From Crenalkalicoccus roseus (GTDB lineage Bacteria; Pseudomonadota; Alphaproteobacteria; Acetobacterales; Acetobacteraceae), in NCBI RefSeq assembly GCF_004761865.1, contig NZ_SJDM01000011.1:1-64000 (forward strand): a DNA stretch of 64,000 bases, written 5' to 3'. A program made the translations under genes and the position numbers. Under the pieces are notes generated by a model. The model was given only the letters and a program-made list of their open reading frames with translations, was not told the DNA's origin and did not search any database. Each line of letters opens with the position of its first letter. The first letter of the stretch is position 1. Positions 1 through 64,000 of the stretch are shown piece after piece.

Positions 1-1
1 C

Positions 2-409
2 CCCGCCCCGCCCCCGCGCGCGGCCGGCGGCACGGCGCTGGCCGCAAGCCTCGCCCCGCCCGCGCCACGCACCGCCGCGCCCGCGCGCAGCCTCGGCCTG
101 GTCGCCAGCGCCCAGGCCTCGACCCTGCCGGGGGCGTTGCGCCCGGCGGTCGCCGCGGCCACCGGCGCCTGGGCGGTGCAGGTCGGCGCCTTCTCGAGCG
201 AGAACCTGGCCCGCAGCACCGCCAACGCGGCGCGCAACGCCGCCGGCGTGCTCGGCAGCCGCGCCGAGGTGCAGCGGATCATGCAGGGCCGCACCCCGCT
301 CTACCGGGCGCGGGTGACCGGCCTCTCCCAGGCCTCGGCCCAGCAGCTCTGCGAGCGGCTGCGCAGCCGCGGCGGCTGCATGGTGCTCTCGCCCGACGTG
401 CAGGGCTGA
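2..409 (+). CDS. C-terminal part of a SPOR-domain protein, probably D-alanyl-D-alanine carboxypeptidase (partial, 5' end outside window)
   Basis: The reading frame is open from the left edge, so the start lies outside the window and the TTG at 137 is internal. A Pro/Ala-rich linker (about 45 residues visible) leads into a SPOR domain of about 75 residues starting at WAVQVGAFSS. The domain contains PLYRARVTGLSQ and ends with a Cys pair (QQLCERLRSRGGC). SPOR domains bind denuded peptidoglycan glycan strands at division sites. In Acetobacteraceae this linker plus SPOR arrangement is usually the tail of a periplasmic serine-type D-Ala-D-Ala carboxypeptidase. That assignment is family knowledge plus inference, because no catalytic domain is visible; RlpA- or FtsN-like proteins are alternatives. 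Confidence 0.75.
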   Translation, partial: PAPPPRAAGGTALAASLAPPAPRTAAPARSLGLVASAQASTLPGALRPAVAAATGAWAVQVGAFSSENLARSTANAARNAAGVLGSRAEVQRIMQGRTPLYRARVTGLSQASAQQLCERLRSRGGCMVLSPDVQG

Positions 410-755
410 GCCGGCGGGCCAGGGCCGCATCCACTCGGCCGTGATCGCGGCAACGGCTCCGGCCCTCCGCGATCCGCTCCCAGGGCCGGCGGGACACGCG
501 CCCGCCCCCTGGAGCAGCCCGCGGAGGGCCGGGAATCGGCCGGAAGCGTGACCTGTCGCGCAAGCAAGGGGGCGGGGCTGCGGGCACGGCCGGGCGGAAG
601 CGGCGCCAGTGCAGTTCCCCCTTCCCGCGGCAGGCGGCATCTTCCAATCGTCCGCGATCCGCCCTCATGCGTTACGCAGGCGCGCCCCGGGCGGCTTATC
701 TGCGCCAATCAGCCAGCCCGCCACGCCCGGCAGGCGGAGAGAACGGAGAGCCCAC
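410..755. other. Intergenic stretch without a recognised gene
   Basis: 346 bases between the SPOR gene and the acidic repeat protein. The reading frames here are short and lack family features. Local inverted GC-rich motifs occur (gggccggcgg repeated near 490 and 530), but there is no clear terminator, tRNA or promoter consensus. The end carries the ribosome-binding site of the next gene. Confidence 0.5.
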
Positions 756-1022
756 ATGCCGCACCCCCTGAACCCGCTGGCCGACAGCGCCTGCCCCTGG
801 CTGGCCGCGCTCCCGGCCTCCTCCGGCGCCGCGCCGGTCCCGCTCCGCGCCCTGCCCCCGGGCGGCGACCATGACGAGGACGAGGAGGAGTGGGACGAGG
901 AGGAGGAAGAGGAGGACGGGGACGAGGAGGAATGGGACGAGGAGGAGGAAGAGGAGGACGGGGACGAGGAGGAATGGGACGAGGAGGACGGCGAGGAGGG
1001 ATGGGACGAGGAGGAGGAGTAG
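756..1022 (+). CDS. Small, extremely acidic Asp/Glu/Trp repeat protein of unknown function
   Basis: 88 residues, starting at an ATG preceded by GGAGAGCCCAC. The first half (1-39) is a Pro/Ala/Leu-rich segment without a clear signal peptide. The second half is almost only Asp and Glu, punctuated by four Trp residues. It is built from a 14-residue unit WDEEEEEEDGDEEE, present twice exactly and then in degenerate form. The net charge is far below -30. It precedes the acyl-CoA synthetase with a gap of about 70 bases and could be its leader gene or independent. I do not recognise a family. Possible roles (metal/polycation binding, histone-like or ribosome mimicry) are only guesses. The start context and in-frame repeat length support it being a real gene. 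Confidence 0.6.
   Translation: MPHPLNPLADSACPWLAALPASSGAAPVPLRALPPGGDHDEDEEEWDEEEEEEDGDEEEWDEEEEEEDGDEEEWDEEDGEEGWDEEEE
891..1001 (+). repeat. 42-bp in-frame tandem repeat, polypurine tract
   Basis: A unit beginning tgggacgaggaggaggaaga starts at 891, 933 and 975, spaced exactly 42 bases. The first two copies are identical and the third decays after about 15 bases; a last TGG follows at 1002. The unit length is a multiple of three, so expansion or contraction would keep the acidic protein in frame. The whole 871-1020 segment is strongly purine-biased on the plus strand. Confidence 0.9.
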
Positions 1023-1094
1023 CCTCCACCCCCCCTTGCCGGGCCGGCGCGCCTCCCTCAGGCTGCGCCGCCTGAGCACGAGGGGGAGATGTCC

Positions 1095-3230
1095 ATGCCC
1101 GCCGAGCCCGCCGCGCCGGGGCCGTCCGCGCGCTTCGCCAGCCTCGATCCGCTGGTCCGGCCCCGTTCCGTCGCGGTGATCGGCGCTTCGGACGAGCCGG
1201 CCCGCATCGGCGGGCGGCCGATCGCCTACATGAAGTCGCGCGGCTTCCAGGGCGGGCTGTGGCCCGTGAACCCGAAGCGGAAGACCGTACAGGGCCTGCC
1301 CGCCTTCGCCTCGGTCGCCGACCTGCCCGAGGCGCCGGACGTCGCCATCATCGCCGTGCCGGTGGAGCTGGCGATCCAGGCGGTGGAGGATCTCGGCGCC
1401 CGGGGCTGCCGCGCCGTCATCGTCTTCACCGCCGGCTTCGCCGAGGTGGACGAGACCGGGGAGGCGGCGCAGCGGCGGCTGACGGAGGCCGCCGCCCGGC
1501 ATGGCATGCGCCTCCTCGGTCCCAACTGCCTCGGCCTGTTCAACGCGCCCGTCGGGTTCTTCGGCACCTTCACGGCGAGCTTCGAGAAGGGCTGGCCGAT
1601 TCCGGGGCCGATCGGCATCGCCTCGCAGTCCGGCGCCTACGGTACCCATGTCTTCGCCGCGGCGCTCGACCGCGGCCTCGGCACCAATGCCTGCATCACC
1701 ACCGGCAACGAGGCCGAGGTCGCGCTCGGCGACGTGCTGGGCTGGATGGCGCAGGCGCCGGAGGTGGAGGTGATCTGCGCCTATGCCGAGGGGATCCGCG
1801 AGAGCGAGCGCTTCCTCGCCGCGCTGGATCTCGCCCGCCGCAACCGCAAGCCGATCGTGATGATGAAGGTCGGGCGCTCGCGCCTCGGCGGCCAGGCGGC
1901 GCGCTCGCACACCGCCTCCATCGCCGGCGACGACGCGGTGACGCAGGCGGTGCTCGACGAGTTCGGCGTGGTGCGCGCGCGCACCACCGAGGAGATGCTC
2001 GACTTCGCCTACGCGGCGACGCGGCGCATCTACCCGGCGCGCAACACGCTCGGCGTGCTCACCGTCTCGGGCGGAGCGGGGGTGCTGATCTCCGACGCCG
2101 CCGAGGCCGCCGGGGTCGAGATGCCGCCGATGCCGGAGGCGGCGCAGGCGCGGCTGCGCGAGCTCGTGCCCTTCTGCGCGCCGCGCAACCCGGTGGACTG
2201 CACGGCGCAGGTGACGAACGACCTCTCCCTGATCGGGAAATTCGCCGAGAGCGTGGCGCGGGACGGCGGCTATGCCTCGATCCTCGCCTTCTGGTCGCAG
2301 ACCGCCGCCGGGCGCAGCGTGGGGCCGAGGCTGCAGGAGCAGATGCGCGCCGTGCGCGCCGCCTTCCCCGACCGGCTGTGGGTGATGTCCATGCTCGCGC
2401 CCGGCAAGGTGCGCGAGTACGAGCAGGACGGCTTCCTCTGCTTCGAGGATCCCTCGCGCGCGGTGAACGCCATCGCCGCCATGGGGCGGTTCGGCGAGGC
2501 CTTCGCGGAGGCCGCGCGGCCGCGGCCGGAGGTGGCGCTGCCGCGCGTGGCGCTGCCGGAGACGACGCCCTCCGAGGCGGTGGCCAAGGCGCTGCTGGCG
2601 GAGGCCGGCGTGCCGGCGGTGCCGGAGCACGCCTGCTCCGACAGCGTCTCCGCCGTCGCCGCCGCCGAGGAGATCGGCTACCCGGTGGTGCTGAAGATCC
2701 TCTCGCCCGACATCCTGCACAAGAGCGAGATCGGCGGCGTGCTGCTCGACGTGGCGGATGCCGAGGGCGTGCGGCAGGGCTTCGCCACGCTGCTCGAACG
2801 CGCGCGGCGGCACGCGCCGGCGGCGCGCATCGAGGGCGTGCTGGTGGCGAAGCAGATCAGGGGCGCCGTCGAGATGGCGCTCGGCATCCACCGCGACCCG
2901 GTGTTCGGGCCGGTGGCGATGGTCGGCCTGGGCGGCATCTTCATCGAGGTGCTGAAGGACGTCGCCTTCCGCCGCTGCCCCTTCGATCCGGCGGAGGCGG
3001 AGCGGATGATCCGCGGCCTCAGGGGCTTCCCGCTGCTCGACGGCGCGCGCGGGCGGCCGAAGGCCGACCTGGCGGCGCTCTCGCGCGCCCTCTCCGCGCT
3101 CTCCGCCTTCGCCGTGGCGGCGGGGCCGCGGCTCGCCTCGGTGGACGTGAACCCGATGCTGGTGCTGCCGGAGGGGCAGGGCTGCCACGCGGCGGATGCG
3201 GTGATCGAACTCGCGGGGGAGGGCCACTGA
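1095..3230 (+). CDS. NDP-forming acyl-CoA synthetase (acetate-CoA ligase family), fused alpha-beta
   Basis: 711 residues, a common length for fused ADP-forming acyl-CoA synthetases. These make acyl-CoA from a carboxylic acid, CoA and ATP through a phosphohistidine. The N-terminal CoA-binding Rossmann domain is at about 18-145 (RSVAVIGASDEPARIGG, then LGPNCLGLFN). The ligase-CoA domain follows, with the phospho-acceptor His at about residue 272 in ARSHTASIAG. A C-terminal ATP-grasp domain starts near 490 (YPVVLKILSPDILHKSEIGG, FGPVAMVGLGGIF). The ATG at 1095 is chosen because GGGGGAG lies six bases ahead of it, whereas the ATG at 1089 abuts that site. It is the first gene of a plus-strand catabolic operon and the MaoC gene follows after one base. 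The substrate acid cannot be read from sequence. Confidence 0.92.
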   Translation: MPAEPAAPGPSARFASLDPLVRPRSVAVIGASDEPARIGGRPIAYMKSRGFQGGLWPVNPKRKTVQGLPAFASVADLPEAPDVAIIAVPVELAIQAVEDLGARGCRAVIVFTAGFAEVDETGEAAQRRLTEAAARHGMRLLGPNCLGLFNAPVGFFGTFTASFEKGWPIPGPIGIASQSGAYGTHVFAAALDRGLGTNACITTGNEAEVALGDVLGWMAQAPEVEVICAYAEGIRESERFLAALDLARRNRKPIVMMKVGRSRLGGQAARSHTASIAGDDAVTQAVLDEFGVVRARTTEEMLDFAYAATRRIYPARNTLGVLTVSGGAGVLISDAAEAAGVEMPPMPEAAQARLRELVPFCAPRNPVDCTAQVTNDLSLIGKFAESVARDGGYASILAFWSQTAAGRSVGPRLQEQMRAVRAAFPDRLWVMSMLAPGKVREYEQDGFLCFEDPSRAVNAIAAMGRFGEAFAEAARPRPEVALPRVALPETTPSEAVAKALLAEAGVPAVPEHACSDSVSAVAAAEEIGYPVVLKILSPDILHKSEIGGVLLDVADAEGVRQGFATLLERARRHAPAARIEGVLVAKQIRGAVEMALGIHRDPVFGPVAMVGLGGIFIEVLKDVAFRRCPFDPAEAERMIRGLRGFPLLDGARGRPKADLAALSRALSALSAFAVAAGPRLASVDVNPMLVLPEGQGCHAADAVIELAGEGH

Positions 3231-3231
3231 G

Positions 3232-4089
3232 ATGCCGATCGTCTACGAGAAGCTGCTGAACTACCCGATTCCGGAGGTGCGCCAGACCCTGCGCTGGCAG
3301 GACGTGGCGCTGTACAACTTCTCGATCGGCCTCGGGCAGGACCCGATGGACGAGCGCCAGCTCGACTTCCTCTACGAGCCGCGGCTGAAGGTGATGCCCT
3401 CGATGCCGGTGGTGCTCGGCTCGCCCGGCTTCTGGTCGCGCAACCCGGACACCGGCCTCGACTGGGTGAGGATCGTGCACGGCGAGCAGGGGCTGGTGCT
3501 GCACCGCCCGCTGCCGACCGAGGGCGAGATCATCGGCCGCTCCCGCGTCACCGGCCTGGTGGACCGCGGGGCGGGCAAGGGCGCGCTGATGTATTCCGAG
3601 CGCGAGGTGATCGACGCGCGGACGGGCGAGAGGCTGGCGACGCTCACCTCCACCTCCTTCCTGCGCGGCGACGGCGGCTTCGGCGGCCCCTCCGGCCCGG
3701 TGAGGCAGCCGCATCCGGAGCCGGAACGCGCGCCGGACCTCTCGCTCGACCTTCCGACGCGGCCGGAGCAGGCGCTGGTCTACCGGCTGAACAGCGACCT
3801 CAACCCGCTGCACATCGACCCGAAGGTGGCGCAGGCGGCCGGCTTCCCGCGCCCGATCCTGCACGGCCTCTGCACCTTCGGCGTGGTCTGCCACGCGCTG
3901 CTGCGCACGCTGTGCGACTACGACACGGCCCGCTTCGGGCGGATGGAGGTGCGCTTCTCCTCCCCCGTCTTCCCCGGCGAGACGATCCGCACCGAGATCT
4001 GGCGCGAGGAGGGCGGGGCGGCCTTCCGCGCCCGCGTCGTGGAGCGCGACAAGGTGGTGGTCAGCAACGGGCTGTTCCGCTTCGCCTGA
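3232..4089 (+). CDS. MaoC-like double hot-dog (R)-specific enoyl-CoA hydratase
   Basis: 285 residues, matching the double hot-dog hydratase-2 type that adds water to trans-2-enoyl-CoA. The C-terminal half holds the hydratase-2 signature: D189 and H194 in NSDLNPLHIDP, then GFPRPILHGLCTFG. D and H five residues apart are the known catalytic pair of this family. The N-terminal hot-dog domain (about 1-150) lacks the pair and presumably forms the binding tunnel for the acyl chain. The start lies one base after the synthetase stop, so the two are probably translated together. In the operon it would hydrate the product of the acyl-CoA dehydrogenases. A beta-methylmalyl- or mesaconyl-CoA hydratase role is possible. 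Confidence 0.88.
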   Translation: MPIVYEKLLNYPIPEVRQTLRWQDVALYNFSIGLGQDPMDERQLDFLYEPRLKVMPSMPVVLGSPGFWSRNPDTGLDWVRIVHGEQGLVLHRPLPTEGEIIGRSRVTGLVDRGAGKGALMYSEREVIDARTGERLATLTSTSFLRGDGGFGGPSGPVRQPHPEPERAPDLSLDLPTRPEQALVYRLNSDLNPLHIDPKVAQAAGFPRPILHGLCTFGVVCHALLRTLCDYDTARFGRMEVRFSSPVFPGETIRTEIWREEGGAAFRARVVERDKVVVSNGLFRFA

Positions 4090-4104
4090 CACCCGGCGCC
4101 TGAC

Positions 4105-4129
4105 GCCGCGCCGCGGCCTGCGGCGCGGC
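4105..4129. terminator. Strong GC hairpin between the MaoC and CoA-transferase genes
   Basis: A perfect 10-bp stem (gccgcgccgc / gcggcgcggc) with a 5-base loop, 15 bases after the MaoC stop. No T-tract follows, so it could be a Rho-dependent or processing hairpin that separates two expression segments of the operon. Confidence 0.45.
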
Positions 4130-4188
4130 CCCCTGGACGGCCGGGAAGCGGGCCGGTAGGTCCCTCCCCGGTTCGGGAGGAGTTGCGG

Positions 4189-4869
4189 ATGATCAACAAG
4201 ATCGTGCGGTCCATCGCCGAGGCGCTGGAGGGCGTCAGGGACGGCTCCGTGGTGCTGATCGGCGGCTTCGGCTCGGTCGGCCAGCCGGACGCGCTGATCG
4301 AGGGGCTGATCGAGCAGGGCGCGAAGGACCTGGTCTGCGTGCTGAACAACGCGGGCGTCGGGCGGGTCGGCGTGGCGAAGCTCATGGAGCTCGGCCGGGT
4401 GCGCAAGATCGTCTGCTCCTTCCCCCGCTCCTCGGACCCCGTGGTGTTCGAGACGCTGTACCGCGAGGGGAAGATCGAGCTGGAGCTGGTGCCGCAGGGC
4501 ACGCTGGCCGAGCGGATCCGCGCCGCCGGGGCCGGCATCCCCGCCTTCTTCACCGCCACCGCCGTCGGCACCCCGCTGGCGCAGGGCAAGGAGGCGCGGG
4601 AGTTCAACGGGCGCCAGTACGTGATGGAGACGGCGCTGAGGGGCGACGTGGCGCTGATCGAGGGCTGGGAGGCGGACCGCTGGGGCAACCTCACCTACAG
4701 GGGCTCGGGCGCCAATTTCAACCCGGTGATGGCGACGGCGGCGGACCTCGTCGTCGCCCAGGTGCAGCACATCCGCGAGCTGGGCGAGCTGCACCCGCAC
4801 ATGATCGGCACCCCGGGCGTCTACGTGGACCGGGTGGTGCAGGTGGACCGCGGCGCCCCCTGGGTCTAG
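4189..4869 (+). CDS. CoA-transferase subunit A (3-oxoacid / 3-oxoadipate type)
   Basis: 226 residues, the normal length for the alpha subunit of family I CoA-transferases (PcaI/ScoA type). These move CoA between a donor such as succinyl-CoA and an acid. Visible features are the glycine-rich GGFGSVGQPD near residue 25, NAGVGRVGVAKLMELG, GTLAERIRAAGAGIPAFFT and GWEADRWGNL. The ATG at 4189 is preferred because GGGAGGAG sits six bases upstream; a TTG at 4183 is in frame but lies inside that spacing. The partner subunit begins 26 bases downstream, as expected for a heterodimer or heterotetramer. Substrate choice between 3-oxoadipate, acetoacetate and others is undetermined. Confidence 0.93.
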   Translation: MINKIVRSIAEALEGVRDGSVVLIGGFGSVGQPDALIEGLIEQGAKDLVCVLNNAGVGRVGVAKLMELGRVRKIVCSFPRSSDPVVFETLYREGKIELELVPQGTLAERIRAAGAGIPAFFTATAVGTPLAQGKEAREFNGRQYVMETALRGDVALIEGWEADRWGNLTYRGSGANFNPVMATAADLVVAQVQHIRELGELHPHMIGTPGVYVDRVVQVDRGAPWV

Positions 4870-4895
4870 CCTTCGGCGCGAGAGGAGACGGACGG

Positions 4896-5540
4896 ATGAA
4901 GCCCTTCAGCCGCGAAGAGATGGCCCGCAAGGCCGCGCACGACATCCCGGAAGGCTGGTGCGTGAACCTCGGCATCGGCATCCCGACCCTGGTGGCGAAC
5001 CACGTCCCGCCCGAGCGCGAGGTGATCTTCCAGTCCGAGAACGGCGTCATCGGCATGGGCCCGGCGCCGGCGGAGGGCGAGGAGGACCCCTGGCTGATCA
5101 ACGCCGGCAAGCAGCCGATCACGCTGGTGAAGGGCGCCTCCTTCGTCGGACACGCCGACAGCTTCGCGATGATCCGCGGCGGGCACATCGACCTCTGCGT
5201 GCTCGGCGCCTTCGAGGTGGCGGAGAACGGCGACCTCGCCAACTGGGCCACCAGCGTGAACGACACCGCGCCGGCGGTGGGCGGGGCGATGGACCTCGCC
5301 GCCGGCGCGCGCCGCCTCTGGGTGCTGATGGAGCACACCACCAAGGACGGGCGGCCGAAGCTGGTGGAGCGCTGCAGCTACCCGCTGACCGGGCTTGCCT
5401 GCGTCACCCGCGTCTACACCAACCTCGCCGTGCTCGACGTGGTGCCGGGCCAGGGCTTCGTGGTGCGCGAGATGGCGCCGGGGGTGGATTTCGACATGCT
5501 GCAGGCGAAGTCGGGCGCGAAGCTGCACCGCCCGAGCTGA
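4896..5540 (+). CDS. CoA-transferase subunit B with catalytic Glu
   Basis: 214 residues, the beta subunit partner of the preceding gene. It contains VNLGIGIPTLVANHVP and the active-site motif SENGVIGMGP, where E48 is the glutamate that forms the glutamyl-CoA thioester in this family. It continues with KGASFVGHADSFAMIRGGH and DLANW, typical of PcaJ/ScoB. Because the ENG motif is intact it is expected to be a true transferase, not an IpdAB-like ring-opening hydrolase. GGAGACGGACGG lies just upstream of the ATG. Confidence 0.93.
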   Translation: MKPFSREEMARKAAHDIPEGWCVNLGIGIPTLVANHVPPEREVIFQSENGVIGMGPAPAEGEEDPWLINAGKQPITLVKGASFVGHADSFAMIRGGHIDLCVLGAFEVAENGDLANWATSVNDTAPAVGGAMDLAAGARRLWVLMEHTTKDGRPKLVERCSYPLTGLACVTRVYTNLAVLDVVPGQGFVVREMAPGVDFDMLQAKSGAKLHRPS

Positions 5541-5585
5541 ACGCCCCAAGGGGCCTCGCCCGCCCCGCCGACAGGAGACGTCCCG

Positions 5586-6662
5586 ATGAGTGCCGCGCTG
5601 GACGACGGCGATCGCCTTGAATCCATCCGCATGATCCGCGACAGCGCCGCCGCGGTGGTCCCGCCCGGCGGCGAGCTGAGGCGCGTGCGCGAGCTGCGCT
5701 GGCAGGAGCCCGGCTTCGACCGCGGCGTGCTCCGCCAGATGGGAGAGATGGGCTGGATCGGCCTGCGCGTGCCGGAGGCGCAGGGCGGCGCCGGCCTCGG
5801 CCTCGGCGAGCTGTGCGCCCTGGCCGAGGAGCTCGGCGCCGGCCTGGTGCCGGAGCCGCTGATCCCCTGCGCGCTCTCCGCCGCGCTGCTCGCCGCCGCC
5901 GGCGACGCGGAGCACCTGCCCGCGCTGCTCGCCGGCGAGCGGGTGGCGCTGACCGCCTGGCAGGAGCGCGCCGACACGCTGGAGGCGCCGGGCGCGCCGG
6001 ACGCGCCGCGGCGCTTCCTGCCCATGGCGGCGGGGGCCGAGCTGTTCCTGCTGCCGGTGCGCGAGGGCGGGCGCCTCGCCCTCTACGCCCAGCCCGCGGC
6101 GGGCGCCGACCTCGCGACCGAGCGCACCCAGGATGGCGGCCACTACGGCACGCTGCGGCCCGACCTCGGCGGCGCGAGCAAGCTCGCCGAGGATGTCGGC
6201 GCGGCGCTGGAGGCGGCGCTCGACGAGGCGGCGCTCGCCACCGCCGCCTACCTGCTCGGCGGCATGGAGCGCGCCTTCGCCATGACGCTCGACTACCTGA
6301 AGACGCGCCAGCAATTCGGCCGCATCATCGGCACCTTCCAGGCGCTGCAGCACCGCGCCGCCGACCTCAAGATGCAGATCGCGCTGACCCGCGCCTCGGT
6401 CGAGGCCGCCGCCGCGGCGCTGGATGCGGGCGCGGCCGGCGACGCGCGCCGCGCCGCCGTCTCCCGCGCCAAGGCGCGCGCGGCGGAGGCGGCGATGCTG
6501 GTGCAGCGCCAGTGCATCCAGCTCCATGGCGGCATCGGCTACACCGACCAGTACGATGTCGGCCTCTATCTGCGCAAGGCGATGGTGCTGGCGAACCAGT
6601 ACGGCTCCGCCGCGCTGCACCGCCGCCGCTTCATGGCCTCGGCGCCGGAGGGCGAGGAATGA
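5586..6662 (+). CDS. Acyl-CoA dehydrogenase (short, probable non-catalytic or partner subunit)
   Basis: 358 residues. The family fold is recognisable from an N-terminal helical domain (GEMGWIGLRVPEAQGGAGLG), a shortened and divergent middle beta domain, and the C-terminal bundle with LDYLKTRQQFGRIIGTFQ and LHGGIGYTDQYDVGLYLRKA. The usual FAD/substrate motif of the middle domain (the NAGSD-type loop) is not visible. The protein is shorter than a stand-alone enzyme (about 380-400). It lies in one operon with a second, full-length acyl-CoA dehydrogenase at 7440. That resembles alpha2beta2 systems such as FadE28/FadE29 of steroid side-chain degradation, but this is an inference. AGGAGACGTCCCG precedes the ATG. 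Confidence 0.85.
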   Translation: MSAALDDGDRLESIRMIRDSAAAVVPPGGELRRVRELRWQEPGFDRGVLRQMGEMGWIGLRVPEAQGGAGLGLGELCALAEELGAGLVPEPLIPCALSAALLAAAGDAEHLPALLAGERVALTAWQERADTLEAPGAPDAPRRFLPMAAGAELFLLPVREGGRLALYAQPAAGADLATERTQDGGHYGTLRPDLGGASKLAEDVGAALEAALDEAALATAAYLLGGMERAFAMTLDYLKTRQQFGRIIGTFQALQHRAADLKMQIALTRASVEAAAAALDAGAAGDARRAAVSRAKARAAEAAMLVQRQCIQLHGGIGYTDQYDVGLYLRKAMVLANQYGSAALHRRRFMASAPEGEE

Positions 6663-7435
6663 GCGACACCGCGGAGATGCGCCTGCGCGAGGAGCGCGAG
6701 GGCGCCGTCCTCGTCCTCACCATGGACTATCCGGCGCGGCGCAACGCGCTGGCCATGCCGCTGCGCACGGCGATGCTGCGGGCGCTGGAGCGCGCGCTCG
6801 GCGACCGCAGCATCCGCGCCGTGGTGCTGACCGGCGCGGGCGGGCATTTCTGCTCGGGCGGCGACATCTCCGGCATGGACATCGAGGACGCGCTGGCGGG
6901 ACGGGAGAGGATGCGCCGCTCCCACGCGCTGGTGCGGCTGATGGTGACGGGCCAGCTTCCCATCGTGGCGGCGGTGGAGGGGTATTGCGTCGGCGCCGGC
7001 CTCTCGCTCGCCTGCGCCTGCGACACCATCGTGGCGGCGGAGGATGCGCGCTTCGGCGCCGGCTTCGGCCGCATCGGGCTGATGCCGGATCTCGGCCTGC
7101 CCTTCACGCTCCCCGCGCGCATCGGCCAGGGGCGGGCGCGGCAGATGTTCCTCTACCACACCCAGCTCTCGGCGGCGGAGGCGGAGCGCATCGGCCTGGC
7201 GGATGCGGTGGTGCCGAAGGGCCACGCCCTCGCCTCGGCGCTCGAGAAGGCGCGCTTCCTCGCCGAGCAGGCGCCGGCGCCGATGGCGCTGACCAAGCAG
7301 ATCCTGGGCGAGGGCCTCGACCGGGCGCTGGAGGATGAGCGCCACTTCCAGTCCACCCTGTTCCTGACCGAGGATTTCCGGGAAGGGCGCGAGGCCTTCC
7401 TCGGCAAGCGCGCGCCGCGATTCAAGGGAGCCTGA
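6659..7435 (+). CDS. Crotonase-family protein (enoyl-CoA hydratase/isomerase, PaaG-like)
   Basis: 258 residues. The ATG overlaps the stop of the dehydrogenase (ATGA), so they are translationally coupled. Oxyanion-hole segments are clear: GHFCSGGDISG and GYCVGAGLSLACACD. The two glutamates of true hydratases are not present: the first position reads FGAGFGRIGLMPD and the second ARQMFL. Instead an Asp occurs in LMPDLG, as in PaaG-type isomerases. The protein may therefore isomerise or otherwise process an enoyl-CoA, while hydration is done by the MaoC protein of the same operon. Confidence 0.88.
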   Translation: MSDTAEMRLREEREGAVLVLTMDYPARRNALAMPLRTAMLRALERALGDRSIRAVVLTGAGGHFCSGGDISGMDIEDALAGRERMRRSHALVRLMVTGQLPIVAAVEGYCVGAGLSLACACDTIVAAEDARFGAGFGRIGLMPDLGLPFTLPARIGQGRARQMFLYHTQLSAAEAERIGLADAVVPKGHALASALEKARFLAEQAPAPMALTKQILGEGLDRALEDERHFQSTLFLTEDFREGREAFLGKRAPRFKGA

Positions 7436-7439
7436 CGCC

Positions 7440-8609
7440 ATGGACGCGATCGCCATCCCGCCCCCCGAGCAGCTCGACAGCCTCGACGACGAGCACTTCC
7501 GCCAGGTGGTGCGCGAGTTCCTGCGCCAGAACTACCCGGAGCACCTGCGCAACCCGCCGCACCGCCTGCACTGGCACGAATGCAAGGAGTGGTACCACCG
7601 CCTGGCCGAGAAGGGGTGGCTCTGCCCCGGCTGGCCGAAGGAGCACGGCGGCCTCGGCCTCAGCCCGATCAAGCAGATCATCCTGACCGAGGAGTACGAG
7701 CGCCACGGCGTGGCGCGCACGCCCGACCACGGCATCGTCATGCTCGGCCCGCTGGTGATCAGGTACGGCACGGAGGAGCAGAAGCGGCGCTTCCTGCCGA
7801 AGATCCTGAGCGGAGAGCACATCTGGTGCCAGGGCTATTCCGAGCCCAACGCGGGCTCGGACCTCGCCGCGCTGCGCACCGAGGCGGTGCTGGAGGGCGA
7901 CCACTACGTGGTCAACGGCCAGAAGATCTGGACCACGCTGGCCACCGACGCCAACTGGATCTTCCTGCTGGTGCGCACCGACAAGCAGGCGAAGAAGCAG
8001 GAGGGCATCTCCTTCCTGCTGGTGGACATGACGACGCCCGGCATCACCGTGCGGCCGATCATCAACCTCGAGATGCACGACGAGTTCTGCGAGGTCTTCT
8101 TCGACAATGTCCGCGTGCCGAAGGAGAACCTGGTCGGCCAGCCCAACCGGGGCTGGGACATGGCCAAGGCGCTGCTCGGCTTCGAGCGCATCTTCATCGG
8201 CGCGCCGCGCCAGTCCGCCTACGCCCTCTCCCGCCTCAGGCTGCTCGCCGAGCGCGTGGGGGTGTGGGAGGACGAGGCGTTCCAGGACCGCTACGCGCGG
8301 CTGCGCCTCGACCTCGAGGACCTGAAGGCGCTCTACGGCGTCTATGTCGCGAAGCTCAGGCGCGGCGAGGCGCTCGGCCCCGACGTCTCCATGCTGAAGG
8401 TGATCCAGACCGAGCTGTTCCAGCGCATCACCGACACCATGCTGGAGATCGCCGGCGAGAATGCCGGGCTGATGGACCCGATGGAGGGCAACCGGGACCT
8501 CAACATCGGCGGCCTGTTCATCCAGGCGCGGCCGGCGACGATCTACGGCGGCTCGAACGAGATCCAGCGCAACATCCTCAGCAAGAACGTGCTGGGGCTG
8601 CCGGGATGA
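7440..8609 (+). CDS. Acyl-CoA dehydrogenase, full-length
   Basis: 389 residues; introduces an alpha-beta double bond in acyl-CoA using FAD and passes electrons to ETF. Domain markers are WLCPGWPKEHGGLGLSP (N-terminal helices), the FAD/substrate loop YSEPNAGSDLAALRTEA, KIWTTLATDANWIFLLVRTD, and the C-terminal TIYGGSNEIQRNILSKNV. In many family members the catalytic Glu is the residue after the Tyr of the last motif, but here Gly is found. The base must come from elsewhere or from a partner subunit, which again points to a heteromeric enzyme with the product of the gene at 5586. It starts five bases after the crotonase stop, and the motifs fit the CaiA/FadE28-like branch. Confidence 0.93.
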   Translation: MDAIAIPPPEQLDSLDDEHFRQVVREFLRQNYPEHLRNPPHRLHWHECKEWYHRLAEKGWLCPGWPKEHGGLGLSPIKQIILTEEYERHGVARTPDHGIVMLGPLVIRYGTEEQKRRFLPKILSGEHIWCQGYSEPNAGSDLAALRTEAVLEGDHYVVNGQKIWTTLATDANWIFLLVRTDKQAKKQEGISFLLVDMTTPGITVRPIINLEMHDEFCEVFFDNVRVPKENLVGQPNRGWDMAKALLGFERIFIGAPRQSAYALSRLRLLAERVGVWEDEAFQDRYARLRLDLEDLKALYGVYVAKLRRGEALGPDVSMLKVIQTELFQRITDTMLEIAGENAGLMDPMEGNRDLNIGGLFIQARPATIYGGSNEIQRNILSKNVLGLPG

Positions 8610-8624
8610 GGGAGGGGGGCGCGC

Positions 8625-9056
8625 ATGCTCGGCCAGTCCTGGCTCGCCTGGGCGCTCGCCTCGTCCGGCTTCGCCGCGCTGACGGCGATCTTCGCCAAGA
8701 TCGGCGTCGGCGGGGTGAACTCCGACTTCGCCACCTTCGTCCGCACCCTGGTCATCCTCGGCGTCACGGCGCTGATCGTCACCGTCAACGGCGCCTGGCA
8801 GGCGCCGGAGACGGTGGCGCGCCGCACCTGGCTCTTCCTGATCCTCTCGGGGCTTGCCACCGGCGCCTCCTGGCTCTGCTATTTCCGCGCGCTGCAGCTC
8901 GGGGATGCGGCGCGCGTGGCGCCGATCGACAAGCTTTCCGTCGTGCTGGTGGCGCTGTTCGGCGTGGTCCTGCTCGGCGAGCAGCTCTCCGCGACCCACT
9001 GGCTCGGCGTGGCGCTGATCGCGGCGGGCGCGGCGCTGGTGGCGATCGGCCCCTGA
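8625..9056 (+). CDS. EamA/DMT-superfamily single-domain membrane protein
   Basis: 143 residues with about five hydrophobic segments, the size of one EamA repeat of drug/metabolite transporters. The last two segments carry the usual DMT ending (LVALFGVVLLGEQLSATHWL, then GVALIAAGAALVAIG). A GGGAGGGGGGC site lies before the ATG at 8625, 15 bases after the dehydrogenase stop. Single-domain EamA proteins must dimerise. Its position in the operon suggests export or uptake of a pathway intermediate, but the substrate is unknown. Confidence 0.85.
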   Translation: MLGQSWLAWALASSGFAALTAIFAKIGVGGVNSDFATFVRTLVILGVTALIVTVNGAWQAPETVARRTWLFLILSGLATGASWLCYFRALQLGDAARVAPIDKLSVVLVALFGVVLLGEQLSATHWLGVALIAAGAALVAIGP

Positions 9057-9111
9057 ACGCCTCGCCGGGCGGCCGCCATCCTCCGCAACCCACACTGCCG
9101 GACCCTGCCCG

Positions 9112-10509
9112 ATGACCGAGCTCTGGCGCCTCTCCGCCACCGAACTCGCGGCGCGCATCCGCGCGCGCGACGTTTCCGCCACCGAGGCCACGCGCTCCGC
9201 CCTCGCCCGGCTCGACGCGGTGAACCCCCGCATCAACGCGGTGGTGCAGGCGATGCCGGAGCAGGCCCTCGAAGCCGCCGCCGCGGTGGACGCCGCGCTC
9301 GCGCGCGGGGAGGATCCGGGGCCGATGGCCGGCGTGCCCGTCACCGTCAAGGTGAACGTGGACCAGAAGGGCTTCGCCACCACCAACGGCCTGCGCCTCC
9401 AGAAGGACCTGATCGCCGAGCACGACAGCCCGGTGGTGAGCAACCTGCGCCGCGCCGGCGCCGTCATCATCGGCCGCACCAACACCCCCGCCTTCTCGCT
9501 GCGCTGGTTCACGCGCAACGCGCTGCACGGGCACACGCGCAACCCGCGCGACCCCGCCATCACCCCCGGCGGCTCCTCGGGCGGCGCGGCGGCGGCAACG
9601 GCGGCGGGCATCGGCGCCGTCGGGCACGGCACCGACATCGGCGGCTCCATCCGCTACCCCGCCTATGCCTGCGGCATCCACGGGCTGCGCCCGACCATCG
9701 GCCGCATCGCCGCCTGGAACCCCTCGGGGGCGGAGCGGGGAATCGGGCCGCAGCTCATGGCCGTCTCCGGGCCGATCGCGCGCACCATCGCCGATCTCCG
9801 CCTCGCCCTCGCCGCCATGGCGCGGCCGGATGCGCGCGACCCGTGGTGGACGCCGGCGCCGCTCGAGGGTCCGCCGGCGCCGCGGCGCGCCGCGCTCTGC
9901 ATCGCCCCCGACGGCATGGCGGTGCAGCAGGAGGTCGCCTCGGCGCTGCGCGACGCGGCCCGCCGGCTGGAGGCCGCCGGCTGGACGGTGGAGGAGGTGG
10001 GGAACACCCCGCCGCTGAAGGAGCCCGCCGACCTCCAGGCCCTGCTCTGGCTCGCCGAGACGCGGCGCGGCCAGAACGCCGCCCTGGCGCAGGAGGGCGA
10101 TCCCGACGCGCTCGCCGTCTATGGCTACATGGAGCGGCTCTGCCCCGCCCCCGACCTCTTCGCCTTCCAGGACGCGCTGCAGCGCCGTGCCACCCTGCTC
10201 CGGCAATGGCTGCTGTTCCTGGAGCGCTTCCCGGTGGTGCTGATGCCGGTCTCGGGCGAGCTGCCCTTCCGCGACAACAGCGATGTGGAGAGCTTCGAGG
10301 GCTTCGCGCGCATCCTGGCGGCGCAGCTTCCGCAGGTGGGCCTGCCGCTGCTCAGCCTGCCGGGCCTCGCCGTCTCGACCGGCCTGGTCGGCACCGTGCC
10401 GGTCGGCGTGCAGCTCGTCGCCGGGCGCTACCGCGAGGACCTGCTGCTGCTGGCAGGCGAGGCGATCGAGGCCGGTGGGGTGCCGCCCGCGCCGGTGGAC
10501 CCGGCCTGA
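9112..10509 (+). CDS. Amidase signature family hydrolase
   Basis: 465 residues. The Ser-cisSer-Lys triad of the amidase signature family is visible: Lys in PVTVKVNVDQKG, the cis-Ser in TPGGSSGGAAAATAAG, and the nucleophile Ser in GTDIGGSIRYPAYACG followed by GLRPT. The enzyme would hydrolyse an amide to acid and ammonia in the cytoplasm. No signal peptide is present. It is the penultimate gene of the plus-strand run, so it could feed the acid that the NDP-forming synthetase activates, though this link is only positional. GatA is unlikely because gatB/gatC are absent and the C-terminus is divergent. Confidence 0.93.
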   Translation: MTELWRLSATELAARIRARDVSATEATRSALARLDAVNPRINAVVQAMPEQALEAAAAVDAALARGEDPGPMAGVPVTVKVNVDQKGFATTNGLRLQKDLIAEHDSPVVSNLRRAGAVIIGRTNTPAFSLRWFTRNALHGHTRNPRDPAITPGGSSGGAAAATAAGIGAVGHGTDIGGSIRYPAYACGIHGLRPTIGRIAAWNPSGAERGIGPQLMAVSGPIARTIADLRLALAAMARPDARDPWWTPAPLEGPPAPRRAALCIAPDGMAVQQEVASALRDAARRLEAAGWTVEEVGNTPPLKEPADLQALLWLAETRRGQNAALAQEGDPDALAVYGYMERLCPAPDLFAFQDALQRRATLLRQWLLFLERFPVVLMPVSGELPFRDNSDVESFEGFARILAAQLPQVGLPLLSLPGLAVSTGLVGTVPVGVQLVAGRYREDLLLLAGEAIEAGGVPPAPVDPA

Positions 10510-10517
10510 GCCGCGGC

Positions 10518-10874
10518 ATGGCCAGGGCCGCCCTGCCCGCCCTCGCGCTGCTCGTCCTGGCCACGGCCTGCGCCCCCGCCGGGCCGGGCCGGGGGGCCTG
10601 CCCGCCGCGCGAGGTGCCGGTGGCGAACGCCTCCTCGCGGGCGGTGGAGCAGCTCTACCTCGCCGCGGATGGCCAGGCCGGCTGGGGCGCCAGCCTGCTC
10701 TCCGCCGGCGAGCTGCCGCCCGGCGGCACGGTCGCGCTGCGCCTGCCCGGCGGCCCCGGGCAGGCGGCGCTGCGCATCGTCTGGGTGGATGGCCGCGCGG
10801 CGGAACTCGCCGGCCTCGACCGCTGCGCGGTCGCGCGCGTCACCGTGCTCGACGGCGGGCTGCAGGCGCAGTAG
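10518..10874 (+). CDS. Small secreted protein, probable lipoprotein, function unknown
   Basis: 118 residues, starting 8 bases after the amidase stop. An N-terminal hydrophobic signal (residues 5-17, ALPALALLVLATAC) ends in Cys18, giving an imperfect lipobox (Ala instead of Leu at -3). The mature part is a small beta-rich domain with VPVANASSRAVEQLYLA and LPPGGTVALRLPGG. This resembles short periplasmic proteins that carry a polar-turn beta sandwich, but I do not recognise a named family. Third-position G/C preference supports coding. Confidence 0.7.
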   Translation: MARAALPALALLVLATACAPAGPGRGACPPREVPVANASSRAVEQLYLAADGQAGWGASLLSAGELPPGGTVALRLPGGPGQAALRIVWVDGRAAELAGLDRCAVARVTVLDGGLQAQ

Positions 10875-10894
10875 GCGCCGCAAGGGCGGGCGGT

Positions 10895-11287
10895 TCAGCC
10901 CGCGCCGCCCTGCCGGCGCAGCAGCGCCTCGAGGCGCGCGGCCTCGGCGCGCGGCGCCTTCACCTCCAGCGTCGCGGCCTCGCCCTGGTGGCGGATCTCG
11001 GCACAGTCGCGGTCGAGCGGCCCCTCGCGCACCAGGGTCTCGAGCGCGAGCTTGGCCGCCTCCGCGCTGGAGAAGCGCTGGCTCAGCGTCACCGCGTCGT
11101 CGGCCGGGCGGGGCGGCGCCTCGCGCAGCAGCGTCTCCGGGGGAACGGCGCGCGCCGCGCCCGAGGAGGCGGTGGCCGAGGTGGGGTCGCTGGCGGGGAA
11201 GGTGTCCTTCACCGCCTCCTCCACCTCCTGGTCGGAGGTGCGGTCGAGGCGGTCCTTGTTGCTGGCGGCGCGGCTCGTATCGGACAT
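10895..11287 (-). CDS. Conserved hypothetical cytoplasmic protein with TFPASDPTS motif
   Basis: 130 residues. The N-terminus (NKDRLDRTSDQEVEEAVKDT, then FPASDPTSAT) is a motif I associate with short alphaproteobacterial proteins of unknown role. The C-terminal half (about 65-130) looks like a small alpha/beta domain (SSAEAAKLALETLVREG, then EIRHQGEAATLEVKAP). No signal peptide or membrane segment. It converges with the lipoprotein gene. A stress-related role has been suggested for proteins with this tail motif, but nothing in the sequence proves it. Confidence 0.7.
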   Translation of the reverse strand: MSDTSRAASNKDRLDRTSDQEVEEAVKDTFPASDPTSATASSGAARAVPPETLLREAPPRPADDAVTLSQRFSSAEAAKLALETLVREGPLDRDCAEIRHQGEAATLEVKAPRAEAARLEALLRRQGGAG

Positions 11288-11373
11288 GGCTGGGTCCCTC
11301 GCTGGTCGTGGCGGGAACGCGCCCGGAAGGGGCCGGTTCGCCCCGCCGTTGCGCAGGCGGGGCGAGCGGCCCG

Positions 11374-12441
11374 TCAGGCCGGCAGGCGCTGCTCGCGGAA
11401 CAGGCCGAGCTTCTCCTGCGCCGCGCGGTCGGAATAGGCGAACAGGATCAGCCGCGTCCGCGCCCGCAGGCGCAGCGCGTGCCAGGAGGGCACGACCAGC
11501 AGGTCCCGCTCCTCGAGCGGATGCTCCTCTCCCTCCACCAGCGCCGTGCCGCTTCCCTCCACCACCACGAACACCGTGCCGTCGGTGCTGCGGCGCGGTG
11601 CCGTCTCGAAACCGGCCGGCAGGTGGCGGAGATGCGCAGCGATGGTCGGCATCACCGGGCCGCCATCGGCCGGGTTCACGAACTCCATCGCATGGCCGAG
11701 ATGCGGGTCGGGCGCCTCGGCCGCGGCCAGGGCCAGCAGGCTCTCGCGCCATTCGGCGTGCGGGTAGTGGAACAGCGGCTGGCCGGGCGGGCGGCGGTCG
11801 GCAGCGGTGCCGCGCATGGGGCGCAGGTTGCGCCCGTAGCGGCGCAGGCTGTCGCCGGGGGCGAGGGTCTCGTCGTGCGAGGGCCGTTCCAGCCGCTCGG
11901 CGAAGCTCGCCTCGTAGAAGCGGACAGTGGGGATGTCGAGCCCGTCCAGCCAGATCATCGGGCGGTCGGAGGGGTTGCCGTGGTCGTGCCACTGCCAGTT
12001 CGGCGTCAGCACCAGGTCGAAGGGGCGCATCACCGCCTTCTCGCCGTCCACCGCGGTGTAGGCGCCTTCCCCTTCCAGGACGAAGCGCAGCGCGCATTGC
12101 GTGTGACGGTGACAGGGAGCGACCTCGCCCGGCAGGATGAGCTGCAGGCCGGCATAGAGGCTCGGCACCACGGCGGAGCTGCCCGGCAAGGCGGGGTTCT
12201 CCAGGATCAGCACGCGGCGCTCCGCCTGCTCGGCGCTGATCAGCGCGCCCGCGCGCAGCAGGAAGTCCCGCGCCGGGGCGTAGGGCCAGCGGTGCGGGCG
12301 GGCGGCGGAGCGCGGCGCGGGGGTGACGAGGGCCGAGAGCACCTCCCACAGCGGGTGCAGGCTGTGCGGGCGCATCTCGGCGTAGAGCGCCCGCAGGTGA
12401 TCGCCGGCGGCGGGCGTGCGGCGGGTGGCGGTGCCGTCCAT
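11374..12441 (-). CDS. Gentisate 1,2-dioxygenase (double cupin)
   Basis: 355 residues, the usual length for gentisate dioxygenase. The enzyme opens gentisate between the carboxyl- and hydroxyl-bearing carbons to give maleylpyruvate, using Fe(II). The N-terminal cupin shows the metal ligands H111 and H113 in PCHRHTQCALRF and H152 in NWQWHDHGNP. A second cupin follows (FETAPRRSTDGTVFVVVEGS, then LLVVPSWHALRLRA). GGAGGA is eight bases upstream of the ATG at 12441. Maleylpyruvate isomerase and fumarylpyruvate hydrolase are not adjacent, although a fumarylacetoacetase-family gene lies at 28060. A related 1-hydroxy-2-naphthoate or salicylate dioxygenase specificity cannot be excluded. Confidence 0.9.
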   Translation of the reverse strand: MDGTATRRTPAAGDHLRALYAEMRPHSLHPLWEVLSALVTPAPRSAARPHRWPYAPARDFLLRAGALISAEQAERRVLILENPALPGSSAVVPSLYAGLQLILPGEVAPCHRHTQCALRFVLEGEGAYTAVDGEKAVMRPFDLVLTPNWQWHDHGNPSDRPMIWLDGLDIPTVRFYEASFAERLERPSHDETLAPGDSLRRYGRNLRPMRGTAADRRPPGQPLFHYPHAEWRESLLALAAAEAPDPHLGHAMEFVNPADGGPVMPTIAAHLRHLPAGFETAPRRSTDGTVFVVVEGSGTALVEGEEHPLEERDLLVVPSWHALRLRARTRLILFAYSDRAAQEKLGLFREQRLPA

Positions 12442-12680
12442 GGGGCGTTCCTCCTTCCGGCCGAGCATAGCGCATCTGCGGGCGGGCGCGCGCAAGGCGC
12501 GCGGTTCCCATGGCCGGCCGGCGGGGACGGCAGGTCCCGGGCCCGGGAAATGGCGGGAGCCCGCTGCCGGCCGGGCGGAACCACGCCGCAAGGCGTTTCC
12601 TGCGCTTGCGATACGATCCAGGCCTTGTGGCGGGCACCAGCCCGGGCAGCGGCTGCCGGGATCACTCCACCGGGGCGTCT

Positions 12681-13301
12681 TCAGGAAGCGATGCCGAGCG
12701 GCTCCAGCACCAGCGGCGGCAGGCCCGGGCCGATCCACTGCTCGGAGCGCAGCACCGCCCCGCCCTCCTCCTCCACCCAGAAACGGTTGGTGAAGCCGCC
12801 CCTGCCGCCGCCGCGGCAGCGCTCCTCCACCAGCAGCAGCCCGGCCTCGGCCGTGGGGAAGGCACGCAGGCGGCACTCGATCTCGACGCCGAAGCGCATG
12901 CCCTTGGGGTCGCGGTCGGCGCGCATCAGGTCCACCAGCCGCCGCGCCGCCGCGCCGCGCCCGAGCAGCGCGGCGGGGTGGGCGAGCGGGTCCGGCCCCT
13001 CGAAGCGGGTGGCGGCCAGCACCTCCGCAAGGCCGGAGGTGGCGACCACCCGCGCCCCGTCGGTCGCCACCACGAAGCCGGAATCGGTGCGCCACAGCCG
13101 CCGCTCGCCGAGTTCCTGGAGCAGCGCGGCGTGGCTGGCACGCCCGCCGAGGGTGAGGCGCAGCGCCGGCCCCTCCGGCACCCCGATCGCCGGCAGCGCC
13201 GCCGGCGGGGAGAGGGAGGCGCGCAGCCCGCTCCAGGGCGTCTCGCCGCAGCCGGCAAGGACGAGGGCGAGCAGCAGGGGCCACATCCTGGGCGAACGCA
13301 T
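12681..13301 (-). CDS. YjbF-family lipoprotein (GfcB-like)
   Basis: 206 residues. A lipoprotein signal ends in LLLALVLAGCGE, with a perfect lipobox and Cys at about residue 18. The body matches the YjbF/GfcB pattern: RLWRTDSGFVVATDGARVVA then TSGLAEVL, two Cys (IECRLRA and VEERC), and the closing FTNRFWVEEEGG then RSEQWIGPGLPPLVLEPL. Family members are outer-membrane lipoproteins of exopolysaccharide or capsule secretion loci. Here the partners YjbE, YjbG and YjbH are missing, so the gene is solitary. The ATG at 13301 is preferred to the TTG one codon earlier. The 239 bases upstream of gentisate dioxygenase, on the other side of this gene's stop, hold nothing I recognise. Confidence 0.7.
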   Translation of the reverse strand: MRSPRMWPLLLALVLAGCGETPWSGLRASLSPPAALPAIGVPEGPALRLTLGGRASHAALLQELGERRLWRTDSGFVVATDGARVVATSGLAEVLAATRFEGPDPLAHPAALLGRGAAARRLVDLMRADRDPKGMRFGVEIECRLRAFPTAEAGLLLVEERCRGGGRGGFTNRFWVEEEGGAVLRSEQWIGPGLPPLVLEPLGIAS

Positions 13302-13362
13302 CAATCCATCCTAGCATCCCGGCGCTGTCCGAAGCGAGGCCGGAACGAGGGAGGGACGGACC

Positions 13363-14154
13363 ATGGATGAGGAGCTGCTGAGCCGCACCGAGCGGGGCGT
13401 CGCCATCCTGACCATGAACCGGCCGGAGAGCCTGAACGCGCTGACGCCCGCGATGATGCGAGGGCTGGAGGCGGCGCTGCGCCAGGCGCTTGCCGACCCG
13501 GAGGTGGGCTGCATCGTGCTCACCGGCGCGGGCCGCGCCTTCTGCGCCGGGGGCGACGTGAAGGCCATGGCCTCCGGCGCCAAGAACCTCGGCAGCTTCG
13601 AGGAGAAGGCGGCGGCGCTGCGCGCGCGCATGGACATGGTGCGGCTGCTGCACGAGGGGCCGAAGCCGACCATCGCCATGGTGAACGGCGTCGCCGCCGG
13701 GGCGGGGATGTCGCTGGCGCTGGCCTGCGACCTGCGCGTCGCCGGCACCTCGGCGCGCATGACCACGGCCTTCGCGAGGATGGGCTTCTCCGGCGATTTC
13801 GGCGGCACCTACTTCCTGAACCGCCTGGTCGGGCCGGCGCGGGCGCGGGAGCTCTACTTCACCGCCGAGATGCTGGACGCGACGCGGCTCGAGGCGCTCG
13901 GCCTCGCCAACCGCGTGGTCGAGGACGCCGCGCTGGAGCGGGAGACGCTGGCGCTCGCCGCGCGCATCGCCGCCGGGCCGCGCATCGCCCTCGGCTACAT
14001 GAAGCGCAACGCCAGGGTGGCGGAGGAGGGGCGGCTCGCCGACCTGCTCGACGCCGAGGCCTTCCACATGACCCGCTGCCGCGAGACCGAGGACCACCGC
14101 GAGGCGGCGCGCGCCTTCGTCGAGAAGCGCGCGCCGGTGTTCCGCGGGCGCTAG
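13363..14154 (+). CDS. Crotonase-family protein (enoyl-CoA hydratase/isomerase)
   Basis: 263 residues with the crotonase fold: oxyanion-hole motifs RAFCAGGDVKAMA and GVAAGAGMSLALACD, and the C-terminal PVFRGR end. At the catalytic region the sequence is TAFARMGFSGDFGGTYFLNR, with Asp (not Glu) as the acid, as in PaaG-like isomerases. GAGGGAGGGAC precedes the ATG. The gene stands alone; its TAG stop is directly followed by a copy of the 96-bp interspersed repeat. Confidence 0.87.
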   Translation: MDEELLSRTERGVAILTMNRPESLNALTPAMMRGLEAALRQALADPEVGCIVLTGAGRAFCAGGDVKAMASGAKNLGSFEEKAAALRARMDMVRLLHEGPKPTIAMVNGVAAGAGMSLALACDLRVAGTSARMTTAFARMGFSGDFGGTYFLNRLVGPARARELYFTAEMLDATRLEALGLANRVVEDAALERETLALAARIAAGPRIALGYMKRNARVAEEGRLADLLDAEAFHMTRCRETEDHREAARAFVEKRAPVFRGR

Positions 14155-14155
14155 G

Positions 14156-14250
14156 GCGGATCCCGTTCGGGTGAGCCCGCCTGAACGGGGGAAGAGGCTG
14201 GCCCATGCAATGGGCCAGAGCGTTTGCCGCAAGCCGGGGCGAACGGAAAG
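14156..14250 (+). repeat. Interspersed palindromic intergenic repeat, copy A
   Basis: Begins one base after the stop of the crotonase gene. It aligns without major gaps to copies at 29031-29126 and 62449-62545. Shared blocks, in order, are gcggatcccgttc, a short spacer, cctgaacggg, gaagaggct, and gaacggaaa at the end. The first part forms a hairpin (cccgttcgggtg / cgcctgaacggg). Copy A is the most diverged. Confidence 0.75.
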
Positions 14251-14329
14251 TGCCGGAGGGCGCCGCGGCCCGCTTGACGCCGGGCGCGGACCGGGCCGAT
14301 CTGCGCCGCTCCTGACCGGGAGGACCAGC

Positions 14330-15310
14330 ATGACCCGCACCACGCGCCGCCAAACCCTGCTCGCCCTCGGCGCCACTCTCGCCGCGCCGGCCCTGGCGCG
14401 CGCCCAGGCCCCCTGGCGGCCGAGCCGCCCGATCCGCCTGATCGTGCCCTTCGCCGCCGGCGGCGCCGCCGATTCCGCGGCCCGGACCATCACGCCGAAA
14501 ATGGCCGAGCGGCTCGGCCAGCCCTTCGTGGTCGAGAACCGCACCGGCGCGAGCGGCGCGCTCGGCGGCCATGTGGTGGCGCAGGCCCAGCCCGACGGGC
14601 ACACGCTGCTCTGGGACGCCTCCTCTCACATCGTCAACCCCGCGCTGATGCGCGGCCTCGCCTTCGACTATGCCACCGCCTTCACCCCGATCAGCCTGGT
14701 GACGAGCTTCCCGCAGGTGCTGGCGGTGGCGCAGGACTTCCCGGCGCGCAGCCTGCAGGACTACGTGGCGGCGGCGAAGGCGCGGCCGGGCGCGATCAGC
14801 GTCGGCACCCAGGGCAACGCCACCGCGGCGCATCTCGCGCTGGTGCAGTTCATGCAGCAGGCGGGGATCGAGCTGCTGCACGTGCCGTTCCGCGGCGGCG
14901 CGGAGGCGGCGCGGGCGCTCGCCGGCGCCAACGTGGATTCGGCGCTGATCACCGCGCTCTCCGCCGGCCCGGTGGTGGATGGCGGCCGCGCCCGCTTCCT
15001 CGGCGTGCTGGCGGCGCGGCGCGTCGGCGTGCGGCCCGAGGTGCCGACCTTCGCCGAGCAGGGCTTCCCGGGCATCGAGATCAGCGAATGGGTGGCGCTG
15101 TTCGCCCCCGCCGGCACGCCGGAGCCGGTGGTGCGCGCCCTCTACGAGGCGCTGTCCGCCGCGCTTGCCGACCAGGAGGTGCGCGGCCGGCTGGCGCAGC
15201 TCGCCGCCGAGCCGGTCGGCAGCCCGCCCGAGGAATTCGCCCGCTTCGTGCGCGAGGGGCGCGAGACCATGGCGCGGCTGGTGCGCGAGGCGAACATCCG
15301 CCTGGACTGA
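14330..15310 (+). CDS. Tripartite tricarboxylate transporter receptor (Bug/TctC family)
   Basis: 326 residues with a Tat-like signal (TRRQTLLALGATLAAPALAR) cleaved near ARA-QA. Bug markers are RPIRLIVPFAAGGAADSAAR, LGQPFVVENRTGASG, AQPDGHTLL, and HVPFRGGAEAARALAG. These proteins are periplasmic binders of carboxylates or small organics. No tctA/tctB membrane genes are near, which is common for expanded Bug sets. GGGAGGACCAGC precedes the ATG. The neighbour on the opposite strand is a maleylacetate-reductase-like gene with its own Bug receptor. Confidence 0.93.
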   Translation: MTRTTRRQTLLALGATLAAPALARAQAPWRPSRPIRLIVPFAAGGAADSAARTITPKMAERLGQPFVVENRTGASGALGGHVVAQAQPDGHTLLWDASSHIVNPALMRGLAFDYATAFTPISLVTSFPQVLAVAQDFPARSLQDYVAAAKARPGAISVGTQGNATAAHLALVQFMQQAGIELLHVPFRGGAEAARALAGANVDSALITALSAGPVVDGGRARFLGVLAARRVGVRPEVPTFAEQGFPGIEISEWVALFAPAGTPEPVVRALYEALSAALADQEVRGRLAQLAAEPVGSPPEEFARFVREGRETMARLVREANIRLD

Positions 15311-15313
15311 TAC

Positions 15314-15327
15314 CGGGCGCTCGCCCG
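15314..15327. terminator. Short hairpin between convergent genes
   Basis: cgggcg-ct-cgcccg, a 6-bp stem between the Bug receptor stop (15310) and the stop of the maleylacetate-reductase-like gene (15331). It lies in the only space the two convergent transcripts share. No T-tract. Confidence 0.35.
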
Positions 15328-15330
15328 CCC

Positions 15331-16491
15331 TCACGCGGCGAGGCGCAGGATCTCCTCGAGGTCCGCCGCCCCGCGCACCGGGCGGGGGTTGGTGGCGATC
15401 GGCGCGTCGCCCTGCCAGCGCGCGGCGAGCGCCGGGATCTCGGCGGCGGCGATGCCGACCTCGGCCAGCCGCACCGGCAGGCCGAGCCCGGCGATGAAGC
15501 GGCGCAGCGCCGCGTGCGCCTCCTCCTCCCCCGGCCCGCCGAACAGGCGCGCGACCTCGCGCTGCCGCGCGGCGTTCACCGGCGCGTTCCATTGCATCAC
15601 CGCCGGCAGGGTGAGGCAGGAGGTGATGCCGTGCGGCACCCCGCGCGCGGCGCCGAGGATGTAGCCGAGCCCGTGGCTCGCCCCGACCGGCACGCCGGCC
15701 CAGCCACCCATCACCGAAAGCCAGGCCGCCTGCTGGCAGGCGGCGCGCGCGGCGAGGTCGGCCGGGTCGCGCCGCACCGCCGGCAGGCCCTCGGCCAGCA
15801 TCCGCATCGCCTGCAGCGAGACCGCGTCCGAGAAGGGCTGCGGCGCCGCCGAGCACCAGCGCTCCGCCGCGTGGTCGAGGGCGCGGATGCCGGAGGAGAG
15901 CAGCAGCGCCTCGGGCGTCTCCAGCGTCGCCGCCGGGTCGAGCACCACCGCCTTCGGCACCATGAAGGGGTCGAGGAAGCGGTGCTTGCGCCCCGCCGCG
16001 AGGTCGGTGACGCCGGCATGGGGCGCGAACTCCGCGGCCGAGAGCGTGGTCGGCACCGCGACGATGCGCGGCGAGGGCGGCGCGCCGTCCCATCCGCCGG
16101 GCGCGGCGTCGCGCGAGACGGCGGCGGCGAGGATCGCCGCCGGCTCGCCGAGGCCGCGCCAGGCGCCGAAGCAGGCGACCTTGGCGCCGTCGATCACCGA
16201 GCCGCCGCCGACCGCCACCACGAGATCGGCGGCCTTCTCCGCGAGCAGCCGCGCCAGCGCCGCCACGTCCTCGACCGGGCTGTGCGCGCGCATCGCGGCA
16301 TGGGTGGCGACGAGCCGCGCCCCGATCGCCCGCCGCGCCGCGGCGACCACGCGGCCGCCGGCGAGGGAGCGCGTGGTCGCCAGCACCACCCGCCCGGCGC
16401 CGGCGAGTTCGGGCGGCAGCGCCTCGGCCAGCGGGGTGCCGTGGCGCACGCGCTGCTGCGCGGGCCACTGGTGGAGGCCGGGCCGCGTCAT
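15331..16491 (-). CDS. Iron-containing alcohol dehydrogenase, maleylacetate reductase-like
   Basis: 386 residues. The nucleotide motif GGGSVIDGAKVACF (about 95-108), VAVPTTLSAAEFAPHAG and the metal-binding region with RALDHAAERW and GASHGLGYILGAARGVPHG place it in the group III alcohol dehydrogenase family, nearest to maleylacetate reductases. These reduce maleylacetate to 3-oxoadipate with NAD(P)H in (hydroxy)quinol and chloroaromatic pathways. The ATG overlaps the stop of the upstream Bug receptor gene, so the two form a pair. No hydroxyquinol dioxygenase is present nearby, leaving the substrate open. Confidence 0.82.
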   Translation of the reverse strand: MTRPGLHQWPAQQRVRHGTPLAEALPPELAGAGRVVLATTRSLAGGRVVAAARRAIGARLVATHAAMRAHSPVEDVAALARLLAEKAADLVVAVGGGSVIDGAKVACFGAWRGLGEPAAILAAAVSRDAAPGGWDGAPPSPRIVAVPTTLSAAEFAPHAGVTDLAAGRKHRFLDPFMVPKAVVLDPAATLETPEALLLSSGIRALDHAAERWCSAAPQPFSDAVSLQAMRMLAEGLPAVRRDPADLAARAACQQAAWLSVMGGWAGVPVGASHGLGYILGAARGVPHGITSCLTLPAVMQWNAPVNAARQREVARLFGGPGEEEAHAALRRFIAGLGLPVRLAEVGIAAAEIPALAARWQGDAPIATNPRPVRGAADLEEILRLAA

Positions 16492-17468
16492 TCGACGCTC
16501 GCCCCGGCGATGCGCACCACCTCCGCCCAGAAGGGGATCTCGCGGCGGAGGAAGGCGTCGAACTCCTCGGGCGAGGCGGAGGGCAGGGCCTGCAGCCCCT
16601 CCTGCGCCAGCCGCTCCTGCACGGCGGGGCGGGCGAGGATGCGCGTCGTCGCCTCGAACAGGCGGGCGCGGATCGGCGCCGGCAGGCCGGCCGGGGTCCA
16701 GAGCCCCCACCAGCCGCCGATGTCGAGCGCGGGCAGCCCCGCCGCCTCGGTGCCCGGCACGCCCGGGATCACCGGCGATTCCCGCCGCGTCGTCAGGCAG
16801 AGGGCGACGAGGCGCCCGGCGCGCACCTGCGGCAGCACCACCGGCGGCGTGCCGATCAGGATCTCCACGTCGCCCGCCAACACCGCCTGCAGGGAGGGCG
16901 CGCCGCCGCGGAAGGGCACGTGCGTCAGGTCCAGCCGCGCGACATTGGCCAGCATGGCGCCGGCGAGGTGCGAGGGCGTGCCGTTGCCGGGCGTGGCGTA
17001 GTTCCACCGCCCCGGCTCGGCCCGCACCCGCTCCAGGAGCTGCGCCAGGGTGGCGATGCCGCGCTCCGGACGCAGGGCGATGATGGTCGGCAGGTCGGTC
17101 AGCCGCGTGACCGCGGTGAAGTCGGCCACCGGGTCGAAGGGCACGCGCCGGTACAGGGCCGGGTTCACGGCATGGCTGAAATTGCCGCCGAGCAGCAGGG
17201 TGTGGCCGTCCGGCTCGGAGCGCGCGACGTGCTCCGAGGCGATGTTCGACCCCGCGCCGGGGCGGTTGTCCACGACGATGGTCTGGCCGAGCACCTCGGC
17301 GAGCGGCTCGGCGAGGACGCGGGCGATGAAGTCGCCCGAGCCGCCCGGGGGGAAGCCGACGACGAGGCGGATGGGGCGTCCCGCCGGCCAGGCGGCCTGC
17401 GCCCACGCGGCCGGCGCCGCAAGGGCCAGCGCCGCCGCAGCGGCGAGGCGGCGACGGGTCGTTGCCAT
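16488..17468 (-). CDS. Tripartite tricarboxylate transporter receptor (Bug/TctC family)
   Basis: 326 residues with signal peptide (LAAAAALALAAPAAWA-QA). Bug motifs are GRPIRLVVGFPPGGSGDFIA, LGQTIVVDNRPGAGSNIA, RSEPDGHTLL and LTHVPFRGGAPSLQAV. It is the upstream partner of the maleylacetate-reductase-like gene, with a four-base ATGA overlap. The coupling suggests that its ligand feeds that enzyme's pathway, but this is an inference. Confidence 0.93.
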   Translation of the reverse strand: MATTRRRLAAAAALALAAPAAWAQAAWPAGRPIRLVVGFPPGGSGDFIARVLAEPLAEVLGQTIVVDNRPGAGSNIASEHVARSEPDGHTLLLGGNFSHAVNPALYRRVPFDPVADFTAVTRLTDLPTIIALRPERGIATLAQLLERVRAEPGRWNYATPGNGTPSHLAGAMLANVARLDLTHVPFRGGAPSLQAVLAGDVEILIGTPPVVLPQVRAGRLVALCLTTRRESPVIPGVPGTEAAGLPALDIGGWWGLWTPAGLPAPIRARLFEATTRILARPAVQERLAQEGLQALPSASPEEFDAFLRREIPFWAEVVRIAGASVE

Positions 17469-17563
17469 GGTCTGGTTGCTCCTCCCGGTCCGGCGGGCGT
17501 TCCCTCGCGCCCGCTCGCCCCCATGATGGGCCGCGCCCGCCCCGGTGCCAACCGGGGGGCGCC

Positions 17564-18499
17564 TCAGCCGTGGGGCAGGCGCAGCCCCGGCTCGTCCCAG
17601 GGCAGAGAGACCAGCCGGCCGGTCAGGGACAGCGTGACATAGGCGGTGCGCATGTCCGGCCCGCCGAAGCAGATGTTGGTCGGCATGCGCTCCGGCATCC
17701 GCACCGTGCGCAGGATCTCGCCCTCGGGGGAGACGGTGGTGATCTCCCCGCTGACCAGCGTGGCGACACAGATGTTCCCCGAGGCGGTCACTGCCAGGCT
17801 GTCGAGCCGCCGGTAGCCCGGGAACTGGCAGAGCATCCGCCCGCCGCTGGTGGAGGGCCAGGGCTCCTTGCGCAGCACGCCCGGCCCCTCGACCGGCCAG
17901 GCCCAGAGACGGCCGGTCTCGGTCTCCGCCACGTAGAGGGTGCGGCCGTCGGGGGAGAGGCCGATGCCGTTGGCGCCGCCGAAGATGGGATAGGCGGCCT
18001 CGACGATGCGGCTGCCGTCGGCGGCGGCCCAGTACACGCCGCCATGGTCGCGGTCCCGCGCCCGCACCTTGCCGAGGTCGCTGAACCAGAAGCCGCCCTC
18101 GCCCGGGCTGCCCGCGGGGGCGAAGACGATGTCGTTCGGCCCCTTCAGCCGGTGTTCCCCGCAGCCTTCGTAGAGCACGCGCACCGCGCCCGAGGCGGGG
18201 TCGATCACCTCGATCCGTCCGCCGCTGTAGTCCGGCGCCGGCGCGACGGGGCGCAGCATCCCCGGCTCCTCGTGCCAGGCGAAGCCGCCGTTGTTGCAGC
18301 AGTAGATCCTGCCCCCCGGCCCGAGGGCGATGCCGTTCGGCCCGCCGCCCGGCGTGGCGACCACCGTCTTCGTCCCGTCCGCGGCGACGCGGGTGATGCG
18401 CCCGGCGGCGATCTCCACGAGCAGCACGGAGCCGTCCGGCATCGCCACCGGCCCCTCCGGGAAACGCAGCCCCTCGGCCAGCACGGTCAGATCCGTCAT
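17564..18499 (-). CDS. SMP-30/gluconolactonase family lactonase
   Basis: 311 residues forming a six-bladed propeller. Conserved segments are LRFPEGPVAMPDGSVLLVEI (metal Glu in the FPEGP turn), GGPNGIALGPGGRIY, LKGPNDIVFAP (metal Asn) and GANGIGLSPDGRTLYVAET. Members hydrolyse sugar lactones using a divalent cation. No signal peptide, so probably cytoplasmic. The start codon overlaps the stop of the GT-C membrane gene (ATGA), an odd pairing for a lactonase. Confidence 0.88.
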   Translation of the reverse strand: MTDLTVLAEGLRFPEGPVAMPDGSVLLVEIAAGRITRVAADGTKTVVATPGGGPNGIALGPGGRIYCCNNGGFAWHEEPGMLRPVAPAPDYSGGRIEVIDPASGAVRVLYEGCGEHRLKGPNDIVFAPAGSPGEGGFWFSDLGKVRARDRDHGGVYWAAADGSRIVEAAYPIFGGANGIGLSPDGRTLYVAETETGRLWAWPVEGPGVLRKEPWPSTSGGRMLCQFPGYRRLDSLAVTASGNICVATLVSGEITTVSPEGEILRTVRMPERMPTNICFGGPDMRTAYVTLSLTGRLVSLPWDEPGLRLPHG

Positions 18500-19779
18500 G
18501 TCCTTCCGTCCCCCCTTGCCTCGGGGGCGATCATGCGCCGGCACGGGAGCGATGCGAACCCCTCTCCCGCCATGCCAAGCCGGCGGAGGGGTCCGCCGCG
18601 CCATGCGGCGAGCCAGGCCAGGCCGAGCAGGACGACCGCCACAAGGTTGAAGAGCGCGCCCACAGGCACGCGCCAGCCATGGAAGCCGAGCAGCATCGGC
18701 TGATAGGCCAGGAGCGCCGCCGTCTGCCCGGCCACCACCGCCGGCAGCAGGCCGGGGCGCAGCAGCGCCAGCACCACCGCCAGGATCTCGCCCCCGTAGA
18801 AGTAGCGGTCGTGCATCTTCGGCAGCAGGAAGGGCAGCACGGTGCAGGCGAAGGCTGCCGCGGCCAGCAGGCCCAGCGGGTCCCGCCGGCGGTCCAGCCG
18901 CAGCACCGAGAGCAGGATCAGGAAGCCCACCGCCGCGCCCGCGGCGATCCCCACCAGCATCGCCGGCGTTCCCGCATCGGGGGGGAGCCACGACCACAGG
19001 TTGGGGGCCGAACTCGACAATTGGCGGGGAAAGAGGGCGGCGGAGGCATAGACGGCGAAGATGGAGGTCCAGCGCCGCCCCTCCAGGATCATCGGCAGGG
19101 AGGCGAGGACGTAGGGGAGCGCCGCCAGCGGCAGCAGCCACAGGCGCCGCCGCGCCAGGAGCACGCCGCCGAGGACCGGCGCGAGGAACACCGCCTGCGG
19201 CTTCAGCGCCAGCGCGCATCCCCAGAGCAGGCAGGCGGCGGCGAGCCTGCCGCCCAGCAGGCAGAGCAGGGCGGCCAGCATGAAGGCGCACCAGATGGCG
19301 TCGCTCTGCCCCCAGGCGCCGCTGTTCAGCACCACGGCCGGCAGCATCAGGACCGCCGCCGCCGCCCAGGCACCGCGCTGCGGGTCGGCGCCGACACGCC
19401 ATGCGAGCAGGCCGGCAAAGGCGGCCATGGCGGCATCGGCCAGGATCGAGATCGCCTTGATCAGCGCCACATCCGGCAGGGCCGGCGCGACCGCGACGCC
19501 GGCCCAGAGGAAATAGGTGTAGCCCGGCGCGTAGTCGGTGAACACGTCGCCGAGCGCGGCGCGGCCGTGGGTGCGGATGTGCTGCAGCCACGGGACCACG
19601 TAGTGGGTCAGGTCGCTGTTGAGCAGCGGCAGCAGCGACAGCTTCAACACCGTCGCCGCCGCGGCGGCGAGGGCCAGCAGCACCCAGGCGGCCGGGCCGA
19701 AAGCCCCCCGCCCCGGCCCCGTCGCGGCGTGATACGGCTGGTGCGACAGGGAGGAGGCTGCGAGAACGGAGGGATTCAT
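18496..19779 (-). CDS. GT-C type polytopic glycosyltransferase (DUF2029/GT87-like)
   Basis: 427 residues with about ten membrane segments. The GT-C features are an acidic residue in the first external loop (D56 in LLNSDLTHYVVPW), VFTDYAPGYTYFLW, NSGAWGQSDAIWCAF, CALALKPQAVFLAP and FLLPKMHDRYFYGGEI. Such proteins transfer sugars from polyprenyl-phosphate donors on the outer face of the inner membrane. NSGAWGQSDA and the MHDRYFY segment are typical of this family. It is coupled to the SMP-30 gene. The sugar and acceptor are unknown. Confidence 0.82.
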   Translation of the reverse strand: MNPSVLAASSLSHQPYHAATGPGRGAFGPAAWVLLALAAAAATVLKLSLLPLLNSDLTHYVVPWLQHIRTHGRAALGDVFTDYAPGYTYFLWAGVAVAPALPDVALIKAISILADAAMAAFAGLLAWRVGADPQRGAWAAAAVLMLPAVVLNSGAWGQSDAIWCAFMLAALLCLLGGRLAAACLLWGCALALKPQAVFLAPVLGGVLLARRRLWLLPLAALPYVLASLPMILEGRRWTSIFAVYASAALFPRQLSSSAPNLWSWLPPDAGTPAMLVGIAAGAAVGFLILLSVLRLDRRRDPLGLLAAAAFACTVLPFLLPKMHDRYFYGGEILAVVLALLRPGLLPAVVAGQTAALLAYQPMLLGFHGWRVPVGALFNLVAVVLLGLAWLAAWRGGPLRRLGMAGEGFASLPCRRMIAPEARGDGRT

Positions 19780-19892
19780 GCGGCGGCAATCTCAAATCAA
19801 GCTTCGCGTCACATAACGCCCGAACCGGACCGCCATGGTCACAAGAACGCGTCAGGGGGCCGGCGGCTGGGACAGGGCCTGGGCGTGCCCCC

Positions 19893-20120
19893 TCAGCAGA
19901 CCCGGCGCGCCAGCGAAAGGGCCAGGGTCTCGCGCCGGATCAGGGCGGCGGCACGCTCCGGAAGCAGCGGCGCGACGCCGAGGCGCCTGATGACGCGCCA
20001 CAACGGGCTGGCCGGGGCGTTGCGGGCGACGGGCCGCCAGCGTGGCTCGCCTCCCGGGCAGCGCTCGTTCAGCAGCCCGGATGCGAAGGGCGATACCGTA
20101 TCGGATTCGCGATCAAGCAC
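19893..20120 (-). pseudogene. Possible remnant of a larger gene's C-terminus (about 75 codons)
   Basis: Between the two membrane glycosyltransferase genes (19780-20140) there is no intact gene. On the minus strand a frame ends at 19893 with strongly coding-like third positions over its last 55 codons (RWRPVARNAPASPLWRVIRR, then PERAAALIRRETLALSLARR). No ATG precedes it; the first possible start is a GTG at 20120. The upstream part is AT-richer and contains cgatac-c-gtatcg. It reads like the tail of a glycosyltransferase or methyltransferase whose body was lost, but I cannot name the parent, and a short genuine gene is also possible. Confidence 0.3.
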
Positions 20121-20140
20121 CGGCGACGCGCGGAACCCGC

Positions 20141-21712
20141 CTACCGCCGCCGCCACACCTCCACCGGCCCGCGCTCCTCCGCCACCGTCGCGGCCAGCTC
20201 GTAGCCCTCGGCCAGGGCAGCCGTGATCATCGCCGCGGCGGCGGGGCGGATGGTCCACCACCAGCCGCGGTCCACCACGATGACACGCGGCCGCTCCTCC
20301 AGCACCCGCCGCAGCTCGGCATCGGTGTCCACATCCGCCACCCGCGCGAAAGAGCCGGTGAGATGGGCGGGGAAGACGAAGCGCGTCGGCACCTCCGCCC
20401 CGGCCAGGAAGTAGGTCACGGGATGGTAGTTGGCGACGAAGATGGCATCGCCCGGCACGATCTCCGCCGCCACGGCGCGGCCCACCTCCCGCACCGGGTC
20501 GGGGCGCACATAGCCGGTGCCCTGGTAGAAGCGCGGCACGAAGGCGCCGAGCCAGGCATCGGCGATGACGGCGCCGATTGCCAGCGCGAAGGCCGGCCGC
20601 GCCAGGGCGGGCCGCGCCAGCCGCGCCAGCCGCCAGGCGCCGAGCCCGGCCAGCAGGCAGAGCGGCGGCAGCCAGATCAGGAAATAGTGCTGGAAGAAGT
20701 AGCCCGGCCCGATGATGGCGAGGCTCGCCACCGCGAGCCACAGCAGCCCCGTGCGGACGAGCCGCCCCATCCTTCCCCGCCGCGCGGCCCAGCGCATGGC
20801 GGCCAGCCCCGCCAGCGCGAAGGGCCAGGCGAGGATCAGCGCCGCCACCAGGCTGAGCCGCGCCGCCTCCCCCGCCGCGATGCGGCCCATCGCGTAGCGG
20901 AAGGGCGCGAGGAAGGAGCCGTCCAGGAAGGCCGCGAACTCCCCGCGCAGCAGGTAGGCGAGGCCGAACAGCGCCGTCGGCAGCAGGCAGAGCCCGGCAT
21001 AGGCGGCCGCCATCGCCAGGAAGCGCCACGGCGGCAGGGCGCCCCGCCACAGCGCCGGAAAGGTGAGCAGCGCGAAGGCGAGGCAGCCCTCCGGCGCCAC
21101 CACCGGCTTCACCGCGAAGCCCGCCCCGATCAGCAGGCCCATCGCCACGAGGTCGCGCCACCGCGGCGCCTCGCCCGCCATCAGCGCCCGCCGCGCCGCG
21201 CGCAGGCCGATGGCGATCGCGGCCACGACGAGAGGGGCGAAGAGCAGCTCCGTATTCGTCGCCATGCCGCCGAGATGCAGGCTGTAGGCGATGTAGAGCA
21301 GCCCCGCCGCGATGGCGGCGGCGCGCGGCCCGCCGCCGGCGCGCACCACGCCGTACAGCGCCCAGGCGGTGGCGGCCACGCACAGCGCGCCGAGCAGCCG
21401 CACCGCGGCGATGCTCTCGCCGAACAGCAGGAAGGCCAGCACGAACAGGGCCGGGGCGCCGACCGGGTGCATGTCCCACACCGCGACGAAGGGCCAGCCG
21501 CCGCGCAGCCATTCCCGCGCCTGGACGATGTAGAGCCCCTCATCGGTATCGACCACGGCGGGAACGAAGGCGATGGCGCGCAGCAGCAGCGACGCGGCCA
21601 GGAAGAGCAGCGGCACGCCGAGGGCGCGCGGCGCGCCATGCCGCCACCCCGCCTGCGGCGCGGCGGGGCGCGGCGGCGCGGCGGGGGCCTGGGGGGGCGG
21701 GCGGGTGCGCAT
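20141..21712 (-). CDS. GT39/ArnT-like polytopic glycosyltransferase
   Basis: 523 residues with 10-12 membrane segments. The first periplasmic loop carries the catalytic acidic cluster DTDEGLY (54-60), followed by QAREWLRGGWPFVAVWDMHP, the hallmark of GT39/GT83 lipid-linked sugar transferases such as ArnT. The C-terminal soluble part (about 400-523) includes EIVPGDAIFVANYHPVTYFL and RPRVIVVDRGWWWTIRP. The ATG at 21712 follows GGAGG; an in-frame GTG at 21748 is less likely. The gene is divergent from hydantoinase B. Confidence 0.87.
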   Translation of the reverse strand: MRTRPPPQAPAAPPRPAAPQAGWRHGAPRALGVPLLFLAASLLLRAIAFVPAVVDTDEGLYIVQAREWLRGGWPFVAVWDMHPVGAPALFVLAFLLFGESIAAVRLLGALCVAATAWALYGVVRAGGGPRAAAIAAGLLYIAYSLHLGGMATNTELLFAPLVVAAIAIGLRAARRALMAGEAPRWRDLVAMGLLIGAGFAVKPVVAPEGCLAFALLTFPALWRGALPPWRFLAMAAAYAGLCLLPTALFGLAYLLRGEFAAFLDGSFLAPFRYAMGRIAAGEAARLSLVAALILAWPFALAGLAAMRWAARRGRMGRLVRTGLLWLAVASLAIIGPGYFFQHYFLIWLPPLCLLAGLGAWRLARLARPALARPAFALAIGAVIADAWLGAFVPRFYQGTGYVRPDPVREVGRAVAAEIVPGDAIFVANYHPVTYFLAGAEVPTRFVFPAHLTGSFARVADVDTDAELRRVLEERPRVIVVDRGWWWTIRPAAAAMITAALAEGYELAATVAEERGPVEVWRRR

Positions 21713-21798
21713 GCGCCTCCGATGGAGGGGTTCCCTCCCCTTTATCACGGGAAGGGCGGCCTTGACGCCTCCGGCCCGGCGCCCGACCGTCCCCCGCC

Positions 21799-23460
21799 AT
21801 GCCAGACGCCAAGCCCCCTGCCCCGCCCGACCCCGTCACCCTCGCCGTGCTGGATGCGCGCCTGCGCGCCATCGTGGAGGAGATGGGGGAGGCGATGCTG
21901 CGCACCTCCTACTCCCAGATCCTGAACTCCTCGCGCGACTTCTCCATCGCGCTGTGCGATTCGCGCTGCCGGCTGGTGGCGCAGGCGGACCACATCCCGG
22001 TCCATGTCGGCGCCATGCCCTGGGCGGCGCGGGCGGTGGCGGAGGATTTCGCGGGGCAGGTCCGGCCGGGCGACACCTTCCTGCTGAACGACCCCTACCA
22101 TGGCGGCAGCCACCTGCCGGACCTGACGATCGTGCTGCCGGTCTTCGGGGAAGGCGCGCTGCGCTTCTGGTCGGTGGTGCGGGCGCACCACACCGATGTC
22201 GGCGGCGCCACCCATGGCGGCTACAACCCGGGCGCCACCGAGATCTGGCAGGAGGGCATCCGCATCCCGCCGATCCGGCTGGGGGAGGGCGGCGGGCTGC
22301 GCGAGGACCTGCTGCGCATGCTGGTGACGAACACGCGCCTCGCCCGCGACGTGCGCGGCGACCTGATGGCGATGATCGGCGCCGCGCGGCTCGGCGAGGC
22401 GCGGCTCGCACCGCTGCTCGCGCGGCACGGGGCGGAGGCGATGGAGGCGGCGGTCTCGGCCATCCTCGACCTGTCGGAGGCGCATGCGCGGCGCATCGTC
22501 GCCGCCTGGCCGGACGGCGAGTGGACCGGCGAGGCCTTCCTCGACGATGACGGGTTCGGGCGCACCGACATCGCCATCCGCGCCCGCGTCACCAAGCGCG
22601 GCGACGGGCTGCGGGTGGACCTCTCGGACTCCGACCCGCAGGCGACGGGCTTCGTCAACTCCTCCTACGCCAACATGCGGAGCGCCGTCGCCATGGCCTT
22701 CGCCTTCCTGCTCGACCCCGAGGTGTCGAAGAACGACGGCGCCTTCCGCCCTCTGGAGGTGATCGCGCGCGAGGGCACCATCGTCTGGGCGCGGGAGGGC
22801 GCGCCGGTGACCATGTGCACCAGCCATTGCAGCAACGAGATCGTGGAGGCGATCATCCGCGCCATGCAGCATTGCTGCCCGGAGCGCGCCATGGGCGGCT
22901 GGGGGCGTCGCTTCCGTGTGGCGATCACCGGGCGCGACGCGCGCCGGCCGGGCCGCTCCTTCGTCTGGCACATGTTCCACGCCCGCCCTGGCGGCGGCGG
23001 CAGTTCGGGCGGCGATGGCTGGTCCACCGCGGGGGAGTGGCACTCCGCCGGCGGGCTGAAATTCGGCAGCGTCGAGATGGCCGAGGCGCGCTTCCCGCTG
23101 CATTTCGAGCGGCACGAGTTCCTCCCCGGCTCGGCCGGGGACGGGCAGCACCGCGGGGGCCTCGGCGGCGAGCTGGTGCTGCGCGTCGAGAGCGACGGCC
23201 CCTGCCGCGCCAACACCGCGGGCGACGGCGCCCGCCACGGCGCCGCCGGCATCCTGGGCGGGCGGGACGGCGCGCCGCACCATTACGTGCTGCGCCACGC
23301 GGATGGCACCGAGCGCGTGCTGCGCACCAAGGAGGTCGGCATCGCGGTCGCGCCCGGCGACCGGCTGCATGTGCGCGCCGGCGGCGGCGGCGGCTGGGGC
23401 CCGCCGGAGCGGCGCGACCCCGCGCTGCGGGAGCGCGACGCGCGGGAGGGCTACGTCTGA
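21799..23460 (+). CDS. Hydantoinase B / oxoprolinase beta-type subunit
   Basis: 553 residues, matching HyuB-type subunits that act with HyuA in ATP-dependent hydrolysis of N-methylhydantoin, 5-oxoproline or related lactams. Visible markers are TVLDARLRAIVEEMGEAML-like start (residues 13-33), NSSRDFSIALCDSRCRLVAQ, HIPVHVGAMPWA, DTFLLNDPYHGGSHLPD, VVRAHHTDVGG and the glycine-rich end HVRAGGGGGWGPPERRDP. The next gene (HyuA) overlaps by one base. Oxoprolinase and acetone-carboxylase relatives share this fold, so the substrate is unproven. Confidence 0.93.
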   Translation: MPDAKPPAPPDPVTLAVLDARLRAIVEEMGEAMLRTSYSQILNSSRDFSIALCDSRCRLVAQADHIPVHVGAMPWAARAVAEDFAGQVRPGDTFLLNDPYHGGSHLPDLTIVLPVFGEGALRFWSVVRAHHTDVGGATHGGYNPGATEIWQEGIRIPPIRLGEGGGLREDLLRMLVTNTRLARDVRGDLMAMIGAARLGEARLAPLLARHGAEAMEAAVSAILDLSEAHARRIVAAWPDGEWTGEAFLDDDGFGRTDIAIRARVTKRGDGLRVDLSDSDPQATGFVNSSYANMRSAVAMAFAFLLDPEVSKNDGAFRPLEVIAREGTIVWAREGAPVTMCTSHCSNEIVEAIIRAMQHCCPERAMGGWGRRFRVAITGRDARRPGRSFVWHMFHARPGGGGSSGGDGWSTAGEWHSAGGLKFGSVEMAEARFPLHFERHEFLPGSAGDGQHRGGLGGELVLRVESDGPCRANTAGDGARHGAAGILGGRDGAPHHYVLRHADGTERVLRTKEVGIAVAPGDRLHVRAGGGGGWGPPERRDPALRERDAREGYV

Positions 23461-25562
23461 TGCCCGCATCCGATGGTCGGGGCGCCGAACGGCGCGGAGA
23501 GCTGAATCGGATGCGCAGCGATGCGTACCGCATCGGCGTGGATGTCGGCGGCACCTTCACCGACGTGGTCGGCATCGCCGCGGACGGCACCGAGACGCTG
23601 GCCAAGGCCCCGAGCACGCCCGCCGACCAGAGCGAGGGCGTGATCGCCGGCCTCGGCAACCTGGCCGAGGCGCTCGGCCTGACGCTGGCGGAGCTGCTGC
23701 GGCGCACCGAGCGCATCGTGCACGGCACCACGGTCGCCACCAACGCGCTGCTGGAGCGCCGGGGCGCGAAGGCGGCGATGCTGACCACCGAGGGTCACCG
23801 CGACGTCATCGAGATGCGCGAGGGGCTGAAGCCGGAGCGCTACGACCTCCGCCTGCCCGCGCCCGAGCCGCTGGTGCCGCGCTCGCTGCGCCTGCCGGTG
23901 CGCGAGCGGCTGCGCGCCGATGGCGGGGTGGAGACGCCGCTCGACGCCGCCTCGCTGGACACCGCCATCGCCCGGCTGCGCGAGGCGGGGGCGGAGGCGG
24001 TCGCCATCTGCTTCCTGCATTCCTGGCGCGACCCGTCGCACGAGCAGGCGGCGGCGGAGGCGGTGGCGCGCGCGCTGCCCGGCGCCTACGTCACCTGCTC
24101 GGCCGAGGTGCTGCCGCAGATCAAGGAGTTCGAGCGCTTCTCCACCACGGCGGTGAACGCCTATGTCGGGCCGGCGGTGTCGCGCTACCTGGCGCGGCTC
24201 AAGGGGCGGCTGGAGGAGGCGGGATACCGGGGCACGCTCTTCGTCATCCTCTCCCATGGCGGCGTCGCGCCGGTGGAGGAGGCGGCGCGGCTCGCCGTCG
24301 GCACGGCGCTCTCGGGCCCCGCGGGCGGCGTGGCCGCGGCGGTGGCGCTGGCGCGGCAGGGGCTCGGCGGCGACCTCGTCACCTTCGACATGGGCGGCAC
24401 CTCCACCGACATCGCGCTGGTGGCGGGGGGCGAGGCGGCGCTCGGCCGCGGCCGCAGCGTCGGGGGCGAGCGGATCGCGCTGGAGAGCCTCGACATCGTG
24501 ACGCTCGGCGCGGGCGGCGGCTCCATCGCGCATCTCGGCCCGGGTGGCACCCTGCAGGTGGGGCCGCGCAGCGCCGGCGCCGTCCCCGGCCCCGCCTGCT
24601 ATGGCCAGGGAGGCACGGAGCCCACCGTCACCGACGCCAACCTGGTGCTCGGCTACCTCGACCCCGCGAACTTCCTCGGCGGCCGCAAGCGCCTCGACGC
24701 GGCGGCGGCGGAGCGCGCGGTGGCGGGGCTCGCGGCGCGCCTCGGCCTGGCGCCGGAGGCGTGCGCCGCCGGCATCCACCGCCTGGTGAACGCGCGCATG
24801 GCCGATGGGGTGCGTGTCGCCACGGTGCGGCGCGGCGTGGACCCGCGCGGCTTCGCCCTGCTCGGCTTCGGCGGCGCGGCGGGGCTGCACGCCACCGCCG
24901 TGGCGCGGGAGCTCGGCCTCAGGCGCGCCGTGGTGCCGCTGTTCGCGGCGGGGCTCTCCGCCTGGGGGATGCTGCAGTCCGACCTGCGCTACGAGGTCTC
25001 GCAGAGCGTCATCGGCGCCGGCGGCATGCCGGAGGACGCCGAGCTCCGCGCCCTGTTCGAGCGGCTGGAGCGCCAGGGCCGCGCCCGGATGGAGGGCTGG
25101 TACAGTGGCGAGGTCACGGCGCTGCGCGGCGCCGACATGCGCTATGGCGAGCAGGTGTTCGAGGTGGCGGTGCCGCTGGACGGCATCGCCTGGGACGGGC
25201 CGGATCTCGCCGGGCAGCTCCGCGCCGCCTTCCACGCCCGCCACCGTGCCCTCTTCACCTACGACCTGCCGGGGGAGGAGGTGGTGCTGGTGAATGCGCG
25301 CGTGGCCGTGGTGGGCCGCCTGCCGCAGCCCCCCGTCGCGGCGCGCCCCGCCGCGGCGCGTGCCGAGCCGGTGGCGCGCCGGCGCGTTTGGCTGGAGGAG
25401 GGGGTGGCGGAGGCGCCGGTGTTCCGCTTCGAGGCGCTGGCGCCGGACCAGGCGGTGCAGGGGCCGGCGCTGGTGGAGAGCGCCACCACCACCGTGCTGC
25501 TGCGCCCCGGCGATGCGGCGCGGATGGACGGTCGGGGGTGGCTGGACGTGGCGCTGGGCTGA
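23460..25562 (+). CDS. Hydantoinase A / oxoprolinase alpha-type subunit
   Basis: 700 residues. The actin-like ATPase domains show YRIGVDVGGTFTDVVGIA near the N-terminus, HGTTVATNALLERRGAKAA, the second phosphate loop TFDMGGTSTDIALVAGGEA and LGAGGGSIAHLGPGGTL. The subunit activates the lactam or amide with ATP for the B subunit. The ATG at 23460 forms TGATG with the HyuB stop and has GGGAGGG nine bases upstream. An alternative ATG at 23511 would remove 17 non-conserved residues and also has a GGAGAG. The order B then A is reversed relative to some hyu operons. Confidence 0.93.
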   Translation: MPASDGRGAERRGELNRMRSDAYRIGVDVGGTFTDVVGIAADGTETLAKAPSTPADQSEGVIAGLGNLAEALGLTLAELLRRTERIVHGTTVATNALLERRGAKAAMLTTEGHRDVIEMREGLKPERYDLRLPAPEPLVPRSLRLPVRERLRADGGVETPLDAASLDTAIARLREAGAEAVAICFLHSWRDPSHEQAAAEAVARALPGAYVTCSAEVLPQIKEFERFSTTAVNAYVGPAVSRYLARLKGRLEEAGYRGTLFVILSHGGVAPVEEAARLAVGTALSGPAGGVAAAVALARQGLGGDLVTFDMGGTSTDIALVAGGEAALGRGRSVGGERIALESLDIVTLGAGGGSIAHLGPGGTLQVGPRSAGAVPGPACYGQGGTEPTVTDANLVLGYLDPANFLGGRKRLDAAAAERAVAGLAARLGLAPEACAAGIHRLVNARMADGVRVATVRRGVDPRGFALLGFGGAAGLHATAVARELGLRRAVVPLFAAGLSAWGMLQSDLRYEVSQSVIGAGGMPEDAELRALFERLERQGRARMEGWYSGEVTALRGADMRYGEQVFEVAVPLDGIAWDGPDLAGQLRAAFHARHRALFTYDLPGEEVVLVNARVAVVGRLPQPPVAARPAAARAEPVARRRVWLEEGVAEAPVFRFEALAPDQAVQGPALVESATTTVLLRPGDAARMDGRGWLDVALG

Positions 25563-25592
25563 CCGCCCGCCACCTCCCGCGCCGCCGGGGAT

Positions 25593-25620
25593 CCGCCGCG
25601 GCGCCGGAACGCCGCGGCGG
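25593..25620. terminator. Bidirectional hairpin between convergent hyuA-type and katG genes
   Basis: A perfect 11-bp stem (ccgccgcggcg / cgccgcggcgg) with a 6-base loop, centred in the 70-bp space between the two convergent stops. It can serve either transcript. No run of T follows on either side, so action may need Rho. Confidence 0.6.
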
Positions 25621-25632
25621 CCGCCGGAGCGG

Positions 25633-27885
<2,253 letters not shown>

Positions 27886-27910
27886 CTAGGTGCGGGTGGC
27901 GATGGATGGA

Positions 27911-27957
27911 AACGGTTTTTTTTTCGTCGAATGCATCGAATGCGTCGATTGAAACCG
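27911..27957. promoter_or_regulatory. AT-rich katG upstream region with 9-bp tandem motif and inverted arms
   Basis: Within the divergent space, a nine-T run (27916-27924) is followed by three head-to-tail 9-mers: tcgaatgca (27927), tcgaatgcg (27936) and tcgattgaa (27945). The block is flanked by inverted 7-mers acggttt and aaaccgt. It is far more AT-rich than its surroundings and lies 60-105 bases upstream of the katG ATG, where an activator or repressor would bind. No OxyR or Fur consensus is evident to me. Confidence 0.4.
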
Positions 27958-28059
27958 TCGCGCCAAGCGCAGCGGCGGCGCTGCCGGCCGTCGGCCGGGC
28001 TTGCCAGCCTCCCGCCGCCGCGCTCCGCTGCGCGGCGACACCGAGGGAGGGATCGCCTC

Positions 28060-28950
28060 ATGACCAGGCTCGCCACCATCGCCGACGCCCAGGGGCCGCG
28101 TGTCGGCGCCGTGCTGGAGGAGGGCCGCGTGCTCGACCTCTGCGCCGCCGGCCTCGCCGCCGCCGCCGACATGGTCGGGCTGATCGAGGCGGGGCCGGAG
28201 GCCTGGGCGCAGGCGAAGCGCCTCGCCGCGCAGCCGCCCCCGGGCGCGGTGCTGCCGCTGGTGGCGGTCAGGCTGCTCGCGCCCATCCCCCGGCCGCGGC
28301 GCAACGTGTTCTGCGTCGGCCGCAACTACATGGACCATGTGGCGGAGGGCGACCGCACCCGCGGCATCACCCAGTCCGAGGTGCCGAAATACCCGCAATT
28401 CTTCACCAAGGCCCCGGACTGCGTGATCGGGCCGGAGGAGACGATCCCGCCGCACGCCGGCGTGACGCGGTGGCTCGACTACGAGGTGGAACTCGCCCTC
28501 GTCATCGGCCGGGAGGGGCGCGACATCCCGCGGGAGCGGGCGCTCGACCACGTGTTCGGCTGGACCATCGGCAACGACGTGACGGGGCGCGACCTGCAGC
28601 GCCGCCACGGCCAGTGGTTCAAGGGCAAGTCGCTCGACCGCTCCTGCCCGCTCGGCCCCTGGATCGTGCCGGCGGACGAGCTGGACGCGCTCGCCACCGG
28701 CATCCGCCTCTGGGTGAACGGAGAGAAGCGGCAGGACAGCCACACCTCGAAGATGATCTTCGACGTGAAGGAGATCATCCACCAGCTTTCCCTCGGCTTC
28801 ACCCTGAAGCCCGGCGACGTGGTGCTGACCGGCACGCCGGAGGGCGTGGGCTACGCCATGCAGCCGCCGCGGACGCTGCAGCCCGGCGACGTGGTGGAGT
28901 GCGAGATCGACGGCATCGGCCGCCTGCGCAACCGCGTGGCGGAGGGCTGA
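28060..28950 (+). CDS. Fumarylacetoacetate hydrolase (FAH) family protein
   Basis: 296 residues. A small N-terminal domain precedes the FAH fold with NVFCVGRNYMDHV, the metal-binding acidic residues in RWLDYEVELALVIGREG and IGNDVTGRDLQRRH, KGKSLDRSCPLGPWIV and VVLTGTPEGVG. Members hydrolyse or decarboxylate acylpyruvates and related 1,3-diketo acids with Mg2+. Possible roles include fumarylpyruvate hydrolase for the gentisate pathway (dioxygenase at 11374) or 2-hydroxyhepta-2,4-diene-1,7-dioate isomerase. GGGAGGGATCGCC precedes the ATG. It is monocistronic. Confidence 0.92.
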   Translation: MTRLATIADAQGPRVGAVLEEGRVLDLCAAGLAAAADMVGLIEAGPEAWAQAKRLAAQPPPGAVLPLVAVRLLAPIPRPRRNVFCVGRNYMDHVAEGDRTRGITQSEVPKYPQFFTKAPDCVIGPEETIPPHAGVTRWLDYEVELALVIGREGRDIPRERALDHVFGWTIGNDVTGRDLQRRHGQWFKGKSLDRSCPLGPWIVPADELDALATGIRLWVNGEKRQDSHTSKMIFDVKEIIHQLSLGFTLKPGDVVLTGTPEGVGYAMQPPRTLQPGDVVECEIDGIGRLRNRVAEG

Positions 28951-29030
28951 ACGCGCGCCCGGCGCGGGACGGAGCGCCGCCTCCTCCTGGGGCGAAACCG
29001 CGCTTCCGGCCGTCTGCGATCCGTCCTGGA

Positions 29031-29126
29031 GCGGATCCTGTTCAGGTGGCCTCACCTGAACGGGTGAAGAGGCTCGCACACCCAATGAGCCAGGGCATTC
29101 GCCGTGAGCCAGGCCGAACGGAAAAT
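29031..29126 (+). repeat. Interspersed palindromic intergenic repeat, copy B
   Basis: Located between the FAH gene and the stop codon of gdx, starting 80 bases after the FAH stop and ending 3 bases before the gdx stop. The hairpin is formed by tcctgttcaggtg and cacctgaacggg around a short loop. It is followed by tgaagaggctcgcaca, then gtgagccaggccgaacgg. Its right edge, ttctag, supplies the region of the gdx stop codon on the opposite strand. Confidence 0.85.
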
Positions 29127-29129
29127 CTT

Positions 29130-29444
29130 CTAGCCCGCCAGCTTCAGGCCGATGATCCCGGTGAGGATCAGGCCGATGCAGGCGAGGCGCGCCGGCGTCG
29201 CCGCCTCACCGAAGAGCAGGATGCCGAGCAGCGCCGTGCCGGCGGCACCGATGCCGGTCCAGATCGCGTAGGCGGTGCCGAGCGGCAGGGTGCGCAGCGC
29301 CAGGCCGAGCAGGAGCAGGCTGAGCGCCATGCTCCCCGCCGTCAGCAGCGACGGCACGAGGCGGGTGAAGCCCGCCGAATACTTCAGCCCGACTGCCCAG
29401 CCGATCTCCAGCAGGCCGGCCAGCAGCAGGACGACCCAGGCCAT
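29130..29444 (-). CDS. gdx: Guanidinium exporter Gdx (SugE-type SMR protein)
   Basis: 104 residues with four membrane helices, the standard small-multidrug-resistance size. Gdx-type residues are present: central E13 ([12 protein letters not shown]), W16, S42, Y59 and W62 ([19 protein letters not shown]). These distinguish the guanidinium/H+ antiporters (formerly SugE) from EmrE-type drug pumps. It works as a dual-topology homodimer in the inner membrane. A guanidine-II riboswitch lies directly upstream, which independently supports the function. Shine-Dalgarno GAGGGAGG lies 7 bases before the ATG. Confidence 0.95.
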
Positions 29445-29467
29445 CACGGAGCCTCCCTCGGGTCCGT

Positions 29468-29519
29468 GGCAGGGTCGTCCCCACCGGAATGATGAACGGG
29501 CGAGGTCGTCCACGCCCGC
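29468..29519 (-). promoter_or_regulatory. Guanidine-II riboswitch (mini-ykkC) controlling gdx
   Basis: On the minus strand there are two successive hairpins with identical ACGA tetraloops. The distal one (29519-29496) pairs gcgggcgtgg with cctcgcccgt, with one internal mismatch. The proximal one (29485-29468) pairs ggtgggg with ccctgcc. Ten bases separate them, and the gdx ribosome-binding site starts 7-8 bases after the second. Two ACGR-loop stems in front of an SMR gene is the defining architecture of the guanidine-II class. Guanidine clamps the two loops together and exposes the ribosome-binding site. Known class, recognised here by eye. Confidence 0.9.
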
Positions 29520-29547
29520 CCGGCAGATGGGGCCGCGCGGGGCGCGG

Positions 29548-30189
29548 TCAAGCCGTCGGGCGCAGCGGCCGGGCCGGCACGCCGCCCACCACCGCCCCCT
29601 CGGGCACGTCCCCGACCACCGCCGCGCCGGCCCCGACCACGGCGCCGGCGCCGATCGCCACGCCGGGGCGGCAGCACGCCCCGGCGCCGACCAGCGCCCC
29701 CTCCCCCAGCCGCACCCCGCCGGGCAGCACCGCGCCGGGGCCGACATGCGCCGCCTCGCCCACCTCCGCATCGTGCTCGACGACGGCGCCGCTGTTGACG
29801 ATGGCGAGCCGCCCGATGCGGACGCCGGCGCCGAGCACGGCGCGCGGCAGCACCACCGCCCCCTCCTCCACCACGGCGCTGCGCGCCCGCACCGCCGAGG
29901 GATGCACCAGCGCCGGCAGCGCGAAGCCGAGCGCGGCAAGGCGCGCCGCCGCCGCGCGCCGCGCCGCGTTCTCGCCGAGCGCCGCCACGGCGAGGCGGAT
30001 CCCCGCCGCCCGCAGCCCCGGCAGCGCCGCCTCGGTGCCGAGCACCGGCAGGCCGAGCACCGCCTCCGCCCGCGGCGCCGCGTCCACCACGCCGATCGGG
30101 GCATAGGCGGGCAGGTCGCGCAGCAGCTCGATCAGCGCCCGCCCGTGCCCTCCCGCGCCGAGCACCACCACCGCCTCCGTCATCGCCAT
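29548..30189 (-). CDS. NeuD/PglD-type sugar O- or N-acyltransferase (left-handed beta-helix)
   Basis: 213 residues. The N-terminal nucleotide-like domain has [20 protein letters not shown] and a [18 protein letters not shown] segment. From about residue 90 a hexapeptide-repeat beta-helix follows ([20 protein letters not shown], then [20 protein letters not shown]), ending in [20 protein letters not shown]. This is the NeuD/PglD layout for acetylating nucleotide sugars with acetyl-CoA. ATGs at 30189 and 30183 are both possible; the first fits a GAGGGCGGG site. There is no adjacent sugar-biosynthesis gene. Its stop lies 28 bases before the riboswitch, so gdx could receive read-through. Confidence 0.85.
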
Positions 30190-30339
30190 CCCGCCCTCAA
30201 CCGCCGCGCGATTGTGCCGGAGGCCGGCCGGCGCCGCCACGCCCCGGCGCCGGCCGACGTTGGCGAAGCGGCCCCGCCGCCCGATATTGCCCGTTCCAGC
30301 CATCCCATCAGCCAGACCGTCGGAGCGGACCCGCAAGGC

Positions 30340-31314
30340 ATGGACACCAGCGAATGGGAGATCCCGCCGGAGCTGCAGCCGGATCCCTCCGACTACGGCT
30401 TCGACCTCGACCAGGCCCTGACCGCCGTGGTGGGCGTGAAGGCGATGATCCCGCCGGACGGCTTCACGGCGCAGACCCTCGGCACGGAGCGGATCGGCAG
30501 CGGGGTGGTGATCCGCTCCGACGGGCTGGTCGCCACCATCGGCTACCTGGTGACCGAGGCGGAGACGATCTGGCTCACCACCCATGACGGCCGCGCCGTT
30601 CCCGGCCACGCCCTCGCCTACGACTTCGAGACCGGCTTCGGCCTGATCCAGGCGCTGGGGCGGCTGAACCTGCCGGCGCTGAAGCTGGAGGACGGCAAGG
30701 CGCCGCGGCCCGGTGATGCGGCGGTGCTGGCCAGCGCCGGCGGGCGCAGGCACGCGCTGCGCTGCACCGTCGCGGCGCGGCAGGAATTCGCCGGCTACTG
30801 GGAATACCTGCTGGAGGAGGCGATCTTCACCGCCCCCGCCCACCCCTCCTGGGGCGGGGCGGGGCTGATCGGGGGCGACGGCCGGCTGCTCGGCATCGGC
30901 TCCCTCGTCATGCAGCAGCAGGACGGCAAGGGGCGGCGCATCGATCTCAACATGGTGGTGCCGGCCAGCCTGCTGCCGCCGATCCTCGACGACCTGCTGG
31001 CCTACGGGCGGGTGAACCGGCCGGCGCGGCCCTGGCTCGGCCTCTACGCCACCGAGGACGAGACCGGCGTGGTGGTCAGCTCCATGGCGCGCAACGGCCC
31101 GGCGCAGCAGGCGGGACTCGAGGAGGGCGACCGCGTGGTGGCGGTGGGCGGCACCCGCATCGGCGACCTGCCCGGGCTGTGGCGCGCCGTCTGGGCCTCG
31201 GGCAACGCCGGCTGCCGGGTGCGGCTGACCATCGCCCGCGACGGCGGCATGCAGGAGGTGGTGCTGCGCTCGGCGGACCGCCGCGCCTTCCTCAAGGCGC
31301 CGCGGCTGCACTGA
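30340..31314 (+). CDS. HtrA/DegP-like protein with PDZ domain and lost catalytic triad
   Basis: 324 residues: trypsin-like domain (about 25-215) plus one PDZ domain (about 228-310: RPWLGLYATEDETGVVVSSM, GLEEGDRVVAVGGTRIGDLP). The protease motifs can be lined up but all three catalytic residues are changed. GSGVVIRSDGLVATIGYLV has Y69 where the family has His (TNNHVV). DFETGFGLIQ has G99 where Asp is expected (DxxTDLAvL). PSWGGAGLIG replaces GNSGGPL, losing Ser. There is no signal peptide, so it may act inside the cell. It is coupled by TGATG to a D-aminopeptidase-like gene. Probably a pseudoenzyme with a peptide-binding or scaffolding role (inference). Confidence 0.82.
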   Translation: MDTSEWEIPPELQPDPSDYGFDLDQALTAVVGVKAMIPPDGFTAQTLGTERIGSGVVIRSDGLVATIGYLVTEAETIWLTTHDGRAVPGHALAYDFETGFGLIQALGRLNLPALKLEDGKAPRPGDAAVLASAGGRRHALRCTVAARQEFAGYWEYLLEEAIFTAPAHPSWGGAGLIGGDGRLLGIGSLVMQQQDGKGRRIDLNMVVPASLLPPILDDLLAYGRVNRPARPWLGLYATEDETGVVVSSMARNGPAQQAGLEEGDRVVAVGGTRIGDLPGLWRAVWASGNAGCRVRLTIARDGGMQEVVLRSADRRAFLKAPRLH

Positions 31315-32924
31315 TGGCGGAGCTCGGCCTGCTCGCGCTGCGCCGCGCGGCGCGGCGCCTGCTCGCCCCCTTCGAGGGTGCGCGCGCGCCCGGGGCCGCC
31401 CTCGGCCTGGTACGCGGCGGCGCGCTGGTGCTGCACGAGGGCGCGGGGATGGCCAGCATCGAGCTCGGCGTGCCGATCGGGCCGGAGACCTGCTTCCGCA
31501 TCGCCTCGGTCAGCAAGCAGTTCACCTGCGCCGCCATCCTGCTGCTGGCGCGGGAGGGGCGCCTCTCTCCCGAGGACGACATCCGCGCCCACCTGCCGGA
31601 GCTGCCCGACCTCCGCGCCCGCATCACCCTCGACCACCTGATGCGCAACACCTCCGGCCTGCGCGACGTGCTGGAGCTGATGCGCATGGGCGGGGCCGAC
31701 CTCTCGCAGCCCTGCGGCACGGAGCACCTCCTCGCCGCCATCCTCCGCCAGCGCGGGCTGAACTTCCCGCCCGGCAGCCGCTTCCTCTACTCCAACACCG
31801 GCTTCCTGCTGCTCGGCCAGGTGGTGGAGCGGGTGGCGGGCGAGCCCCTCGGCGCCTTCCTGGAGCGGCGCATCCTCCTCCCCCTCGGCATGACGCGCAC
31901 GCGCCTGACGCCGGAGGCGGAAGCGGTGGTGCCCGGCCTCGCCACCGGCTACCTGCCGCGCGAGGGGGGCTTCGTCCAGGCACGGCACGGCTTCCCCCTC
32001 GGCGGCGAGGGTGGCCTCGTCTCCTGTGTCGAGGACCTGGCGCTGTGGGACCGGGCGCTGGCGACGGGCCATGTCATCGGCCGCGACCTCGCCGAGGCGC
32101 TGACGATGCAGGCGCCCTTCGCCAACGGGCGGATGAACCGCTACGCGCGCGGCCTGGAGGTGGGGGAGTATCGCGGGCTGCGCACCGTGGACCATGGCGG
32201 GCTGTGGCCCGGCTTCCGCAGCGCCTTCCTGCGCGTGCCGGACCTGTCGCTGACGGTGATCGCCCTCGCCAACCATGGCGGCGTCGATCCGCACCTGCTG
32301 GCGCAGCAGCTCCTCGACGCGGCGGTGGAGGGGCTGCCCGGCGTGCGCCCCGCCCCCGCCCCGCCGCCGCGCGCCGCGCTCGAGCCGCTGCTCGGGCGCT
32401 GGATCGAGCCGGAGACCGCGACCACGCTCGAATTCTCCCTGACCGGGGCGGGCGAGCTGCAGGCGGTGCAGCACGGCGTCCCCTTCGCCCTGGTGCCGAC
32501 GGGCGACGGGCGCCTCACCGCCCGCCGCGGCGGCTTCCCCTTCCTCGTCGCCCCGCCCGAGGGCGGGGAGCTGGTGGTGGAGACCAGCGCCGGCACCCTC
32601 TCCCGCTTCCGCCGCGCCCCGGAGGGGGCGGCGCTGCCCGCCGACCTCGCCGGCCCCTGGCGCTGCGCCGAGCTCGACGCGGCGTGGAGCATCGCGCCGG
32701 AGGGTGGGGAGATGGCGGCGCGGGTCCGCGGCCCGCTGGTCTCCGCCGGGCCGTGGCGGATCACCCCCGTCGCCCCGGACGCCTTCCGGGTGCACGTCCC
32801 GGGCACGCTGTTCCCGGGCTGGCTGGACGGGCGGGTGCTGCGCGACGCCGCCGGGCGGGCCGAGGCGCTCTCGGTCAGCGGCGGCCGCGCCCGCGACCTG
32901 CGCTTCGCGCGGGAGCCGGCCTGA
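31314..32924 (+). CDS. D-aminopeptidase-like serine hydrolase (class C beta-lactamase fold)
   Basis: 536 residues, close to the 520 of Ochrobactrum D-aminopeptidase. The penicillin-binding-like domain has the nucleophile S65 and K68 in IASVSKQFT, Y159-S-N in FLYSNTGFLLLGQV and the third motif H294-G-G. Spacing agrees with Ser62/Lys65/Tyr153/His287 of that enzyme. About 180 residues follow (350-536), consistent with its two lipocalin-like beta-barrel domains that cover the active site. The expected reaction is removal of N-terminal D-amino acids from peptides or esters. No signal peptide. The start overlaps the stop of the pseudoprotease gene by one base. Confidence 0.85.
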   Translation: MAELGLLALRRAARRLLAPFEGARAPGAALGLVRGGALVLHEGAGMASIELGVPIGPETCFRIASVSKQFTCAAILLLAREGRLSPEDDIRAHLPELPDLRARITLDHLMRNTSGLRDVLELMRMGGADLSQPCGTEHLLAAILRQRGLNFPPGSRFLYSNTGFLLLGQVVERVAGEPLGAFLERRILLPLGMTRTRLTPEAEAVVPGLATGYLPREGGFVQARHGFPLGGEGGLVSCVEDLALWDRALATGHVIGRDLAEALTMQAPFANGRMNRYARGLEVGEYRGLRTVDHGGLWPGFRSAFLRVPDLSLTVIALANHGGVDPHLLAQQLLDAAVEGLPGVRPAPAPPPRAALEPLLGRWIEPETATTLEFSLTGAGELQAVQHGVPFALVPTGDGRLTARRGGFPFLVAPPEGGELVVETSAGTLSRFRRAPEGAALPADLAGPWRCAELDAAWSIAPEGGEMAARVRGPLVSAGPWRITPVAPDAFRVHVPGTLFPGWLDGRVLRDAAGRAEALSVSGGRARDLRFAREPA

Positions 32925-33003
32925 ACAGGACCCGGCCGGGGGGAATGCATCCCCCGCCGCCTGTGGCACAGTGCCGGCAGGGAACAGGGGCGGAGGAAGC
33001 GGC

Positions 33004-34689
33004 ATGGCCGAGGGCACCTACAACGTCGGCGACCTGGTGGCGGAGTTCCTCGCCCGCATCGGCGTCACCACCTGCTTCGGCATCGTCTCGGTGCACAACA
33101 TCCCGATGCTGGACGGCATCGGGCGGCGCAACGCCATCCGCTACGTCATGGCGCGCGGCGAGATGGGCGGGGCGCACATGGCGGATGCCTACGCCCGCGT
33201 CTCCGGCCATCTCGGCGTGGTGTTCTCCTCGACCGGCCCCGGTGCGGCGAACGCCGTGCCGGGCCTCGCCGAGGCCTCCTTCGCCGGCAGCCCGGTGCTG
33301 CACATCACCGGTCAGACCGCGACGCGCCACCTCGACCGCGACATGGGCACGGTCCACGACCTGCCGGGCCAGACCGCGATGCTCGCCGCCGTGTGCAAGG
33401 CCGCCCTCCGGGTGCGCGCGGCCGAGGAGGCGCTCGGCGTGCTGACCCGTGCCGCGGCGCTGGCCCTGACCCCGCCCATGGGGCCGGTCAGCGTCGAGAT
33501 CCCGATCGACGTCCAGCGCACCGCCATTCCCCGCCCCGCCGGCCTCGACACCCTGGCGCTGCCCTTGCCACCGCCTCTGCCGCCCGATCCGGCGGCCCTG
33601 GAGGAGGCGGCGGAGATCCTGGCGCGGGCGCGGCGGCCGATGCTCTGGCTCGGCAACGGCGCCAAGGGCGCGCGGGCGGAGGCGATGCGGCTGATGGAGC
33701 TCGGCTTCGGCGCCGTCAGCTCCTGGAACGGCCGCGGCATCGTGCCCGAGGACCATCCGATGACGCTCGGCGGGATGCACGGCAACGGCTCCCCCCGCGT
33801 GCAGGAATTCTACCGCGACGTGGACGCCATGCTGGTGGTGGGCAGCCGGCTGCGCGGGCACGAGACGGCGGACTTCACCCTGAAGCTGCCCTCGACGCTG
33901 ATCCATGTGGACGTGAACCCGGCCGCCCGGGGCCGCACCTATCCCTGCGCGGCCTTCGTCTGCGGCGACGCCGCGCTGACCATGGCGGCGCTTGCCGAGC
34001 GGCTGCGCGGGCGGATGCGGGTGGAGCCCGGCTTCGCCGCCGAGTTCCAGGAGATGCGCCGCCGCGCCCTGGCGGAGTACCGCGAGACCCTCGGCCCCTA
34101 TGCCGAATTCCCGGAGCGGCTGCGCGCGGCGCTGCCGCGCGACGCGCTCTGGGTGCGCGACGTCACCATCAGCAACTCCTCCTGGGGCAACCGCATCTTC
34201 CCGGTCTACGGCCCGCGCGATGCGGTGCACCCGGTGAGCGCGGCGATCGGGCCGGGCCTTCCCATGGGCATCGGCGCGGCGCTCGCCGGCGGGGGGCGCA
34301 AGGCCGTCGCCATGGTCGGCGACGGCGGCTTCGCGCTGAACCAGACCGAACTCTGGACCGCGGTGCAGGAACGCGCGGAGCTGGTGGTGATGGTGATGAA
34401 CGACCGCGGCTACGGCGTCATCAAACACATCCAGGGTGCGCTGCAGGACGGCCGCTTCTTCTACGGCGACCTGCTGGGGCCGGACTTCCAGAAGCTCGCC
34501 GCGGTGGCCGGGCTGCCCGCCTTCCGCGTCGCCCGGACCGAGGAGCTCGGCCCGACCGTGGCGCAGGCGGTGGCGACGCCCGGCCCCTCGCTGGTCGAGG
34601 TGGACATGACGGCGATCGGCGCCTTCCCGCCCTATGCGCCCTACAGCCGCATGGGCATCTGGGCGCGCCAGGGCGGGGAGGCGGGGTAG
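33004..34689 (+). CDS. Thiamine-pyrophosphate enzyme of the acetolactate synthase family
   Basis: 561 residues with the three-domain POX/AHAS layout. The PYR domain holds the activating Glu in ARGEMGGAHMADAYARVSG (about residue 54). The central domain has WLGNGAKGARAEAMRLMELG. The PP domain has the ThDP/Mg motif beginning VGDGGFALNQTELWTAVQ and closing MNDRGYG. No small regulatory subunit is adjacent, and several AHAS FAD-contact motifs look altered. A decarboxylase or carboligase for 2-oxo acids, such as a sulfoacetaldehyde acetyltransferase-, glyoxylate carboligase- or benzoylformate decarboxylase-like enzyme, is therefore more likely than IlvB. GGAGGAAGCGGC precedes the ATG at 33004. Confidence 0.87.
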   Translation: MAEGTYNVGDLVAEFLARIGVTTCFGIVSVHNIPMLDGIGRRNAIRYVMARGEMGGAHMADAYARVSGHLGVVFSSTGPGAANAVPGLAEASFAGSPVLHITGQTATRHLDRDMGTVHDLPGQTAMLAAVCKAALRVRAAEEALGVLTRAAALALTPPMGPVSVEIPIDVQRTAIPRPAGLDTLALPLPPPLPPDPAALEEAAEILARARRPMLWLGNGAKGARAEAMRLMELGFGAVSSWNGRGIVPEDHPMTLGGMHGNGSPRVQEFYRDVDAMLVVGSRLRGHETADFTLKLPSTLIHVDVNPAARGRTYPCAAFVCGDAALTMAALAERLRGRMRVEPGFAAEFQEMRRRALAEYRETLGPYAEFPERLRAALPRDALWVRDVTISNSSWGNRIFPVYGPRDAVHPVSAAIGPGLPMGIGAALAGGGRKAVAMVGDGGFALNQTELWTAVQERAELVVMVMNDRGYGVIKHIQGALQDGRFFYGDLLGPDFQKLAAVAGLPAFRVARTEELGPTVAQAVATPGPSLVEVDMTAIGAFPPYAPYSRMGIWARQGGEAG

Positions 34690-34703
34690 GCCGCCTGTGC
34701 CCC

Positions 34704-35330
34704 CTAGCGGTAGCCGGCGCCGCCCGGGCTGTCCGCGCCCTGGCTGCGGAACTGGCCCTGCGTGTCCATGCGGTGCAGCTCGCCGGCCGCGCCGGCGGCG
34801 GCGACATTGACCCGCGGCATCGGCGGCAGGGCGGCGAGGCGCTGCAGCGTCGCCGCGCCGCCGCCCTGATAGGTGGGGGGAGACAGCAGCCGCTCCGCCG
34901 CCGCCTGATCGCCGGCGCTGAGCGCGCGGGAGGCGGCATAGAGGGAATCGATCACCGCCTGCGGTGGCGCGTCGGGCGCGATGCCGAGAGCCTGGCGGAG
35001 TTCCGCCCGCCCCTCCAGGAGCTGCCCCTCCAGCGTGCCGGTGAAGCCGCGCCAGCGCGGCCCCGTCGGCAGCTCCACCGCCAGGTATTCGTAATTCGCC
35101 ACCGCGCGCGCCGCCTCGGCCGGGCGGCCGGCCAGGCGGTCGGGGGAGGAGAAGGCGCTGGCGGTGCCGATGATCGCCGCGCGCGTCGGGTCGCCCGCGC
35201 CGGTCACGGCATCCGGCGGCAGCGTCGCGGTCGGCACCGGCCCCACGGGGGCGCAGGCGGCGGCCGCGAGGGCGAGGGGAAGCGCGAGGATCGCGGCCCT
35301 GAGGCCCGGGGGTGTAGCGGTCATCTCCAT
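34704..35330 (-). CDS. Lipoprotein of unknown function
   Basis: 208 residues. The signal sequence ends in ALAAAACAPVG, giving a lipidation Cys near residue 26. The mature part begins with a Pro-rich linker and then an all-alpha segment (TRAAIIGTASAFSSPDRLAG, PAEAARAVANYEYLAVELPT, LLEGRAELRQALGIAPDAPP). The last 40 residues are low-complexity. I do not know the family. Tandem ATGs exist at 35330 and 35324. It converges with the TPP enzyme gene, leaving only 14 bases between stops. Confidence 0.75.
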   Translation of the reverse strand: MEMTATPPGLRAAILALPLALAAAACAPVGPVPTATLPPDAVTGAGDPTRAAIIGTASAFSSPDRLAGRPAEAARAVANYEYLAVELPTGPRWRGFTGTLEGQLLEGRAELRQALGIAPDAPPQAVIDSLYAASRALSAGDQAAAERLLSPPTYQGGGAATLQRLAALPPMPRVNVAAAGAAGELHRMDTQGQFRSQGADSPGGAGYR

Positions 35331-35423
35331 TCCATCCCTACCGAGGGAGCGAGGATCCACCGCCGAGGTGGCGCCCCCCTCTTCCCCTGCCAACCTCCCG
35401 GAATGTACCGGAGTGTAACAGTG

Positions 35424-35726
35424 TCACCCGCCCTCGAACCGCACCAGGATGCGCGGCCGCAGGCGGCAGGGCACCACGGCCCGCACCCAGGCCCGCAGCC
35501 GCCGCGCCGCGCCGAGGCAGCGGCGCAGCGTCTCCGCCTCCGCCGGCGGCAGCAGCCCGACTTGGCGGCCGTCCCGCGTGTGCAGCGCGAGGCCGAGCGG
35601 CCCCGAGCGGCGCAGCGCCAGCCGCGCCCCCGCAGGCGGCACGGCGGCGGGCGTGGCGGCGATGACGTAGCTGTCGAAGACCGGGCCCGCCGCCTCGGCG
35701 GGGCCGGCATTCCCCTGATCGGTCAT
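35424..35726 (-). CDS. Short HIRAN-like domain protein
   Basis: 100 residues. After 20 flexible residues, the pattern ARLALRRSGPLGLALHTRDG then RQVGLLPPAEAETLRRCLGA, then WVRAVVPCRLRPRILVRFE, follows the HIRAN beta-barrel profile, which in SWI2/SNF2 and other proteins recognises damaged or single-stranded DNA ends. Many bacteria encode stand-alone versions of unknown role. The match is by eye and moderate. GGAGGGGGACC immediately precedes the ATG at 35726. The 198 bases between this gene's start and the next minus-strand gene's stop at 35925 hold nothing recognised. Confidence 0.6.
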   Translation of the reverse strand: MTDQGNAGPAEAAGPVFDSYVIAATPAAVPPAGARLALRRSGPLGLALHTRDGRQVGLLPPAEAETLRRCLGAARRLRAWVRAVVPCRLRPRILVRFEGG

Positions 35727-35924
35727 GGTCCCCCTCCCTTCGCGCATGGAGCGATTTGTGCTTGCGGTCGCTGCCAGCGCCCACAACGCGCTCAGCGCGC
35801 GGGATGATGGAAGGTTGGGCGTGGATCGGGCTGAACTGGGCGTGATGCACGGTGCTGGAACGGTTGCCATCTCGCCTGGCGGCACGGCCAGGCACGCACG
35901 CTTCGCTGAAACCGCGCCAATTCG

Positions 35925-37103
35925 CTACAGATCCCTCAGCACCGCCCAGAGATCCGCCTTCGCCTCGAAGCCGATGCCGGGCAGGTCGGGCATGCGGATG
36001 CGGCCGTCCACCACCGGCGTCGAATCCGCGAAGCCGCCGAAGGGGGCGAACACCTCCGGGTAGCTCTCATTGCCGCCAAGGCCGAGCCCCACCGCGATGT
36101 TCAGCGCGAACTGGTGCCCGCCATGCGGCACGCAGCGGCGCGGCGACCAGCCGTGGCTCTGCAGCATCGCGAGCGTGCGCAGATACTCCACCAGCCCGTA
36201 GGAGAGGGCGGGATCGAATTGCAGCACGTCGCGGTCGGGCCGGAGGCCGCCATGGCGGATCAGGTTGCGCGCGTCCTGCATGGAGAACAGGTTCTCCCCC
36301 GTGGCCAGCGGCTGCGGGTAGTGCTCGGCGAGCGTCGCGTGGGTGGCGTAGTCCAGCGGGTCGAGCGGCTCCTCGTACCAGCGCAGGCGGTAGGGGAGGA
36401 GGGCCGCGCCGTAGGCCAGCGCCGCGTGCAGCCCGAAGCGGCCGTTCACGTCCACGCAGAGGCGGGAGCCGTCGCCGCCGAGCAGCTTCAGCACCGCCTC
36501 GATGCGCGCGACATCCTCCTTCAGCGCCTCGCGCACCGGCGTGCCGGGCGCGCCGCCGATCTTCATCTTCACCACGCCGTAGCCGAGGTCGAGGTAGCGC
36601 TTCATCTCCTCGACCAGCGCCTCCACCCCCTTGCCGGGGTAGTAGTAGCCGCCGGCGGCGTAGACCCAGGCGCCGTCGTCGGCCTGGCCGCCGCGATAGC
36701 GGTCGGCGAGCAGCTTCCACAGCGGCACGTCCTCGAGCTTCGCCGCCGCGTCCCACAGCGCCATGTCGAGCACGCCGACGGCGACGCTGCGGTCGCCATG
36801 CCCGCCCGGCTTCTCGTTCCGCATCATCGCCGCCCAGGCGCCGGCCGGCTCCAGCCCGCCATCGGGACGGGCGAGGGCGTCCTGCGGCGCCTCGAGCAGG
36901 CGCGGGATGAAGCGCTCCCGCAGCAGACCGGGCTGCGCGTAGCGGCCGTTGGAGTTGAAGCCGTAGCCGGTGGCGCTGCGCCCGTCCCCCGCCTCCACCG
37001 TGACGGCGACGACGGAGGCGGTCATCTTCGAGAAGTCTATGTAGGCGTTGGCGATGGCGCTGCTGATCGGCACCACCGCGTCGCGGACGGAGGCGATGCG
37101 CAT
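35925..37103 (-). CDS. tarD: D(-)-tartrate dehydratase (enolase superfamily)
   Basis: 392 residues. The sequence follows Bradyrhizobium TarD closely: ISSAIANAYIDFSKMTASVV, YGFNSNGRYAQPGLLRERF, WAAMMRNEKPGGHGDRSVAV, YAAGGYYYPGKG and PRRCVPHGGHQFALNIA. TarD dehydrates D-tartrate to oxaloacetate. The Mg ligands are D218 (CVDVNGRF), E244 (WYEEPLDP) and E270 (ATGENLFS). The catalytic bases are K181 in VVKMKIGG and H327 in VPHGGHQ, with K98 as an extra active-site lysine. An 8-residue insertion sits between K181 and D218. The start overlaps the stop of the CaiB-type gene by one base, so the two are co-expressed. Confidence 0.88.
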   Translation of the reverse strand: MRIASVRDAVVPISSAIANAYIDFSKMTASVVAVTVEAGDGRSATGYGFNSNGRYAQPGLLRERFIPRLLEAPQDALARPDGGLEPAGAWAAMMRNEKPGGHGDRSVAVGVLDMALWDAAAKLEDVPLWKLLADRYRGGQADDGAWVYAAGGYYYPGKGVEALVEEMKRYLDLGYGVVKMKIGGAPGTPVREALKEDVARIEAVLKLLGGDGSRLCVDVNGRFGLHAALAYGAALLPYRLRWYEEPLDPLDYATHATLAEHYPQPLATGENLFSMQDARNLIRHGGLRPDRDVLQFDPALSYGLVEYLRTLAMLQSHGWSPRRCVPHGGHQFALNIAVGLGLGGNESYPEVFAPFGGFADSTPVVDGRIRMPDLPGIGFEAKADLWAVLRDL

Positions 37104-38275
37104 CACACCGCGCCCTTCGCCCGCAGCTCCCTCAGCTCCTGCTCGGTGACGCCGAACTCCGCCAGCACCTCGGCGGTGTGCTCGCCGCGCTCGGGCGTCG
37201 GCCGGCGCGGCGGCTCCACGCCCACGATGTTCATCGGGGCGCGCACCAGCGTGACCTCGCCGAGCCTCGGATGCGGCACCGGCCAGGCCAGGCCGAGATG
37301 GCGCACCTGCTCGTCGGCGAAGACCTGATCCATGGTGTAGACAGGGCCGCAGGGCACGCCGGCCTCGTTGAAGGCGCGCACCCATTCCGCGGTGGTGCGC
37401 GTCTCGGTCACCGACTGGATCAGGGCGTTGACCTTGGCGCGGTTCCTCGAGCGCAGCGCGTCCGTCGCCATGTCGGGGTCCTTCGCCTGCTCCTCGATGC
37501 CGAGCACGCCGACGATGCGCTTCCACATCTCGCCGCCGCCGCCGGCGATGTTCACCACGCCGTCCTTGGTGCGGAACAGGCCGGTCGGGATGGTGGTGGG
37601 GTGGTCGTTGCCCGCCTGCTGCGGCACCTCGCCCTTCATGGTCCAGCGCGTGGCCTGGAAGTCCATCATCGCCACCATCGCCTCCAGCAGCGAGACGTGC
37701 ACCCAGCGGCCCCTGCCCGTGGCCTCGCGCTCCAGCAGCGCCACCAGGATGCCGATGGCGCAGTAGAGGCCGGCGGAGAGGTCGGCCACGGGAATGCCCG
37801 CCCGCACCGGCCCCTGGCCCGGCAGGCCGGTCACGCTCATCAGCCCGCCCATGCCCTGCGCGATCTGGTCGAAGCCCGGACGCTTCGCGTAGGGCCCGTC
37901 CTGGCCGAAGCCCGAGATCGAGCCGAGCACGATGCGCGGGTTGATGGCCGACAGCGCCTCGTAATTGATGCCGAGGCGGTCCTTCACGTCGGGGCGGTAG
38001 TTCTCCACCACCACATCGGCCTTCGCCACCATGCGCCGGAACAGGGCGAGGCCGTCGGGGTGCTTGAGGTTCAGGGTGATGCCGCGCTTGTTGCGGTGCA
38101 CGTGCTGGAAGTCCGGCCCGTGGCGGTCGCCGCCCAGGCCGCTGCCGGTGTCCACCTCCTCCGGCGCCTCGATCTTGATGACGTTGGCGCCCCAGTCGGC
38201 GAGCTGGCGCACGCAGGTGGGGCCGGCGCGGACGCGGGTGAGGTCGAGCACGGTGAAGCGGGCGAGCGGCAGCAT
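37103..38275 (-). CDS. CaiB/BaiF (family III) CoA-transferase
   Basis: 390 residues. Family III marks are RFTVLDLTRVRAGPTCVRQL, GANVIKIEAPEEVDTGSG, NKRGITLNLKHPDG, and the catalytic Asp in GIPVADLSAGLYCAIGILVA. The family transfers CoA between carboxylic acids through an aspartyl-CoA anhydride (formyl-CoA or succinyl-CoA:acid transferases). It is translationally coupled to tarD, which suggests a role around a hydroxy-dicarboxylic acid, though TarD itself needs no CoA. GGAGGGACCC precedes the ATG. The gene is divergent from a crotonase gene 120 bases away. Confidence 0.93.
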   Translation of the reverse strand: MLPLARFTVLDLTRVRAGPTCVRQLADWGANVIKIEAPEEVDTGSGLGGDRHGPDFQHVHRNKRGITLNLKHPDGLALFRRMVAKADVVVENYRPDVKDRLGINYEALSAINPRIVLGSISGFGQDGPYAKRPGFDQIAQGMGGLMSVTGLPGQGPVRAGIPVADLSAGLYCAIGILVALLEREATGRGRWVHVSLLEAMVAMMDFQATRWTMKGEVPQQAGNDHPTTIPTGLFRTKDGVVNIAGGGGEMWKRIVGVLGIEEQAKDPDMATDALRSRNRAKVNALIQSVTETRTTAEWVRAFNEAGVPCGPVYTMDQVFADEQVRHLGLAWPVPHPRLGEVTLVRAPMNIVGVEPPRRPTPERGEHTAEVLAEFGVTEQELRELRAKGAV

Positions 38276-38394
38276 GGGTCCCTCCCTGACAGGGCCGTCC
38301 CGCCACATTGCCGCAACGGGCCGGGGCCGCAAGACGGCTTGCGCAAATCCCGCGCTCCCGTCACCTATCCCGTCCGGATCCGGGAGGGACGGCG

Positions 38395-39171
38395 ATGGAG
38401 GAACTGCTCTACGAGGCGCGGGACGGCATCGGCTTCGTCACGCTGAACCGGCCGCAGGCGCGCAACGCCCTCACCTTCCCGATGTACGAGCGGCTGCGCG
38501 CCCTCGCCGCCGAGGTGGCGGAGGACCGCGCCGTGCGCGTCCTCGTCATCACCGGCGCCGGGGAGAAGGCCTTCGCCGCCGGCACCGACATCTCCCAGTT
38601 CACCGAGTTCCGCACCGCCGAGGACGCGCTCGCCTACGAGGAGCGGATCGACCACGTCCTCTCGGCGCTGGAAGCCTGCCCGAAGCCCACCATCGCCGCC
38701 ATCGCCGGGGCCTGCACCGGGGGCGGGGCGGGCATCGCCGCGGTCTGCGACATCCGCCTCGCCGCCGCCAACGCCCGCATCGGCTTTCCCATCGCCAAGA
38801 CGCTCGGCAACTGCCTGTCCATGGCGAACTACGCCCGCCTCGCGGCGCTGATCGGCCCGGCGCGGGTGATCGAGCTGGTCTACACCGCCCGCCTGATCGA
38901 GGCGGAGGAGGCGCGGGCGATCGGCCTCGTCTCCGAGGTGCTGCCGGACCACGCCGCGCTGCAGGCCCGCGCGGCGGAGCTCGCGCGCACCATCGCCTCC
39001 CACGCGCCGCTGACGCTCCGCGCCACCAAGGAGGCGATGCGGCGCCTGCGCCTCGCCGCCCGCCAGGTGCAGGGCGACGACCTGGTGACGATGTGCTTCA
39101 CCAGCAACGACTTCCGGGAGGGGGTGGAGAGCTTCCTCGCCCGCCGCCCGGCCAACTGGACCGGCACCTGA
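38395..39171 (+). CDS. Crotonase-family protein, carnitinyl-CoA dehydratase-like
   Basis: 258 residues with the oxyanion-hole motifs EKAFAAGTDISQF and GACTGGGAGIAAVCDIRLAA. The catalytic segment ARIGFPIAKTLGNCLSMANY has no conserved hydratase Glu at the first position and carries a Cys/Asn-rich loop reminiscent of the CaiD branch. With the divergent CaiB-type transferase it may form a CoA-dependent dehydration pair. GGGAGGGACGGCG precedes the ATG. A Bug receptor gene follows after 29 bases in the same orientation. Confidence 0.87.
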   Translation: MEELLYEARDGIGFVTLNRPQARNALTFPMYERLRALAAEVAEDRAVRVLVITGAGEKAFAAGTDISQFTEFRTAEDALAYEERIDHVLSALEACPKPTIAAIAGACTGGGAGIAAVCDIRLAAANARIGFPIAKTLGNCLSMANYARLAALIGPARVIELVYTARLIEAEEARAIGLVSEVLPDHAALQARAAELARTIASHAPLTLRATKEAMRRLRLAARQVQGDDLVTMCFTSNDFREGVESFLARRPANWTGT

Positions 39172-39200
39172 CCCGCGCCGGCCCGCCACCGAGGAAACGC

Positions 39201-40187
39201 ATGACCATCACCCGCCGACACCTGCTCGCCGGCAGCGCCGCGCTGCTCGCCGCCCCCGCCCTCACCCCCGCCGGGGCACGGGCGCAGGACTGGCCGACGC
39301 GGCCGGTCACCATCCTGGTCGGTTTCGCCCCCGGCGGCGGCACCGACATCATCTCGCGCATGCTGCAGCCGACGCTGCAGCAGGATCTCGGCCAGCCGGT
39401 GGTGGTGGAGAACCGCCCGGGCGCGAGCGGCACCGTCGCCGTCTCCGCCCTCACGCGCGCCCAGCCCGACGGCTACACCCTGCTGATGACGACGATCAGC
39501 GCCTCCGCCGTGGTGCCGCCGCAGATGCGCCCGCCGCCCTTCGACATCTACCGCGACCAGATGCCGGTGGCGCTGGCCGCGACCGTGCCGCTGGTGGCGG
39601 TGGTGCCGGCCGGCTCCCCGGACCGCGACCTCAAGGGGCTGATCGAGCGGGCGCGGGCCAACCCGGGAAGGCTGAACTACTCCTCCTCCGGCGTGATGAC
39701 GCAGCAGCACCTGGCGGCGGAGCTGCTCAGCCGCGCCGCCGGCATCGAGATGACGCACGTGCCCTTCCGCGGCACCGGCCAGGCGGTGAACGAGGTGGTG
39801 GCCGGGCGCATCGACATCGCCATAGACACCTTTCCCACCTACTTCCCGCACATCCGCGCGGGCCGCGTGCGGGCGCTGGCGGTGACCATGCCGCAACGGG
39901 TGGACTGGCTGCCGGACGTGCCGACCGTGGCCGAGCTCGGCTTCCCCGGCTTCGACGCCAATGTCTGGTACATGCTGATGGCGCCGCCGGGCACGCCGGC
40001 CCCCGTGGTGGAGCGGCTGGTCGGGGCGATGAACAAGGCGCTGAACGATCCGGCGCTGCGCCCGCGCATCCACGAGGCCGGCTTCATCCCGGGCGGCGGC
40101 ACCCAGGCCGACGCCGCCGCGCTGCTGCGCCGCGACGCCGAGCGTTACGCGCGGCTGATCCGCGAGGCGAACATCCGCTTCGAGTAG
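39201..40187 (+). CDS. Tripartite tricarboxylate transporter receptor (Bug/TctC family)
   Basis: 328 residues with a Tat-like signal (TRRHLLAGSAALLAAPAL, cleavage near ARA-QD). Bug motifs are PVTILVGFAPGGGTDIISRM, LGQPVVVENRPGASGTVAVS, AQPDGYTLL, and THVPFRGTGQAVNEVVAGRI. It is downstream of the CaiD-like gene and near tarD, so its ligand may be tartrate or a related dicarboxylate. Bug receptors next to tarD-type genes are known, but the link here is positional. Confidence 0.93.
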   Translation: MTITRRHLLAGSAALLAAPALTPAGARAQDWPTRPVTILVGFAPGGGTDIISRMLQPTLQQDLGQPVVVENRPGASGTVAVSALTRAQPDGYTLLMTTISASAVVPPQMRPPPFDIYRDQMPVALAATVPLVAVVPAGSPDRDLKGLIERARANPGRLNYSSSGVMTQQHLAAELLSRAAGIEMTHVPFRGTGQAVNEVVAGRIDIAIDTFPTYFPHIRAGRVRALAVTMPQRVDWLPDVPTVAELGFPGFDANVWYMLMAPPGTPAPVVERLVGAMNKALNDPALRPRIHEAGFIPGGGTQADAAALLRRDAERYARLIREANIRFE

Positions 40188-40342
40188 CGCCCAGCCTTCC
40201 CTTCCCGGACGCGCCTGGCCGCCCCGGAACGATGGGGCGGCGGATGGGCGTTCATTCTGCCGGCAATCCGCTGTAGGCTGCCACCGCGGGGCGAAAGGCC
40301 CCGCGCACCGCCGTGCGGTGGAACGACACCGGGAGGGACGAC

Positions 40343-41917
40343 ATGCGTAAGGCACTGGGCGCCGCCGCCATCGCGGCGGCCGCGCTCGCGGTTCCGGCGG
40401 CGGAGGCGCAGACGCTCACCATGGGGGTGGGCGCCATCGTCAGCTCGCTCGACCCGCACTTCTACAATGTCGGCCCGAACAACGCGGTGGCGGCGACGCT
40501 GTTCAGCCGCTTCCTCGAGGCGGACGGCCAGGCGCGCATCCAGCCCGGCCTGATCGAAGGCTGGCGCGTGGTCGCGCCAGACACCTGGGAGTTCCGGCTG
40601 CGCCCGGGCGTGCGCTTCCACAACGGCGCCGAGTTCACAGCCGAGGACGTGGCCTTCACCATCGCCCGGCTGCCGACCATCGTGAACAGCCCCGGCTCCT
40701 TCGTCACCTACACGCGCGCGATCCGCGCGGTGGAGGCGGTGGACCCGCTGACGGTGCGCATCCGCACCGCCACCCCGCACCCGACGCTGCTCGTGGACCT
40801 TGCGCGCATCGCGGTGGTCAGCCGCCGCACGCACGAGGGTGCGGGCACCGACGACTTCAACGCCGGCCGCGCGGCGATCGGCACCGGCCCGTTCCGCCTG
40901 GTGCAGCACCGCCCGAGCGACCGCATCGTCATGGAGCGCTTCGAGGGCTACTGGGGCGAGAGGCCGTCCTGGCAGCGCGTGGAATACCGCATGATCACGA
41001 GCGACCCCGCGCGCACCGCGGCGCTGCTCGCCGGCGACGTGGACTTCATAGACCAGGTGCCGAGCGCGGACCTCGCGCGGCTCAGGCGCGATCCGCGCAT
41101 CGTGCTCTCCGAGATCGACAGCCTGCGCAACGCCTTCCTCGCCCTCGACCATTCGCGGGACGGGCCCTCGCCCTTCGTCGCGGGGCCGGACGGGCGGCCG
41201 CTGGAGCGCAACCCGCTGCGGGACGTGCGGGTGCGCCGCGCGCTCTCCCTCGCCATAGACCGCCACGCCATCGTGGAGCGGGTGATGGAGGGCAATGCCA
41301 GCCCCAGCATGCAGTTCGTCGGCCCCGGCGTGTTCGGCCACGTGCCCGACCTCGAGGTGCCGCGGGCCGATCCGGAGGCGGCGCGGCGCCTCCTGGCCGA
41401 GGCGGGCTATCCGCAGGGCTTCCGCATCACCCTGCACGGGCCGAACGACCGCTACCAGAACGACGCCCGCACCATCCAGGCGGTGGGGCAGATGTGGACG
41501 CGCATCGGCGTGCGCACCGAGATCGAGGCGATGCCCTTCACCACCTTCATCGGAAGGGCGGGGCGGCAGGAATTCTCGGCCTTCTACGCCTCCTGGGGCA
41601 GCTCGACCGGGGAGACCTCGGCGGCGCTGCGCTCCACCCTCGCCACCTTCGACCGTGAGCGCGGCCTCGGCGCCGTCAACCGCGGCCGCTACTCGAACCC
41701 GGAATTCGACCGCACGCTGCTCGCCGCCATGGCGGAGATGGACGACGAGAGGCGCGAGAGGCTGCTGCAGGACGCGATGCGCATCGCCATCGACGACCAG
41801 GCGATCGTGCCGCTGCTGCTGTTCCGCAACGTCTGGGCCATGCGGCGCGGTCTCGAGCACGCCGCGCGGGCGGACGAGCTCACCCGGCCGCAGGATGTGC
41901 GCCTCGCCGCGCAGTGA
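40343..41917 (+). CDS. ABC transporter substrate-binding protein, family 5 (dipeptide/nickel/glutathione type)
   Basis: 524 residues with a signal peptide (AIAAAALAVPAAEA-QT). SBP_bac_5 markers are SSLDPHFYNVGPNNAVAATL, LIEGWRVVAPDTWEFRLRPG, VRFHNGAEFTAEDVAFTIAR, AIGTGPFRLVQ and VRVRRALSLAIDRHAIVERV. It binds a peptide- or glycoside-like solute in the periplasm and would hand it to an ABC permease. No permease or ATPase genes are next to it, so it is an orphan within the window. GGGAGGGACGAC precedes the ATG. Confidence 0.95.
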   Translation: MRKALGAAAIAAAALAVPAAEAQTLTMGVGAIVSSLDPHFYNVGPNNAVAATLFSRFLEADGQARIQPGLIEGWRVVAPDTWEFRLRPGVRFHNGAEFTAEDVAFTIARLPTIVNSPGSFVTYTRAIRAVEAVDPLTVRIRTATPHPTLLVDLARIAVVSRRTHEGAGTDDFNAGRAAIGTGPFRLVQHRPSDRIVMERFEGYWGERPSWQRVEYRMITSDPARTAALLAGDVDFIDQVPSADLARLRRDPRIVLSEIDSLRNAFLALDHSRDGPSPFVAGPDGRPLERNPLRDVRVRRALSLAIDRHAIVERVMEGNASPSMQFVGPGVFGHVPDLEVPRADPEAARRLLAEAGYPQGFRITLHGPNDRYQNDARTIQAVGQMWTRIGVRTEIEAMPFTTFIGRAGRQEFSAFYASWGSSTGETSAALRSTLATFDRERGLGAVNRGRYSNPEFDRTLLAAMAEMDDERRERLLQDAMRIAIDDQAIVPLLLFRNVWAMRRGLEHAARADELTRPQDVRLAAQ

Positions 41918-41934
41918 GGACCCGGGCCACGCTT

Positions 41935-41966
41935 CCCCCGCCGCGGTCGCGCGCCGCGGCCGGGGG
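41935..41966. terminator. Hairpin between convergent SBP and gshA genes
   Basis: Arms cccccgccgcgg and ccgcggccggggg pair over 12 bp with one bulge and a 7-base loop. They sit between the SBP stop (41917) and the gshA stop (41976). It can end both transcripts. No T-tract. Confidence 0.55.
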
Positions 41967-41975
41967 GGCGCGGCG

Positions 41976-43319
41976 TCACACCTCCGCCGCCGTCAGCGCC
42001 CGCCGCGCGTCGCCGCCCCACGCGCGCTCGTAGAGGTGCAGCCAGCGGTCGGCCTGGGTCAGGCCGCTGGTCACGATCTCGTCGAGCGGAGCGAGGTACA
42101 CCTCCTCGCCGAGGCCGCGCGCGCGCAGCCCGTCGCGCGCGATCGCCACCATGTCGCGGGCCAGGTCGCGCACGCTCCGCCCGCGGATCGGGGCGGCGAG
42201 CGCCTGTCGCGGCACCGCCGCGCGCAGCGCGCGCATCTCCTCCACCGTCCAGCCTCGGATCAGCGCGGCCGCCGCCTTCTGCGCCGCGTCGTCGTAGAGC
42301 AGCCCCACCCAGAGCGCCGGCAGCGCCAGCAGCATCGCCGGGCTGCCCGCGTCGGCGCCGCGCATCTCCAGGAAGCGCTTGAGGCGCACCTCGGTGAAGA
42401 CGGTGGTCACGTGGTCGGCGAAGTCGCCCATGGTGGCGCGCTCGCCCGGCAGGATGCCGAGCCGCCCCTCCATGAAGGCGCGGAAGCTCGCCCCGGCGGC
42501 GTCCAGCCAGCGCCCCTCGCGCATCACGAAGTACATCGGCACGTCGAGGACCCATTCGGCGAAGCGCTCGAAGCCGAAGCCCTGCTCGAACACCACCTCG
42601 GGGATGCCGGTGCGGTCGGGGTCGGTGTCGGTCCAGACATGGGCCCGCAGGCTGCGGAAGCCGCTCGGCCGCCCCTCGGCGAAGGGGGAGTTGGCGAACA
42701 GCGCGGTGGCCACCGGCTGCAGCGCCAGGGAGACGCGCAGCTTCTCCACCATGTCGGCCTCCTCGCCGTAGTCGAGGTTGGCCTGCACGGTGCAGGTGCG
42801 CAGCATCATGTCGAGTCCGAGCGAGCCGACCTTCGGCATGTAGCCGCGCATGATGGCGTAGCGCCCCTTCGGCATCCACGGCATCTCCTCCCGCCGCGCC
42901 AGCGGGTGGAAGCCGAGCGGGGCGAAGCCGAGGTCGAGCGGCGCCGCGGCCTCGTGCACCTCCCGGATATGCGCGGTGAGCTCCTCCCGCGTCTGGTGCA
43001 GGTCGGCGAAGACCGCGCCGGAGAGTTCGAGCTGGCCCGCCGGCTCCAGGCTGATCGCGGCGCCGCCGCGCTTCAGCCCGATCGGGTTGCCGCGGTCGAG
43101 GATCGGCTCCCAGCCGCGCGCCAGCATCCGCTCGAGCAGCGCGCGGATGCCGTCCGGCTCGTAGGCGGGCGGCGCCAGCCCGGCGCGGCGGAAGCCGAAC
43201 TTCTCGTGCTCGGTGCCGACCTTCCACGCCGCGCGCGGCTTGCTGCCGGCGGCGAACCATTCGGCGAGCTGGCGCACCGAGGTGATGGGCGTCAGATCCG
43301 CCTCGCCGGGATTGGACAT
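41976..43319 (-). CDS. gshA: Glutamate-cysteine ligase (plant/alphaproteobacterial type)
   Basis: 447 residues, the length of the GshA type found in alphaproteobacteria and plants. It makes gamma-glutamylcysteine, the first step of glutathione synthesis. Motifs are WKVGTEHEKFGF (substrate and Mg Glu), GGAAISLEPAGQLELSGAV, MPWMPKGRYAIMRGYMPKVG, TCTVQANLDYGEEADMVEKL, and FTEVRLKRFLEMRGADAG. It lies 47 bases downstream of rsmE on the same strand. Together with ubiA this is a common order in Rhodospirillales. The chaC gene at 51466 would degrade the same pool. Confidence 0.96.
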   Translation of the reverse strand: MSNPGEADLTPITSVRQLAEWFAAGSKPRAAWKVGTEHEKFGFRRAGLAPPAYEPDGIRALLERMLARGWEPILDRGNPIGLKRGGAAISLEPAGQLELSGAVFADLHQTREELTAHIREVHEAAAPLDLGFAPLGFHPLARREEMPWMPKGRYAIMRGYMPKVGSLGLDMMLRTCTVQANLDYGEEADMVEKLRVSLALQPVATALFANSPFAEGRPSGFRSLRAHVWTDTDPDRTGIPEVVFEQGFGFERFAEWVLDVPMYFVMREGRWLDAAGASFRAFMEGRLGILPGERATMGDFADHVTTVFTEVRLKRFLEMRGADAGSPAMLLALPALWVGLLYDDAAQKAAAALIRGWTVEEMRALRAAVPRQALAAPIRGRSVRDLARDMVAIARDGLRARGLGEEVYLAPLDEIVTSGLTQADRWLHLYERAWGGDARRALTAAEV

Positions 43320-43366
43320 GTGCCCTTCCGTTTCGCGCCGCCGTCAGGGGCAGAACGCCCGGCGGG

Positions 43367-44092
43367 TCATGGGGTGGCCCAGTCGCCGGCCAGCGCCTGC
43401 AGCACGGCGAGGCCGGCGACCGCCGCCGTCTCGGCACGCAGGATGCGCGGCCCGAGGGCGACCGGCGAAACAAAGGGTCGCCGGAGGAGGTCGTCAAGCT
43501 CCGCCCGCTCGAACCCGCCTTCCGGGCCGACCAGCCAGGCGAGCGGCGGGCGGAGACGTTGCGCCGCCGCGGCGATGGGCGGCGCCCCCCGCCGCTCGGC
43601 GCCGACCAGCAGCGGCGCGCCGTCCCAGGCGTCGAGCACGGCGTGCAGCGGCTGCGCCTCGGCCAGGCGCGGCACCGCGAGGCGCTCGGACTGCTCCGCC
43701 GCCTCCCGCGCGATGGCGGCGAGGCGGGCGGCGTTGACGCGGTCGGCGACGCTGCGGCGGGTGAGCACGGGCTGGATCAGCGTGGCGCCGAGTTCGGTCG
43801 CCTTCTCCGCCGCCCAGCCCATGGCGTCGCGCTTCAGCGCCGCCAGCAGCAGGCGCAGCTCCGGCTCCGGCGCCTGCGGGCGGGTTTGGCGCTCCGGCAC
43901 CAGCACGGCGCGGTCCCTGCGCAGCGCGGCGATGCGCGCCGCCCACTCGCCGTCGCGGCCGTTGAACAGCAGCACCGCATCGCCCGCCGCGCGGCGCAGC
44001 ACGCCGCCGAGGTAGTGGGCCTGGGCCGGCGAGGCGGGCAGCTCGCGGCCCGCCTCCAGCGGCTGGTCGGTGTAGAGGCGCGGGATGGACAT
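43367..44092 (-). CDS. rsmE: 16S rRNA (uracil-1498-N3)-methyltransferase
   Basis: 241 residues. The N-terminal PUA-like domain begins IPRLYTDQPLEAG with AHYLGGVLRRAAGD. The SPOUT domain has the knot motifs TELGATLIQPVLTRRSV, LAWLVGPEGGFERAELDDL and LGPRILRAETAAVAGLAVLQ, which bind S-adenosylmethionine. It modifies U1498 at the decoding region of 16S rRNA. Its start codon overlaps the region where divergent ubiA starts, so the promoters of each must lie inside the other coding sequence or the true ubiA start is later. Confidence 0.95.
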   Translation of the reverse strand: MSIPRLYTDQPLEAGRELPASPAQAHYLGGVLRRAAGDAVLLFNGRDGEWAARIAALRRDRAVLVPERQTRPQAPEPELRLLLAALKRDAMGWAAEKATELGATLIQPVLTRRSVADRVNAARLAAIAREAAEQSERLAVPRLAEAQPLHAVLDAWDGAPLLVGAERRGAPPIAAAAQRLRPPLAWLVGPEGGFERAELDDLLRRPFVSPVALGPRILRAETAAVAGLAVLQALAGDWATP

Positions 44093-45017
44093 GGCGGCTT
44101 CCGCCCGCTCTATACACCGCGTGCAGGGCTACACCGACATCCGCGAGGGCGTCCTCGCCCGCCTGCCGCGGGGCTGGCGGCCCTACGCGCTGCTGATGCG
44201 GCTCGACCGCCCGATCGGCGCCTGGCTGCTGTTCCTGCCTGGGCTCTGGGCCATCGCCCTCGTCGCCCCCTCCTGGGCGGAGGGGCTGCGCCTCGTCCTC
44301 CTCTTCGCCCTCGGCGCGGTGGTGACGCGCGGCGCGGGCTGCGTGGTGAACGATTTGTGGGACCGGGAGCTGGACCGGCGGGTGGAGCGCACGCGGGGCC
44401 GCCCGCTCGCCTCCGGCGCCGTCACGCCGCGCCAGGCGCTGGCCTTCCTCGCCGCGCTCGGGGCGGTCTCCCTCGCCATCCTGTTCCAGCTCAACGCCGT
44501 CGCCATCCTGGTCGGGCTGGCCGCGCTGGTGCCGGTGGTGCTCTACCCGCTGGCGAAGCGGGTGACCGACTTCCCCCAGGCGGTGCTCGGCATCACCTTC
44601 GGCTGGGGGGCGCTGCTCGGCTCCGCCGCGGCGACCGGCACGCTGGGCTGGGAGGCGGCCCTGCTCTACGCCGCCTCCTTCGCCTGGATCCTCGGCTACG
44701 ACACGATCTACGCGCACCAGGACCGGGAGGACGACGCGCTGGTCGGCATCCGCTCCACCGCGCGGCGCTTCGGGGAGCGGACGCGGCCCTTCCTCGCGGC
44801 CTGCTACGCCACGGCGGTCGCGCTGCTCGCCCTTGCCGGCTGGGTGGCGGGGCTGAACGGCTGGTTCTACCTGGCGCTCCTGCTGCCGGCGGCGCTGCTG
44901 GCCCGGCAGGTGCGCGCGCTCGACATCCACGACCCCGCGCACTGCCTGCGCCTGTTCAAGGCCAACCGCGAGGTCGGGCTGGCGGCGGCGCTGGCGATCC
45001 TGGTCGGCAGGCTTTGA
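44085..45017 (+). CDS. ubiA: 4-hydroxybenzoate polyprenyltransferase
   Basis: 310 residues, about nine membrane helices. It joins a polyprenyl chain to 4-hydroxybenzoate in ubiquinone synthesis at the inner membrane. The two Asp-rich motifs are VVNDLWDRELDRRVERTRGR and GYDTIYAHQDREDDALVG, which bind Mg-diphosphate. Starts at 44085 (GAGGCGCGGG upstream), 44091 or a GTG at 44121 are possible. The conserved part begins at YTDIREGV, just after the GTG, and a tatacac sequence sits at 44111. The start is therefore uncertain. A methyltransferase gene follows with a TTGA overlap. Confidence 0.94.
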   Translation: MDMAASARSIHRVQGYTDIREGVLARLPRGWRPYALLMRLDRPIGAWLLFLPGLWAIALVAPSWAEGLRLVLLFALGAVVTRGAGCVVNDLWDRELDRRVERTRGRPLASGAVTPRQALAFLAALGAVSLAILFQLNAVAILVGLAALVPVVLYPLAKRVTDFPQAVLGITFGWGALLGSAAATGTLGWEAALLYAASFAWILGYDTIYAHQDREDDALVGIRSTARRFGERTRPFLAACYATAVALLALAGWVAGLNGWFYLALLLPAALLARQVRALDIHDPAHCLRLFKANREVGLAAALAILVGRL

Positions 45018-45691
45018 CCCGCGGCGCGGACAGCCGCCACACCGGCCCTGACCGCGCGGCGGAGTTCATCAGGGCGCACACCGCCATCGCCCGCGCCCCC
45101 CTGGTGCCCGAACTCGCGCTGCACCTCGCCACCGAGATCACCCCGATCTGGCAGGCAACCGAGGGCTGGCTGGCGCGGGAGGGGGTGGCGCCGCCCTTCT
45201 GGGCCTTCGCCTGGCCGGGTAGCCAGGCCATGGCCCGGCTGATCCTGGACGCGCCGGGGCGCGTCGCCGGCCACCGCGTGCTGGACTTCGCCGCCGGCTG
45301 CGGCCTCGCCGCCATCGCCGCGGCGCGGGCCGGCGCGGCGGCGGTGGAGGCGGCGGAGATAGATCCGCTGGCCTGCGCCGCCATCCGGCTGAACGCGGCG
45401 CTGAACGGCGCTTCCGTCGCGGTGCTGGAGGGCGACCTGGTGGGCGCCCCCTGCCGCTGGGACCGGGTGCTGGCCGGCGATGTCTGCTATGAGGCGCCGA
45501 TGGCCCGCCACATCCTGCCCTGGCTGCGCGCCCTGGCGGCCGCCGGGGCCGAGGTGTGGCTGGCCGATCCCGGCCGCGCCTACCTGCCGCGCGAGGGGCT
45601 GGAGCCGCTCGCCCGCTTCCGCGTGCCGACCACCCGCGAACTCGAGGACCGCGAGGAGCGCGAGGTCACCCTCTACCGCCTGCTGCCCTGA
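45014..45691 (+). CDS. Class I methyltransferase, ETF-beta lysine methyltransferase / COG3897 type
   Basis: 225 residues when started from the TTG that overlaps the ubiA stop; no ATG exists before residue 74. The conserved family opening is EFIRAHTAIARAPLVPELAL, followed by PPFWAFAWPGSQAMARLILD. The SAM motif is HRVLDFAAGCGLAAIAAARA, then EAAEIDPLACAAIRLNAALN, VLAGDVCYEAPM and WLADPGRAYLP. These are the marks of COG3897 proteins, some of which methylate lysines of electron-transfer flavoprotein beta. That role would suit an organism rich in acyl-CoA dehydrogenases, but specificity is inferred. Confidence 0.83.
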   Translation: MTRGADSRHTGPDRAAEFIRAHTAIARAPLVPELALHLATEITPIWQATEGWLAREGVAPPFWAFAWPGSQAMARLILDAPGRVAGHRVLDFAAGCGLAAIAAARAGAAAVEAAEIDPLACAAIRLNAALNGASVAVLEGDLVGAPCRWDRVLAGDVCYEAPMARHILPWLRALAAAGAEVWLADPGRAYLPREGLEPLARFRVPTTRELEDREEREVTLYRLLP

Positions 45692-45774
45692 CCCCGCCGC
45701 CATGGCGCCGCCACGATGCGGCGCGACCCCGCCGCCATGGCGCCGCCACGATGCGGCGCGACCCTGCCGCCATG
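45690..45774 (+). repeat. 35-bp tandem duplication forming the intergenic space
   Basis: Two identical 35-bp copies (45690-45724, 45725-45759), each starting gaccccgccgccatggcgcc, and a third partial copy of 15 bases (gaccctgccgccatg) that supplies the start codon of the next gene. The first copy begins within the stop codon of the methyltransferase gene. 35 is not a multiple of three, so each copy's ATG codons fall in different frames. Confidence 0.9.
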
Positions 45775-46077
45775 CCCCGCCCGTGCCTCGCCCTGCTGCT
45801 GCTGGCCCTGGCCGCGCCCGCCGCGGCGCAGAGCGGCGGCACCACGCGCTTCTACGATGCCACGGGCCGCTACCAGGGTCGCGCCGAGGAACGGCAGGGC
45901 ACCACCCGCCATTATGACGCCATGGGCCGCTACCAGGGCCGGTCCGAGACGCGGGACGGCACCACCCGCCACTACGACTCCCTGGGCCGCTACCAGGGCC
46001 GGACGGAGCGGCGCGACGGCACCGCGCACCGCTACGACGCGCAGGGGCGCTACCAGGGCCGGCAGGAGCGGCGCTGA
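45772..46077 (+). CDS. Small secreted YQGR-repeat protein, unknown function
   Basis: 101 residues: a signal peptide (CLALLLLALAAPAAA-QS) followed by four tandem 20-residue units of the form GTTRxYDAxGRYQGRxExR. The mature protein is small, basic and rich in Tyr, Gly and Arg. The YDxxGRYQGR core resembles YD/RHS-type beta-hairpin repeats but is too short for an RHS shell. I have the impression that similar short repeat proteins occur in Acetobacteraceae, but no role is known to me. No clear Shine-Dalgarno is visible because the upstream space is a 35-bp tandem duplication. The 239 bases after it contain only a duplicated gcgcctgatccg (46192 and 46249). Confidence 0.72.
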   Translation: MPRPCLALLLLALAAPAAAQSGGTTRFYDATGRYQGRAEERQGTTRHYDAMGRYQGRSETRDGTTRHYDSLGRYQGRTERRDGTAHRYDAQGRYQGRQERR

Positions 46078-46316
46078 GTCCCCTCCCCATCCCGGCGCCT
46101 GCGTTCCCCGCCTCGCATCGCCGTGGCGCGGCTCCGCGGATGCGGCCGATCCGCTCCCGGGCGCCGGCGCGTGCCCGGCTTCGCCGCACGAGCGCCTGAT
46201 CCGCGGAGGCGTTCCTCGCCGGAGCGGTGACTCAGCCGCCCGGCAAGGGCGCCTGATCCGTAGAGGTGGGAGCGGCGAAGCGGCGGGCGCGCAGGTCGCG
46301 CGGGCGGGATCCGGCC

Positions 46317-47591
46317 CTACCGCGTCGCCTGCTCCAGGAAGCGGAGCAGCGCCGCCAGATCCTCCGCCTCGCCCACCGTCTGCACCGGCATCTTGGTGCC
46401 CGGCGTCACCACGTCCGGGCCACGGGTGAAGAGGTCGGCCACCGTCTCCGGGGTCCAGACGATGTCGCCCCGCGCCAGCCGCTCGGAATAGGGATAGCCG
46501 GGCACGCTGCCCATGCGCCGCCCGAACAGGCGGTGCAGGTGCGGCCCGGCCATCGGCCCGGCATCCGGGGTCAGCGCGTGGCAGGCGGCGCAGGCGCGGA
46601 ACACATGCGCGCCATGCGGGTCGAGCCCCTCCCGCGCCGCCTCCTCCGCCGCTGGGGCGAGCGGGCCGAGCGGCGCGCCCGTCGCCGCCTCCCAGCGCCG
46701 CACCAGCCGGTCCTGCCCGCCCGTCCAGAGCGTGCGCCCATCGGGGGCGAAGGCCACCGACCAGACCGGGAAGCCCGGCCCCTCCAGCGCGCGGTGCGGC
46801 CGCCCCTCCGGCAGCGCCCAGAGCGTCACGGTGCCGCCGAGCGTCGCCGCGGCCAGCATCCGCCCGTCCGGCGCCACGGCCAGCGCCACCACCGGCCGCG
46901 TGCCGGCGGCGAGGTCGCGCACCGTTCCCTCCGGCGAGACCAGGCGGATGGTCCCGTCCGCCCCGGCGCTCGCCAGGCTGCCGTCCGGAAGGGCGGCGAG
47001 CGCGTTCTGCGGCAGGCCGAGCGCGGCCAGCACCTCGCCCGCATCCTCCTCCCGGCGCGGATCCCACAGCCGCAGCGTGCCGTCGTAGCCGGCGCTGGCC
47101 AGCCGCCCGTCGGCGCGCCAGGCCAGCGCGTTCACCGGCCCGGCATGGCCCGCCAGCACCCGCGCCGTCCCGTCCGGGCGCCAGAGGCGGACCGTCGCAT
47201 CCCACCCCGCGGAGGCCAGCATCCCGTCCGGTCCCGCGGCGAGGGCGGCGACAGGGGCGGCGTGCCCCTCCAGCACCCGCTCCGGCGCCTCCGCCCCACC
47301 GGGCGGCCAGAGGGCGATCCGCCCGTCCTCGGCGCCGCTCGCGAAGCCGCCGCCGGGACGGGGAGCGAGGGCGTTCACCGCCCCCCCGTGCCAGCGCAGC
47401 ACGCGCAGCGCCCGGCCGGAGACCGGGTCCCACAGGATCACCGCATGGTCGAATCCGGCCGAGGCGAGGCGCCCGCCCTCCGCCAGGGGCAGCAGGGCGC
47501 GCACCGGGCCGCCATGGCCGGCGAGGTCCTGCGCCGCCGCCAGGGCGGGCAGCAGCAGGCCGAGGCAGAGGGTTCGCAGCAGCCGGCGCAT
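46317..47591 (-). CDS. Periplasmic WD40 beta-propeller fused to cytochrome c
   Basis: 424 residues. A signal peptide (LCLGLLLPALAAA-QD) precedes about seven WD40 repeats (30-310), for example GHGGPVRALLPLAEGGRLAS, GHAGPVNALAWRADGRLASA and GYDGTLRLWDP. A class I cytochrome c domain closes the protein (325-424). The haem site is C334-A-A-C337-H338, and the likely axial Met is M401 in TPGTKMPVQ, followed by EDLAALLRFLEQ. A beta-propeller with a covalent haem tail in the periplasm suggests electron transfer coupled to a bound partner. Similar fusions exist in proteobacteria, but I know no assigned function. Confidence 0.85.
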   Translation of the reverse strand: MRRLLRTLCLGLLLPALAAAQDLAGHGGPVRALLPLAEGGRLASAGFDHAVILWDPVSGRALRVLRWHGGAVNALAPRPGGGFASGAEDGRIALWPPGGAEAPERVLEGHAAPVAALAAGPDGMLASAGWDATVRLWRPDGTARVLAGHAGPVNALAWRADGRLASAGYDGTLRLWDPRREEDAGEVLAALGLPQNALAALPDGSLASAGADGTIRLVSPEGTVRDLAAGTRPVVALAVAPDGRMLAAATLGGTVTLWALPEGRPHRALEGPGFPVWSVAFAPDGRTLWTGGQDRLVRRWEAATGAPLGPLAPAAEEAAREGLDPHGAHVFRACAACHALTPDAGPMAGPHLHRLFGRRMGSVPGYPYSERLARGDIVWTPETVADLFTRGPDVVTPGTKMPVQTVGEAEDLAALLRFLEQATR

Positions 47592-47640
47592 GGCCGCAGC
47601 CTCTGCCCCGGATGCGACGGCGACGCCAGGGTCTTCCCGC

Positions 47641-48027
47641 TCAGAACCGCAGGAGCCGGCCGGCCGGCGGCCACAGCGTCACGATCTCGGCGCGGAACAG
47701 CAGGATCGCCACCACGGCGCCGAGCACCACCAGCACCGTCGTCACCCAGGCGACCACCAGCGTCCGGTCGCGCGGCGGCGCATCGCCGAGCGGCGGCAGG
47801 GGCGGCTCGATCGGCTGCGGCGCGCGCCGCGCCAGCGGGTGCGGCGGCGGGCGGGGCCGGTCCGGCGCCGGCGCCTGGGGCGGCTCCGCCGGCGCGGGCG
47901 GGCGCGGCGCCTCGGGCCGCGCCGCCCATTCGTGGCCGCAGCGGGCGCAGCGCAGCCGCCGCCCGGGGCCGACCAGCCGGTCGGGCACCTCGTAGGCGGC
48001 GGCGCAGGCGGGGCAGGTGATGCGCAT
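47641..48027 (-). CDS. MJ0042-type zinc-ribbon membrane protein
   Basis: 128 residues. An N-terminal zinc finger with C5-x2-C8 and C27-x2-C30 (MRITCPACAAAYEVPDRLVG, then LRCARCGHEW) matches the MJ0042 family. A Pro-rich linker (35-88) and one membrane helix near 90-111 (LVVAWVTTVLVVLGAVVAIL) follow. Alphaproteobacteria often carry such a gene next to ftsE, as here, where it is divergent from ftsE with 89 bases between. The function is unknown; a membrane-anchored sensor or assembly factor is possible. Confidence 0.88.
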   Translation of the reverse strand: MRITCPACAAAYEVPDRLVGPGRRLRCARCGHEWAARPEAPRPPAPAEPPQAPAPDRPRPPPHPLARRAPQPIEPPLPPLGDAPPRDRTLVVAWVTTVLVVLGAVVAILLFRAEIVTLWPPAGRLLRF

Positions 48028-48116
48028 GCGCCATCACTCTGCGGCGGCCATGCAACGGCGACAAGCGCCCCGAACCCGGTTGGCGCGGCGCGCGCGCGGC
48101 GTCATTGTCCGCGCCC

Positions 48117-48795
<679 letters not shown>

Positions 48796-48803
<8 letters not shown>

Positions 48804-49725
48804 CGGCCACCTCCCCCCGGGCGCGGCGGCGCCGCGCCGCCTGGCGCCGCCACGGCGCAGCCGCGGACGCGATCCGCTCGGGCTGCGCCGCGCGCTCGCC
48901 GACCGCGTGCTGCCGGCGCTGGTGGCGGCGATGGTGCTGCTGGCGGCGCTGACCCTGGCCGGCGCGCAGGGCGCCTCGGCGGTCGCGGCGCGCTGGGAGG
49001 CGGGGGCGGCGGCGGCGATGACGGTGCAGCTTCCCGCCGGCACGCCCGCGGCGCGGATCCGCGCCGCCCTCGCCGCGCTCGACGCCCTGCCCGAGGTGGC
49101 GGAGGCGCGGGCGATGGACGAGGCGCGCCTCGCCGCCCTGCTCCGCCCCTGGCTCGGCGAGGCACCGGCGCTGCCGCTGCCGGTGGTGATCGAGCTCCGC
49201 CTCGCCGCCCTGCCCGCCGTGCCGGAGGCGCTGGCGGCGCGCATCGCCGAGGCGGTGCCGGAGGGGGCGGTGGAGGCGCACGGCGTCTGGGTGGCGCGGC
49301 TGGTGACGCTGGCGCGCAGCCTGCAGGCGGTGGCGCTCGCGGCGCTGACGCTGGTGGGCGGCCTCGCGGTGGCGGTGGTGACGGTGGCGGTACGCGCCGG
49401 CATCGCGGCGCGGCGGCAGGCGATCGGCGTCCTGCACGAGCTCGGCGCCACCGATGCCGACATCGCCGGGCGCTTCGCGGCGCGGACGGCGCTGCTCGTG
49501 GGCACGGGCGGGCTGCTCGGCACGCTGGCGGCGGTGCCGCTGCTGCTCGGCTTCGCCGACCTGGCGGCGCCGCTGCTCGGCGGGCGGGCGGCGACCTCGC
49601 TGTGGACCCTGCCCTGGGGCAGCCTGCCCTGGGCCTGGCTTGCCCTGCTGCCGCCCCTTTCCGCCGCGCTCGGCTGGCTGACCGCGCAGGCGACGCTGCG
49701 GCTGTGGCTGCGACGCCTGCCGTGA
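48796..49725 (+). CDS. ftsX: Cell-division permease FtsX
   Basis: 309 residues: a cytoplasmic N-terminus, the first helix near 40-60 (LPALVAAMVLLAALTLAGAQ), a periplasmic domain (about 65-165) with ALAALDALPEVAEARAMDEA, and three further helices. The conserved FtsX stretch RQAIGVLHELGATDADIAGR connects to FtsE. It overlaps ftsE by 8 bases and is followed by a GTGA overlap with the ydcF-type gene. Confidence 0.93.
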
Positions 49726-50342
49726 GGCGCCGGGGCGCGCTCGGCCGCGCGCTGCGGGCGCTGGCGGGGGCGGGGGCGCTCGGCCTGCTGCTGCTCGGCC
49801 TCGGCTTCCTCTGGTTCCTCGACGCCGCCGCGGCGACGCCGGAAAGCCCGCTGCGCCCGACGGACGGCATCGCCGTGCTCACCGGCGGCGCGGAGCGGGT
49901 GCAGACCGGGCTGCGCCTGCTCGCCGAGGGCCGGGCGCGGCGGCTGCTGGTCTCGGGCGCGCATCCGGACGCCACCCTCGCCGACCTCGCCCGCGCGCAC
50001 GGGATGGAGGCGGCGGCGCTGGCCGGACGCGTCGCGCTCGGGCGGGAGGCGCGCAGCACCCGGGGCAACGCGGCGGAGATCGCCGCCTGGGCGCGGCGCG
50101 AGGGGATGGGCTCGATCCGCGTGGTGACGGCGGGCTACCACATGCCGCGCGCCATGCTGGAGCTGCGCCGCGCGCTGCCCGAGGCGGTGCTGGTGCCGCA
50201 TCCGGTGGTGCCGCCGCCGCTGCGCGAGGCGGCGGCGGTCGGTCGCTCCCGCACCTGGTCGCTGCTGGTGGGGGAGTATCTGAAGCTGCTCGGCGCCTGG
50301 GCGGGGATGAGCCGCCTCCCCACGCCGCCGCCCGCGGCCTGA
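49722..50342 (+). CDS. YdcF/ElyC-family protein (DUF218)
   Basis: 206 residues from a GTG that overlaps the ftsX stop. One N-terminal helix (LAGAGALGLLLLGLGFLWFL) anchors a periplasmic DUF218 domain: TDGIAVLTGGAERVQTGLRL, LLVSGAHPDATL, REARSTRGNAAEIAAWARRE and VVTAGYHMPRAMLELRRALP. ElyC-like members affect envelope assembly and undecaprenyl-lipid use; YdcF binds SAM. The coupling to ftsEX and plsC is common in this order of bacteria and supports an envelope role. Confidence 0.87.
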   Translation: MRRRGALGRALRALAGAGALGLLLLGLGFLWFLDAAAATPESPLRPTDGIAVLTGGAERVQTGLRLLAEGRARRLLVSGAHPDATLADLARAHGMEAAALAGRVALGREARSTRGNAAEIAAWARREGMGSIRVVTAGYHMPRAMLELRRALPEAVLVPHPVVPPPLREAAAVGRSRTWSLLVGEYLKLLGAWAGMSRLPTPPPAA

Positions 50343-50445
50343 GGCCCCCTGTGCCGGAGCCCGCGGCGCCGATATCACGCCCCCGGGCGGCCCCGCCCCT
50401 GCCATGCCTCGCCCCGCGGCGGGCGCTTTTCCGGAACCTGCGGCG

Positions 50446-51186
50446 ATGATCTGGCTCCGCTCGGCGCTGTTCAACCTGGCCTTCTATCTCGGCAGCGCCG
50501 CGCTCGCGGTGCTGGCGCTGCCGCTGCTGCTGGCGCCGCGCCGGGCGGTGGTGGCGGTGATGCGGCTGTGGTCGCGGGCGGTGCTGGCGCTGCTGCGCGC
50601 GGTCTGCGGCATCCGCGTACGGGTGGTGGGGGCGGAGCACCTGCCACGCACCGGCGCGGCGCTGATCGCGGCCAAGCACCAGTCGGCCTTCGACACCATC
50701 GTCTGGCTCGGCCTGCTGCCCGACGCCGCCTACGTGCTCAAGCGCGAATTGCTGCACCTGCCCGTCTATGGCTGGCTCGCGCGCAAGGCGCGAATGATCG
50801 CGGTGGACCGTCGGGCCGGGCCCGCCGCCATGCGCCACCTGATCCGCGCCGGGCGGGAGGCGGCGGCGGAGGGGCGGCAGATCGTCATCTTCCCCGAGGG
50901 CACGCGGGTCGCGCCCGGTGCCCGGGTGCGCTACCAGCCGGGAATCGCCGCCCTGGCCGCGGCGACCGGCCTGCCGGTGATCCCGGCCGCCACCGACAGC
51001 GGCCTGTACTGGGCCCGGCGCGCCTTCCTCAGGCGCCCCGGGGTCATCACCCTGTCGATCCTGCCTCCGCTGCCCCCCGGCCTGCCGCGGGAGGCGCTGA
51101 TGACGCGGCTCGAGCAGGCGATCGAGGAGGAATCGCAGCGCCTGCTCGCCGGGCCCGCCGCGAAGGGGGGCGAGGCCTGTGGATAA
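50446..51186 (+). CDS. plsC: 1-acyl-sn-glycerol-3-phosphate acyltransferase family (PlsC)
   Basis: 248 residues from the ATG at 50446; an ATG at 50404 would add 14 unconserved residues. An N-terminal helix leads to the acyltransferase motifs AAKHQSAFDTIVW (HX4D), MIAVDRRAG, FPEGTRVAPGA and a VIPAATDSGLYW block. It acylates lysophosphatidate in phospholipid synthesis. The stop codon TAA is part of a perfect DnaA box. Confidence 0.92.
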   Translation: MIWLRSALFNLAFYLGSAALAVLALPLLLAPRRAVVAVMRLWSRAVLALLRAVCGIRVRVVGAEHLPRTGAALIAAKHQSAFDTIVWLGLLPDAAYVLKRELLHLPVYGWLARKARMIAVDRRAGPAAMRHLIRAGREAAAEGRQIVIFPEGTRVAPGARVRYQPGIAALAAATGLPVIPAATDSGLYWARRAFLRRPGVITLSILPPLPPGLPREALMTRLEQAIEEESQRLLAGPAAKGGEACG

Positions 51187-51444
51187 ATCCGTGGATGAGG
51201 CCGCGCGGCGGCTTTGTCCACATGCGAGAGGCAGGCCGCAAGTCCCTGCGATTCCCTGGACTCCGCACCGCCGGAAGGGGCGGGATGGAATCTATCCACA
51301 GCCGCGCGCCGCACACAAGTCATTGAATACAAAAGATTTGCCTCGGGCGGCCCTTGTGGCGGCGCAACATGCCCAGGCAGGCAGGGAAGCCGCAACAGGG
51401 CGCGCCGGCGGCGTCCCCAGCCATGGCGGACCGGTTGTGGACAA
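51178..51444. other. Cluster of DnaA-box-like sites; candidate oriC
   Basis: Between plsC and chaC five 9-mers resemble the DnaA box TTATCCACA: 51178 (perfect, minus strand, tgtggataa), 51190 (cgtggatga, two changes), 51214 (ttgtccaca, one), 51292 (ctatccaca, one) and 51436 (tgtggacaa, one). Between them lies an AT-rich patch at 51317-51340 (aagtcattgaatacaaaa) that could unwind. No gene is visible in 51187-51465. In so GC-rich a genome this density is very unlikely by chance. It may be the chromosomal origin or a DnaA-titrating/regulatory site. Confidence 0.6.
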
Positions 51445-51465
51445 ATTGTCGGAAAAACCCGGTGG

Positions 51466-52062
51466 TTACGCGGGCGGAAGCAGGGCCGCGACGCGATCCA
51501 GGCCCGCATCTCTTACCCCCATTGCGCGAAGATGCGCAACCGTATTCAACAGATAGTCGCGGTTCGGCCCCGCCTGCCCCACGCCGCGGGCGATCGCCGC
51601 CGCGGCGGCCTGCGGGCAGAGCCGGCAGTAGCTGGGATGCCGCCGGTTGGCGACGAAGGCGACGGCGCGCACCTCCCGCCCGCTGTCGAGCAGCCGCACC
51701 GGCAGCAGGCGTCGCTCGTACACCGCCTCGGCCGTCGGCATCTCCCGCTCCTGCAGGTAGGCGAGCACTGCCTCGGCGGCCGCCCCCGGCACCCGGAAGG
51801 CGACGCCGCGGCAGGCGCCGCCGCGGTCGAGGCCGAGCACCAGGCCGGGCGCCTCCGGCGTGCCGCGATAGAGGCGGCTCCACAGGCAGAAGCGGCGGTG
51901 CCAGCCCCGCAGCAGGGCCGGGTGCATCTCCGTGTAGGGGAAGCCCGGCTTCCAGATCAGCGAGCCGTAGCCGAACACGTAGAGGTGCCCGTCCGCCTCC
52001 AGCTCGGGCGCGGCCGGGGGCAGCAGCGTGTCGGCAGACAGGAGGGGCGTGGCGTCGGGCAT
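51466..52062 (-). CDS. chaC: ChaC-type gamma-glutamylcyclotransferase
   Basis: 198 residues. The nucleotide-like P-loop YVFGYGSLIWKPGFPY, LLRGWHRRFCLWSRLYRGTP, LGLDRGGACRGVAFRVP and the catalytic Glu region YLQEREMPT are all present, as is CRLCPQAAAAAIARGVG. ChaC cleaves gamma-glutamyl peptides such as glutathione to 5-oxoproline. It starts at 52062 and its stop faces the putative origin region. Confidence 0.93.
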   Translation of the reverse strand: MPDATPLLSADTLLPPAAPELEADGHLYVFGYGSLIWKPGFPYTEMHPALLRGWHRRFCLWSRLYRGTPEAPGLVLGLDRGGACRGVAFRVPGAAAEAVLAYLQEREMPTAEAVYERRLLPVRLLDSGREVRAVAFVANRRHPSYCRLCPQAAAAAIARGVGQAGPNRDYLLNTVAHLRAMGVRDAGLDRVAALLPPA

Positions 52063-52204
52063 CTCGGGCGGGCAGGCTGCGCCGGGCCGCGTTCATGAAG
52101 CATGAACGCCGATCCGCCTCCTTCCCGGACCCGAAGGGGGAGGAGCGGAGGCGCGCCCCGCGCATTCGCGTCCGTCCGCGGGCCGGCCTATACCGCCGCC
52201 GACC

Positions 52205-53290
52205 ATGCCCGCCAAGCCGCCATCGCGGGGCCGCGCCGGCCGCCTGGCCCTCCGCGCCCTGACCGGCCTCGCCCTGCTGCTCGCCCTCGCCGCCGCCGGC
52301 CATGCCGTGCTGTGGCGGCACATGGCCACCAGCCTGGAGCGGGGCTTCGCCGCCTGGGCCGAAGCGCGCCGCGCCCAGGGCTGGCGCATCGAGCACGGCC
52401 CTGCGGAGCGCGGCGGCTGGCCGTTCAGCGCCACCCTCGCCCTGCCCGGCTTCCGCATGCAGGGCGCCGCCGCCACCCTGCCGGGGGGGATGGACTGGCG
52501 CAGCGAGGGCATCGTCCTGCGCCTCACCCTGCCTCGGCTCGACCGGCTGGTGGTGGAGATGCCGGGCCGGCACCGCCTGCGGCTCGGCGATGCCGAGATC
52601 CCCTTCGCCGCCGACCGGCTGCGGGCGACGATGCCCATCGAGCGCCACGTGCTGCCGCGCGAGGCGGCGCTGGAGGCGGAGCGGCTGCGCCTCGCCACCG
52701 CCGCCGGGCCGCTGGAGCTGCGCCGCGCCTGGCTCGAGGTGGAGACGCGCAGCACCGCGATCGAGGGCGAGCCCGCCCTCGCGCTGCGCGGCACCGCCGA
52801 GGAGGTGGCGCTGCCCCCCGGCCTCGCCCCCGCGGGCGTCGCGGCGCTCGGGCGCGTGGTGCAGGGGGCGGAGCTCGACCTGGCGCTGAGCGGGCCGGTG
52901 CCGCCGGGCCGCCACCCCGCCGACCGCGCCGGGGCCTGGCGCGACGGCGGCGGCACGCTGGAGCTGCGCAGCCTTGTCCTGCGCTGGGGCCCCGCCACCG
53001 CCACCGCCGCCGCCACCCTGACGCTCGACGAGGCGCTGCAGCCGATGGGGGCGGGCCTGCTGCGCCTGGCCGGCGGGACGCAGGTGATCGAGGCCGCCGC
53101 CGCCTCGGGGCTGCTGTCTCCTTCCGGCGCCGCCACGGCGCGGATGGCGCTGCGCCTGATCCAGCGCCCCTCGCCCGAGGGCGGGCCGCCGCAGGCCGAG
53201 GTGCCGCTGACCCTGGAAGGGGGGGTGCTGAGCCTCGCCCGCCTTCCCCTCGCCCGGCTGCCGGAATGGCGCTGGCCGGGGCGGCCGTGA
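52205..53290 (+). CDS. DUF2125 domain-containing protein
   Basis: 361 residues with an N-terminal membrane helix (TGLALLLALAAAGHAVLW) and a long periplasmic beta-rich domain. The DUF2125 hallmark is the start of the domain: GWRIEHGPAERGGWPFSATL, ALPGFRM and TLPRLDRLVVEMPGRHRL. The family sits in the alphaproteobacterial cell envelope and has no assigned function. It is usually near tyrA and chaC, as here. Confidence 0.85.
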   Translation: MPAKPPSRGRAGRLALRALTGLALLLALAAAGHAVLWRHMATSLERGFAAWAEARRAQGWRIEHGPAERGGWPFSATLALPGFRMQGAAATLPGGMDWRSEGIVLRLTLPRLDRLVVEMPGRHRLRLGDAEIPFAADRLRATMPIERHVLPREAALEAERLRLATAAGPLELRRAWLEVETRSTAIEGEPALALRGTAEEVALPPGLAPAGVAALGRVVQGAELDLALSGPVPPGRHPADRAGAWRDGGGTLELRSLVLRWGPATATAAATLTLDEALQPMGAGLLRLAGGTQVIEAAAASGLLSPSGAATARMALRLIQRPSPEGGPPQAEVPLTLEGGVLSLARLPLARLPEWRWPGRP

Positions 53291-53464
53291 CGCCGGGGGT
53301 TCCCTCCCCCGCGGCGGGCACCTATACTCCGCTCATGCTGCGTGATCGGCTCCTCACCGCGCGAATTACCGGCCCGGCCGCCTGAGCCGCGCCGCGGGCT
53401 GGCGGCGCGCGCCGCGCTGCCGGGTTCCTTCCCGAAACCCCCGCCTCTCGCCGGAGCCGCCGCC

Positions 53465-53737
53465 ATGACCGATGCCGACCTCGTCCCCGTCCGCTTCCTC
53501 GTGCACGCCGATGCCTTCCCCGGCCTGTTGAGCCGCCTCCTCGAACCCCTGGCCAAGCGCGACCTGACGCCCGATGCCGTGCAGGCCGTGCGCGAGGGCG
53601 AGGCGATGCGGGCCGAACTCGTGCTGCACGCCATGCCGGCCGGCATGGTCCATCTCGTCGCCGGCAATCTTGGCCAGGTGATCGGCGTGCGCAGCGTGCG
53701 CACGGAACGCGCGGAGACGCTGCGCGCCGCGGCGTGA
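53465..53737 (+). CDS. Small ACT-domain-like protein
   Basis: 90 residues. The arrangement beta-alpha-beta-beta-alpha-beta is suggested by LVPVRFLVHADAFPGLLSRL, a helix LEPLAKRDLTPDAVQAVREG, and VHLVAGNLGQVIGVRSVRTE. This resembles the ACT domain of acetolactate synthase small subunits (IlvN/IlvH) without their C-terminal part. No large subunit is adjacent, but an AHAS-family enzyme is coded at 33004. The role is unknown. The 5' flank (53291-53464) has no other gene. Confidence 0.6.
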   Translation: MTDADLVPVRFLVHADAFPGLLSRLLEPLAKRDLTPDAVQAVREGEAMRAELVLHAMPAGMVHLVAGNLGQVIGVRSVRTERAETLRAAA

Positions 53738-53855
53738 CCGCCGCGCCACGCCGCGGCGCTCATGCCAATGTGACGCTGCGGCGCAGCGAAAAAGCCATGG
53801 ACAGGCCCCGGTGCCGGCGGGCTTACATTAGCAAGTCCTGCCGAGGGGACCGCCC

Positions 53856-55334
53856 ATGCTGTGGGATGCCTTCCCGAGTGCGCTCGACCTGGCGCGCTTC
53901 CAGTTCGCCTTCACCGTCACCTTCCACTTCATCTTTCCCGCCTTCACCATCGGCTTGGCCAGCTACCTCGCGGTGCTGGAGGGGCTGTGGCTGTGGACGA
54001 AGCGCGAGGTCTATCTCGACGTCTTCCGCTTCTGGCTGAAGATCTTCGCCGTCGCCTTCGCCATGGGCGTGGTCAGCGGCATCGTCATGTCCTACCAGTT
54101 CGGCACCAACTGGTCGGTGTTCGCCGACCGCACGGCGCCGGTGCTGGGCCCGCTCCTCGGCTACGAGGTGCTGACCGCCTTCTTCCTGGAAGCCGGCTTC
54201 CTCGGCGTGATGCTGTTCGGCCTCGGCCGCGTGGGCAAGGGGCTGCACTTCACCGCCACCTGCCTGGTCGCGATCGGCACGCTGATCTCGGGCTTCTGGA
54301 TCCTCTCGGCCAATTCCTGGATGCACACGCCGGCGGGCTACTCCATCGCCCCGGACGGGCGCTTCATGCCGGAGGACTGGTGGGCGATCGTGTTCAACCC
54401 CTCCTTCCCGCTGCGCTTCCTGCACACCATCACCGGCGCCTACCTGACCACGGCGATGATCATCGGCGCCGTCGCCGCCTGGCACCTGCTGCGCGAGCGG
54501 CTGCGCGCCGGCATGGCGGTGCCGGCCGAGCGGCTGAACGAGCGCGCGAAGGTGATGTTCTCCATGGCGATGTGGATGGCTGCGGCGGTGGCTCCCGTGC
54601 AGGCGGTGTTCGGCGACCTGCAGGGCCTCCTGGCCTTCCGCTACCAGCCGCAGAAGGTCGCCGCCATGGAAGGCCACTGGGAGACGCAGCGCGGCGCGCC
54701 GTTGATCCTGTTCGGCTTCCCCGACATGGAGCGGGAGGAGACGCGCATGGCGGTCTCCATCCCGAGGCTCGGCAGCCTGATCCTGACGCATGAGTGGGAC
54801 GGCGAGGTGCGCGGGCTGAAGGCCTTCCCGCCCGAGCAGCGCCCGACCAACGTGCCGCTGGTGTTCTGGTCGTTCCGGATCATGGTGGCGATGGGCGTGC
54901 TGATGATCGCCCTCGGCCTGATCTCGCTCTGGCTGCGCTGGAAGGGGCGGCTCTACACCACCCCCTGGTTCCTGCGCTTCGCCATCGCCATGGGTCCCTC
55001 GGGGCTGATCGCGGTCACCTTCGGCTGGATCACCACCGAGGCGGGGCGGCAGCCCTACACGGTCTACAACCTGCTGACGACGGCCGAGAGCGTCTCGCCC
55101 ATCGCCGCGCCCGCGGTGGCGACCTCGCTGGCGATGTTCATCGTGGTCTACTTCGTCGTCTTCGGCGCCGGCACCTGGTACCTGTTCCGCCTGTTCGGCA
55201 AGACGCCGGCGGCGCACGAGAGCGACATCGCGGCGGAGGAGCCGATCCGCACCGCCGGCATCACCCCCGCGCCGCAGGTGGCGCGGCGCGGCGCCAGCGG
55301 CCCCGGGCGCCACACCGTGGAGCAGCGCGGATGA
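53856..55334 (+). CDS. cydA: Cytochrome bd-type quinol oxidase subunit I (cyanide-insensitive, short Q-loop)
   Basis: 492 residues with nine predicted helices. The haem ligands are H24 (FTVTFHFIFPAF), H190 (FLHTITGAY) and M343 (FRIMVAMG); E104 and E112 in GYEVLTAFFLEAGF are the proton-path glutamates. M343 instead of 393 in E. coli shows that about 50 residues of the Q-loop are missing, the CioA type. The enzyme oxidises ubiquinol and reduces oxygen at the inner membrane without pumping protons, giving growth at low oxygen or with cyanide. cydB overlaps by ATGA. No FNR-like site is evident upstream. Confidence 0.95.
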   Translation: MLWDAFPSALDLARFQFAFTVTFHFIFPAFTIGLASYLAVLEGLWLWTKREVYLDVFRFWLKIFAVAFAMGVVSGIVMSYQFGTNWSVFADRTAPVLGPLLGYEVLTAFFLEAGFLGVMLFGLGRVGKGLHFTATCLVAIGTLISGFWILSANSWMHTPAGYSIAPDGRFMPEDWWAIVFNPSFPLRFLHTITGAYLTTAMIIGAVAAWHLLRERLRAGMAVPAERLNERAKVMFSMAMWMAAAVAPVQAVFGDLQGLLAFRYQPQKVAAMEGHWETQRGAPLILFGFPDMEREETRMAVSIPRLGSLILTHEWDGEVRGLKAFPPEQRPTNVPLVFWSFRIMVAMGVLMIALGLISLWLRWKGRLYTTPWFLRFAIAMGPSGLIAVTFGWITTEAGRQPYTVYNLLTTAESVSPIAAPAVATSLAMFIVVYFVVFGAGTWYLFRLFGKTPAAHESDIAAEEPIRTAGITPAPQVARRGASGPGRHTVEQRG

Positions 55335-56431
55335 GCGCCGAGACCATCGCCACCATCTGGGCCTTCCTGATCGCCACCGCGGTGTTCCTCTACGTGGTGA
55401 TGGACGGCTTCGACCTCGGCATCGGCATCCTCTTCCCCTGGATGCAGGACCGCGAGGACCGCGACATCGCGGTGAACACCGTGGCGCCGGTCTGGGACGG
55501 TAACGAGACCTGGCTGATCCTTGGCGGCGGCGGGCTGTTCGCGGTGTTCCCGCTGGCCTACGCCACCATCCTGCCGGCGCTCTACATGCCGCTGATCGTC
55601 ATGCTGCTGGCGCTGGTGTTCCGCGGCGTGGCCTTCGAGATGCGGTTCCGCGCCGAAAGCGACTCCCAGCGCCGCTTCTGGGACTGGTCCTTCTCCGGCG
55701 GCAGCATCGCCGCCGCCTTCACCCAGGGCATCGCGCTCGGCGCGCTGGTGCAGGGCATCCAGGTGGAGGACCGCGCCTATGCCGGGGGGTGGTGGGACTG
55801 GCTCACCGCCTATTCGCTGTTCACCGGCGTCGCGCTGGTGGCGGGCTACGGGCTGCTCGGTGCGAGCTGGCTGGTGTGGAAGACCGAGGGCGGGCTGCAG
55901 GAGCGGGCGCGCGACCTCGCGCGCGTGCTCGGCCTCGTCACGCTGCTGTTCATCGCCGCGGTCAGCGCCATCATGCCCTTCCTGCTGCCGGAATTCCGCG
56001 CCCGGTGGTTCAGCTTCCCGACCATCCTGCTGGCGCTGCCGGTGCCGGTGCTGCTGGTGCTGCTCGCGGTGCGCTTCTTCCGCGCGCTCGAGCCCACGCC
56101 GGCGCGGGAGGCCGAGGCGGCGCGGGCGCCCGACCCGCGGCTGCCGCCCGAGGCGCCGCCGCGGCCGACGGGGCGCGTCATCTGGCACGACAGCGTGCCG
56201 TTCTTCTGCGCGCTCGGCTTCTTCCTGCTGTCCTATGTCGGGCTCGGCATCTCCATGTGGCCGCTGATCGTGCCGCCGGAAATCACCATCTGGGATGCCG
56301 CGGCCCCGGCCTCCACGCAGCTCTTCCTGCTGGTCGGCGCGGCGGTGCTGCTGCCCATCATCCTCGCCTACACCGGCTACGTGTACTGGATCTTCCGCGG
56401 CAAGGTCCGCGCCGGGGAGGGCTACCACTGA
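55331..56431 (+). CDS. cydB: Cytochrome bd-type quinol oxidase subunit II
   Basis: 366 residues, eight helices. Conserved CydB features include VVMDGFDLGIGILFPWMQ, NTVAPVWDGNETWLILGGGG, FPLAYATILPALYMPLIVML, FRGVAFEMRFR and MWPLIVPPEITIWDAAAPAS. It pairs with subunit I and stabilises the haems. The gene overlaps cydA by four bases and is followed by the 33-residue cydX-like frame through a one-base TGATG overlap. Confidence 0.95.
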   Translation: MSAETIATIWAFLIATAVFLYVVMDGFDLGIGILFPWMQDREDRDIAVNTVAPVWDGNETWLILGGGGLFAVFPLAYATILPALYMPLIVMLLALVFRGVAFEMRFRAESDSQRRFWDWSFSGGSIAAAFTQGIALGALVQGIQVEDRAYAGGWWDWLTAYSLFTGVALVAGYGLLGASWLVWKTEGGLQERARDLARVLGLVTLLFIAAVSAIMPFLLPEFRARWFSFPTILLALPVPVLLVLLAVRFFRALEPTPAREAEAARAPDPRLPPEAPPRPTGRVIWHDSVPFFCALGFFLLSYVGLGISMWPLIVPPEITIWDAAAPASTQLFLLVGAAVLLPIILAYTGYVYWIFRGKVRAGEGYH

Positions 56432-56532
56432 TGGGCCGGCGCCTGCTGTGGTTCGCCGCGCTGTGGCTCGCGGGGGTGGCGGCGGTCGGGCTGCTCGCCC
56501 TGCTGGTGCGGCTGGTGATGCCCGGGCGGTGA
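56431..56532 (+). CDS. CydX/DUF2474-like bd-oxidase small subunit (33 residues)
   Basis: One membrane helix, WFAALWLAGVAAVGLLALLV, with RR at the N-terminus and MPGR at the end: the DUF2474 pattern that accompanies cyanide-insensitive cydAB operons. It begins within the stop of cydB (TGATG), so it is co-translated. A single-helix accessory subunit (CydX in E. coli) is needed for stable bd oxidase. Confidence 0.85.
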   Translation: MGRRLLWFAALWLAGVAAVGLLALLVRLVMPGR

Positions 56533-56557
56533 CGGGCGCCCGCCCGGGCCGCCCGGC

Positions 56558-57547
56558 TCAGTCGAGCTGGGCGCCGGAGATCTCCACCAGCCGCTGCCAG
56601 CGCGGCGTCTCCTCGCGGATGCGCGCCGCCAGCACCTCCGGGCTCGCGCTGGTGATGACGGTGTAGCCGATCGGCCGCAGCCGCTCGACGAATTCCGGCT
56701 GCGCCGCCACCTGGTGCACCGCCTCGAACAGCCGTCGGATCGCCGCCTCAGGCGTGCCGCGCGGCGCCATGATCGCGCTCCAGGTCTGGATGTCGAGGTC
56801 GCCGAGGCCGAGATCGGCGAACTCCGCGAGCCCCGGCACCTCCGGCAGGATCTCCAGCCGCCGCGCGCTGGAGACGGCGAGGGCGCGCAGCCGCCCCGCC
56901 TCCACATGCGGCATCAGCGCCGGCATCACGTCGAACATCATGTCGATGGTGCCCGACAGCACGTCGTTGATGGCCGGCGCGCCGCCGCGATAGGGCACGT
57001 GCAGGATGCGCGCGCCGGTGGCGCGGTTCACCGCCTCGATCGTCAGGTGGCTGGTGGTGCCGGTGCCGGAGGAGCCCATGCGCACCCGCTCCGGGTTGGC
57101 GCGCGCCCAGGCGATCAGGCTGCGGAAGTCGGTCCAGCCGTTGCGCTGCGCCGCCTCGGCGTTCACCACGCAGAGCACCGCCCCGGTGACGATCTCCGAG
57201 ACGGGCGCGAAATCCCGCTGCGGGTCGAAGGGCAGGTTGCGGTAGAGGAAGGGCGCGGCGCAGAGGGTGGTGACGCCGATGATGCCGATGGTGTTGCCAT
57301 CCGGCGCCGCCTTGGCCAGCGCGTCGGCGCCGATGTTCCCGCCGGCGCCGCCGCGGTTCTCCACCACCACGGTCTGGCCGAGGACCGCCCCCAGCCGCTC
57401 CGCGGTGAGGCGGCCGAGCAGGTCCACCGCCCCGCCCGGTGGGAAGGGCACGATCAGGCGCATCGCCCGCCCGCCCGGCTGGGCGAGGGCGGCGGGCGCG
57501 GCCAGCAGCGTTGCGGAGCCAAGCAAGAGTTCGCGTCGTCCCGGCAT
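56558..57547 (-). CDS. Tripartite tricarboxylate transporter receptor (Bug/TctC family)
   Basis: 329 residues with a signal (LLLGSATLLAAPAALA-QP). Bug motifs are MRLIVPFPPGGAVDLLGRL, LGQTVVVENRGGAGGNIGAD, AAPDGNTIGIIGV and LHVPYRGGAPAINDVLSGTI. It is a solitary gene convergent with the cyd operon and unrelated in position to any membrane subunit. The ligand is unknown. Confidence 0.93.
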   Translation of the reverse strand: MPGRRELLLGSATLLAAPAALAQPGGRAMRLIVPFPPGGAVDLLGRLTAERLGAVLGQTVVVENRGGAGGNIGADALAKAAPDGNTIGIIGVTTLCAAPFLYRNLPFDPQRDFAPVSEIVTGAVLCVVNAEAAQRNGWTDFRSLIAWARANPERVRMGSSGTGTTSHLTIEAVNRATGARILHVPYRGGAPAINDVLSGTIDMMFDVMPALMPHVEAGRLRALAVSSARRLEILPEVPGLAEFADLGLGDLDIQTWSAIMAPRGTPEAAIRRLFEAVHQVAAQPEFVERLRPIGYTVITSASPEVLAARIREETPRWQRLVEISGAQLD

Positions 57548-57646
57548 CGTCGGTCCTCCTTTCGCCCCCGCGGCCGGGGGCGGCCATGGTTGCACATCAG
57601 CGGCCGGGGGCGCGCCGGGTTCGCCACGGCGCAGGCCGCGCCGCGC

Positions 57647-58534
57647 TCAGGCCTGCTTGCGCTCGATCAGACCGCGGCGGATGGACCGCCCGCGGCGGAT
57701 GCGGTCCTCGATGAACTCCGCCTGGCCCCAGCGGATGGCGCGGCCGAAGGCCTGCGCGTCCTCGGTGAAGCGGGCCAGCATCTCCAGCACCGCCTCACGG
57801 TTGTTGAGGAACACGTCGCGCCACATGTCCACGTCCGAGGCGGCGATGCGGGTGAAGTCGCGGAAGCCGGAGGCGGCGAATTTCAACACCGCCTCGCGCG
57901 TCTCCTCCGCCAGGTCGTCCGCGGTGCCGCAGATGGTGAAGGCGATGAGGTGCGGCAGGTGGGAGACGATGGCCACCACCTTGTCGTGCGTCGCCGCGTC
58001 CATGGTCTCGACCATGGAGCCGCAGCGGCGCCACAGCTCCGCCACCTTCTCCGCCGCCTCCGGGTCGGAGCCGGGCAGCGGCGTCAGGATGCAGTAGCGG
58101 CCCTGGAACAGGGTGGGGAAGCCGGCGTCCGGCCCGCTGTGCTCGGTGCCCGCCATCGGGTGCGCAGGCACGAGGTGCACGCCCTCGGGCAGCAGCGGAA
58201 CGAGGTCGCGCACCACGCTGCCCTTGGTGGAGCCGACATCGGAGAGGATGGCACCCGGCATCAGGTGCGGCGCGATCACCCGCATCACCCCGGCATAGGC
58301 GCCGACCGGGATGCAGAGGATGACGCAATCGGCGCCGCGCACCGCGCGCGCCGCGTCCGCCTCCACCGCGTCGGCGATGCCGAGTTCGCGCACGCGCGCC
58401 AGCGTCTCCGCCCGGCGGGAATGCGCCACCACCTGGCGCGCGATGTCCCCGCGCTCCTGCGCCACGCGGGCGATGGAGCTGCCGATCAGCCCGATCCCGA
58501 CCAGGCAGAGCCGCTCGAAGAGCGGTTCAGCCAT
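57647..58534 (-). CDS. tyrA: Prephenate/arogenate (cyclohexadienyl) dehydrogenase
   Basis: 295 residues. NAD-binding [20 protein letters not shown] is followed by [13 protein letters not shown], the catalytic His segment [20 protein letters not shown] and [19 protein letters not shown], all of TyrA. It converts prephenate or arogenate to 4-hydroxyphenylpyruvate or tyrosine. It overlaps hisC by 8 bases and is the last gene of the chorismate mutase-hisC-tyrA operon. Confidence 0.95.
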
Positions 58535-59627
58535 GGGAGGGCGCGTCGCGCATGAAGGCCGAGAGCGCCTCGATCACCATGCCGCACTCCTCCGCCTGGC
58601 CGACGGTGATGCGCAGGGCCTGCGGCAGGCCGTAGGCGCCCATGGCACGCACGATCAGCCCGCGCCCGCGCAGCGCCGCATCCGCCGCCTTCGCCCGCGC
58701 CGGCGTGCCGAAATCGGCGAGGACGAAATTGCCGTGGCTCGGGTGCACCGTGATGCCGGCGGCGCGCAGCCCCTCCGCGAGCCGCGCACGCCACGCCTCG
58801 TTGTGCGCGACCGAGCGCTCCACCCAGCCCGGCTCGGCCAGCGCGGCGATTCCGGCGGCGAGCGCCGCGGCGTTGACGTTGAACGGCCCGCGCACGCGGT
58901 TGAGGATGTCCGCGACCGGCGCCGGCGCGTAGGCCCAGCCGAGCCGCGCGCCGCCGAGGCCGAAGATCTTGCTGAAGGTGCGGGTCATCACCGTGTTGGT
59001 GCCCGCCTCGACCAGCGCCACGCCGGGATCGTAGGCGGGATCGGTGACGTATTCGGCATAGGCCGCGTCCAGCACCAGCAGGATGTCCTCGCGCAGGCCG
59101 TTGCGCAGCCGCGCCACCTCGGCCGCCGGCAGCATCGCGCCGGTGGGGTTGTTGGGGTTGGCGAGGAAGACCAGCTTCGTGCGCGGCCCGACCGCGGCCA
59201 GCATGGCGTCCACGTCGGCGGTGAGGTTCCGCTCCGGCGCCTTGATCACCCGGCAGCCGGCGTAGCGGCCGGAGATGTCGTACATGATGAAACCATGCGC
59301 GCTCATCACCAGCTCCGTCCCCTCGCCGCCATAGGCGAGGATCAGGTGCTGGATCAGCTCGTCCGAGCCGTTGCCGCAGACGATGCGCTCGGGGTCGAGG
59401 CCGAAGCGCGCGCCGATGGCGCGACGCAGCGCGGTGGCGCCGCCATCGGGGTAGCGGTGCATCTCCCGCGCCGCCGCCGCCATCGCCTCCACCGCGCCGG
59501 GCGGCGGGCCGAAGGCGCCCTCGTTGGAGGAGAGCTTCACCACGCGGTTGACGCCCGGGATCTTCGATTCGCCCCCAACATAGGGCTCGATCGAGAGGAT
59601 GGAGGGGCGGGGCTGCGGCAAGGTCAC
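58527..59627 (-). CDS. hisC: Histidinol-phosphate / aromatic aminotransferase (HisC family)
   Basis: 366 residues from a GTG at 59627 (GGAGCCTGACGCC precedes it). The PLP lysine is K220 in [18 protein letters not shown]160 (LANPNNPTG), D187 and Y190 ([11 protein letters not shown]) complete the cofactor site. Its place between a chorismate mutase gene and tyrA suggests that it transaminates prephenate or 4-hydroxyphenylpyruvate, besides or instead of histidinol phosphate. Confidence 0.93.
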
Positions 59628-59631
59628 GGCG

Positions 59632-60480
59632 TCAGGCTCCTCGCAGCGGCACGGCGTAGAAGCCGAGCGGCAGGACATGGTCCACGCGCAGCGCGGCGAG
59701 GCGCGGATCGCCCGCCTCCACCACGCCCTCCACCTCGGCGAGCGCAAGCGGGGCGGCACCGTCGCGGCGCAGCAGCAGGTGGCGCGGCGGCATTCCGGCA
59801 TCCGCCAGCGCCTCGCGCAGCCGGGTGCGGCTCTCCGCCACCCCGCCCTGCAGCCGCAGCAGGGAGCGGTCCTCGCCGGAGGGATCCGGGGCGCCGGGCG
59901 TGACCACCATCGCCTCCGCCCCCGGCGCGCCGGTGGACCAAAAGGGCAGCCGGGCGGAGACCTGCAGGCGGGGGCTGTCGAGCGCCGTCCACCAGGCGGA
60001 CCCGGCGGGCTCCCCCTCCTCCGGCGCCGGCAGCACGGCGACCGGCACCTCGCCCGAGGCGAGCATCCCCAGCGCCCGCGCCGGGGCCGGTGCCTCGACC
60101 AGCGGCGTCAGCAGGCCGAAATGCTCGCGCGCGAGGCGCATCCCCTCCCCCCCGGCACAGACGGCAATGGCGAAGGGCCCCTGCAGGGCGGTGGAGGCGG
60201 CGAACAGGTCCCGCCACAGCCGCACCACCGCCGCGAAGGGCAGCGGGCCGGCATGGCGATCCCGCAGGCGGCGCAGCACCCGCGCCTCCCGCCCCGGGCG
60301 CAGGGTGGAGGCACCGGTCTTGGCGCGGCTGCCGGCGAGGCGCGCCACCACGCCGGCGCGGCGCATCAGCAGGTCGTGCAGCGCGTCGTCCAGCGCGTCG
60401 ATCTCCCCGCGCAGGGCGGCGAGGGCGCCGGCACCCTCCGCCGGGGCGGGGGCGACATCGGTATCGGTGGCTCGGGTCAT
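59632..60480 (-). CDS. Chorismate mutase with divergent C-terminal domain (PheA-like)
   Basis: 282 residues. The N-terminal AroQ helix bundle is at about 20-95 ([32 protein letters not shown]). The remaining 185 residues ([40 protein letters not shown] and an ACT-like tail [20 protein letters not shown]) occupy the place of prephenate dehydratase. However, the dehydratase Thr-Arg-Phe motif is not found, so that activity is doubtful. It is the first gene of the tyrA operon. Its stop lies 4 bases before the hisC start. Confidence 0.8.
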
Positions 60481-60497
60481 CGCCTGCGTCTTTCGCC

Positions 60498-60607
60498 GCA
60501 GCAATAGACGCGGGCGGGCCGGGCGCCAAGCCAGGGCGCGCCGCCACCGGACCATCCGCCAAGCGGGCCGGACGGTTGAAGCCGGGGGCGCAGGGGCCTA
60601 TTGCTGC
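60498..60607 (+). promoter_or_regulatory. metX leader with perfect 10-bp distant inverted repeat
   Basis: gcagcaatag (60498-60507) and ctattgctgc (60598-60607) can pair across 90 bases, closing a GC-rich loop that has its own possible hairpins (near 60560-60575). The second arm lies 28 bases before the metX ATG. A methionine or SAM leader is expected here from alphaproteobacterial precedent, but the sequence does not fit the SAM-II pattern I know. Confidence 0.35.
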
Positions 60608-60635
60608 TGCCGCCCCTCTTCCTCCCCGCCCCGGC

Positions 60636-61790
60636 ATGTCCGCACCCGTCGCCCCCTTTCCCCAGGTCGAGCACCAGCGCGCCGTCTTCGCCGATGGCCT
60701 CGCGCTCGACTGCGGCGCGGCGATCCGGCCGCTCGCCGTCGCCTGGCGCGGCTACGGGCGGCTGAACGCGGCGCGCAGCAACGCCGTGCTGGTCTGCCAC
60801 GCGCTGACCGGCGACCAGTACGTGGCCGAGACCCACCCGGTCACCGGTCGCCCCGGCTGGTGGGAGACCATCATCGGCCCCGGCAAGCCGCTCGACACCG
60901 ACCGCTACTTCGTCCTCTGCGCCAATGTCCTCGGCGGCTGCATGGGCTCGACCGGGCCGCGCGAGGAGATGACGGACGCCGAGGGGCGTGGCCTCGGCCG
61001 GCCTTGGGGGACCGACTTCCCCTCCATCACCATCCGCGACATGGTGCGCGCCCAGAAGCGGCTGACCGACCATCTCGGCATCACGCGGCTGCTCGGCGTG
61101 GTCGGCGGCTCGATGGGCGGGATGCAGGTGCTGGAATGGGCGGCGACCTATCCGGAGGCGGTGTTCGCCGCCGCCCCGATCGCCACCGCCGCGCACCATT
61201 CGGCGCAGAACATCGCCTTCCACGAGGTCGGCCGCGCCGCCATCCACGCCGACCCCGACTGGAAGGGCGGGCGCTACTGGGAGGACGGGCGGGTGCCGGC
61301 GCAGGGCCTCTCCGTCGCGCGCATGGTGGCGCACATCACCTACCTCTCGGAACAGGCGCTGACGCGGAAATTCGGCCGCCGGCTGCGCGGCGCCTCGGCG
61401 CTCACCTTCCTCGAGGACGTGTTCGAGGTGGAGAGCTACCTCCGCCACCAGGGCAGCACCTTCGTGCGCCGCTTCGACGCCAACTCCTACCTCACCATCA
61501 CGCGGGCGATGGACTATTTCGACCTCGCGGCGGAGCATGGCGGGGACCTCGCCAACGCCTTCCGCGGCACGGCGACGCGCTTCTTCGTCGCCTCCTTCTC
61601 CTCCGACTGGCTGTTCCCGACGCGGGAGAGCCGGGCCCTGGTGCGGGCGCTGAACGCCGCGGCGGCCAACGTCTCCTTCGTGGAGTTCGCCACCGACAAG
61701 GGCCACGACGCCTTCCTGCTGGAGGAGCCGGAATTCCACCGCGCGCTCGGCGGCTTCCTCGCCGGCTGCGCCGACCGGCTGGGGGTGTGA
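60636..61790 (+). CDS. metX: Homoserine O-acyltransferase (acetyl- or succinyl-)
   Basis: 384 residues, alpha/beta-hydrolase fold. The nucleophile is S159 in [15 protein letters not shown]. The oxyanion and substrate segment is [17 protein letters not shown]. The remaining triad members are the Asp in FSSDWLFPT and the His in [15 protein letters not shown]. It activates homoserine for methionine synthesis. Whether acetyl- or succinyl-CoA is used cannot be read reliably. metW begins 5 bases after its stop. Confidence 0.95.
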
Positions 61791-61795
61791 GGGCG

Positions 61796-62446
61796 ATGGA
61801 TGGGCCGGCGGAGCGCGGCGAGGCCATCCGCTACGTCGCCAAGAACATGCGCCTCGACCTCCGCCTGATCGCGGAGATGATCCCGCGCGGCGCGAAGGTG
61901 CTCGACATCGGCTGCGGCGACGGCGCCCTCCTCGCCCATCTGACGGCGGAGAAGGGCGCCGATGCGCGCGGCATCGAGATCGACATGGCGGCGGTGACGG
62001 AGGCGGTGGCCTCCGGCCTCGCGGTGATCCACGGCGACGCCGACACCGACCTCGCCTTCTACCCCGACGGCGCCTTCGACTACGTGGTGCTCTCGCGCAC
62101 CCTGCAGGCGGTGGAGAAGCCGCGGGAGGTGCTGCGGCAGATGCTGCGCATCGGCCGGCACGCCATCGTCAGCTTCCCGAATTTCGGCCATTGGCAGATG
62201 CGCTGGCGCCTGCTGGTCACCGGCCGGATGCCGGACACCGAGACCTGGAACCGCCCCTGGTACGAGACGCCGAACATCCACCCCTGCACCATCGCCGACT
62301 TCTTCGCCCTGTGCGCGATGGAGGGCTATGTGGTGGAGGAGTGGCTGGCGGTGGACGAGCACGGCCGCCGCGCGCCCTGGCGCCGCTCGGCGCGGCTGGC
62401 CAACCTGTTCGGGGAGCAGGCGCTGTTCAAGCTTCGCCGGGGCTAG
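61796..62446 (+). CDS. metW: Methionine biosynthesis protein MetW
   Basis: 216 residues. A SAM-type fold with AKVLDIGCGDGALLAHLT, DARGIEIDMAAVTEAVASGL and the family block FDYVVLSRTLQAVEKPREVL, FPNFGHWQMRWRLLVTGRMP and ETPNIHPCTIADFF. MetW accompanies MetX in proteobacterial homoserine acylation and modulates it. Its TAG stop is followed two bases later by repeat copy C. Confidence 0.95.
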   Translation: MDGPAERGEAIRYVAKNMRLDLRLIAEMIPRGAKVLDIGCGDGALLAHLTAEKGADARGIEIDMAAVTEAVASGLAVIHGDADTDLAFYPDGAFDYVVLSRTLQAVEKPREVLRQMLRIGRHAIVSFPNFGHWQMRWRLLVTGRMPDTETWNRPWYETPNIHPCTIADFFALCAMEGYVVEEWLAVDEHGRRAPWRRSARLANLFGEQALFKLRRG

Positions 62447-62448
62447 AG

Positions 62449-62545
62449 CGTTTTCCCTTCGCCTCGGCTCACGGGCCATGCTCCAGCTCGTCGGTTGTGC
62501 GAGTATCTTCACCCGTTCAGGTGGGTTCACCTGAGCGGGATCTGC
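62449..62545 (-). repeat. Interspersed palindromic intergenic repeat, copy C
   Basis: In the opposite orientation to copies A and B. The hairpin is cccgttcaggtg / cacctgagcggg, read here as acccgttcaggtgggttcac. The rest aligns over its full length with the other copies, including cgcacaac-type and gtgagccgaggcgaag blocks. It begins two bases after the metW TAG. The remaining 62546-62711 shows no gene. Confidence 0.85.
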
Positions 62546-62711
62546 TCCAGAGCGGTTCCCACCCCACCACGATCACGGAACGGCTCCAGCCTATTGTTTG
62601 GGAGGCGGCTTCCCGCCCCCGCAATCGTTCGGGGGGCGGGTCGTGGGTGCCGCCTGGTGTGGGAAAACCGTTGCGCAGGTCCTCATGGACGGAAACGGCT
62701 TCGGAACCCTG

Positions 62712-62742
62712 CCCGCCCGGCCTCCACAGGGCCGGAGGCGGG
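62712..62742 (-). terminator. Hairpin downstream of the small gene at 62754
   Basis: cccgcccggcc and ggccggaggcggg form a 10-11 bp stem with one bulge and a short loop, beginning 12 bases beyond the stop of the minus-strand gene. No T-run. It could also be a processing site. Confidence 0.4.
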
Positions 62743-62753
62743 CTCGGCGCGGC

Positions 62754-62975
62754 TCAGTGCAGGCGGGAGTTGCGCCGCGCCGCAGCCAGGGTGGCATCCG
62801 GCGGGGCCGCATGGTGGGCACCCGGCATCATGGCGGCGGCGAGCGCGGCGTGCCGCGCGGCCTCCGTGGCGCCGATGCGCAGGCACTCGGCCTCCACATA
62901 GGACAGCATCAGCCGCAGCGCCGCCTGGTCCACGGTCTCGCTCTCGGCCTCGGCCGTCTTGGTCGCTAGGCTCAT
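62754..62975 (-). CDS. Short hypothetical protein
   Basis: 73 residues, soluble and mostly helical (VDQAALRLMLSYVEAECLRI then GATEAARHAALAAAMMPGAH). It has no signal or known motif. The third codon positions are G/C-rich over the whole frame, which supports coding. No strong ribosome-binding site is visible. It is divergent from the amino-acid binding protein gene. I do not recognise a family. Confidence 0.6.
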   Translation of the reverse strand: MSLATKTAEAESETVDQAALRLMLSYVEAECLRIGATEAARHAALAAAMMPGAHHAAPPDATLAAARRNSRLH

Positions 62976-63113
62976 GCGGAAGGTTCCACACCAGGGGAGA
63001 GGTCGAACACATACTATTTACCAACGCCGCAAGGCAAGCCTCGGATGCAGGGAAGGCGTGTTCGGCAACCACACGCCGTAGTTTTTTCGCCACACACCGC
63101 CATGGGAGGGCTT

Positions 63114-64000
63114 ATGTTCAGGCATTTTCAACTAGTGATTGCGTTCTGCGTCGGGTTCTGGACATTGCCGGCCATGGCCGGGCAAACCTTCGAGGCGGTG
63201 AAGGCTCGCGGCCTGTTGATTTGCGGGGTCAACACCGGAGTCGCCGGGTTCTCGGCCCCCGATTCGCGCGGCGTCTACCAGGGGCTGGACGCGGAATTCT
63301 GCCGCGCCGTCGCCGCCGCGGTGTTCGGGGACGCGAGCAAGGTCCGCTTCGTTCCCACCACCTACCAGACCCGTTTCATCGCCCTGCAATCGGGCGAGGT
63401 GGACGTGCTGGCGCGCAACGTCACCCAGACCCTGCTGCGCGACACCGCCCTCGGCTTCAACTTCGCCGGGGTCAATTTCTACGACGGCCAGGGCTTCATG
63501 GTGCCGCGCCGCGCCGGCATCGCCAGCGCCCGCCAGCTCGACGGCGCCTCGGTCTGCGTCCTGCCCGGCTCGACCACCGAGCTGAACCTAGCCGATTTCG
63601 CCAGGCGCGAGGCCATCCGCATCGAGCCGATCGTGCTGTCCTCCATGGACGAGATGACGGCCGCCTACCAGGCCGGCCGCTGCGACGCCATGACCACCGA
63701 CGCCTCGCAGCTCGCCGCACTGCGCGTTTCCGCCCTCCGCGAGCCGGAGGCGCACGCCATCCTGCCCGAGCGCATCAGCAAGGAGCCGCTCGGCCCCATG
63801 GTGCGCCACGGCGACGACCAGTGGCTGGACGTGGTGAGCTGGACCCTGCGGGTGATGATCGAGGCCGAGGAGATCGGCCTGACGCGCGAGAATGTGGAGC
63901 GGATGCGCGCCAGCCAGGACCCGAACGTCCAGCGCATCCTGGGCGTGGTCCCCGGTTTCGGCAAGGCGCTCGGCCTGGACGAGGCCTGGGCCTACAACGT
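63114..64000 (+). CDS. General L-amino-acid ABC transporter binding protein (AapJ/BztA type), 3' end outside window
   Basis: 295 complete codons are visible and the frame is still open at the right edge. A signal peptide (LVIAFCVGFWTLPAMA-GQ) precedes the family-3 solute-binding fold: VKARGLLICGVNTGVAGFSA, GVYQGLDAEFCRAVAAAVFG, RFIALQSGEVDVLARNVTQT, FAGVNFYDGQGFMVP, SVCVLPGSTTELNL and RCDAMTTDASQLAALR. These are the marks of AapJ/BztA, which bind a broad range of L-amino acids in the periplasm. GGGAGGG lies five bases before the ATG. The permease genes aapQ, aapM and aapP are expected to the right. The 138 bases upstream contain an AT-rich stretch (catactatttacc) and a six-T run that may hold the promoter. 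Confidence 0.93.
   Translation, partial: MFRHFQLVIAFCVGFWTLPAMAGQTFEAVKARGLLICGVNTGVAGFSAPDSRGVYQGLDAEFCRAVAAAVFGDASKVRFVPTTYQTRFIALQSGEVDVLARNVTQTLLRDTALGFNFAGVNFYDGQGFMVPRRAGIASARQLDGASVCVLPGSTTELNLADFARREAIRIEPIVLSSMDEMTAAYQAGRCDAMTTDASQLAALRVSALREPEAHAILPERISKEPLGPMVRHGDDQWLDVVSWTLRVMIEAEEIGLTRENVERMRASQDPNVQRILGVVPGFGKALGLDEAWAYN

Follow-up and report, generated by a model that had tools for sequence, protein, structure and literature searches.

A conserved, helix-phased DnaA-box array between plsC and chaC is the probable replication origin of a Roseomonas-group Acetobacteraceae bacterium

The window analysed here is the whole stretch of 64,000 nucleotides (74.6% GC). It holds two converging genes, a plsC-like acyltransferase gene and chaC, which both point into an array of DnaA boxes at positions 51178-51444. 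The genes and features of the locus are as follows.

50404-51186, plus strand: plsC-like acyltransferase gene, pointing into the array (PF01553, E 2.5e-22)
51178-51186, minus strand: perfect DnaA box TTATCCACA, the plsC-side anchor box; invariant or TTG in relatives
51190-51198, minus strand: weaker DnaA box TCATCCACG with two changes, 12 bp from the anchor box, with which it forms a tandem pair
51214-51222, plus strand: DnaA box TTGTCCACA with one change; conservation in relatives not clear
51239-51248, minus strand: conserved CAGNNNCTTG motif, here CAGGGACTTG; near-invariant alignment columns
51292-51300, plus strand: middle DnaA box CTATCCACA with one change, in opposite orientation, 114 bp from the anchor box
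51310-51339, no strand: AT-rich patch (33% GC), candidate unwinding element, overlapping the IHF-like site
51316-51328, minus strand: IHF-like site ATTCAATGACTTG (WATCAANNNNTTR with one change), the sole match with at most one change in 64 kb
51436-51444, minus strand: DnaA box TTGTCCACA with one change, the chaC-side outer box, 258 bp from the anchor box and in the same orientation
51466-52062, minus strand: chaC gene, pointing into the array (PF04752, E 1.9e-39)

The first-pass annotation had placed five boxes with 0, 1, 1, 1 and 2 changes in these 267 bp, and all five positions were confirmed. The same holds for its remarks that the perfect box contains the plsC stop codon (a TAA, the open reading frame ending at 51186), that an AT-rich patch lies among the boxes, and that the cluster is free of genes. 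Only 0.013% of the 30-bp stretches of the window are as GC-poor as 51310-51339. When at most one change from TTATCCACA is allowed, the 64 kb contain exactly four DnaA boxes, all of them within 51178-51444. First-order Markov simulations of 267-bp sequences gave a mean of 0.015 boxes and a maximum of 1 (2000 runs); four were never reached. Matches to the looser pattern TTWTNCACA with one mismatch are not unusual (6 vs. 4.0 expected in the window), and four of these six are concentrated in the array. The bacterium's own genome (4.43 Mb, 127 contigs) has 17 copies of the strong form TTRTCCACA, three of them in the array, and no second close pair of such boxes was found in the 4.43 Mb.

GANTC, the CcrM methylation site, is rare in the window (0.56 per kb) but present at 51250, 51259 and 51288 inside the 267-bp array, an enrichment that is partly explained by base composition (simulation P = 0.024). 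In relatives the corresponding densities are 3.95 vs. 0.81 per kb. The only tRNA gene of the window is a tRNA-Pro (GGG) at 23365-23446.

A search with chaC yielded 80 loci, 48 of them from Acetobacteraceae (L011-L058). At least one box was found within ~420 bp past chaC in 37 of these 48 loci and two or more in 24, and the 10-kb flanks of the chaC loci were mostly without boxes. The array is common to the Roseomonas group of the family, where it occupies the gap between plsC (or ydcF) and chaC/DUF2125. It is absent at the chaC loci of Roseococcus, Rubritepida and a few others, and at distant ones (Acidocella, Hyphomicrobiales), apparently because the neighbourhood differs; its absence in Roseococcus and Rubritepida counts against the oriC reading. 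Loss of the boxes in relatives had been named as a ground for giving up an origin at this site; the array is instead kept in one copy and at the same place in the Roseomonas group. Read from chaC towards plsC, the alignment begins with a box, continues with an AT-rich stretch containing TCAANNNNTTR, which is the IHF consensus core, and often has a reverse box next. The plsC half consists of a block of the form AAAA..CAG..CTTG..GCTG followed by the weak and strong tandem boxes 12 bp apart. Across 27 aligned sequences 18 columns are invariant and mean column identity is 46%; the CCAC core of the second tandem box is invariant in all 27. An IHF-like site with at most one change was present in 28 of 33 relatives, compared to 5.5% in simulations, and its distance to the anchor box is nearly always 130-151 bp, mostly 131 or 141-143 bp. 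The CAGNNNCTTG block is nearly invariant across genera (columns C100-A101-G102 and T107-T108 are invariant or nearly so) and matches neither a DnaA nor an IHF site. It may be used by a further origin-binding protein.

We built a sequence-only model of the array (172 positions) and searched it against genomes. One strong place each was found in the bacterium's own genome (best match E 1e-20, next match 0.002), in Siccirubricoccus sp. G192 (G001, the genome of locus L012; 6e-22 and 0.06), in Belnapia sp. F-4-1 (G002; 5e-24 and 0.03) and in G004. Among 150 family genomes, 64 matched the model at E <= 0.01, of which the weaker ones may be chance. Some matched genomes are identical or close to training sequences, and many are distinct genera. 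Of the 30 best family-genome matches, 28 adjoin ydcF, plsC, chaC or DUF2125. The neighbourhood variants among the best matches include plsC-array-DUF2125 without chaC, one that lacks plsC, and one with just chaC and DUF2125. Since the array is kept where chaC or plsC is gone, it outlasts its neighbours. No plasmid in PLSDB carries it. Other box pairs were seen at two places. A small Belnapia contig (G002:C8) has two perfect DnaA boxes 218 bp apart at 17524-17750, possibly a plasmid origin. The one-contig family genome G103 has perfect boxes in opposite orientations 43 bp apart (G103:C1, 2684-2735); gidB and parS are 8 kb away, and that branch may have its origin at another place.

The outer same-strand boxes are separated by 224-227, 238, 246-248, 256-258 or 267 bp, depending on the species (258 bp here), and by 270 and 285 bp in two divergent lineages. 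These distances step by one helical turn, the best period being 10.4 bp (R = 0.77, p = 6e-4 for distinct values). Collapsed to cluster centres, they gave p = 0.0015 without the two divergent lineages and p = 0.04 with them; these lineages were dropped only after being seen, and 0.04 is therefore the conservative figure. The spacing of anchor box and middle reverse box is 114-115 bp in 10 of 11 cases, and the variable segment is the other one (132-133, 143-144 and 153 bp). The oriC of E. coli tolerates changes of a whole turn between its boxes but is harmed by those of part of a turn (PMC4285127). The helix-phased spacing argues for one phased DNA-protein complex. Phasing alone fits an origin and a datA-like site alike.

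We regard the plsC-chaC array as the probable oriC of this Roseomonas-group Acetobacteraceae bacterium (probability roughly 0.78). This assignment is the most likely one, and is not proven by base-composition skew or by the position of parS. The first-pass annotation had proposed a candidate oriC here. That proposal gains support from a conserved, one-copy, phased array with an IHF-like site; its description as five boxes alone did not hold up as well, and tandem boxes plus an IHF-like site fit better. In the proposed mechanism, DnaA would bind the strong tandem boxes at the plsC end, the middle reverse box and the chaC-side box. IHF would bend the DNA at the site between the boxes, which would loop the DnaA complex and bring the helix-phased boxes together on the same face. 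The AT-rich patch, which adjoins the IHF site, would be opened next and the helicase then loaded for initiation. A DnaA origin requires boxes, and the array is the densest box cluster in the ~1.5 Mb of Siccirubricoccus that were read. No other strong-box cluster was found on the Siccirubricoccus chromosome, and no box cluster was found near gidB in the contiguous stretch read, which speaks for the array. A TGATCCACA pair at 878 kb of the same chromosome was dropped as a candidate, as it lies inside a gene call.

Strand composition was studied in near-complete relatives, on the 5.48-Mb contig of Siccirubricoccus and partly on Belnapia and G048 (one contig, 3.37 Mb), using GC skew, GGGNAGGG (KOPS-like), 6/8-mer strand scores, gene direction and GC3 skew. 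GC and KOPS skew resolved the origin only to several hundred kb, and in two near-complete relatives the skew-change region, several hundred kb wide, contains or borders both the array and parS. In Siccirubricoccus the array is at 0.813 Mb and gidB/parS at 0.554 Mb, and strand signals near the origin are too weak to tell these sites, ~260 kb apart, from each other. KOPS-like motifs there switch sharply at ~3.2-3.3 Mb (terminus) and broadly at ~0.55-0.9 Mb (origin side). Belnapia has its terminus at ~4.5 Mb and its origin side within 0.8-2.1 Mb; the positions there are 1.437 Mb for the array and 1.681 Mb for gidB/parS. In the AGGGCAGGG map of G048 the array and parS tie at 59/94 each, and the best fit lies between them. 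No KOPS-like flip was seen in the window's own flanks, which speaks against an origin here. The distance from dnaA to the array is 1.47 Mb in Siccirubricoccus and 0.82 Mb in Belnapia; according to a survey, dnaA is not near ori in Rhodospirillales (PMC8116508).

The main rival explanation is that the array is a DnaA-control site of the datA/DARS kind, in which a box cluster and an IHF site titrate DnaA or change its nucleotide state, the real origin with weaker, Caulobacter-like boxes lying near parAB/gidB. We consider this improbable. Both datA and DARS2 are likewise non-coding and contain DnaA boxes together with an IHF site (PMC5742627), and parAB lies close to ori in nearly all alphaproteobacteria, some Rhodospirillales being exceptions (PMC8116508). 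The parS/gidB sites lie hundreds of kb from the array (~250 kb in Siccirubricoccus and Belnapia, ~0.8 Mb in G105 and 1.4 Mb in G048), and the position of parS is thus the main evidence against the oriC reading. Terminus symmetry in Siccirubricoccus also slightly favours gidB, which, at 0.55 Mb, agrees better than the array (0.81 Mb) with the point opposite the inferred terminus (3.21-3.28 Mb). KOPS-like motifs between 0.555 and 0.705 Mb run 24:13 in the direction expected for an origin at gidB. Against this stand the lack of a box cluster near gidB in the contiguous Siccirubricoccus stretch and the lack of another close pair of strong boxes in the bacterium's own genome or on the Siccirubricoccus chromosome. 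The AT-rich patch moreover belongs to the conserved array and, to our knowledge, datA or DARS function needs no such patch. Ribosomal RNA operons normally run with replication, and their direction was usable in Belnapia only, most genomes giving no 16S matches. All three Belnapia operons are on the minus strand, and the nearest, at 1.402 Mb and 33 kb from the array, points away from it, so that the origin should lie to the right of 1.402 Mb. This orientation fits an origin located at the array or slightly to its right, though one at gidB fits as well. In G048 (contig C1), parS is found at 1619132 and 1621027 and the array at 3028414, a gap of 42% of the chromosome. The possible readings for G048 are that origin and partition centre are uncoupled, that its contig has been rearranged, or that its origin is not the array.

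That the array is a conserved transcription-end or regulatory element of plsC/chaC (a terminator, sRNA, riboswitch or DnaA-regulated promoter) with incidental boxes is very improbable, even though it lies at gene ends and overlaps the plsC stop codon. Because plsC and chaC converge, so that neither promoter is in the gap, and because no RNA structure or Rfam family was recovered, a promoter or RNA is unlikely. Pattern searches of the array for promoters and terminators gave no match, nor did an Rfam search, and RNAalifold on 27 sequences gave no conserved pair; RNA element, terminator and promoter were rejected on these grounds, and the array also persists in genomes lacking chaC or plsC. A chance clustering of 9-mers resembling DnaA boxes, for which the ordinary frequency of the looser pattern could speak, has a negligible probability, as four boxes appeared in no simulation and conservation of their positions across many genera already refutes it.

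The array-as-oriC reading bears on a group in which origins are poorly located, since in Rhodospirillales dnaA is no marker and GC skew is weak. Our literature search for a mapped Acetobacteraceae origin returned no paper, and the Acetobacter cerevisiae genome paper gives an origin by software prediction only (PMC13209655). The putative oriC would be of a known kind; for its location between plsC and chaC we found no earlier report. A model with one orthologous candidate per genome offers a testable origin for dozens of genera. A wider proposition, which we hold tentatively and at somewhat less than even odds, is that in this part of the family oriC lies between plsC and chaC/DUF2125, detached from dnaA and, in some species, by as much as 1.4 Mb from parS, and that box spacing evolved only in whole turns, so that natural origins record the phase rule known from E. 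coli mutagenesis. Helix-turn-quantised spacing is evidence from natural variation for a phased DnaA-IHF complex. The large separation of ori and parS, if real, would question the obligatory place of the partition centre beside the origin.

The closest known system is the E. coli oriC, 245 bp with DnaA boxes, one IHF site and an AT-rich DUE (PMC5742627, PMC4285127). As in E. coli, TTATCCACA-type boxes in both orientations extend over ~260 bp with one IHF-like site between them and an AT-rich patch, and spacing varies by whole helical turns only (PMC5742627, PMC4285127). Unlike the E. coli oriC, the array has only five clear boxes and plsC and chaC as neighbours, its AT patch shares sequence with the IHF-like site and is not placed outside the first box, and the region is without AT-rich 13-mers and without GATC. 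The Caulobacter crescentus Cori resembles the array in being alphaproteobacterial, with one IHF site and few boxes. Cori has weak G- and W-boxes plus high-affinity CtrA sites (PMC4468827), whereas the boxes of the array are strong (TTATCCACA/TTGTCCACA). The tetramer TTAA occurs nowhere in the 64-kb window, so the window has no full CtrA site, and none was found in 23 relatives; the array is accordingly not of the Caulobacter type, which has CtrA sites and G/W-boxes. Like E. coli datA and DARS2, the array combines non-coding DnaA boxes with an IHF site and keeps its position in relatives. These two sites act on the nucleotide state of DnaA and are no origins, and their described parts do not include an AT-rich unwinding element (PMC5742627). 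Of the marks of an oriC, the array shows an intergenic box cluster, an adjoining AT-rich element, one orthologous copy per chromosome and helix-phased spacing.
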